Shown here: positions 1 to 26,476 of the stretch, piece by piece
Layout of the letters: every line of letters starts with the position of its first letter
Numbering within the stretch: the first letter of the stretch is position 1
Virus record (IMG/VR): IMGVR_UViG_3300044612_000496
Span: 1-26,476 of that record
Direction: 5' to 3' (one strand)
Source of the DNA: a virus
DNA: 26,476 nucleotides
The notes under the pieces: generated by a model
Databases searched by the model: none
What the model saw: only the letters and a program-made list of their open reading frames with translations
What the model was told of the DNA's origin: nothing
Made by a program: the position numbers and the translations under genes

Positions 1-482
1 AGGTATTGGATTTTGAAAAGATCTACCACTTTGCCTGTGACCTTCGGGCTGTCTTAGCGGCAGCTAACGGTCCATTGCAAGCTACGACCTCAAAGCCACT
101 ACCTGTAATACCGTGGAGCGGCTCCAACCTGACTGAGATGGAGGAACTGCTGCAGAAAACGCAACAGCTCGAACGTGAGAACGCCGCGCTGCGGGAGAAG
201 GTCGAACGCTATCGGCTGGTTACGCTCAGGCAGGACGCCGACAACACCGCGCTGCGCAACGAACTGGCAAAACTCCAAGAGTGGACGAATCAGATTCGCG
301 ACGATTTGGAGGAAGCCCATAGTGAACGGGATGCCAACTGGGAAAAGATTGGCAACCTAGTGGACCTCCTCATCGAGTCATTGAAGTATCTCGACAATCA
401 CAACATTGAGGCCGAAGGCGGGGCAGAACTTGTCCACAAGATCAAGATGGCTGTAATCCAAGACCGGGGGCTTTGGGAATGA
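1..482 (+). CDS. Coiled-coil hypothetical protein, probably cut by the window edge
   Basis: The frame is open from the window edge to a TGA at 480-482. The first possible start inside the window is a TTG at 6 with no usable ribosome binding site, so I infer that the gene begins upstream of the window. The visible part is about 158 residues. Its middle (roughly residues 45-120 from the TTG) is charged, rich in Leu, Glu, Gln and Asn, with heptad spacing such as ELLQKTQQLERENAALREKV, which predicts a coiled coil. No enzyme motif is visible. Its stop overlaps the next start as ATGA, so it is the first visible member of a tightly coupled + strand operon. I do not recognise a family and function is unknown. 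Confidence 0.6.
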   Translation, partial: VLDFEKIYHFACDLRAVLAAANGPLQATTSKPLPVIPWSGSNLTEMEELLQKTQQLERENAALREKVERYRLVTLRQDADNTALRNELAKLQEWTNQIRDDLEEAHSERDANWEKIGNLVDLLIESLKYLDNHNIEAEGGAELVHKIKMAVIQDRGLWE

Positions 483-556
483 CACTCCTACTTGGATTCG
501 CGGCCATCTGGGTCATCAGCACCACCGTTGAGGCTGTCCTCGATTGGATTGATTGA
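479..556 (+). CDS. 25-residue hydrophobic micro-protein (candidate)
   Basis: A 25-codon frame with an ATG that overlaps the upstream stop (ATGA at 479-482) and a TGA that overlaps the downstream ATG (TGATG at 554-558). The product starts MTLLLGFAAIWVIS, which is hydrophobic enough for one short membrane segment, and ends acidic (LDWID). It exactly bridges two genes with a stop/start overlap on each side, as expected of a translationally coupled cistron. Without it there would be a 73-base gap in an operon that otherwise has none. The alternative is that it is only a reinitiation bridge with no functional product. Confidence 0.45.
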   Translation: MTLLLGFAAIWVISTTVEAVLDWID

Positions 557-954
557 TGCCTAAGCCAGAGAAGACACGCTGCGGGAAGACATGGACAGAG
601 GCTCGCTATTGGGGCTTTATCCGCTCTGCCCTGCGGCGTGCCTTCACTCGCTACCCCGTCAACTACCAATGCCGCAATGCGGCTAAGCGTCCCTACAAGG
701 GGCCGAACAAACTACAAAAAAACGAATATCAATGCGGCGTGTGCGGGGGCTGGTTCATTCAGAAGAACACCCAAGTGCATCACGTCGTGGAGTGTGGCTC
801 ACTCAAGAGCTACTCCGACCTACCCGGCTTCGTTGAACGCTTGTTCTGTGAAGCCAAAGATTTGCAGGTGATATGTAAGCCCTGCCATAAAAACATAACC
901 CATGATCCCAAAACTAGACGAGCCAGAGGACGAAAGCAGAGTAAACTGGATTGA
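556..954 (+). CDS. HNH-endonuclease-like zinc-binding protein
   Basis: 132 residues from the ATG at 556; a TTG one codon earlier is less likely because the ATG overlaps the preceding stop as TGATG. The N-terminal part (TEARYWGFIRSALRRAF) is a basic helix. A zinc ribbon follows: C60-x2-C63 in CGVC and C107-x2-C110 in CKPCHK. His75-His76 lie between them, where HNH proteins carry the first catalytic His. This layout matches small phage HNH proteins with the ending 'LQVxCKPCHK'. The Asn that usually precedes LQV is Asp here (KDLQVICKPCH), so nuclease activity is not certain. Such proteins nick or cut DNA and are found as homing or packaging/recombination-associated nucleases; which role applies cannot be told. 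Its end overlaps the next gene by 53 bases. Confidence 0.7.
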   Translation: MPKPEKTRCGKTWTEARYWGFIRSALRRAFTRYPVNYQCRNAAKRPYKGPNKLQKNEYQCGVCGGWFIQKNTQVHHVVECGSLKSYSDLPGFVERLFCEAKDLQVICKPCHKNITHDPKTRRARGRKQSKLD

Positions 955-1120
955 GAAATACGTCATCGAGATTGCCTTTACCATCAGCGGTGACGGCGAC
1001 CCCGTGTTCAAGATTGTCTACATGGACGAGAGCGAAGAGCACTTGATGATTACGGATGGACCTTCACTACGCGCAGCAATCGACCGTGCTATCCTGAGTG
1101 TCCATGCCCAACAACCCTGA
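902..1120 (+). CDS. 72-residue acidic hypothetical protein
   Basis: A small frame starting at ATG 902 inside the end of the HNH gene and running into the start of the phosphoesterase gene (17-base overlap). The product is acidic, with an alternating hydrophobic pattern (KYVIEIAFTISGDGDPVFKI) that suggests a small beta-sheet fold followed by a helix (SLRAAIDRAILSV). There is no clear ribosome binding site at ATG 902. The 53-base overlap is longer than usual here, so the true start could be further in, although no better ATG is seen. The frame fills the space between two convincing genes, which supports it being real. Family and function are not recognised. Confidence 0.5.
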   Translation: MIPKLDEPEDESRVNWIEKYVIEIAFTISGDGDPVFKIVYMDESEEHLMITDGPSLRAAIDRAILSVHAQQP

Positions 1121-2087
1121 TGTTGCTGCCGTAGTTGAGGAATACCTCGCCGCGCATCCAACCCTGCCGAGCCGTCAACTGGCTCGCATCATGTACAAGG
1201 AGCACTCGCTCCTTTGGTCTGGCTATAACGCCGCCTATTCCGCCATTCGCTATCGCCGTGGAGCTTTGGGTAAGGAACACCGTGAAGCCCGTGGACTGAC
1301 GGAACCCACTACGCCCGTGCGCCAAATCCCGGCATCCGTCACCCGTGAGTTCACGCCCTTCCTCATGGATGGCGTCGAGAAGATAGCCATCCTCTCTGAC
1401 ATCCACGTTCCCTATCACACTCCAGAGGCTATTGAGTGCGCGGTGAAGCGTGCGCTCAAGGAGGACGTAGACGGCATCATCCTCAACGGCGACACCATCG
1501 ACTGCCACTCCCTGTCCACGTTCGTGCGTGACCCCCGCGCCCGCAACTTCAAGCAGGAGCGGGATACTACCAACGAGCTACTGGCCTACCTCCGTGAGCG
1601 GTTCCCCGGTGCTCGCATTGTCTGGCGCGACGGCAACCATGAGGATAGGTTCAAGACCTACATGATGACCAAGGCTCCCGAAATCTTCCATCTGGATGAG
1701 TTCGCGCTGGAGAACCTGTTGGCCTTTGACGAACACGACATTGAGTACGTCACGGACAAGCGCATCATCATGGTGGGTGGGCTGGCGGTGATGCACGGGC
1801 ATGAGTTCTTCAAGGGCTTCGCGCCCCCGGTGAACCCTGCTCGCGGAGCCTACCTCAAGGCTAAGCAGAGCTGTATGGTGGGCCACCACCACCGCACCTC
1901 AGAGCACACGGAAACGGCCCTAGACGGCTCTATAACGACCACTTGGAGCGTGGGGTGCCTATCGGACCTCCACCCCGCCTACTCCCCGTATAACAGCTAC
2001 AATCACGGCGCAGCCATCATCCACCTAGATGGGGACGAGTTTCACGTCCACAACTACCGGATCGTTAATGGCCGCGCTTTGAATTAG
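1104..2087 (+). CDS. Calcineurin-like metallophosphoesterase with N-terminal helical domain
   Basis: 327 residues from ATG 1104; a GTG two codons earlier is possible but less likely. The standard metallophosphoesterase motifs are all present in order: D99-x-H101 (SDIHVPYH), GDTID at 129-133, GNHE at 177-180, HGH at 231-233 and GHHH at 260-263. These residues bind two metal ions and hydrolyse phosphate mono- or diesters, or nucleic acid in some phage members. Residues 1-60 form a helical, basic region (SRQLARIM ... YSAIRYRRG) resembling a winged helix, which hints at DNA or RNA as substrate; that is inference. It is the last gene of the + strand operon, and its TAG overlaps the stop of the facing minus-strand gene. 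Confidence 0.85.
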   Translation: MPNNPDVAAVVEEYLAAHPTLPSRQLARIMYKEHSLLWSGYNAAYSAIRYRRGALGKEHREARGLTEPTTPVRQIPASVTREFTPFLMDGVEKIAILSDIHVPYHTPEAIECAVKRALKEDVDGIILNGDTIDCHSLSTFVRDPRARNFKQERDTTNELLAYLRERFPGARIVWRDGNHEDRFKTYMMTKAPEIFHLDEFALENLLAFDEHDIEYVTDKRIIMVGGLAVMHGHEFFKGFAPPVNPARGAYLKAKQSCMVGHHHRTSEHTETALDGSITTTWSVGCLSDLHPAYSPYNSYNHGAAIIHLDGDEFHVHNYRIVNGRALN

Positions 2088-5077
2088 CGGTTGGGTCTAC
2101 CCCCCTGCCGATTACGATCATCGTCCATGCGGGAGATGTTCATAATCGCCCGAAGGGCCGGGGGAACAGCAGCCTCAGTAGCGGTGAAGGCAGCTTCAAA
2201 CTTCTGAGCGTAGCGCGGATCAATGTACATCCGGTACATCTGGTTGTACGACTGATCGCGCAGTAGAGCCTCAAACTGCTGGGGGTTGAAGTAGGCAGTA
2301 AAGCCCTTGCCGGGAAGTCGTCCACGCACATTAACAGCCTGTCGAGTTGCCTCAGTCTGGCCACCCATAATCTTGTTGCGCTCATCAACGATGAAGCGCA
2401 CTTGATTGCCGTACATATTCTCAAGATTATCGAAGGCGTCGTTACCCAGTATGGCGCGAAGGGCGCCTCGCTGATTAGCGTATTTCTGGTTATTGTTGTT
2501 AAAGAACTCAGACAGGGCATTTAGGTCAACACGGGTAGCCTCCCCGGAAGCAGCGGAGCCAAAGCGGCGCATTACAGTAGAGGCTGCCGCCACACGAAGA
2601 TTATCCAAGTCCCTGCCACGGCCAGAAGCCTGCAATGCGGCAGTAAAGTCGTTAAGCACGCTAGGCTCAACCGTAAGTAGCTTATCTACCCACTTGATGT
2701 TGTTTGCCGGATCATCGGACAACTTCATGTTTGTCCCCTTATCGGCCAAGAAAACAACCAATGGATCTTTCTCGGCTTCGCGCAAAGCTTGAGCAGCATC
2801 TTGCTCGCTGATTTTGGCGTTCCTACGGGCTTCAACCAAACGGGCGGTTTGTGCGCGTCGGGTCTTTGATCCGGTGCTTAGGAGCTGATCGCGCAGAGCG
2901 CGGCCATATTCCATGCGCCACGCAGCTTGGTCGGCTCCAAACTCAACAGCCTGCACAAGGAAACGCTCATACTCAGCGGGCGTAACCGCCGCAGTCTTGG
3001 ACAGAGACTGTATGCGGGCCAACGCCTTAACTTGTTTAGCTGTACCAATTCCAAGCTCCTCAATCGGGAAGCCCTTTGCGGAAAGCGTGTCAAGTTGACT
3101 AATAATCTTGCTGGTGTCAAAGGCAGCAGGAGACAGACGCTCACCAGAGCCAACCACCTCAGAGCGGCGCAACAGAGTATCGCGCATATTCATCAGGAAC
3201 TTCTGGCGAAACGACTCGCCAGCAATGATAGCCGCATTGACAGACTTGGGGTCGGCGGGATCAGCAGTAGAAGCAATCATCTTAGAGATGTTGTCTACAT
3301 CCTGCATCACGGTGTTGCCCTTCAGTACCTTAGAGGCGTCCTCAACCTCGTCCATTAGATACTTGAATAGAGAGTCAGACTCACCCCGCTGAATCATTTC
3401 ATAGGTCGCATTTTCAATGGCCGAGAAACGAGACGAGGCCAAAGCATTTGCGGCTTGCATCTTGGGAAGCGCAGTTGGGTCAACTCGCCCAATATAGTTC
3501 TCAGACGCCTCAGAAATAGCGCGGTACGCATCGCGCATGGCAGCGTTGGCTTCGCGCTCGCTACGCCCAATCGCCTTAAATCCGTTGTAGATTTCATTTT
3601 TGAACATACGGAAACCCTCAAGAGACAAACGTCCCTTGCTGTCTCCGTATTTCTGGAAGAATGCATCGCCAAGGGTCTTCATCTGCTCGCGCAGGATCTT
3701 GCCTTGAACGGGGTTATTGCTGCTCTTGGCTAGGTCATTAACCCGCTTCATGAAGTCGTCTTGAGTGACAACCGTGAAGTTGCGACCAAAGCCCGTGGAG
3801 TCGTAGAGCATATCTACGGCATCCTTCATGAAGTCGTCGGCACCAGAAGCTAGTTGAATAAGCTCCTGACCACGACGTGCGCTCGTAAGCTCATCAATCG
3901 AGCGAATCCCCTGCCCACCGAAAACCGTATCGTTGGCTGCGCTTACAGCCGTCTTTTCAACTGTGGCTCTAAATGCCTTCAGCTTGGCTTCAGCAAGGAG
4001 TGCGGGCGCATTTTGCTGATTCTTAGCGCGGGCGTCTTGTGCGATTAGAGCAGCCTGATCGGCTTCAGCCTTAGCCTTGAAGTAGGAATCACGGCGAGCC
4101 TGCAAAAGCCCCTTGGCTTCGTCCAACTGCTTCTTCAGGGGGTCCGTGTCCGGAATGTCCGGAAATGCTTGGTTGATTTGATCGTCCAAGCTTCCATTCA
4201 AGTCATCAACAAGTCGTCGCGCTTGGGTATTGGCACGCGCAAATGCATCAGCCTCCATTGCACTCTTGCCGGGAAGGCCCATGCCCAGAGTGATTGGCCC
4301 AGTATAGCCATTGTTGCGGATAACCGCAGTATTAGCCTTAGCCTCGTTAGAAAGCTCGCGCCCACGTCCACCAACGCCAGACGCAAGGCCAACGGCTACT
4401 GGAGCAAAAGTGCGGGTGAATCCCTCAAGATCACTTGTGCTCGCAAACTTGTAATTCTTCCAGTCCTCACCGGATGAGATGAAGCGGGAAAGTTCGCTAC
4501 CAGTATAAGCCGATGGAACATTTACAAAGGCACGCTTCAAAAGACCGCCCTTTGTTGCAAATGGGTTGAGACCCCCAACAAACGCCCCACCGATACGGTT
4601 GGCGTCAATCTTCATATCGTCCTTCCCGGCCTGATCGATAACCTGTCCGACAAACTCAGCGATTGCGCTACTCGTTCCGCTAATGCCAGAAAGTGCCGCA
4701 GCGGCAGTAAGACCAGTTCCAACCGCAGGGGCAGCGACAAGCCCAGCGGCGACGGGAATGCCAATGCGGGCTGCGGTTGCGCCCTGCTCCCGCATGGACT
4801 GAGCAAAGTCCTGTTCTCCAAGAGCCTTGGTAGACATGGAGGCAAGCGCAGATAGCGCCGGAACGGGTCCGGTAACCATAGTAGCCGCAGCCCCAAGGCC
4901 ACGGCGCATCATTCCTTGTCCAAAGGTTTCTGGCTGAGCCTGAGCAGCCACACGCTGGCTTTGCTCATCAGCAACCATCTGTCCAACTCTAGCCGCAATT
5001 TCATCATCCCTCATGTCGTCTGGAAACTGAACAGAACGACCGAGCTGCGGGACGTAAACACTTTGTACTTGCGACAT
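2084..5077 (-). CDS. Large internal virion / DNA ejection protein (997 aa)
   Basis: The largest protein of the window and the last gene of the minus-strand late block. The N-terminus (VYVPQLGRSVQFPDDMRDDEIAAR split around the FPDDM motif) looks like the short motif at the start of many very large podovirus virion proteins. Residues about 105-135 are Ala/Gly-rich and hydrophobic (GIPVAAGLVAAPAVGTGL), suitable for inserting in a membrane. The remainder is long, helical and charged with no transglycosylase motif that I can identify. Size, last position after two other internal-type proteins, and composition fit a T7 gp16-like ejectosome protein that enters the host envelope with the DNA. The start ATG at 5077 has only an AT-rich leader and no Shine-Dalgarno motif. 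Function is inferred from context. Confidence 0.6.
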   Translation of the reverse strand: MSQVQSVYVPQLGRSVQFPDDMRDDEIAARVGQMVADEQSQRVAAQAQPETFGQGMMRRGLGAAATMVTGPVPALSALASMSTKALGEQDFAQSMREQGATAARIGIPVAAGLVAAPAVGTGLTAAAALSGISGTSSAIAEFVGQVIDQAGKDDMKIDANRIGGAFVGGLNPFATKGGLLKRAFVNVPSAYTGSELSRFISSGEDWKNYKFASTSDLEGFTRTFAPVAVGLASGVGGRGRELSNEAKANTAVIRNNGYTGPITLGMGLPGKSAMEADAFARANTQARRLVDDLNGSLDDQINQAFPDIPDTDPLKKQLDEAKGLLQARRDSYFKAKAEADQAALIAQDARAKNQQNAPALLAEAKLKAFRATVEKTAVSAANDTVFGGQGIRSIDELTSARRGQELIQLASGADDFMKDAVDMLYDSTGFGRNFTVVTQDDFMKRVNDLAKSSNNPVQGKILREQMKTLGDAFFQKYGDSKGRLSLEGFRMFKNEIYNGFKAIGRSEREANAAMRDAYRAISEASENYIGRVDPTALPKMQAANALASSRFSAIENATYEMIQRGESDSLFKYLMDEVEDASKVLKGNTVMQDVDNISKMIASTADPADPKSVNAAIIAGESFRQKFLMNMRDTLLRRSEVVGSGERLSPAAFDTSKIISQLDTLSAKGFPIEELGIGTAKQVKALARIQSLSKTAAVTPAEYERFLVQAVEFGADQAAWRMEYGRALRDQLLSTGSKTRRAQTARLVEARRNAKISEQDAAQALREAEKDPLVVFLADKGTNMKLSDDPANNIKWVDKLLTVEPSVLNDFTAALQASGRGRDLDNLRVAAASTVMRRFGSAASGEATRVDLNALSEFFNNNNQKYANQRGALRAILGNDAFDNLENMYGNQVRFIVDERNKIMGGQTEATRQAVNVRGRLPGKGFTAYFNPQQFEALLRDQSYNQMYRMYIDPRYAQKFEAAFTATEAAVPPALRAIMNISRMDDDRNRQGGRPNR

Positions 5078-5092
5078 ATTTATTAAATTAGA

Positions 5093-6439
5093 TTAAAACG
5101 GACCCGCATTGGGGTTACCTAAAAACTTACCAGTAGCAGCATCAAAAGTCCTGCTGCGAACTGGTTGACCTGAATTGCGAGCTTTGCGCGATTCAATAAG
5201 AATGAATGGAGCATCCTCAGGACTCACGGTGAGCATCTTTCTGTACCTATCCCCCTCATCAAACGCATCGTTAACCTTACGATTGAACCGATCAACCGAA
5301 TCACGGCTTTGGGTATTAAGAATATTTTGCAACTCACGAATACCTTCAAGCTGCTTGGTAATGTCAGCACCAGAAATCTTCTCCGTGTAAATACGGTCAG
5401 CATCAGACACGGCGGTTCCTGAACCAAGTGCCTTGATGTTTCTAAGAACCTGTTGACCGATCAGAGCAATAAGTTTCTCGGTGTCTTTGACTTCTTTGTA
5501 GTTTCCAATGCCAAGATCATTAGCCACAGACTTCAAGTAAAGTTCGGCCTGAGCGGTTTTTCCGGTGATGAGATTGCCTTCCGCAAGAAGCTCATCAACA
5601 CGACGACTCGCTGCATCAGCCCTAAGAATTGGGTTGATTTCTTCGGAACGTTGTTTGCCCAAAAAGTCAAAGAGATTAGCCCGTTCTTTGTCTTCGGATC
5701 CGGCAATATTAACAAGGGGCGATTTGCGATCCTTAATAGTAGCCCTAGACAATTCGTCCATTTCGATCTCGGTAAGCTTTCTACCAAGTTGTGCTTCTTT
5801 TGAGGCAATGGCTCGATTGATTGCGACTTGCTCGTCAGATGGAGTTTTCGGCTCCCTTATACCAGCCGTACGGGCCTGAGCAAAGTTTTGAGCGATTTGG
5901 GATCGAGCAAGCTCAAGCTGGGCTTCTTTCATCCGGTCATCCATAGCCTTTCTCTGATATGCAGCGCGAACCGCATCATCAGCCGAATTCAAGGCCATAT
6001 CCTTAACAACATCATCCGTAATTCCCTCAATGTTCTCAACGGCCTTGAGGATTCTCTTCTCCTCTTGTTTTTCAGCTTTAATGTCACGATTAGCCTGCGC
6101 CGCCTGTGAGAAGTTGATAAACGTCATTACGCCGTTAGGACCAACAGAGCGAATGGCGGCACCAGCAGCATCACGGTCAAAATTGCCAGATCCATCATCA
6201 AACATGGCGTAAGTGCTGGGGTCTTTCTTGAAGTTGGTTTCAAGGAAGCCAATCGTCTCGCCAATCTTCTTCTCTTCCTCCTTCTTCTGCTTGTAGTCGC
6301 GAATTGCGGCTCCAGCGGTTTGCCCTAGACTGGCAATGCCCTGAGCAATCGACTGACTGCCAGCCATAGCTCCCTGCATATAGGGCGTGTAATTGATTGC
6401 GCCGAGACCAGCCTGAATACCTGTTCCGAAGCGTGCCAT
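5093..6439 (-). CDS. Putative internal virion protein, helical (448 aa)
   Basis: 448 residues from ATG 6439, one base after the upstream stop. Residues 1-45 are rich in Gly, Ala, Ser and Gln (MQGAMAGSQSIAQGIASLGQ), a pattern common at the N-terminus of podovirus internal core proteins. A strongly charged coiled-coil stretch follows (RDYKQKKEEEKK). The rest is helical with several Lys/Glu/Arg-rich segments, and the C-terminus is Gly/Asn/Pro-rich. Placed between the 726-residue and 997-residue virion proteins, it would be the middle of a three-gene internal core set like T7 gp14-gp15-gp16. There is no enzyme motif. The gene looks somewhat more AT-rich than the capsid genes. The role is inferred from position and composition. 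Confidence 0.5.
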   Translation of the reverse strand: MARFGTGIQAGLGAINYTPYMQGAMAGSQSIAQGIASLGQTAGAAIRDYKQKKEEEKKIGETIGFLETNFKKDPSTYAMFDDGSGNFDRDAAGAAIRSVGPNGVMTFINFSQAAQANRDIKAEKQEEKRILKAVENIEGITDDVVKDMALNSADDAVRAAYQRKAMDDRMKEAQLELARSQIAQNFAQARTAGIREPKTPSDEQVAINRAIASKEAQLGRKLTEIEMDELSRATIKDRKSPLVNIAGSEDKERANLFDFLGKQRSEEINPILRADAASRRVDELLAEGNLITGKTAQAELYLKSVANDLGIGNYKEVKDTEKLIALIGQQVLRNIKALGSGTAVSDADRIYTEKISGADITKQLEGIRELQNILNTQSRDSVDRFNRKVNDAFDEGDRYRKMLTVSPEDAPFILIESRKARNSGQPVRSRTFDAATGKFLGNPNAGPF

Positions 6440-6440
6440 G

Positions 6441-8621
6441 TTAGGAAAAGAGATAGTTGTTGATGCGAGCGTCCATCCACTTGCGGATTAGATTCTTGAT
6501 GCGCGGTTTGTTCTTGATCCAAGCGGCAAAGCCCTCTCCATACTTGATGTAAAGCTTACGGAACCACGACGGAGCCTTCACCATCAGCCATTCACGGAAC
6601 TGAATCCAGCGGGGGTTCTCCTCGCCATACACTTCGCGGGCTACCCAACAGCCGGGAACCGGAAGGGGGCCGGTGGGCTTGGGGACAAATGAGCTAGCCA
6701 CATTGCCGATTGCATTAATCGTAGCACCAGCAATTGCACCCTGAGCACCTGCGCGAGCACCATAAGTAGCCGCCTGATAGTTACCAAGGTTAGCGTTCTG
6801 CTGAAGAGCAAGATTAACACCAGCGTTCGGATCAAATACCTGACCACCCATGTTCTGCATGAGACCAGCCGCCAAGCCCTGCTGACCCTGACCAACGCCC
6901 AGCGCACCAGACGGACGACCGAGTACAACGCTCATGGGGTCGAAGGCCGCTCCATAAAGACCAGCAAGCTGTCCTTGATATGCGCGATTAGCTGCCAGTT
7001 CGCCCTGCTTCGCCTGACCAAGCATACCAAGATTGGCAATATTCTGCTGCTGTTGCGTAGCTTGGAAGGCGCGATTTTGCAGGCCAAGATTGGTGAGCTG
7101 CTCAGCGTTGAATAAATCAACCTGATTTTGGGCAGCTTGGTTAGCCAACGCGGCACGCATAGCCACATCCTGATTGGAGAGCTGTCCTTGATTGCCAGCA
7201 GTTGCTCCAAACTGGAGGGCTTGATTCTGCGCGGCAAGGTTGGCAGCGGCCATCTCGCGCTGAGCGGCTTGATTCTGCAAAGCAAACTGCGCCTGACGCT
7301 CAACATTAGATAGTCCAAACTGATTCTGCGCGGCTTGATTAGCCATAGCAAAACGAGCCATGGCATCAGCATTAGCTGCCGCAGCAGCGTTTTGGGCCTG
7401 AGCACCAAACTGGGCTGCTTGATTTCTTGCAGCAGCCGTAAATTGAGCAGCTTCATTGGCCGACATTGCGCCAAACTGAGCAGCCTGATTAATAGCAGCC
7501 TGATCAGCCAAAGAAAGCTGACCCGCCATTGCCTGATTGGCTTGAGCCGCTTGGAGGGCAGCAGCCTGATTGGCCTGCTGCATACCCAAGTCCTGACCAT
7601 ACACACCCGTAGCAAATCCACGGCTGGCGTTGAGGTCGGCAAGATAAGCCTGATTGAGCGCAGCAGCCTGCTGGAGGGCTTGAGCCTGCCGTTGCCCAAC
7701 TGCCTCAGCGCGAGACATGGCTTCAGCCGCAATAGCCTGATTGCTCATCTCTAGGCCACGGGCAGCAAATGCCTCACGGGTAGCCTGTTGAGCGTTGCGA
7801 ACGTCCTCGGCAGTAAGCTGTCCAGTCGCCAATGCCATTTCCGCAGCACGACGACGAAACGTAGCAGAAGCCTCGGTAGGCGCGGCTTCTATGGCCTGAC
7901 CGTAAAGCTGCTGACCAAGCGCACCCTGTGCTACATCGCGGGAAGCAATGTCAGCTACACGGGCCGCACGGGCAGCGTCATAACCTTGAGAACCATAGCC
8001 TTCTGCCGAATATCCCTGAGCGGAAATCGTGGGTGCAGCACCAAGCAAAGCAGCTTGAGCCGTAGGTGCAGCACCAAGCATTGCGGCCTGCCCCTGAGCG
8101 GCCTGATAGCCCTGAAGGTTTACTTGTGGGGCTTGGGCAATTGTGCTGGCATTGGCTAAAGCCGCACCAACATCACCAAGCCGCTGAGCACCAGTAATAG
8201 CGTTCTGCAGGCCACCATAAAAGTCGGTTGTGCCACCCATCTCGCCAGCCTTTTTAAGGGCGGCAAACATTTCAGGGTTGGCTGCTTCAATAGCTGAACG
8301 ATAACCACCGCTTTGTGCCTGTAGGGCGCGAATATCCGCATCGCGCTGAAGGCGATCAGCCGTTTCCTGAGCCTCAACAAGCTTTGGGGTAACCTGACTG
8401 AGGATGTCGATGGCACCAGCCTGTCCACCAACGCCACGCAAATACTGCTCCATCTCTTGCAGATTGAGCTGCGTGTACTGTGGGCGGAATTGCTGCTCTG
8501 CGCCCAGCAGCTTCTCCTGCAAGGCCGGATCGGCCATTGCGTTGATGTAATCTAGTGCTGACTTGCCCGGATCAACAGGAGTGGGAGCGGGGGGCGGGGC
8601 TGGTACTGAAAATTTACCCAT
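6441..8621 (-). CDS. Internal virion protein with 11-residue repeats and C-terminal Cys-YG box (726 aa)
   Basis: 726 residues from ATG 8621, with an AT-rich leader and no Shine-Dalgarno motif. In order: a Pro-rich start (residues 7-18, PAPPPAPTPVDP); a helical region to about 160; a Gln/Gly/Tyr-rich segment (about 165-215); a helical region; then residues about 351-537 built from Ala/Gln/Asn-rich units of 11 residues, nearly all starting with Asn (NQAAQFGAMSA, NEAAQFTAAAR, NQAAQREMAAA). An 11-residue period fits a long, slightly right-handed helical coil. The C-terminus (658-720) is a different, conserved-looking domain starting CWVAREVYG, rich in Trp, Arg and Tyr. First of three large genes after the nozzle, it is probably an ejected core protein; structural role is likely, exact function unknown. 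Confidence 0.6.
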   Translation of the reverse strand: MGKFSVPAPPPAPTPVDPGKSALDYINAMADPALQEKLLGAEQQFRPQYTQLNLQEMEQYLRGVGGQAGAIDILSQVTPKLVEAQETADRLQRDADIRALQAQSGGYRSAIEAANPEMFAALKKAGEMGGTTDFYGGLQNAITGAQRLGDVGAALANASTIAQAPQVNLQGYQAAQGQAAMLGAAPTAQAALLGAAPTISAQGYSAEGYGSQGYDAARAARVADIASRDVAQGALGQQLYGQAIEAAPTEASATFRRRAAEMALATGQLTAEDVRNAQQATREAFAARGLEMSNQAIAAEAMSRAEAVGQRQAQALQQAAALNQAYLADLNASRGFATGVYGQDLGMQQANQAAALQAAQANQAMAGQLSLADQAAINQAAQFGAMSANEAAQFTAAARNQAAQFGAQAQNAAAAANADAMARFAMANQAAQNQFGLSNVERQAQFALQNQAAQREMAAANLAAQNQALQFGATAGNQGQLSNQDVAMRAALANQAAQNQVDLFNAEQLTNLGLQNRAFQATQQQQNIANLGMLGQAKQGELAANRAYQGQLAGLYGAAFDPMSVVLGRPSGALGVGQGQQGLAAGLMQNMGGQVFDPNAGVNLALQQNANLGNYQAATYGARAGAQGAIAGATINAIGNVASSFVPKPTGPLPVPGCWVAREVYGEENPRWIQFREWLMVKAPSWFRKLYIKYGEGFAAWIKNKPRIKNLIRKWMDARINNYLFS
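7011..7571 (-). repeat. About sixteen 11-residue (33-base) coding repeats
   Basis: Within the 726-residue virion protein (residues about 351-537), consecutive units of 11 residues start with Asn and carry Ala/Gln at the next positions, for example NQAAALQAAQA, NQAMAGQLSLA, NQAAQFGAMSA, NQAAQNQFGLS, NVERQAQFALQ, NQDVAMRAALA, NAEQLTNLGLQ and NRAFQATQQQQ. Phase is lost in two places: a five-residue unit (DQAAI, 373-377) and a six-residue unit (NAAAAA, 411-416). Together these add up to one whole unit. Confidence 0.8.
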
Positions 8622-8624
8622 AAA

Positions 8625-8972
8625 TTAAAGAGTTTTCATTTGGGACAATCGTCCAAATGTTGAGGCATTATACACTCTAAACTTGCTCTCTTTGCAGTTG
8701 TTACGTCGCCAAGCGACATACGGCAAGTTGTAGGGATCTTGGTCTAAAAACCACCTAAAGCAGTTCTTTCCTACAACACAATGAATGTACCAGCAATCTG
8801 GGTTTGGGTGGTCCCAAGTTAAGTCCTGTTTTGCGGCCTCGATTGGGCGGGCCATGATGAACTTATCTGGGTAGCTAATTACAAACCCATGCGTTAAATA
8901 CGAGCTTAACTCTTGCTCAAAGTTAAGGCCAATTTCCGTAAACATCTTTTTGGCCTCATGGATTGGTTTCAT
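8625..8972 (-). CDS. Conserved-looking 115-residue phage protein
   Basis: 115 residues from ATG 8972, whose ATG overlaps the nozzle stop as TAATG. The sequence has a beta-rich core (HGFVISYPDKFIMARPIE), a Trp/His/Cys-rich centre (WYIHCVVGKNCFRWF), a Pro-Tyr motif (DPYNLPYVAWRR) and a C-terminal FRVYNASTFGRL. This pattern (HGFVI, ARP, W-x-H, LPYVAW, FRVY near the end) resembles a small protein seen next to tail or internal virion genes in many podoviruses. Its position recalls T7 gp13, an internal virion protein required for assembly, but no sequence relationship can be claimed by eye. It looks more AT-rich than its neighbours. Function unknown. Confidence 0.6.
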   Translation of the reverse strand: MKPIHEAKKMFTEIGLNFEQELSSYLTHGFVISYPDKFIMARPIEAAKQDLTWDHPNPDCWYIHCVVGKNCFRWFLDQDPYNLPYVAWRRNNCKESKFRVYNASTFGRLSQMKTL

Positions 8973-11158
8973 TAACTAGCTTCAGTAACAGAACGGAACG
9001 CGGAGTAAGCCTCAATCTTTACCATTCGCAGCTTGGGTCGGCCCTTGGTGGGAACAAACTTAGCCTGAATCCCATAGCCGCGCACATTGCCAATGCGCCC
9101 ACGAACAGAGCTGTCCTCGCCCACAGGCAGGTCAAAACCAAGGCTTTCGGTTAGGGAGTACATCTCTACTTCCTTGTCGATGTTCTCCGTAATCATGGTG
9201 ACATCGCCGTCGCTCAGTTCGTACTCTGAGCTTTCAACGTGCAACTCATAGGCATTAAAACTCTTACGGCCTACGTCGCCAAAGATGTACTGGCGGGTAA
9301 CAACCTCCGACTCAATGGGCAGGGGCTGGGCGTCTAGGCCGGGGGCCGTGTAGATGTAGTCAAAGGAGTCTACGCGCTCGTCAATTACATGGATGCCGCC
9401 GAAGCGGTTGACGGCGTACAGCTTGTTGATGCCGCCGGACCCAGACACGATGAGATTGCTGATGTCCCAGCCCGTATTGTCAATGATGTCCAAGCTCTCC
9501 CAGCCCTTGTTGAGCAGGTTGTAGACGAGGATGGCGTTGTTCCGGGTGCTGTTATCCAGCGGCACGGCAATCCAATAGCGGTTGTCGTGGTAGATGGCTA
9601 CAGCGTTGTAGGCGTATGCCGAGTTAATGCGCTTAATCAGCGGGTTAATCGGATCGGATAGGGGTAGCCCCGCACCACGCAGATTGTACAAGTCTTGGAA
9701 GGACGTGGAGTAGACACCGTTGTCAGACAGGAAGAACACCTGATCTCCAATCGTAACGACGGACTTCCGCGCCACCAAACCAGCCTCACGGGTGATTTCC
9801 TTTAGGCTAATGTCCGCAATCGACCCACTAAGCCCCATCATCAGATGGATGGAGTTGCGGTTGAAGATGACAGCATTATCTTCGGTAAATGGGTGAACAT
9901 ACTGAAGATAGTCAGCGATACCCGCCGTCACCTTGAGCTGGTTCTGGATGCGGTCGTAGGTGTCAGAGTCGAAGACATCCGACAGGAGAATCTCATCGCG
10001 GACGTTACGGCTCGTAACGGTCTCGCTGCCGCTGCTACCCGTAGTAGTGTAGTAGTAGGGGACGATGATGCGCCGCTGGTGATAGACGCCCCACGGGGGC
10101 GCGGGCATATGCGTGAAGCCAAGCTGGGAGGGCTGCTTCTTGGCGTACACCACCGTAGTGGCCGTTGAGTCGGGAACCTCTGCAAAGAACGTAAAGCTGC
10201 CCGTTCCCGGCACCGTAGCTACGACATAGCCCGTTCCGTTCTCCGTAAGGGTGGTAGAGCCGTTATCGACAACGAAGATGCGGTCTCCAACTAACAGGCC
10301 GTGGGACGTAGCCGTAACCGTAACAATGCCATCCGTAATAGTCGTATTGCTGGATGCGTCCAAGTAGGTGCTTGTAGCGTAGTCTCCATTAGCCACCTTC
10401 GTGAAGGCCGGGGTGCCGCTAAAGCTACCGTTCCACTCCAGCGCGGTTTGCCCGTCGCGGAAGATAAACACCTTGTTGAACGCCTGTAGCATACTCACCT
10501 CCGAGGCAATGTTGATGCCTGCGGGGTAGTTAATCGTGGTGGATGCCTGCGTTTGCATATTGATTGCAACCGCATTGCCATACAGGGCGAGGATGATGTA
10601 CTCCGCGTTGCTGGACGCAGGGTTGGAAAACAAGCATGAACCGAAGGCTCCATTGATGTTGGCCGTGCCAACAATCGCGCCACCAGCCTTAGAGGAGCCA
10701 GTAACGGAGTAGGTCTCGCTGCCCGTAGCTCCAGCAATCGTATAGGTGAATGTATTGAGTCCCGTAACGGTGATGGTCTTGTTGCCGTTGGGGTTCACCG
10801 TTCCCGTGCCTACATCCACAATCGCCACAACGTAGGACGACGAGAAGCCGTGGTTGGTAGACGTAGTGATGGTGACGGTCGTGCCAGATCGGGTGGCCGA
10901 GCTAATCACTACCTGCGGCCATACATTGAACGGCAGGCTTAGCGACTCATCAATCGACCCAATCTTTGGGCCAAACGTATCAACGCCGGGGCGCACCTGC
11001 CACGTCCCGTCTACGTTCATCCGTCCATTGACGGACATAGCAAGCTCACCCGGCTGAAGTTGATCCGGGCGCAGGCGGTTGTTGAAGCGTGAGAAGCCAA
11101 CATCGGCCTCTTCAGCAACCGGAGTGTCCCTACCTGAGTAGCTGCTATAACGTGGCAT
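8972..11158 (-). CDS. Tail nozzle protein, T7 gp12 (tail tubular B)-like
   Basis: 728 residues from ATG 11158. The opening (FNNRLRPDQLQPGELAMSVNGR) and the text after it, WQVRPGV, are typical of podovirus tail nozzle proteins, which start with a strand that binds the adaptor and a line about the 'parameters' of the tail. The middle carries long beta-rich segments such as RRIIVPYYYTTTG, YWIAVPLDNSTRNNAILVYN and INKLYAVNRFGG, matching the beta-propeller of the nozzle. Two inserted beta modules (residues about 86-154 and 272-340) resemble each other and one in the adaptor protein. It would form the distal end of the short tail through which DNA leaves. It lies after the tiny basic genes and before the internal virion proteins. 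There is no Shine-Dalgarno motif at its start. Confidence 0.8.
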   Translation of the reverse strand: MPRYSSYSGRDTPVAEEADVGFSRFNNRLRPDQLQPGELAMSVNGRMNVDGTWQVRPGVDTFGPKIGSIDESLSLPFNVWPQVVISSATRSGTTVTITTSTNHGFSSSYVVAIVDVGTGTVNPNGNKTITVTGLNTFTYTIAGATGSETYSVTGSSKAGGAIVGTANINGAFGSCLFSNPASSNAEYIILALYGNAVAINMQTQASTTINYPAGINIASEVSMLQAFNKVFIFRDGQTALEWNGSFSGTPAFTKVANGDYATSTYLDASSNTTITDGIVTVTATSHGLLVGDRIFVVDNGSTTLTENGTGYVVATVPGTGSFTFFAEVPDSTATTVVYAKKQPSQLGFTHMPAPPWGVYHQRRIIVPYYYTTTGSSGSETVTSRNVRDEILLSDVFDSDTYDRIQNQLKVTAGIADYLQYVHPFTEDNAVIFNRNSIHLMMGLSGSIADISLKEITREAGLVARKSVVTIGDQVFFLSDNGVYSTSFQDLYNLRGAGLPLSDPINPLIKRINSAYAYNAVAIYHDNRYWIAVPLDNSTRNNAILVYNLLNKGWESLDIIDNTGWDISNLIVSGSGGINKLYAVNRFGGIHVIDERVDSFDYIYTAPGLDAQPLPIESEVVTRQYIFGDVGRKSFNAYELHVESSEYELSDGDVTMITENIDKEVEMYSLTESLGFDLPVGEDSSVRGRIGNVRGYGIQAKFVPTKGRPKLRMVKIEAYSAFRSVTEAS
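10139..10345 (-). repeat. Inserted beta module, second nozzle copy
   Basis: Nozzle residues about 272-340: IVTVTATSHGLLVGDRIFVV, then ENGTGYVVATV and SFTF. The pattern 'V-T-x-T...HG-L-x-x-GD-x-I...NG-x-x-Y-x-V...F-T' is shared with residues 86-154 of the same protein and residues 77-146 of the adaptor. It looks like the FCCH-type beta module often matched in phage tail proteins. Confidence 0.5.
10697..10903 (-). repeat. Inserted beta module, first nozzle copy
   Basis: Nozzle residues about 86-154: SATRSGTTVTITTSTNHGF, then NPNGNKTITV and ATGSETYSVTG. It aligns well with adaptor residues 77-146 (SAATRNGTTVTFTT, SPNGTYAITSV, GTGTETYTGTG), so the same module sits in two neighbouring tail-machine proteins. 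Confidence 0.55.
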
Positions 11159-11188
11159 GGATGATAGTTTACCCTATCTATCCGCTAC

Positions 11189-11212
11189 CAAGATGTCAGT
11201 TACGACATCTTG
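11189..11212 (-). other. Perfect 9-bp hairpin over the stop codon of the 47-aa gene
   Basis: CAAGATGTC (11189-11197) pairs fully with GACATCTTG (11204-11212) across a six-base loop. The loop and inner stem contain the stop codon of the upstream 47-residue gene, and the tail nozzle start lies 31 bases further along the minus strand. No T-run follows on either strand, so it is not a standard Rho-independent terminator. It could stabilise or delimit the mRNA between the small genes and the nozzle. Confidence 0.45.
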
Positions 11213-11343
11213 CGACGCTTGAAGTCAACGCCCTTGATGGTGCCCTTGTTACGAGAAGCGTAGAACACGGACTCGCCGCGCTTCTTCCCGTACTCTTCCA
11301 TCATGGCCTTCTTGATCTTCTTGCCCTTCTTAGTGAGTGGCAT
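11200..11343 (-). CDS. 47-residue lysine-rich small phage protein
   Basis: This gene runs from ATG 11343 to TAA 11200-11202. The product starts MPLTKKGKKIKKAM and contains the motif FYASRNKGTIKGV near the middle, ending in basic residues (FKRRKMS). Small proteins with 'MPLTKKGKKI ... VFYAS.NKGTI.GV' are common in podovirus late regions, so I treat this as real despite its size. The ATG sits one base after the TAA of the 60-residue gene (TAATATG), suggesting coupled translation. It is very basic and may bind nucleic acid or be a minor virion component; neither is shown. A 9-bp hairpin overlaps its stop codon. Confidence 0.75.
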   Translation of the reverse strand: MPLTKKGKKIKKAMMEEYGKKRGESVFYASRNKGTIKGVDFKRRKMS

Positions 11344-11344
11344 A

Positions 11345-11527
11345 TTACTTGCAAGCCTTACGCTTGCCCATTTCACAGTTGCGCTTTTTGCAGTTCATTT
11401 TGCCCTCCCCTTCGTTTTCATCCTCCATCATGTCTTCAGCGTCTTCAAAAGCCTCTTCGGCTTCCTTCATGCGCTTGTAGAGCATGAACTCCTGCTTCAT
11501 TGAACGGTTTTTGCGATTTTCCTTCAT
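11345..11527 (-). CDS. 60-residue charged protein with Lys/Cys-rich tail
   Basis: 60 residues from ATG 11527 (MKENRKNRSMKQEF); an ATG three codons earlier (11536) overlaps the upstream stop and would give 63 residues. The first half is helical and charged (YKRMKEAEEAFEDAEDMMED), strongly acidic in the centre. The last 19 residues are very basic with three cysteines (MNCKKRNC, KACK). Acidic helix plus basic Cys tail is unusual for such a short protein. It lies between two other tiny genes with almost no spacing. I do not recognise a family. A small virion or nucleic-acid-binding protein is possible. Confidence 0.55.
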   Translation of the reverse strand: MKENRKNRSMKQEFMLYKRMKEAEEAFEDAEDMMEDENEGEGKMNCKKRNCEMGKRKACK

Positions 11528-11529
11528 GG

Positions 11530-11772
11530 TTAACATTCCCAAGCCCGCCGACTCCAATAGTTAGCGGAAAGTTTGTTGCTCTTGCCCTTGATGCCGCCAG
11601 AGCGGGCGCAATAGCTCTTCTTGCGCGCAGGCTGGTTCTTCTTGATGGTCATGTTCGCATCCCCAAAGCGAACGATGCGCTCCTGTCCATTCTGGCAGGC
11701 TTTGACTCGAAACTTCTTTCGCTCCCCCGGCGTACGCTGGGGAACGTTGCATTTCATTTTAGACTTATCCAT
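11530..11772 (-). CDS. 80-residue basic protein (MKCNVP family), full-length copy
   Basis: 80 residues from ATG 11772. A start five codons upstream (11787) would lie inside the endonuclease gene, whereas ATG 11772 is preceded by AGGG at a workable distance, placed in the last codons of the endonuclease. The protein reads MDKSKMKCNVP at the start, then RKKFRVKAC, IVRFGDANMTIKK, ARKKSYCARSGG and a C-terminal YWSRRAWEC. The FGD-x-x-M-x-I-K-K...R-K-S-x-x-ARxxG layout is shared by small basic proteins found in many phages, often near lysis or tail genes; their function is not established to my knowledge. The first 23 residues are echoed in the endonuclease immediately upstream. Confidence 0.7.
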   Translation of the reverse strand: MDKSKMKCNVPQRTPGERKKFRVKACQNGQERIVRFGDANMTIKKNQPARKKSYCARSGGIKGKSNKLSANYWSRRAWEC

Positions 11773-11774
11773 TG

Positions 11775-12482
11775 TTATACCCTGCAAAAAGTATGACCAG
11801 CAGCCGTTTTATAAATACCACAAAGCTGTTGATTAATTGAACTGCTCCCGGATTTTCTTCCGAAAAATTTAAGTCCAGCGGCAGTAAGGGATTCAAAAAT
11901 CTCGCCAGTTTCGTTGCACATGATCTTTATGTTCTTACCTCCATTTAGAATCCATTGATTCTTTGGCCTAATCAAAACGCCACTAGGAATGGTTCTTTTA
12001 ATCGTTTGGTGAGAAACATTAAGATCTTTTGCAATAGAACAAAGAGACTCACCGCTTTTATATCTTTCGATAATTTCGTGTCTTTGAGCCCAAACCTTTA
12101 GCATTGGCCTACTAATTGCGCCGCCCAATGAAAGATTATAAGTGTTCGAGCTGAGCACATACTCTTCATTAACTAACTCAGCCTCTAGGGCATAAGCATC
12201 GGATTCGCAGTCAAAGGAAGCTAAAACTTTAACCGCAAAGTTATCGTAACCATATTTAGCCACGGCGGCGCAAAACCCACCACGAACGCGCTTTGCTCTT
12301 TTTTCAGCTGACTGTTGGCTGGTTACGCCACAGCCAATGTAACCATTGTTAATTGATTGCAACTTAGTTACGCCCAAATAGGTCTTTCCATTGACCATAT
12401 TGGTTGTTTCATAGACGACGAACTTCTTGCCGCCCTGCACATCCCTACGCGGGACGTTACACTTCATAGCCTTCTTATTCAT
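11775..12482 (-). CDS. GIY-YIG homing endonuclease with DNA-binding modules
   Basis: 235 residues. Order: residues 1-23 resemble the N-terminus of the next gene (MKCNVPRR ... GGKKFVV). A GIY-YIG nuclease domain spans about 22-120, with a degenerate GIY as VVYETTN, then NGKTYLGV for YIG, R65 region, AKYGYDNFAVKVL, a likely catalytic Glu at 100 and YNLSLGG. A helix-turn-helix follows at about 137-165 (YKSGESLCSIAKDLNVSHQT), and a NUMOD-like module at 185-235 (ETGEIFESLTAAG ... TAAGHTFCRV). This is the classic layout of free-standing homing endonucleases, which cut an allele lacking the insert. Its ATG overlaps the end of the 55-residue gene (ATGAATAA). The gene is visibly more AT-rich than its surroundings, consistent with transfer. 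Confidence 0.85.
   Translation of the reverse strand: MNKKAMKCNVPRRDVQGGKKFVVYETTNMVNGKTYLGVTKLQSINNGYIGCGVTSQQSAEKRAKRVRGGFCAAVAKYGYDNFAVKVLASFDCESDAYALEAELVNEEYVLSSNTYNLSLGGAISRPMLKVWAQRHEIIERYKSGESLCSIAKDLNVSHQTIKRTIPSGVLIRPKNQWILNGGKNIKIMCNETGEIFESLTAAGLKFFGRKSGSSSINQQLCGIYKTAAGHTFCRV
12414..12482 (-). repeat. N-terminal segment duplicated from the downstream 80-aa gene
   Basis: Endonuclease residues 1-23 against residues 1-23 of the 80-residue protein: 13 identities by eye, including the block MKCNVP and KKF-x-V. Codons differ at many third positions (ATGAAGTGTAACGTC against ATGAAATGCAACGTT), so this is not a very recent copy. Confidence 0.65.
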
Positions 12483-12642
12483 CGCTCTTTAGGATCTTGA
12501 TGAGCTTGGTAACGGTGTAGGCAATCGACACCAAAACGAGAATGAAGGCCGCAATCTCGTTCACTTGAGTGAGGGTGATCGTCCCAAATGAACCTCCCAC
12601 GCTTACCGCAACCACTTTAGTGATGTCGTTATCGAAGATCAT
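12475..12642 (-). CDS. 55-residue membrane protein, class II holin-like candidate
   Basis: This gene runs from ATG 12642, overlapping the upstream stop as ATGA, to TAA 12475-12477. The product has a short N-terminal region with weak hydrophobicity (VVAVSVGGSFGTITL), a strong membrane segment (EIAAFILVLVSIAYTV) and a basic then acidic tail (KLIKILKSDE). Size, one strong membrane helix and a charged C-terminus fit small phage holins such as the T7 gp17.5 type, and it follows another holin-like gene. It could instead be an antiholin or a partner of that protein. No endolysin is seen in the window, so the role in lysis remains an inference. Confidence 0.6.
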   Translation of the reverse strand: MIFDNDITKVVAVSVGGSFGTITLTQVNEIAAFILVLVSIAYTVTKLIKILKSDE

Positions 12643-13061
12643 TTGCGGATAAGGCTAGTCATACGGCTACCGAACCACCACGCAACTGACGTACCCGCCA
12701 GCATCATAAAGCTCTGGATGGCTTCCACCTTCAGATACTGGTCCTCGATCAGGAAGAAGCTGATGAAGGAGCCAAGCACTAGGCCGATGGTGAGGAATGG
12801 GCGGGTGATGGCGCGGATGTTTGCCGCCCATGGGGCCACCTTCTCCGTCATGTCAGCGGCAGATGCGGACTGAGACGCCGCAAATGCGTTCCATGCTGCA
12901 AGTGCCTCAGCACTAGCGGCTTGCTTGTCGAGCATCTCTAGCGCAAACTTGTTATCCTGCTTCTTCTCCCAGATGCGGATAACAGACGTAGCAACACTAC
13001 CGAACAACCCAAAGAGTCCCCCGGTGCCTGCGTTAAACAGAAGCTCCGACCACAGGCTCAT
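12639..13061 (-). CDS. Three-segment membrane protein, 3TM holin-like
   Basis: 140 residues from ATG 13061, two bases after the upstream stop. Hydrophobic segments lie at about 10-30 (Gly-rich, NAGTGGLFGLFGSVATSVI), 88-105 (PFLTIGLVLGSFISFFLI) and 115-131 (SFMMLAGTSVAWWFGSR). A charged, Ala-rich helix (about 31-75) sits between the first and second. The ending 'AGTSVAWWFGSR' and the motif 'AxIRAITRPF' match what I know of the 3TM holin family first described from gene transfer agents. Such proteins make holes in the inner membrane at lysis. It is followed by the 55-residue one-segment protein, forming a likely two-gene membrane lysis pair. Confidence 0.75.
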   Translation of the reverse strand: MSLWSELLFNAGTGGLFGLFGSVATSVIRIWEKKQDNKFALEMLDKQAASAEALAAWNAFAASQSASAADMTEKVAPWAANIRAITRPFLTIGLVLGSFISFFLIEDQYLKVEAIQSFMMLAGTSVAWWFGSRMTSLIRK

Positions 13062-13063
13062 GG

Positions 13064-13651
13064 CTAGGTGACGTAGTTGACGGATGCGATTCCGCGCCAG
13101 CGACTACCGCTGTCGTCGGTTACAAACACAAAAAGGTGGGTCTTGCCCGTGGACAGGCTGGGGGCGGTGTCATTCGGCCACTTCACGGCAGCAGGCCAAG
13201 TGATGGTGCCGGACGTATTCTCCACCTCTAGGGCAAAGGCATAGGCGCCGCTGGGCACGTTGCTGAACGTGAACGTGCTGTTCGCGTTAATCGTCTTGGT
13301 GAAGTAGTTGCCCAGCGAACAATCGACATCTAGGGACGCAACAACCGTCACCGCACTCTTATACTGTCCCGTAGCCTCAAGGCTCGTAAACTTGCCGGAA
13401 GAGGCCGTAGTGGAGCCAATAGCCAGCGGACTGGCAAACAACTGGGCAGCCGTGGTCTTACGCAGGGCTGTGTCAGCCGAGCTGTGGACAAGGATGGTGT
13501 CAGCCGAGGCTAGGGATGTCTTGGCCGTCTGATCCGTAATGGCACCGGGAAGCAAAACGGCATCATCAACGTGATTGTTGAGGTTCGTTGAGGTTACGAG
13601 ATTCGACGGCGAGGTCGTCCCGTAGGTTGTGCCTTTTTGAATCTGGGCCAT
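13064..13651 (-). CDS. Short tail-fibre-like protein sharing the C-terminal tip of the long fibre
   Basis: 195 residues from ATG 13651. The N-terminus (MAQIQKGTTYGTT ... STNLNNHVDDAVLLPGAI) resembles the start of small phage virion/fibre proteins. The middle has PLAIGSTTASSGKFTSLEAT, a motif also present in the long fibre (PPAIGGTTPAAGKFTTLDAT). Residues about 103-195 are about 70% identical by eye to the last 93 residues of the long fibre (LDVDCS, NYFTKTINANSTFTFSN, SGTITWP, TGKTH, FVTDD, RWRG). The shared end probably trimerises or contacts the receptor. It is followed by the holin-like genes and preceded by the assembly chaperone. It may be an alternative or auxiliary fibre. Confidence 0.75.
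   Translation of the reverse strand: MAQIQKGTTYGTTSPSNLVTSTNLNNHVDDAVLLPGAITDQTAKTSLASADTILVHSSADTALRKTTAAQLFASPLAIGSTTASSGKFTSLEATGQYKSAVTVVASLDVDCSLGNYFTKTINANSTFTFSNVPSGAYAFALEVENTSGTITWPAAVKWPNDTAPSLSTGKTHLFVFVTDDSGSRWRGIASVNYVT
13067..13345 (-). repeat. Shared fibre C-terminal module, copy 2
   Basis: The last 93 codons of the short fibre match the last 93 of the long fibre at 17038-17316. Protein identity is high while third codon positions differ in many places, pointing to an older duplication or to exchange between relatives rather than a recent copy. Confidence 0.8.
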
Positions 13652-13663
13652 GGCCTAAGTATA

Positions 13664-14107
13664 TCAGGGCTTTACGGGCCAGATTACATTATGCGGGAAG
13701 CCAGATTGGCTAGGAATGTCGCGGAGAGCCTGACGGTAGGTGGTCCACGCCACCTTGGAGGGATTGTCCAACGGAGTGTCGTTAAGCTGGGTCCAGTCGC
13801 ACTCGGTGAGCTTGGTGTTGCGCTCGGCGCGAACTTGCTTGGCCTTCTGGGTGTCAATCTCAGCCCGTTCCTCAGCTGTATAGGCCCGCCACAGCTTTAC
13901 CTCAACCACCTCATGCGGGTTGATGACGAACATCGACCCTGAAAACTTCTCATCCACAGCACCCTCATCAATACGAACCGGAAGCCAGCCAAGGGCTTTA
14001 AGCTCATCGTCGCTCAGCCAATTGAGGCCGGAAATGTTGCGCCAGCTAGCGGGCAGGGCGCGAGGCCCATCAACAATGGCGTTATTCTCTACCAGACAGT
14101 AGTTCAT
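13664..14107 (-). CDS. Tail fibre assembly chaperone-like protein
   Basis: 147 residues from ATG 14107. The N-terminal half (MNYCLVENNAIVDGPRALP ... LGWLPV) is the short beta domain often found in such proteins. The C-terminal half has the typical ending with a charged helix (AKQVRAERNTKLTECDWTQL), then AWTTYRQALRDIP and GFPHNVIWPVKP. The 'L-x-x-x-DWTQL-x-D...YRQALRDIP...P...WP' signature matches the phage tail assembly chaperone family. These proteins help fibre subunits fold and trimerise, and usually lie next to the fibre they serve. Here the gene lies just upstream of the short fibre and overlaps the sulfotransferase gene by 26 bases, so the three may be expressed together. Confidence 0.8.
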   Translation of the reverse strand: MNYCLVENNAIVDGPRALPASWRNISGLNWLSDDELKALGWLPVRIDEGAVDEKFSGSMFVINPHEVVEVKLWRAYTAEERAEIDTQKAKQVRAERNTKLTECDWTQLNDTPLDNPSKVAWTTYRQALRDIPSQSGFPHNVIWPVKP

Positions 14108-15866
14108 GTTCGTAGTTTAGGGCTTTGATTTCGTCAAAAGGATGGCTCCAGTCGCCATACTTCTGCTGGCGAAACAGCCGCATAGAGTTGTAGTAGGGCG
14201 TCTTAGGACCGGGTTCCGCATACAGATAATACCCCATTACTGGGATGACAACCCACGTTGGGACGCCCATTGCCGCAGAAAGGTGGCTTACAGACGTACA
14301 GGACGAGATTACGAGGTCGCAGGTGCTGACGGCGGCTTGGGTATCAGACCATGTATCAAGGGGCACCGTTTGCACCCAATCGGGCTTGTATTCCAAGTCG
14401 GCGTCCCGTTGCAGGCTAATAAACTCTACGTTGTCTCGTTTGACGGCATCGAAGAATAGGGGTGCCGGGAATAGCTTGTGGTGCTGGGCCTCAAACTGCT
14501 TGTTGCCCGACCAGCGCAGACCCACCCGCAGTTTCTTGGACTGGCGGACATATGGGATCTTGGATAGGTATGGGTCTCCATAAATCATCTCCTTGGATAG
14601 ATTCATATATGCCGGAGCTGACATACCAGCCATCCAAGCATCGTGGTAGATGCCATATTCCGCACCATGCTGCACCACCGCTGAACAAAGATTGGCGTCG
14701 TGGACAAACTTCACCAACTCGCCTGAGCAAGAAACAACAATGTCGGCTGTACCGGTTTGGCGGACATGGCGAATGTAGCCTAGCTGCTGGATCTGGTCGC
14801 CTAACCCTCCTTCAAGGTACATGAGCAGCGTAGCGCAGGGCTTGCCATCCCACTCTGGCTGGGGCGTGTTGGGCTTGCTGTTGCCAAATACTCCTACGTT
14901 GCGTCCACGCCGAAGCAGTTGATGGCCGAGGCGGAAGTTGCCGTCGTGTAGCTCGTACCAGCCACGGTTGTAGGCTGCGCGGTCATCGTTGGGACGTTCA
15001 ATAGCCAGCTTGTCAGCAATGCGTCGTCCCTCTTCAAAGTTGCCCATCGTCGACGCAGCAAGCTGAAGATCGAGGTCGTCTACCTCTGGCTTGGTGCGCG
15101 GCTCTGGCAACCAAAACTCGGGCTGACAGAACTGAGTGTAGTGGTGCTTGAGCACATCCTTGGGCGACTCGTTGTGCTGTCGCTCTAGCTTGGGCTTAAT
15201 GTCATGCATCCCCTTGCATCGATGCACCCCTTCATCGTCTTCCTTAACTGTTGATCCATCAATGTTATTGAAGTCGTACTCAAACGCAGGAAGTTCAAGA
15301 AACTGATGAATCCTATCTAGCTCGCGCTTGGGGTTTGCAAGTAGGTCTTCGTATTCGACAAACAACAAACAACTTGGATCATGAGTATGCCCAGCCATAA
15401 GCGTCTGGTAGGACACCTTTAGATGCGCTACCAAGCTATCTTTTGCCATGAACTCATCCAAGTTATCTGGCTTGGCTACGCGGACAAATGAAGCCATGCA
15501 GTCTGGGACACTACGAACGGTAGCAATGATACGAGGCTTTCGGCCTAATACCATTTCCATTGAAGACATGACCATTGGAATCGGCCATGCGCGACTCTTA
15601 TCAATCACAATCGGCTTATCTGTCTCGTAAAAGCCATTAATCAACGATTGCATAGAAGCAATAAGTTGCTTCCTACTGGGATCGCTGTCCTTCAAAAACT
15701 GCTCCTTGCCCCACGTTAAAGCCAAACCGTTCAAAGCAAAAACAAGCCCAGAGGTCGTTGTGACGTGGGCTTGCGGATTCTGGTTGAGGATTGCCGCTAA
15801 AAGCGTTGACCCCGAACGGGGAAGACCAGAAAGAAAGAATAGCTGTTTTTGAAGTGTCTTAGTCAC
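14082..15866 (-). CDS. Sulfotransferase fused to a TPR-like linker and glycosyltransferase-like domain
   Basis: 594 residues from GTG 15866, chosen because AAGGG (15871-15875) precedes it; a GTG at 15887 would add seven residues and has no such site. Residues 12-23 (LSGLPRSGSTLL) are the PAPS 5'-phosphosulfate loop. R118 and S126 in TVRSVPDCMASFVR fit the 3'-phosphate site of sulfotransferases. From about 265 to 325 a helical linker recalls TPR repeats (AASTMGNFEEGRRIADKLA, DDRAAYNRGWYELHDGNF). The C-terminal part carries GLRWSGN (about 449-455), DLVISSCTSVSHLSAAMGVP (517-536) and SMRLFRQ...GDW, the signature of GT-B type glycosyltransferases of the heptosyltransferase/O-GlcNAc-transferase-like group. 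It would move sulfate and sugar groups to a glycan, probably a host surface polymer or a phage fibre; the substrate is unknown. Confidence 0.8.
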   Translation of the reverse strand: MTKTLQKQLFFLSGLPRSGSTLLAAILNQNPQAHVTTTSGLVFALNGLALTWGKEQFLKDSDPSRKQLIASMQSLINGFYETDKPIVIDKSRAWPIPMVMSSMEMVLGRKPRIIATVRSVPDCMASFVRVAKPDNLDEFMAKDSLVAHLKVSYQTLMAGHTHDPSCLLFVEYEDLLANPKRELDRIHQFLELPAFEYDFNNIDGSTVKEDDEGVHRCKGMHDIKPKLERQHNESPKDVLKHHYTQFCQPEFWLPEPRTKPEVDDLDLQLAASTMGNFEEGRRIADKLAIERPNDDRAAYNRGWYELHDGNFRLGHQLLRRGRNVGVFGNSKPNTPQPEWDGKPCATLLMYLEGGLGDQIQQLGYIRHVRQTGTADIVVSCSGELVKFVHDANLCSAVVQHGAEYGIYHDAWMAGMSAPAYMNLSKEMIYGDPYLSKIPYVRQSKKLRVGLRWSGNKQFEAQHHKLFPAPLFFDAVKRDNVEFISLQRDADLEYKPDWVQTVPLDTWSDTQAAVSTCDLVISSCTSVSHLSAAMGVPTWVVIPVMGYYLYAEPGPKTPYYNSMRLFRQQKYGDWSHPFDEIKALNYEHELLSGRE

Positions 15867-15907
15867 AAGACCCTTATGACTTAACACTTAAAAAAGTAAA
15901 GCCGTTG

Positions 15908-17029
15908 TTATGGATTTCTAATGCCGTATTGAGCAAATCGACCAGCACTTATAGATTGCCATTTGTTTATAGATCCAATCTGCTGTGGAGACGATCTATC
16001 AGTAGTGGTTCCGCTACCTAATTGACCATAATAATTATAGCCCCATGACCAAATTGTTCCATCGGTCTTTAATCCAATAGAAGAAAGACCATCGCACTCT
16101 ACTACGGACCAATTTGAAAGTGCTCCGATTTGAGTGGGAACGGAATATATATCTATGTCTCCAAGACCAAGTCCACCATAGGTATTCAGGCCCCATGCCC
16201 ATGCTGTATTATTTGTTCTAACGCCAATAACGGCAGAACCGCCAGTTTTATCTTGAGATACCGATCTCCAATTGGTTGCTGTTCCAATTTGAACTGGTGA
16301 GAGTCTTTGATACACAGTTCCGTCTCCAAGCCCGTAGCCGTCATTTCTTCCCCAAGCCCAAAGAGTTCCGTCTGTCTTAACAGCGTGGGTCCATGAAGCA
16401 CCAGCAAAAACTTTTGACCAATTTGTTAATGACCCAACTTGGACTGGAGATGAACGACTGTCTGTGTTTCCCCTTCCAAGTCGTCCATTTTCTCCCCATC
16501 CCCAAGACCAAAGGGTTCCATCAGTTTTAACAGCAACAGAAAAGTTGCCTGTAGCAGCACAAGCATTTGACCAATTCGTTAATGATCCAATTTGAATTGG
16601 GGATGATTTATCTGTAGTGGTTCCATCTCCAAGTTGACCATTGCTATTACTGCCCCAAGCCCAAATGGTTCCGTCTGTTTTAATTGCAACACTATGACGA
16701 TATCCGGCAGATGCAGAAAGCCAATTAGTTAATGATCCAATTTGTACCGGAGAACTTCTTTCAGTTGTAGTTCCATCTCCAAGTTGACCAAATGCATTTC
16801 TTCCCCAAGCCCAAAGGGTTCCATCTGTCTTAACAGCAAGACAGTAATTTTGTCCACCCCTAATTGTTGACCAATCTTTTAGTGCCCCGACTTGTCTGGG
16901 AGATGAATAGTATGTAAGATTGTTTTGTCCCAACTGTCCATTTCCATTATATCCCCAAGACCAAAGTTGATATTCTGGTGCGCCTTCTCCGCCAGCACCC
17001 ATTGCAAGTCTAAGTACGTTCGGGTCCAT
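15908..17029 (-). CDS. RCC1-type seven-bladed beta-propeller, likely tail-associated binding protein
   Basis: 373 residues from ATG 17029. Seven copies of a roughly 50-residue unit are seen, marked by W-[SA]-WG at residues 23, 73, 123, 174, 224, 277 and 327, each followed by G-x-LG and G[DT]-type ends and by SSPVQIG and NW. Seven units give a closed RCC1-type propeller. There is no catalytic residue pattern; phage RCC1 proteins are usually thought to be virion-displayed binding proteins. It lies directly after the long fibre and before the sulfotransferase-glycosyltransferase gene, so a role in host recognition or glycan binding is likely. The region is visibly more AT-rich than the fibre genes on either side, suggesting separate acquisition. 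The start has an AT-rich leader (TAATTTTTATG), no Shine-Dalgarno motif. Confidence 0.85.
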   Translation of the reverse strand: MDPNVLRLAMGAGGEGAPEYQLWSWGYNGNGQLGQNNLTYYSSPRQVGALKDWSTIRGGQNYCLAVKTDGTLWAWGRNAFGQLGDGTTTERSSPVQIGSLTNWLSASAGYRHSVAIKTDGTIWAWGSNSNGQLGDGTTTDKSSPIQIGSLTNWSNACAATGNFSVAVKTDGTLWSWGWGENGRLGRGNTDSRSSPVQVGSLTNWSKVFAGASWTHAVKTDGTLWAWGRNDGYGLGDGTVYQRLSPVQIGTATNWRSVSQDKTGGSAVIGVRTNNTAWAWGLNTYGGLGLGDIDIYSVPTQIGALSNWSVVECDGLSSIGLKTDGTIWSWGYNYYGQLGSGTTTDRSSPQQIGSINKWQSISAGRFAQYGIRNP

Positions 17030-17034
17030 AAAAA

Positions 17035-18768
17035 TTAGTTAACGTAGTCTACGAGGGATGCGCCGCGCCAACGGGTGCCGCCATCATCCGTGACAAAGAT
17101 AAAGATATGCGTTTTGCCAGTAGTCAAGGTGGGAGCCGTATCCTTCGGCCATTTAACCGAGGTCGGCCAAGTGATAGTTCCCGACGTGTGGGTTAGCTCA
17201 AGGGCAAAGGCAAAGGCTCGGGTTGCCGGAGGATTACTAAACGTAAATGTCGAGTTGGCATTGATCGTCTTCGTGAAATAATTGGCCGTCGAGCAGTCAA
17301 CGTCCAAGGCTCCCATCGCCGTAATGTTGGAGGCGTAGTTGCCGTCTAGGTCCAAACGGGCAAGGGGCGTGCTTTGATTGATGCCAATGCGGTCTACCGA
17401 GGCATCGCTGAAGAACAAGTGGGTCTTGCTATCACCTTCAATGCGGAAGTCCTTGTCTGCCCCAGCTTCGTTAAACGTGAAGGTGCCGCCGTCAAAGCCA
17501 ACATTGCCCGTAGCGTCAAGTGTCGTAAACTTACCCGCTGCCGGAGTCGTTCCACCAATAGCAGGCGGGGAAGCTAGGTAGTCCGAAAAACCAGTTCCGC
17601 TTACGGTGCTCGATGCGCTCAGGGTAGTAAACGCGCCCGTAGAGGCACTAGACGCTCCAATGGTGGTGCCGTTGATAGACCCACCAGAAATTGTGACATT
17701 GTTGGCGTCTTGGCTAGAGATGGTGCCAAGAGTCGGAAGACCCGTCAGGTCTGAGTATTTGCCGCTAGTGGCGACAGTAGCAAGAGTCGGCGTGCCGCTG
17801 AGGTCGGCATACGCCCCCGTAGTGGCAACAGTAGCTAGTCCGCTGACGTTAGCCGCCGGAACTGTTCCCGTGCTAATCGTGCCAAGGGTGGTGATGTTTG
17901 TGCTGCCAGCCCAAGTGCTAAGAGCCGTGTTCTCTACGTTGCTAAGACCGATAGCGGTTTTCGCGGAACTGGCAGAGTAGTTCTCCCAACGCTTGTCTCC
18001 ACCGTCATAGACAAGGAAGTCGTTGTTGGTCGGGGACGTAAGCTGTACGTTCTGGTCCGTTCCACCAAGCTGCGAGCCGGGGAAGATCTTGACGTAAATC
18101 GAGCCAGAGCTACCGGAACCAGCGTTAGTAACGATACCAATTTCAGACTTAATATTGGGCGCAGCGGGCTTGGTAGCCGTCATTGCTCCACCGCCAGCCG
18201 GATCGTACCAAAGCGTATCGTTGTCTACGTACGCCGACGTGTTTAAGTTGGGGACCAGCCCCATTGCAATAACTCGACCAAAGCCGTTAAGGGCAATATT
18301 CTCAAAAGCTACACCAACAAAAGCATTGCCATCAGTAATGCCAGTAGTTGAGGGACCAAACGTAATTACACCAGAAGCCCCAACAACGCCCGTCTTCATT
18401 ATCAACTGACCCTTGGTGATTGCGGCAGACGCCTTGCCGTACACCATAATCTGTTCGTTAAGCTGGCTGGTGAAACCACCGCTATCGACATGAACATTCA
18501 GCGTTCCGGTGGAACCCCACCAAAGTTTGCCTTCCGTTGGAGTGACGGTAGCCGCTGTATCAAACTGGATAAAATCAGGGGACGACAGTCCTCCCGTGAT
18601 GCTAGCCATGGACGTGATGTCCGTGTTAGCACCAGACGCTGCCGCACCTAGATTGGTACGGGCATCAGTAGCATTAGTGGCTCCAGTTCCGCCCTGAGAA
18701 ACGGGAACTGTGCCGCTAATTGACGTGGACACCGGAGTGTCCAGCAACAGCGTCTTGAAGATGTCCAT
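17035..18768 (-). CDS. Long tail fibre protein
   Basis: 577 residues from ATG 18768, two bases after the upstream stop. The N-terminus has SGTVPVSQGGTGATNATDAR, a hallmark of phage fibres. The shaft carries repeats such as TTGAYADLSGTPTL / TSGKYSDLTGLPTL, NVTISGGSINGTTIG and STGAFTTLSAS, plus the motif IGLSNVENTALSTW. Near the end, DRIGINQSTPLARLDLDG resembles repeats found before fibre C-terminal domains. The last 93 residues form a beta-rich tip (NYFTKTINANSTFTFSN, SGTITWP, RWRGAS), shared with the short fibre at 13064-13651. It would trimerise and bind the host receptor. It is followed six bases later by the RCC1 propeller gene. Confidence 0.85.
   Translation of the reverse strand: MDIFKTLLLDTPVSTSISGTVPVSQGGTGATNATDARTNLGAAASGANTDITSMASITGGLSSPDFIQFDTAATVTPTEGKLWWGSTGTLNVHVDSGGFTSQLNEQIMVYGKASAAITKGQLIMKTGVVGASGVITFGPSTTGITDGNAFVGVAFENIALNGFGRVIAMGLVPNLNTSAYVDNDTLWYDPAGGGAMTATKPAAPNIKSEIGIVTNAGSGSSGSIYVKIFPGSQLGGTDQNVQLTSPTNNDFLVYDGGDKRWENYSASSAKTAIGLSNVENTALSTWAGSTNITTLGTISTGTVPAANVSGLATVATTGAYADLSGTPTLATVATSGKYSDLTGLPTLGTISSQDANNVTISGGSINGTTIGASSASTGAFTTLSASSTVSGTGFSDYLASPPAIGGTTPAAGKFTTLDATGNVGFDGGTFTFNEAGADKDFRIEGDSKTHLFFSDASVDRIGINQSTPLARLDLDGNYASNITAMGALDVDCSTANYFTKTINANSTFTFSNPPATRAFAFALELTHTSGTITWPTSVKWPKDTAPTLTTGKTHIFIFVTDDGGTRWRGASLVDYVN
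17038..17316 (-). repeat. Shared fibre C-terminal module, copy 1
   Basis: The last 93 codons of the long fibre are the counterpart of 13067-13345. The two copies are separated by about 3.7 kb holding the propeller, the sulfotransferase-glycosyltransferase fusion, the chaperone and the N-terminal half of the short fibre. Confidence 0.8.
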
Positions 18769-18770
18769 TA

Positions 18771-19097
18771 TTAGAGGTAGTTAAGTTCCTGCGCCTCAAT
18801 CACCGCATCGGTAGAGGCTTCGCGGATTGCGCGGGCTTTAAGGACCATTGTGCGCGTCCAGTAGGCCGAGCTATTGGCTGGCAGACGAAAGCCCTTGGTG
18901 GCCGTAGGATCGGTGGTTCCGTCGAAGGTAACGCGGATATCTGCTCCGGTCACCTGTACCAGAACGTGCTCCGTGTCCGTAGCCAGCGTCCAGTCAAGGA
19001 ACGCCACCGCCGAAGAACTCACCGTGCGCTGCTTGTGGGTCGTGCCATTCTGGGGGATGGCCTGCGACGGGGTATTGACGATGCGTGCGTTAGGCAT
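18771..19097 (-). CDS. 108-residue beta-rich structural protein, paralogue B
   Basis: 108 residues from ATG 19097, three bases past the upstream stop. The core motif is VQVTGADIRVTFDGTTDP, then FRLPANSSAYWTR and AIREASTDAVIEAQE. This matches the neighbouring 104-residue protein (VQTADVMVTFDGSTPT, FKAGVQPFLWNK, FIRAGGTDAAVHATP) over the whole second half. Both look like small all-beta sandwich proteins. In many podoviruses similar genes lie between the tail adaptor and the fibre. A fibre-attachment or decoration role is likely but not shown. Confidence 0.65.
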   Translation of the reverse strand: MPNARIVNTPSQAIPQNGTTHKQRTVSSSAVAFLDWTLATDTEHVLVQVTGADIRVTFDGTTDPTATKGFRLPANSSAYWTRTMVLKARAIREASTDAVIEAQELNYL

Positions 19098-19100
19098 GGC

Positions 19101-19415
19101 TTAGACGGAGAAGGGGGTTGCATGTACCGCAGCGTCCGTTCCGCCTGCGCGGATGAACTTAGCTAGGCGGGCAGTTTCTTTGTTCCAAAGGAACGGCTGA
19201 ACCCCGGCCTTGAACAAATGTCCGTTGGATGCCGTAGGGGTAGAGCCGTCAAAAGTAACCATCACGTCAGCCGTCTGCACGTCAATCAGGACGTACTTCG
19301 TCTTTGAGGAGGTCCAGCCAGCCGTAAGACTGACAGCAGCGGTGCTAACGGCCAAACGCTCATCAGCTTCGCCCGTGGGCTGCGGATAGAGATTAACGAC
19401 AAGGGAGTTATTCAT
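19101..19415 (-). CDS. 104-residue beta-rich structural protein, paralogue A
   Basis: 104 residues from ATG 19415, two bases after the adaptor stop. After an N-terminal segment (MNNSLVVNLYPQPTGEADE) it contains VQTADVMVTFDGSTPT, Gly- and Trp-containing FKAGVQPFLWNK, and FIRAGGTDAAVHATPF at the end. The motif TADVMVTFDG ... FIRAGGTDA is frequently seen in small phage proteins next to tail genes. It is paralogous to the next gene downstream. The pair follows the tail tube adaptor directly and precedes the long fibre, so they may make the collar that fixes the fibre to the tail. Confidence 0.65.
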   Translation of the reverse strand: MNNSLVVNLYPQPTGEADERLAVSTAAVSLTAGWTSSKTKYVLIDVQTADVMVTFDGSTPTASNGHLFKAGVQPFLWNKETARLAKFIRAGGTDAAVHATPFSV

Positions 19416-19417
19416 GA

Positions 19418-20266
19418 TTAGCGAAACTGACGGGAGGTATAAGTAGAGATGCGGCGGAACAAGGCGTTCATATTGCGCTGCTGGTTGGCCTTAGCCATCT
19501 CGGTGTCAAGATACATCTGGGCAACCTGCTCCTCAGCCATGGCCTTATCCACCTGACCGTCCATGCGGAGAAAGTCGGCATAAGTAGCGTGCGCGGCGTA
19601 ATAGAACCACTCTTGAGGAATATTAGCAGATGACGTGTTATACGGGCCATCCCAAATGGCCTTATACGTCACCCAGAAGCCCGTAATGCCCGGATCATTG
19701 CCGATGGGATTTGCACCGTTCGTATCGACAAAGAAGTCGTATTCGTAACCACCGATGCCGCTGGTCGGGTTGTGGTCGTGGAGGCGGACAAACACCTCAA
19801 CATTGGGGATGGTGACAGGCGTGAGGATGCCCGTACCCGTGTAAGTTTCAGTTCCGGTTCCAGTAGCAAGTTCGTAGGTTACGGTTTGCCCATCTACCGA
19901 CGTAATAGCGTAAGTGCCATTAGGACTGACAGAGCCAGACAGACCGCTAATGGTAACCTTCTGACCAACAATAACATCGAAGTCAACGCCGCCAGTTGTA
20001 AAGGTTACGGTGGTTCCGTTACGGGTCGCGGCAGATGCCATGCGCGTGCCATTAGACGCATCATAGCTATACGGGACATAGCCATCCGGCGCGGGACGGG
20101 CATCAAGCCTCTGGTAGCGCGGCCACACGTCGCACGCATCATACGCCTGACGCAGACGACGATTAGCCATTGCCAGAATCTTTGTGGATTCGGTAGGCGC
20201 GAACTCATCGACGCCAGCGAGCGACTCGATGAGATCGAACAGATCTGCGTAGGTGCGATTGGTCAT
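19418..20266 (-). CDS. Tail tube adaptor, T7 gp11 (tail tubular A)-like
   Basis: 282 residues from ATG 20266, overlapping the upstream stop as ATGA. The N-terminus (TYADLFDLIESLAGVDEFA, then ILAMANRRLRQAYDACDVWP) and the C-terminal helices (EWFYYAAHATYADFLRMDGQ, AEEQVAQMYLDTEMAKANQQ) are the helical bundle of podovirus adaptor proteins that connect the portal ring to the nozzle. Between them residues about 77-146 form an inserted beta module with Gly/Thr-rich strands that resembles modules in the nozzle. The protein would sit as a ring of subunits between portal and nozzle. Gene position fits: after capsid genes, before fibres. Confidence 0.8.
   Translation of the reverse strand: MTNRTYADLFDLIESLAGVDEFAPTESTKILAMANRRLRQAYDACDVWPRYQRLDARPAPDGYVPYSYDASNGTRMASAATRNGTTVTFTTGGVDFDVIVGQKVTISGLSGSVSPNGTYAITSVDGQTVTYELATGTGTETYTGTGILTPVTIPNVEVFVRLHDHNPTSGIGGYEYDFFVDTNGANPIGNDPGITGFWVTYKAIWDGPYNTSSANIPQEWFYYAAHATYADFLRMDGQVDKAMAEEQVAQMYLDTEMAKANQQRNMNALFRRISTYTSRQFR
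19829..20038 (-). repeat. Inserted beta module in the tail adaptor
   Basis: Adaptor residues about 77-146: SAATRNGTTVTFTTG, VGQKVTISGLSG, SPNGTYAITSVDG, ELATGTGTETYTGTG. It aligns with nozzle residues 86-154 and more weakly with 272-340. Confidence 0.55.
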
Positions 20267-20571
20267 GCTTTGTTAGGCGAAAGCTCGGGCATCTTCTTGT
20301 TGAAGTAGGACATGAACTCACGGCTATGCACCGTCTCATGCCCATATTTCTTCACCAAGCGGAAATACTCGCGGGCAGGCATAACACCGACACACTTGCC
20401 CAATCCGGGGATGGACTTGTGGTCGCGCATCATGCTTGCTTGCGCCTTAGCTACATTAACACGTTCAATCTCTGTCGCCTTCTCAATCTCAAGACTACGA
20501 ACAATTTCCTTGCGGAGTTCGGCGTCGATTTCCTCTCTAGAAAACTCGGTCTGGGCCACTTTGATGTGCAT
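20263..20571 (-). CDS. 102-residue hypothetical phage protein directly behind a terminator
   Basis: 102 residues from ATG 20571. The first half is a charged helix (FSREEIDAELRKEIVRSLEI), the second half has a conserved-looking block (GLGKCVGVMPAREYFRLVKK, then TVHSREFMSYFNKKMPELSP). The pattern 'P-x-REYF-x-L...YG-x-ETVHSREF...YFNKK-x-P-x-LSPN' is shared by small proteins in the capsid-tail region of related phages. I know no function; a minor head-tail protein is possible. The ATG follows the T-run of a Rho-independent terminator with no spacer, and the only Shine-Dalgarno-like sequence (GGGTGG) lies in the terminator stem. Expression may therefore depend on read-through and hairpin opening. 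Confidence 0.7.
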   Translation of the reverse strand: MHIKVAQTEFSREEIDAELRKEIVRSLEIEKATEIERVNVAKAQASMMRDHKSIPGLGKCVGVMPAREYFRLVKKYGHETVHSREFMSYFNKKMPELSPNKA

Positions 20572-20603
20572 AAAAAAGCCACCCCCAGTTAAGAGGGTGG
20601 CTT
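20572..20603 (-). terminator. Rho-independent terminator after the capsid genes
   Basis: Read on the minus strand: AAGCCACCC, a ten-base loop region, GGGTGGCTT, then a run of Ts. The 9-bp stem pairs 20595-20603 with 20576-20584, and the T-run covers 20572-20577. It lies 20 bases after the stop of the decoration-like protein. A terminator after the capsid gene is typical of T7-like phages, where it lowers expression of downstream genes relative to capsid. Confidence 0.85.
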
Positions 20604-20622
20604 ATTCTAACACAAGAAGTGT

Positions 20623-21093
20623 TTACGAGGTCGGCACTTCCATCTGACGCCACGCCAGCACCCAGCTACCAGCCGTGAGGTCACCAACCGTGCCATTGAA
20701 CTCAACAATGAGGTCAACCGCCGACGCCGTGTTATTGGCGTAACCGTTAACAACATTGGAGGTCGTGGCCGCACCCGAGTCGGTGCCAACAAAGGCATCG
20801 CCCGTGTTCCAGATGACCTTCGTCAGCGCGTCAACATCGCCAGCGTCGATGAACTCATCCGGGTCAGCGGCGGTCACACCGAAGTCAATGGTGAGGTTGG
20901 TCGCACCAGCGGGGTCAACCACCTGATAGAGAACCGCGGTATCAACGATACCACCAGCCCCGAGCTTGCCAGCCTTGAACTGGTTCGCCGCACCGATGGT
21001 GCTAAGGAAGCCAGAACGCTGAAGGTCAACGTAATCAAACGCCACCTTGTGGGTGAAGCCAGCAGCGGCTTCGTTAATCGTGAGTTTAGCCAT
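20623..21093 (-). CDS. Putative head decoration / capsid-associated protein
   Basis: 156 residues from ATG 21093, with a good AGGAG (21103-21107) about nine bases upstream. The sequence is beta-rich with many Ala, Thr, Val, Gly and Asp residues (LYQVVDPAGATNLTIDFGVT, DEFIDAGDVDALTKV, NTGDAFVG) and ends in a strand (SWVLAWRQMEVP). It has no enzyme motif. Position directly after the major capsid gene, before a terminator, and having one of the best ribosome binding sites in the window all point to an abundant virion protein. Proteins with this 'D-x-G-x-T...D-E...NTGDAFVG...L-TAG' pattern are usually called decoration or capsid-stabilising proteins; I infer that here. Confidence 0.65.
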   Translation of the reverse strand: MAKLTINEAAAGFTHKVAFDYVDLQRSGFLSTIGAANQFKAGKLGAGGIVDTAVLYQVVDPAGATNLTIDFGVTAADPDEFIDAGDVDALTKVIWNTGDAFVGTDSGAATTSNVVNGYANNTASAVDLIVEFNGTVGDLTAGSWVLAWRQMEVPTS

Positions 21094-21102
21094 GTTAGTG
21101 AT

Positions 21103-21107
21103 CTCCT
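21103..21107 (-). promoter_or_regulatory. Strong ribosome binding site of the decoration-like gene
   Basis: AGGAG on the minus strand, nine bases before ATG 21093. Clear Shine-Dalgarno motifs are rare in this window, so this one suggests strong expression. Confidence 0.7.
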
Positions 21108-21117
21108 ACGCTAAGGG

Positions 21118-22101
21118 TTAGCTGAGCGTGGTGATCTTACCATGCGCGCCCGGATGCTTGACCAGCAGGGTCAGGGCGCAGTCAACATAGCCGCGCTCGC
21201 CACCACCGAGGTTCGGGAGGCGGGTCGAGCCGAGCGGAATCAGTTCCGCAACACCGTAGAACTCAGGATTCACGAGGTAGCCCGTGTCCTTGTTCGTGGT
21301 GTCCGGCGCGCAATCCGGGTTCATGTTGACGATGGAGACGATGCCGTGATCGGACTCATAGAGCTCAACCGACAGCTTGATCGTCGCCTCGCCACCATCA
21401 TACGCCACACGGCGAACCGAGTAGTCCGAGTTACCCGACGTGCGGGCGAAGTCGCTAATAACGCGGCGCAGGGCCGTGTCAGCAACCAGCGTCAGACCGT
21501 TTGACGTACCCGTAACGCGGTAGATCGAGGTGATGAGGTTGTTAAACACCGTCTCGTTAAAGGTGCTCGAAGCGTGGATGGAGCCAGCCGGGGTGCGGTA
21601 GGCAGCGGGAACGTCCGCCGGACCAGCCGAGTCAATCCAGTCGCCGAGGCCGCGCAGGCCGTAGGGCGTGCCAGCACCATCTTCAACCGAGCGGTCGTTG
21701 TTGGAGCACAGGGTCGCCTCGATGTCGCGCTTGATCTCGCGGACAGCCTTCGCCTCAGCCTGAGCGATCTTGGCCGGACCAACGCTATCAACAGCGTTCT
21801 GGAGGTCGGACACCATGTAATCGCGGCGGAACTTCTGGATGTAATTACCCAGACGAGCGCGGTTGGCGAACTTGTCCGTGAACACCGTGACATCGGAACC
21901 TTCCGCAACGCCCGTGGTGACGGGAGCCGAGAGGCTGTCAACGGTCCACTCCACGAAGGTAGCGGACGCCTTGGACTTAGCAGCGGAGGAAAGAACCGGA
22001 GTTTCCTCGGGAGCGAGGATCGTCAGGACATCGAGAAGGTCTTCGCGGTTGGAAACAGCGGAACCCGGATTGGTCGTATCGTAAGTATTAGAGAAAGCCA
22101 T
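21118..22101 (-). CDS. Major capsid protein, SU10/phiEco32 type
   Basis: 327 residues from ATG 22101. The N-terminal text (NREDLLDVLTILAPEETPVL, then KASATFVEWTVDSLSAP) and the following segments (FANRARLGNYIQKFRRDYMV, AKAVREIKRDIEATLCSNND, GLRGLGDWIDSAG) match the SU10-type major capsid family. These proteins take the HK97 fold: N-arm, E-loop, then peptidase-free spine helix (about 110-140). There is no visible prohead protease gene or cleavage region; the scaffold is a separate gene upstream. The order scaffold-capsid-decoration-terminator is standard. The start has no Shine-Dalgarno motif (leader ACCTACTACTACAATG), which is surprising for the most abundant protein. Confidence 0.9.
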   Translation of the reverse strand: MAFSNTYDTTNPGSAVSNREDLLDVLTILAPEETPVLSSAAKSKASATFVEWTVDSLSAPVTTGVAEGSDVTVFTDKFANRARLGNYIQKFRRDYMVSDLQNAVDSVGPAKIAQAEAKAVREIKRDIEATLCSNNDRSVEDGAGTPYGLRGLGDWIDSAGPADVPAAYRTPAGSIHASSTFNETVFNNLITSIYRVTGTSNGLTLVADTALRRVISDFARTSGNSDYSVRRVAYDGGEATIKLSVELYESDHGIVSIVNMNPDCAPDTTNKDTGYLVNPEFYGVAELIPLGSTRLPNLGGGERGYVDCALTLLVKHPGAHGKITTLS

Positions 22102-22113
22102 TGTAGTAGTAGG

Positions 22114-23208
22114 TTATTTGCGTTTAGAGAGTTGTGCTGCACGAAGGGCAATGAAGTCGCTTACGCTTCCTGAGTCCGCCAATCGCTTAGACACTTCCTT
22201 TACACTTCGTTCTCCCGCAGATGGCGTCCGATCTCCAGCAGCAACCGAGTTAGACGGTGCGCCGGGAGGCGTCAGCTTCGGGGACGGCTTGCCGTCCAAC
22301 GGAATCGTTTTGCGCGCAAACATCGAATTGGCCGCATGGGCCAAGATGTAAGGCAATTGAGGAGCCACTTCCGGCAATACCTTTTCCGCATCCTTGAGGC
22401 GCGGATCGTTAAGCATTGCAAAGAATTGGCGCTTGATGTCGTTGTCCTCTTGCGAAGACAACCAATCAAGCTCTTTGAGAGCCTGTTGCTCAAAAGCAGA
22501 GCGGAGACCTTTACGCTGGGTTACAGCTTCAATCTCCTTCTTCTGCGCCGGGAGGTACTTATCGCGGGCCTTGCGGGCGTTACGAAGAGTCTCCTTTACC
22601 TGAGCCTTAGTCAGTTCGCGGCCATCAACCGTAGCTGCGATGTCTTCGTAGCCAAGGGTTTCAGCGCGATCCAGAACATCCTCTGCCCACTCAACAACAT
22701 CATTCACTTCCTGAGCCTTCTTGCCCAAGTCCTCGATAGAGGCGATGTTAGCGTAGGGGTTGTTCTCTACTTTCGGCTCAAGGGGCTTGTTGTTCTGCTG
22801 CTGGGCCATGTAGGCTTCCAGTTGCGCTGCCTTCTCCTCGGCGAGCTTTCGCTTGGCTGTAAGTTCAGCAATGCGCTTCAGCAGCCCAGACTTACCCTTC
22901 TGAGCTAGTTCTGCAATATCCTCATCGGAGAGTTCCGAGAGTTCGACTTGTGAAGGAACGTCCTTGCCTGCGGGCTGAGACTCAGAAGTGGAGGCTTGGT
23001 CGTTGCTCGCCTGCTCCTCTTCCTGCTCTGCCGCTGGCGCGGATTGGCTAGTGGGCTGGGGACGGCTGGCTGGGTTCAATGCCCCATCCGGCTTGGCCTT
23101 CAACTCACCGAGACGACGAACCGCGTATTGGCTCGCTGTCATGTTGGACTTTTCTGACTCCACCGACGTTTTAGCGTCCCCGGCGACGGACGTAGCTTCT
23201 TCAGACAT
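22114..23208 (-). CDS. Scaffolding protein
   Basis: 364 residues from ATG 23208 (MSEEATSVAGDAK); the frame is open up to a GTG at 23319, but the extra 37 residues are unlike the acidic scaffold start and lie over hairpins. The protein is highly charged, low in hydrophobics and helical, with an acidic N-terminal third (AAEQEEEQASNDQAS, LSELSDEDIAELAQKG), a coiled coil (LLKRIAELTAKRKLAEEKAA) and a Pro/Ser-rich end before a basic C-terminus (LSKRK). This composition, its length and its place immediately before the capsid gene are typical of podovirus scaffolding proteins, which guide procapsid assembly through the basic C-terminal helix and then leave. Confidence 0.8.
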   Translation of the reverse strand: MSEEATSVAGDAKTSVESEKSNMTASQYAVRRLGELKAKPDGALNPASRPQPTSQSAPAAEQEEEQASNDQASTSESQPAGKDVPSQVELSELSDEDIAELAQKGKSGLLKRIAELTAKRKLAEEKAAQLEAYMAQQQNNKPLEPKVENNPYANIASIEDLGKKAQEVNDVVEWAEDVLDRAETLGYEDIAATVDGRELTKAQVKETLRNARKARDKYLPAQKKEIEAVTQRKGLRSAFEQQALKELDWLSSQEDNDIKRQFFAMLNDPRLKDAEKVLPEVAPQLPYILAHAANSMFARKTIPLDGKPSPKLTPPGAPSNSVAAGDRTPSAGERSVKEVSKRLADSGSVSDFIALRAAQLSKRK

Positions 23209-23251
23209 TTTGGGTTTCCGCGTTTTAACGCCTCGCGTTGGCGATAGCTGC

Positions 23252-23260
23252 ATCATATCA
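23252..23260 (-). promoter_or_regulatory. Extended -10 promoter-like element before scaffold
   Basis: TGATATGAT on the minus strand fits the extended -10 consensus TGnTATAAT with one mismatch, 44 bases before the scaffold ATG. The -35 region is poor (TTTCTC). It may be a host sigma-70 type promoter for scaffold, capsid and decoration; weak evidence because no companion sites are seen. Confidence 0.3.
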
Positions 23261-23343
23261 CAGCACAGGGAACGAGAAATTAGCCAATAAGTTGTGGGGT
23301 GTGAAAATAGGCTTGACACCCACTTTATTTCCCCCCTACAACC

Positions 23344-23361
23344 CCCCTTTCTTTTAAGGGG
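23344..23361. other. C/T-rich hairpin followed by a T-rich tract on the + strand
   Basis: CCCCTT (23344-23349) pairs with AAGGGG (23356-23361) and TTTCTTTTATTT follows on the + strand. It has the form of a short + strand terminator, but no + strand gene precedes it. On the minus strand it would be a hairpin with an A-rich upstream flank. Confidence 0.35.
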
Positions 23362-23382
23362 TTTCTTTTATTTCAGTTGTTC

Positions 23383-23401
23383 CGCCGCTCGTTAAGCGGC
23401 G
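23383..23401 (-). other. 7-bp GC-rich hairpin after the 71-residue gene
   Basis: CGCCGCT/AGCGGCG with a five-base loop, 13 bases beyond the stop of the upstream 71-residue gene on the minus strand. No T-run follows, so it is more likely an mRNA-stabilising or processing hairpin than an intrinsic terminator. Confidence 0.45.
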
Positions 23402-23413
23402 TGAAACGAAACA

Positions 23414-23629
23414 TCAAACATTCCCTCTACGAGAAACAAGACGTTCATACCCACCCATGGACAAGATGTCGTCGCATTGGAGGATACGTCCGCTGATCTG
23501 CTGGATGCGCTCAGATGGGACATCGTGCATCTGCTGAATCAGGGATTCACGGATAGCGTAAATCCCCTGAAGAAAATCGACATAGGCGTCGATGTGAATG
23601 AGCGAATCGAGGTTGTCGGTCTTGTTCAT
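23414..23629 (-). CDS. 71-residue hypothetical protein between portal and scaffold
   Basis: 71 residues from ATG 23629, whose ATG overlaps the portal stop as TAATG. The product is mostly helical with alternating acidic and basic residues (LIHIDAYVDFLQGIYAIRES, then ILQCDDILSMGGYERL). No motif is recognised. Tight coupling to the portal gene and its place before the hairpin leader of the scaffold gene argue that it is a real late gene. A small head-assembly role is possible; there is no direct evidence. Confidence 0.6.
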   Translation of the reverse strand: MNKTDNLDSLIHIDAYVDFLQGIYAIRESLIQQMHDVPSERIQQISGRILQCDDILSMGGYERLVSRRGNV

Positions 23630-25719
23630 TAGGCAGTCGGAGTCTGCTGCATGGTCTGAGTATTAGTCTGACCCATCGCGGCAGGAGCAGTACCAATGCG
23701 CCCAATCTGGGCGTTCTGCTGCTGTGTCATCTGGAACTGATATTGCTGGACGTACTTCTGGAAGCGGGCTTGGAACGCTTGGTCACTCTGCAACCGCTGC
23801 ATAACATCAGGCTGCTGCGTGTACGACTGGATCACTTGAAGAGCGATTTGCGCTCCGTTCGGACGCGCACCAACTTCAATGCCTGCGTAGATCTTAGAGA
23901 GGTCGTCCGTGACTTGCTTCGTGATTTGGTCTTGGGCTTGACCAGCGGGTCGAAGGATGGCGTCTGCGACGACAGGATTAATTGACGCAGCCCCCAGCTC
24001 CAGAAGCATATCGACATCCATACGACCGTTGCGGTCGAGTTGCAGAAGATTCGCAAACTGCGCCAACTGCGCTTCAACACTTTCGGGATCATTTTGAAGA
24101 ACGTCATAATTGATGATGATGTCGAAGTTCTCGTTCGGGTCGCCCTTGTTGAAACGCTGCGGGTCCGAGACCCCCGTAACGCGGAAGAACACTTCGTCTG
24201 GGCCAAAACGCTGGAAGCACTTGTAAGCAAGACGCAATACATCACGAACATGATTGAGGAACTTGTCTACAAAGTATTGCTGCTGAACGCCAGAGAGTGG
24301 GTTGCCAACATCAAGGCCAAGGATCTTGTCGGCCTGCGCGAGCATCGTTTGCTCCATCTCAACGCTGCCGGGATTGTACGGAGGCGTAGGACCAAACTGG
24401 AACTCGCCAGCGCGGCGATACGGGACGTAGCGACCCGGACCCCAATCGGACGGGGCGTTGCCCACAGGGTGCATGATGGGCGGCATGGTGGCTAGGCTGT
24501 TGCGGTCAACGCGGCTATCGCGTTCCGTCTTTACCTGCCATTGGATACCTTTCAGCAGTTCCGGCACCGACTGAATATCGTAGAGACGCTTGTTGTCTTC
24601 AGACAGCTTAGTGACAACGAAGGGGTAGTCCTCGTAGCCATTCATCAACTCAAACTTAGCGAAGTCAGGGGTTTCCTGCTTGCCATACACCTCACGATGG
24701 AACACCGTGCAGTAGATCCCCTCCGAGTTGTCCTCTTCGTCGATCAGTCGCTGATAGCCATAGACTACTTCATACAACTCCGACGCATCGTACGTCACGG
24801 TGGTGTAAGTGAACTGATTGCGGCGTTCCAACCGGAGGGGGTCTCCCGCCTCCTTGCAGTTCTCGATGACGTACTCCACCCAGTCGGCATCCCAACCCTC
24901 GGAGCTAATCTTGTTACGAAGCTCCTGAGCCGTCATCAAACAACGCCAGAAGCAATACGGCGCACGCTGCGGGTCCGTAGCATAGGCAGGAAATAATACA
25001 TCGCCATCAGGAGCCACCACCTGTACCCAAGGACGGTCAACGCTGCGGCGGACAATCGGGAACTCAGCGCGGCCCGTCTTGCGCAAGTCGTTGAGGATGC
25101 GCTTAGCCTTCTTCTCGGGAATGTTGTTAAACTGCTGCTGGAGAAGCGCAATCATCTGCGAGTCGTTCTCCTTTTCCAGAATCATCCGCACGATGTCGGG
25201 ACTAAGAGCCATCAACTGATCGAGCGTTAGCGTCTGCTTAAAGGTACGATCTTCGCGCTGCCAGCCAACGTAGGTAACGCACAGCCCGCGCTCCAACAGA
25301 TAGTTGGCACCCAGCTCCATCTGCCGCTTAAAGCCGGGGATGTAGGACGCCACCATCCACTTGAGGAACGCACTTACCGTGCGGGCGCGATTGAGGTCGC
25401 CCATTTCCACCGGATAGGCGCGGATGTTAGCACGCACCATAGCCGACATGAACAAAGCAATGTAACGGTTTATTCTCTCGTTGATGACGTGCGCCTCGTT
25501 GTCCGCAGCACCATCCCACGGAAACGCTTCCGGCCCATGCTTACGAAGATCGTCCGACTTGCCCGGCCAAATATTACGGCGATAGTCATAGCTGTCGCGG
25601 CATTGATCGAAGTAGAACTCCAGATCGTTAGCGGTACGGTCGAAGGCTTCAACCAGAGCCTTGACGTTCGGCTTGTTCGCGGCGTAGGTCAGAGCCTCGG
25701 TATTATCTTCGGTGGTCAT
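23629..25719 (-). CDS. Portal protein
   Basis: 696 residues from ATG 25719. Typical portal text is seen near the N-terminus (DQCRDSYDYRRNIWPGKSDD, then WDGAADNEAHVINERINRY) and later (VVTKLSEDNKRLYDIQSVPE, GIQWQVKTERDSRVDRNS, then HPVGNAPSDWGPGRYVPYRR), which are the stem/wing segments of large podovirus portals. The C-terminus is Gln-rich (about 655-696), perhaps a barrel-like extension. Twelve subunits would form the DNA channel at one vertex and bind terminase and the adaptor. Order terminase-portal-scaffold-capsid supports the call. The start has no Shine-Dalgarno motif and overlaps the preceding small gene by 17 bases. Confidence 0.85.
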   Translation of the reverse strand: MTTEDNTEALTYAANKPNVKALVEAFDRTANDLEFYFDQCRDSYDYRRNIWPGKSDDLRKHGPEAFPWDGAADNEAHVINERINRYIALFMSAMVRANIRAYPVEMGDLNRARTVSAFLKWMVASYIPGFKRQMELGANYLLERGLCVTYVGWQREDRTFKQTLTLDQLMALSPDIVRMILEKENDSQMIALLQQQFNNIPEKKAKRILNDLRKTGRAEFPIVRRSVDRPWVQVVAPDGDVLFPAYATDPQRAPYCFWRCLMTAQELRNKISSEGWDADWVEYVIENCKEAGDPLRLERRNQFTYTTVTYDASELYEVVYGYQRLIDEEDNSEGIYCTVFHREVYGKQETPDFAKFELMNGYEDYPFVVTKLSEDNKRLYDIQSVPELLKGIQWQVKTERDSRVDRNSLATMPPIMHPVGNAPSDWGPGRYVPYRRAGEFQFGPTPPYNPGSVEMEQTMLAQADKILGLDVGNPLSGVQQQYFVDKFLNHVRDVLRLAYKCFQRFGPDEVFFRVTGVSDPQRFNKGDPNENFDIIINYDVLQNDPESVEAQLAQFANLLQLDRNGRMDVDMLLELGAASINPVVADAILRPAGQAQDQITKQVTDDLSKIYAGIEVGARPNGAQIALQVIQSYTQQPDVMQRLQSDQAFQARFQKYVQQYQFQMTQQQNAQIGRIGTAPAAMGQTNTQTMQQTPTA

Positions 25720-25918
25720 GTAGCGTTTTGCGTAAGTTGTTGATAATCCGTTTAGCCGCGTTGCGGTCTATCCCGGTTTTGTCGGAGAGTGCGGTAGCTT
25801 CTAAAGGTTGATACGTTGCGTGAATCGAACGATGCAATATCTCAAACCCAAGCAGGCGATCCACCTGCTCGGCCAGCCACTCCCGATTGGATGTTGGGTC
25901 ATCCTCGGAGTTCTGCAT
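25703..25918 (-). CDS. 71-residue helical hypothetical protein
   Basis: 71 residues from ATG 25918, overlapping the upstream gene by 20 bases and the portal gene by 17 bases. The sequence has a helix-turn-helix-like C-terminal half (ALSDKTGIDRNAAKRIINNL), after an acidic start (MQNSEDDPTSNREWLAEQVD). The fold looks like a small DNA-binding helical bundle, which in this place could belong to a terminase accessory or regulator. I do not recognise a family; overlaps on both sides support a real coupled gene. Confidence 0.55.
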   Translation of the reverse strand: MQNSEDDPTSNREWLAEQVDRLLGFEILHRSIHATYQPLEATALSDKTGIDRNAAKRIINNLRKTLHDHRR

Positions 25919-26291
25919 GGCGATAGGTAGTGGACCCGCTCGCGTCCGTAATAGCGTCGATTAAGATTCTCTTGCCGATAAGTTTACCACGGAACTTACG
26001 GCCAATCTTCACCGGGATCTTCCCGTCCTGATGCTCCAACCTCGCCATTACCCAATCAGGGTTGCGGGCGGGGTGCAGCACCACACCGTTTAGCTTGTCC
26101 GGTACAGCCAGCGGGATCTCCAACGCAAGCTCCACTTCCTCAACACCCTTGGGCGTAAAGTAGGTGTTCTTGCCATAGCCTGTGTAGTGATCGCCCTTTA
26201 CCAGCTTGAGGTTCTTAATCTCCAGCAGCTTATTGACGGGAACGCCCAGCTTGTCGGCCAGCGCGATGACGGGGGTATTGATAGGTTCCAT
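25899..26291 (-). CDS. 130-residue protein downstream of terminase, putative winged-helix fold
   Basis: 130 residues from ATG 26291, which overlaps the terminase stop as TAATG and is preceded by GGAGGA at 26297-26302. The first half resembles a winged or MerR-like helix domain (VIALADKLGVPVNKLLEIKN, then GYGKNTYFTPKGVEEVELAL). The second half is beta-rich (GVVLHPARNPDWVMARLEHQ, then IPVKIGRKFRGKLIGKRILI), compatible with a small SH3-like or OB fold. It lies between terminase and portal, where some phages encode DNA-binding packaging factors, so a role in packaging is possible. It is not a recognisable terminase small subunit. Confidence 0.6.
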   Translation of the reverse strand: MEPINTPVIALADKLGVPVNKLLEIKNLKLVKGDHYTGYGKNTYFTPKGVEEVELALEIPLAVPDKLNGVVLHPARNPDWVMARLEHQDGKIPVKIGRKFRGKLIGKRILIDAITDASGSTTYRHAELRG

Positions 26292-26476
26292 TAGTATCCT
26301 CCAGATTTGCGACGGTTAGTGTTAAAGCTCTTCTCATCAACGTAGCGGATGCCATCAATCGCGGCATACCGGATTACGTCTACAGGATCTTTCCACGCCT
26401 CATCAGGCCCACCCTCGGATGTGTATTCCTGTAGGGCGGTGATGATGTTCTGGCAGCGGTCGGAAACGTAGAAGTG
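26291..26476 (-). CDS. terL: Terminase large subunit, C-terminal end only
   Basis: The frame is open from the window edge to TAA 26291-26293, giving the last 61 residues. They read HFYVSDRCQNIITALQEYTS, then DEAWKDPVDVIRYAAIDGIR and a basic tail ending in RRKSGGY. The 'DxxKDPVDxxRYAA' motif is the end of the RNase H-like nuclease domain in phage large terminases, where the Asp helps bind catalytic metal. The protein cuts concatemeric DNA and drives packaging into the portal. The N-terminal ATPase is outside the window. It is the first gene visible in the minus-strand late block. Confidence 0.8.
   Translation of the reverse strand, partial: HFYVSDRCQNIITALQEYTSEGGPDEAWKDPVDVIRYAAIDGIRYVDEKSFNTNRRKSGGY
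26297..26302 (-). promoter_or_regulatory. Strong ribosome binding site inside the terminase end
   Basis: GGAGGA, five bases before the ATG at 26291, falling in the last codons of the terminase gene. It fixes the start of the 130-residue protein. Confidence 0.75.

Follow-up and report, generated by a model that had tools for sequence, protein, structure and literature searches.

A probable mobile GIY-YIG homing endonuclease cassette carrying a replacement 5′ end for its target gene in a tailed phage

How does a homing endonuclease come to begin with residues so like those of the gene that follows it? The window analysed here, the whole 26,476 bases of an IMG/VR record derived from a tailed phage, raises this question on its minus strand, where a 55-residue gene, a GIY-YIG endonuclease ORF, a small gene, two small ORFs and the gene for a 728-residue virion protein stand in that order. 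The preliminary description had proposed that the endonuclease entered the small gene just after codon 23 and took over its start, an overall interpretation that is supported by our analysis and was largely right. We consider it very probable that the locus holds a mobile GIY-YIG homing endonuclease cassette with a replacement 5′ end for its target gene, laid out as follows.

12475–12642, minus strand: upstream gene, membrane/holin-like, 55 residues; its stop overlaps the ATG now serving the endonuclease (ATGAATAA), as in empty alleles
11775–12482, minus strand: GIY-YIG homing endonuclease ORF, 235 residues; residues 1–23 host-derived, the catalytic domain starting at about residue 20, and a helix-turn-helix around residues 133–163
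12414–12482, minus strand: codons 1–23 of the small gene, host-derived, which have become the N-terminal part of the endonuclease ORF; 67 of 69 nucleotides identical to empty allele L007
11707–12413, minus strand: inserted cassette, 707 nucleotides (about 710 with an ambiguous GTC), from blastn breakpoints against L007, L016, L003 and L092; it consists of the endonuclease body with its stop codon, a spacer of two nucleotides and the 22 replacement codons
11707–11772, minus strand: replacement 5′ end (MDKSKMKCNVPQRTPGERKKFR); 61 of 66 positions shared with its counterpart in L002, no more than 46 of 69 with any endonuclease-less allele
11530–11706, minus strand: rest of the small gene, from the host allele (codons 23–80 with the stop); 96% identity with empty alleles L093–L095
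11530–11772, minus strand: restored chimeric small gene, 80 residues, DUF5754/phrog_7595-like by profile resemblance

The shared beginning of two neighbouring proteins

Both ORFs are as first described, and the resemblance between their N-termini is real: 13 of 23 residues are identical, with a local alignment score of 60 that none of 20,000 shuffles reached (maximum 54), so that chance similarity is ruled out. At the nucleotide level, 39 of the first 69 positions match and 30 differ, after which the alignment falls to chance (8 of 30). The GIY-YIG domain had been thought to begin where the resemblance ends; instead, its first strand starts within the shared stretch, since free-standing relatives of the endonuclease begin MKFIVYETTN, and residues 20–23 (KFVV) are native to the endonuclease and the small-gene protein alike. 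What precedes them is not native to the endonuclease family, as judged from these relatives and from the phage-database matches listed, which start at about residue 9–23. The MNKKAMKC-type start was absent from the other GIY-YIG relatives examined, and in IMG/VR it occurred only in small-gene alleles or the window endonuclease. SegC of T4, considered as a parallel, matches from residue 9 and has an N-terminus of its own (MPMQDHKYFYLYSITN) without a copy of the small gene.

With its conserved catalytic domain, the protein is a GIY-YIG homing endonuclease. It matches phrog_314 (‘homing endonuclease’) with an E-value of 3.6e-21 and Pfam GIY-YIG at 7.5e-4, just short of the curated cut-off; across 18 relatives, Y24, N31-G32-K33, Y35, G37 and Y115-N116 are invariant and E100 nearly so. 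A sequence search of solved structures gave no match, and the closest PDB entry to the predicted model was the catalytic domain of I-TevI (probability 0.99, with a weak Foldseek E-value of 0.059). In this model strand 1 spans residues 21–28, residues 1–17 mostly have pLDDT below 50, and the C-terminal half is of poor quality. The G+C content of the endonuclease body is 0.41 versus 0.53. The small gene matches phrog_7595 (E 1.3e-13) and more weakly resembles DUF5754, and its relatives are present in Roseobacter and Pelagibacter phages.

Elsewhere in the window, an RCC1-like repeat protein of 373 residues (15908–17029, with WAWG..GQLGDGTT repeated) lies among tail-fibre genes. A 601-residue protein (14082–15887) combines a sulfotransferase-like start (FLSGLPRSGSTLL) with a TPR/glycosyltransferase-like second half, and tail-fibre-like proteins at 13064–13651 and 17035–18768 have a common C-terminal domain (FTKTINANSTFTFSN...); the first of these two has matches at more than one place in L108, the same contig as L082.

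Empty alleles, the insertion site and the replacement end

IMG/VR scans yielded 36 distinct contigs in which the small gene and its upstream neighbour both occur; since they were retrieved by similarity, and several may be one phage resampled, counts among them are not population frequencies. In 31 the allele is empty, a single uninterrupted small gene (beginning MNKKAMKCNVPRRDVQGGKKFVVKACQNG in many) following the upstream gene at nearly constant spacing. Three contigs (the window, L082 and L002) carry the window-type endonuclease, and two (L096 and L097) a different endonuclease at the gene's 3′ end. In all three window-type contigs the insertion point falls exactly at codon 22/23, where the empty alleles read MNKKAMKCNVPRRDVQGGKKFVV and run straight on into KACQNG....

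Comparison of phages with and without the endonuclease placed it directly after codon 23 and on the small gene's own start, as had been predicted. Beyond the 69 nucleotides that it owes to the left flank, the endonuclease ORF is unrelated to L007, while the downstream gene is diverged from L007 over codons 1–22 and nearly identical thereafter. The ORF thus interrupts a coding gene at one site, and the insert brings its own diverged version of the displaced terminus, which reads in frame into what is left of the gene. The idea that a full copy remains downstream, or was regained, holds for the original gene from codon 23 onwards, and fails for codons 1–22, which are a new, diverged end supplied by the insert. 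The proposed use of host translation signals was borne out at the sequence level, with the translation start region of the endonuclease identical to that of the empty allele over 42 nucleotides. As read from these alleles, then, the endonuclease owes to the left flank its start codon, the ribosome-binding region and its first 23 codons, and on the right the replacement 5′ end runs on into the flank, re-forming a complete target gene. Taken together, the comparisons show that the cassette entered at one codon, captured the start and replaced the displaced end, and that near-identical phages are polymorphic for it. Such presence or absence between near-identical backbones is consistent with cutting and copying into an empty allele.

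Short AAGAAGTT repeats flank the cassette and, because they could permit precise loss and so generate some empty alleles, the polymorphism does not fully settle whether gain or loss occurred; the wide spread of empty alleles, outgroups included, favours gain. Two empty alleles on backbones close to that of the window (L092:4001–4240 and L098:4001–4240) differ directly behind the insertion site, with LGCADGKKKLI in place of KACQNGQERIV at codons 24–34, and are possibly resistant.

L002 shows the cassette on a distinct backbone, its upstream gene being 76% identical to that of the window. Its left flank is of the L006/L015–L017 type (97%) and its right flank of the L003/L004 type (96–97%), and the window's flanks match alleles of the L007/L093 type. 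The breakpoints of L002 against L016 are clean (93.8% identity over 2013 bp up to nucleotide 68 of the gene, and 97.5% over 3139 bp from nucleotide 55). The replacement ends of the window and L002 match no other allele, the nearest endonuclease-less sequence being L102, from Roseobacter phage CRP-738 (46 of 69). A degenerate IMG/VR scan for MKCNVPQRTP, seeking the donor of this end, hit endonuclease-bearing contigs only. Codons 1–22 of the downstream gene come from a diverged homologue known in IMG/VR only beside the window-type endonuclease.

Comparing the window with L002 gave a dN of 0.115 and a dS of 1.38 for the endonuclease body, and six silent changes with no amino-acid change for the replacement end, which suggests purifying selection on both. 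Since the endonuclease bodies have diverged much as the host backbones have (dS 1.38 versus 1.30), the comparison does not demonstrate recent transfer between the two lineages. RNA folding at the right end of the cassette was no better than in shuffled sequences (z −0.31).

Repeated gene ends in other endonuclease loci

The small gene has been struck at its other end too. Near its 3′ end, L096, L097 and L181 carry another GIY-YIG gene, of 29% identity, the small gene ending in a diverged TTCTGGTCTAGACGCGCTTGGGGATGC and a native leftover, TTGGAGTCGGCGGGCTTGGGACTGTTAACC, standing after the endonuclease stop. This layout is a C-terminal mirror of the window insertion, and an independent strike on the same gene. 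The 30-nucleotide diverged 3′ end of the L096 cassette recurs, identical and without the endonuclease, at about 4211–4240 in L032 and L036, which may represent a donor, a resistant allele or a cured insertion. In L098 (4190–4270) the small gene ends in GATTGCAAATAATTAATGCTATGAAGG, where the usual end is GACTGTTAACCATGAAGG, and this may be the scar of a lost 3′-end cassette. In other phages, L168 and L177 have GIY-YIG genes directly behind distant homologues of the small gene, and endonucleases may target this gene family repeatedly.

We screened for end duplications by comparing the 300 nucleotides before the GIY-YIG motif with about 260 nucleotides past the stop codon at 103 non-identical endonuclease loci, which form 76 clusters at 60% identity. 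In a first screen the 99th percentile of random pairs was 37; in the clustered screen 12 of 5,906 between-cluster pairs reached 45, the eight pairs listed all belonging to the small-gene target family. Repeated gene ends were found in nine of the 76 clusters: the window family; L096; a thioesterase gene (L121/L322); another thioesterase-like gene (L127); L140, whose copy has 16 identical residues and seven identical codons; L204 (HAD-like); L274 (PhoH-like, of the C-terminal type); L331 (RecU-like); and L324 (exonuclease-like, with a broken frame), the gene names being readings of the translations. L204 (nine of ten residues) and L324 are the weakest candidates. Outside the small-gene family, the endonucleases of these clusters lie between a truncated and a complete version of one gene end, in unrelated genes. 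L193 was dropped, since on our reading its translations looked more like repeated tRNA-like sequence than like the copy of a gene end.

For the thioesterase L121, the empty alleles L314 and L315, from IMG/VR, match the truncated upstream fragment at 66 of 66 positions of the 5′ core and the copy at 53 of 66, and match the copy at 297 of 300 positions of the remainder. This locus repeats the architecture of the window, as confirmed by its empty alleles. Phage-collection nucleotide searches found no close empty allele for L121, L127 or L140, the matches lying mostly inside endonuclease genes, and clusters outside the small-gene family and L121 are candidates without an empty allele. The endonucleases of L121, L127 and L140 each start from an ATG of their own; among the loci inspected, capture of the start codon is particular to the window family.

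Competing origins, proposed mechanism and known systems

Could the repeated end have arisen in another way? The best-placed alternative is ordinary intronless homing beside a diverged small gene, with the 5′ end carried along as a passive co-conversion flank, free of selection for rescue or immunity, and the left join made through the microhomology AAG-TTC-GTC-GTC. That join does lie in shared sequence, KFVV being native both to the endonuclease family (MKFIVYETTN) and to the target (KKFVV), and such a history would account for how the cassette could first arise; as an origin story it partly overlaps our preferred explanation. As a full account it leaves unexplained both the same layout in other genes and the retention of the replacement end's protein sequence, and we regard it as possible though doubtful.

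Had the small gene been duplicated in tandem long ago, and had an endonuclease later displaced the 3′ part of the first copy, the gene order would be identical and the two 5′ ends homologous, as they are. This history is very unlikely, given that no locus among the 36 contigs has two small genes without an endonuclease, that both breakpoints fall at one codon with everything outside matching one single-copy empty allele, and that an old duplicate should show divergence over its full length. We give still less credence to the idea that the N-terminal copy was taken from the target as a working module for binding DNA or protein, in the manner reported for chimeric nucleases such as Odn: the copy comprises only 23 residues, mostly of low confidence in the model, tracks the local empty allele in each lineage and is absent from the related endonucleases examined. 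Phage nucleases sharing a domain with their target are nevertheless described as chimeric (PMC8263062). Next to no likelihood attaches to a remnant of a group I or group II intron or an intein, frequent as introns are as homes of GIY-YIG endonucleases (PMC2988022), since the window has no Rfam match that would point to group I intron RNA structure around the ORF, no splice elements were seen around an ORF that starts in the target's frame, a separate start codon serves the restored gene behind the insert, and exons would not be duplicated.

Returning to the rescue-bearing cassette, we infer its cutting, homing and immunity from the allele comparisons. The endonuclease would bind and cut the uninterrupted gene at about codons 15–30 in a co-infecting phage, and repair of the break from the cassette-bearing genome would copy the cassette across. 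The diverged 5′ end would preserve the target protein, and its different nucleotides should protect the re-formed gene from re-cutting; the cutting site is likely masked in the cassette-bearing gene. Translation of the upstream gene would enter the captured start, so that the endonuclease would need neither its own promoter nor its own start, and the 3′ end of its ORF bears a putative ribosome-binding AGGG ahead of the restored gene's ATG.

The closest known kind are the gene-end-replacing mobile ORFs of fungal mitochondria, found in atp6 of Allomyces macrogynus and in atp6, atp9, cox2 and nad3 of Glomus sp., where the two carboxy-terminal ends of atp6 are 63.5% identical at the DNA level (PMC3630166). 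In both settings an endonuclease ORF lies in a host gene together with a diverged terminus copy that restores it, and the native terminus is stranded on the far side. The fungal elements replace carboxy-terminal ends and are mostly LAGLIDADG, that of atp9 being GIY-YIG (PMC3630166), whereas the window cassette, of GIY-YIG type and in a tailed phage, replaces an amino-terminal end and turns the displaced native end into the endonuclease's start. It is on these grounds a variant that works like the fungal mobile ORFs, not a member; the carboxy-terminal form does occur in the phage loci L096/L097 and probably in L274.

Sethuraman et al. in 2009 reportedly described LAGLIDADG genes inside rps3 of Ophiostoma, said to be fused in frame to the host gene with the displaced segment duplicated and the gene restored; those are reportedly mitochondrial, lie within a group I intron and belong to another enzyme family. 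The free-standing seg endonucleases of T4 and its relatives are likewise GIY-YIG, often promoter-less and expressed from host signals, some overlapping the upstream ORF, but the seg genes of T4 sit between genes and cut at a distance, and the available part of the source (PMC2988022) reports no replacement of a target-gene end. Engineered home-and-rescue and Cleave-and-Rescue drives (PMC7968924, PMC7951863) also pair a nuclease with a recoded target copy that keeps function and escapes cutting; the window cassette differs in being natural and viral and in replacing only the interrupted end, with putative immunity. In the open-access literature that we searched, subscription papers lying outside it, we found no report of an end-replacing cassette in phages, and we claim no priority.

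New in this variant are its phage setting, the usual use of the 5′ end and, here, start-codon capture. We lean, with some reserve, towards the broader view that phage GIY-YIG endonucleases are commonly natural ‘cleave-and-rescue’ cassettes, entering genes near either end with a synonymously diverged replacement end, and that the window holds a form capturing the displaced native start for nuclease expression. The usual view is that a homing endonuclease with neither intron nor intein stays between genes, because insertion within one would break it. The cassettes described here show another solution in phages, that of carrying a replacement for the severed piece; if the broader view is true, they could invade needed genes without introns or inteins. 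They resemble the rescue idea of synthetic gene drives, provide alleles from nature on which to test it (empty, occupied and perhaps resistant), and account for puzzling truncated or duplicated gene ends and odd endonuclease N-termini in phage genomes.

Follow-up and report, generated by a model that had tools for sequence, protein, structure and literature searches.

A phage-associated sulfotransferase-TPR-glycosyltransferase fusion encoded behind an RCC1 propeller in a tail-fibre operon: a putative adhesin-modifying enzyme

The window analyzed here is a 26,476-base IMG/VR virus fragment that contains a tail-fibre operon on its minus strand. In order of transcription, the operon encodes a 577-aa fibre, a 373-aa RCC1 propeller, a fusion protein with sulfotransferase (ST), TPR and glycosyltransferase (GT) parts, a fibre chaperone and a short fibre. 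The 577-aa tail fibre protein (17035..18768; PHROG tail fiber protein, 7.8e-16) lies upstream of the gene for the RCC1 β-propeller (15908..17029; PF00415, 5e-73), which stands directly upstream of the fusion gene (14082..15887). The tail fibre assembly chaperone Phage_tail_APC (13664..14107; PF16778, 5.5e-27; PHROG tail fiber assembly) overlaps the end of the fusion gene by 26 nt, and is followed by the second, short fibre protein (13064..13651; PHROG tail fiber protein, 4.6e-16). An initial examination of the letters and open reading frames (hereafter, the sequence-only reading) had placed the enzyme between an RCC1 propeller and a fibre chaperone, and both neighbours are matched by Pfam. The two fibres share a C-terminal tip (68% identity over 105 residues). 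Elsewhere in the window, 11775-12482 and 553-954 resemble, by eye, GIY-YIG and HNH homing endonucleases.

The fusion frame runs uninterrupted for 601 codons from GTG 15887 to its stop at 14082. A second GTG, at 15866, lies seven codons into this frame and yields a protein of 594 aa; it is the better start, since it is preceded at ~5 bases by AAGGG and stands 41 nt from the RCC1 gene, in line with the 41-44 nt gaps common among relatives. This favours the start assumed by the sequence-only reading, which had also described one long frame with sulfotransferase, TPR and GT-B parts (its minus-strand orientation being unstated there); profiles and a confident structural model uphold that description, and the ST-TPR-GT arrangement in the window is confirmed as real. 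A chance or artefactual origin of the long frame was rejected, as the frame is intact in every fusion locus fetched. All fold claims rest on an AlphaFold2 model derived from 46 fused and unfused relatives (pLDDT 94.4, pTM 0.84), an earlier model from 35 close relatives (pLDDT 74, pTM 0.43) having been left out of them; the geometry of the PAPS site and of the GT-B domain, on which the original assignment had been made to depend, is retained in the confident model.

The ST domain (residues 10-267; 15087..15860, minus strand) presents a TPST-like fold. The window protein scores well above the cut-offs of Sulfotransfer_3 (PF13469; 9e-17, 62.5 bits vs. 27) and Sulfotransfer_1 (PF00685; 9e-12, 45.3 bits vs. 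22), and both profiles are matched by 29 of the 46 members of the A2 alignment. The PAPS 5'-phosphosulfate loop, initially noticed as LPRSGST, is present as L-P23-R-S-G-S-T28, and P23 to T28 (15804..15821) are invariant among the 35 fusions of the A1 alignment; the R...S pair suggested for the 3'-phosphate site is R125 and S133 (15489..15515), invariant in the fusions as well as in their unfused relatives. When the comparison is widened to unfused STs as distant as 24% identity, the invariant positions are R24, S27, L34, R99, W101, R125, S133 and H228. The top structural match of residues 10-267 is human TPST1/2 (Z 19.7, rmsd 3.6, 241 residues), other sulfotransferase classes reaching Z 16.0 or less, and the ST half also matches TPST1 by profile (1.8e-13). 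In TPST2, E99 is the catalytic base. The profile alignment sets this residue against T45 and the substrate-binding R101 against G47, so that neither is kept; T45 is nearly invariant among fused and unfused STs, and a lysine (K97) is kept at the position of TPST K158. Thus, the ST half shares with TPST1/2 its nearest fold and profile, the PAPS 5' loop, the 3'-phosphate site and this Lys, but differs from them in the Thr and Gly replacing the catalytic Glu and the substrate Arg, in having no transmembrane anchor and in its fusion to a GT. As the TPST fold is present but E99 and R101 are replaced, we regard it as a TPST-like PAPS enzyme without a defining TPST feature, whose PAPS-dependent sulfate transfer is predicted from the fold and the conserved cofactor sites.

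The TPR-like linker proposed earlier is borne out, though it is short: residues 271-331 (14895..15077, minus strand) form four helices in the model, that is, two TPR-like hairpins, and a search with the family profile finds designed TPR proteins (5e-6); with the window protein itself, Pfam TPR_16 gives only 0.07. The GT-B end was correctly recognized as to its fold, but not as to its extent, since both lobes span residues 352-601 (14085..14834, minus strand) in the model rather than 440-594. Its structural matches are heptosyltransferase-like: WaaF (Z 16.6), WaaC (15.7), TibC (15.6, 245 residues) and another GT9 (15.3), with WaaC/WaaF-type matches covering 231-241 residues. GT41 SPY is matched by Foldseek (1.5e-6) with an rmsd of 18, and the window protein has just two TPR-like hairpins. 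The invariant positions of the GT half are G361, G363, D364, W459, G461, T516, H535, Y566 and W580; when residue 352 is aligned to WaaC residue 1, D364 (14796..14798, minus strand) falls at the position of WaaC D13 and of TibC D110, the catalytic base of the latter (PMC4358343). The profile search proposed at the outset gave a divided outcome: the sulfotransferase families were matched, but no Pfam glycosyltransferase model matches the window protein, including Glyco_transf_9, which is matched weakly by 2 of 46 family members (best 2e-5). GT9 enzymes carry a “VDT” motif, at the site of which most family members have “SCT”. The likeness to WaaC/WaaF therefore lies in the GT-B fold and the position of the catalytic Asp, the lack of a Glyco_transf_9 match, the “SCT” and the additional TPR and ST parts setting the window protein apart. 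Glycosyl transfer by this half is predicted from the heptosyltransferase-like fold and the conserved D364.

Relatives were found in IMG/VR in 164 stretches with the window protein as query and in 541 with the family alignment. The locus lists hold the best 80 matches per scan and are redundant, hence dereplicated (85%) counts are given too; the contigs are fragments. Except for a few cut by contig ends, the fetched viral fusion loci carry a single frame of ~580-608 aa. The search of genome_contigs returned the fusion on five MAG contigs, together with one bacterial GT-only gene; one of the five (L115) is the same contig as an IMG/VR one (L004), and the other four measure 3-10 kb. Searches of two bacterial classes gave strong matches (E ≤1e-60) confined to the GT half in 28/145 and 11/274 genomes, and the fusion was found among these 419 genomes on only one short contig, which was already known; a bacterial origin of the fusion is unsupported by this survey. 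Within this sampling, the fusion is phage-associated, and its GT half has many bacterial relatives: bacterial TPR-GT proteins, many of them cyanobacterial, contain the same module without an ST, often as tandem copies in very long proteins. The TPR-GT of phage BUCT-ZZ01 is likewise the same module (34% identical), also behind RCC1 and without an ST domain, whereas the unfused phage STs (S-SRM01, S-SKS1, S-SCSM1 and marine viruses) belong to the same ST family (~24-33% identical) and stand alone. The closest sequenced phage is C75C1 (portal 58% identical); neither the enzyme nor RCC1 was matched in it in the search of phage records, which makes the module an optional one. One contig binned as Woesearchaeota (L118:4664-7051) encodes a 795-aa ST-TPR-GT fusion with an additional, methyltransferase-looking C-terminal stretch.

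The link to fibre genes in relatives, raised by the sequence-only reading, is found at the DNA level. Among the matches listed, RCC1 lies on the same strand and ≤1.5 kb upstream of 125/128 fusion genes (nonredundant 24/27), 91/125 GT-only genes (46/66) and 17/30 ST-only genes (8/17), such that ~30% of the listed GT-only genes and about half of the listed ST-only genes have no RCC1 within this distance; downstream RCC1 genes are much rarer. Counted by gene order, the nonredundant figures are 24/28 (fusion), 43/69 (GT-only) and 8/17 (ST-only), exceeding the 3.5, 8.1 and 1.8 that randomly drawn genes in these loci would be expected to give, and the gaps between RCC1 and enzyme genes are mostly <70 nt. 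Most GT-only and ST-only loci were fetched with the BUCT-ZZ01 GT and the AG-345-E08 ST as queries, and not with RCC1; as both were known RCC1 carriers when picked, their close relatives are not independent cases. Simple gene calling had suggested that four fusion loci (L084, L086-L088) were devoid of RCC1, which was rejected because RCC1 is present in all four gaps; for the same reason, a collagen fibre taking the place of RCC1 in L088 was no longer considered. In that locus (L088:462-3440), a collagen-repeat protein with six Pfam Collagen stretches is followed by an RCC1 frame of ~120 aa and then by the fusion enzyme.

A search of 50,697 phage records for RCC1 proteins >40% identical to that of the window returned only BUCT-ZZ01, AG-345-E08 and S-SRM01, and each of the three encodes ST and/or GT relatives within the fibre region that contains its RCC1. 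The order in BUCT-ZZ01 is tail fibre, chaperone-like gene, RCC1 and TPR-GT. S-SRM01 shows a distal fibre, RCC1, a small gene, a further RCC1, TPR-GT and a 2OG oxygenase, followed after several genes by RCC1, a sulfotransferase, further genes and a glycosyltransferase. Marine virus AG-345-E08 (L121:3431-16061) interleaves three RCC1 genes with 2OG-Fe(II) oxygenases, TPR-GT, ST and GT25, in what looks like a protein-modification island. The unfused STs of S-SRM01 and AG-345-E08 are directly downstream of RCC1, and STs adjoining RCC1 without a neighbouring GT also occur. Among unfused STs and GTs lacking RCC1, some follow a Kelch propeller, as the ST of S-SKS1 does (1.7e-13; weak in AG-345-O18), and some follow what are, by eye, glycine-rich fibre-type proteins (AG-345-E15, L247). 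The phages whose unfused ST or GT relatives stand behind RCC1, Kelch or such fibre-type genes include cultured ones that infect Synechococcus. Directly behind an RCC1 protein of 1794 aa, L243:8001-10004 (also L249) encodes an independent fusion in reverse order, with the GT (2-348) before the ST (413-637); the 5' loop of this ST is altered (PMAGQDS), and an EE pair lies close to where TPST carries its catalytic Glu.

The RCC1 partners of the fusion combine, across 66 loci, a conserved blade framework (SSP-x-Q-x-G in most blades) with highly variable loops, which suggests a receptor-binding surface or tip; one blade holds a conserved QDK stretch. Given that RCC1 is encoded just upstream in 125 of the 128 relatives listed, the target of the enzyme is probably the fibre with which the phage itself recognizes its host. 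A precedent exists in TibC, which heptosylates its partner, a repetitive adhesin (PMC4358343). TibC and its family (BAHT) resemble the window enzyme in the heptosyltransferase-type GT-B fold, the catalytic Asp and the pairing of the gene with that of a repetitive, adhesin-type protein; TibC, on the other hand, has no ST domain and possesses a four-Cys iron finger not apparent in the window protein (no Cys after residue 530), and the partner and putative substrate of the window enzyme is a phage RCC1/fibre protein. This precedent, together with a conserved scaffold under variable loops, leads us to propose, with somewhat better than even confidence, that, within the cell, the enzyme glycosylates and then sulfates the RCC1/fibre adhesin expressed along with it. 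This bifunctional, cytoplasmic enzyme, probably produced together with the fibre proteins, would bind through its TPR/GT-B half the RCC1 propeller or its fibre (the 577-aa protein being the alternative acceptor), and the GT half would move a sugar from a nucleotide-sugar to side chains on the scaffold that the propellers conserve. Sulfate from host PAPS would then be added by the ST half, most likely to that sugar and less likely to Tyr directly. The decorated adhesin would become part of the tail, and its sulfated glycan may there modulate adsorption, stability or shielding. Of the two partners, RCC1 is the faster-evolving one (mean distance 0.46 vs. 0.35 for the enzyme), and the distances of both correlate moderately (r 0.56 overall; in the 36 loci with the chaperone, 0.29, vs. 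0.75 for enzyme and chaperone), so that no tight enzyme-substrate coevolution is visible; an enzyme that recognizes the RCC1 scaffold might act on many variants of the loops, and the modest correlation would be consistent with that.

The sequence-only reading had considered two acceptors, the fibre of the phage and the surface polymer of the host. The GT half resembles the LPS heptosyltransferases WaaF/WaaC no less than it does TibC, which lends some weight to host-surface modification: the enzyme might glycosylate and sulfate LPS, O-antigen or capsule during infection, altering the receptor so that an infected cell and the debris it leaves no longer bind sibling phages, and serotype-modifying phage glycosyltransferases are known (cited in PMC12619734). 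This seems rather unlikely to us, however, since the gene lies among structural genes, right behind that of an adhesin and overlapping the fibre chaperone, and an enzyme acting on the host surface would have no reason to keep such close company with RCC1 in phages that are unrelated; the fibre fits better as acceptor in this setting. Furthermore, a search of 10 relatives, part of which are fragments, revealed no tyrosine integrase, which also weakens the role in blocking superinfection suggested at the outset.

Two other readings concern what the ST and GT halves do. The proximity of the ST half to TPST in both profile and fold, and the unfused STs that adjoin RCC1 with no adjacent GT, would suit an ST that sulfates Tyr of the RCC1 or fibre protein directly, with the GT half acting at separate sites and the fusion merely co-localising two modifications; the replacement of Glu99 and Arg101 by T45 and G47 in the family speaks against it, as do the partner RCC1 proteins, which are not clearly Tyr-rich (Tyr is not clearly enriched in those encoded ahead of STs, and the Tyr/Ser/Thr composition of the partners is uninformative), and we hold this to be rather unlikely. 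Far less probable still is a virion component whose ST and GT folds serve as binding modules without catalysis: it is encoded between fibre genes, and T45 and C530 sit where known homologues have acidic residues, but a non-catalytic role would not demand that the PAPS-site residues, K97 and D364 persist, as they do, across a large divergence.

Besides the window protein, the same logic may extend to adhesin-modification cassettes in several phage lineages (the window's virus group, cyanomyoviruses and marine single-cell viruses), in which an RCC1, Kelch or glycine-rich protein would be followed by dedicated enzymes (GT, ST, 2OG oxygenase, methyltransferase, GT25) adding a sulfated glycan, the window protein being a bifunctional version; we advance this broader reading tentatively, at slightly less than even chances. 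If correct, it would mean that phages obtain sulfated proteins for host recognition by a route not described so far. The individual domains are known, and the ST-TPR-GT architecture and its pairing with an adhesin appear undescribed; in the open-access literature, we found no description of phage sulfotransferases with RCC1 or of glycosylated or sulfated tail fibres, and matches to the “Rcc1” of RcGTA were discarded, as they are gene tags. A precedent for glycans on phage virion proteins is the glycosylation of mycobacteriophage virions (Freeman 2023, cited in PMC12619734), which concerns the capsid and tail tube of other phages and different enzymes, the citing text making no mention of sulfation. 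What phage sulfotransferases do has been described as unclear (PMC10580990, 2023), and for phage RCC1 proteins an action on DNA has been guessed (PMC7247149). The evidence gathered here ties these sulfotransferases and a companion GT family to the fibre genes by which many aquatic phages recognize their hosts. Should the proposed modification hold, phage adhesins can be sulfated glycoproteins, a chemical layer missed by host-range prediction from protein sequence alone, and phage RCC1 proteins would be better read as fibre tips than as DNA-acting. RCC1 proteins can also attain a considerable length, those directly upstream of the TPR-GT genes of L176, L182, L190 and L222 measuring ~2,650 aa.
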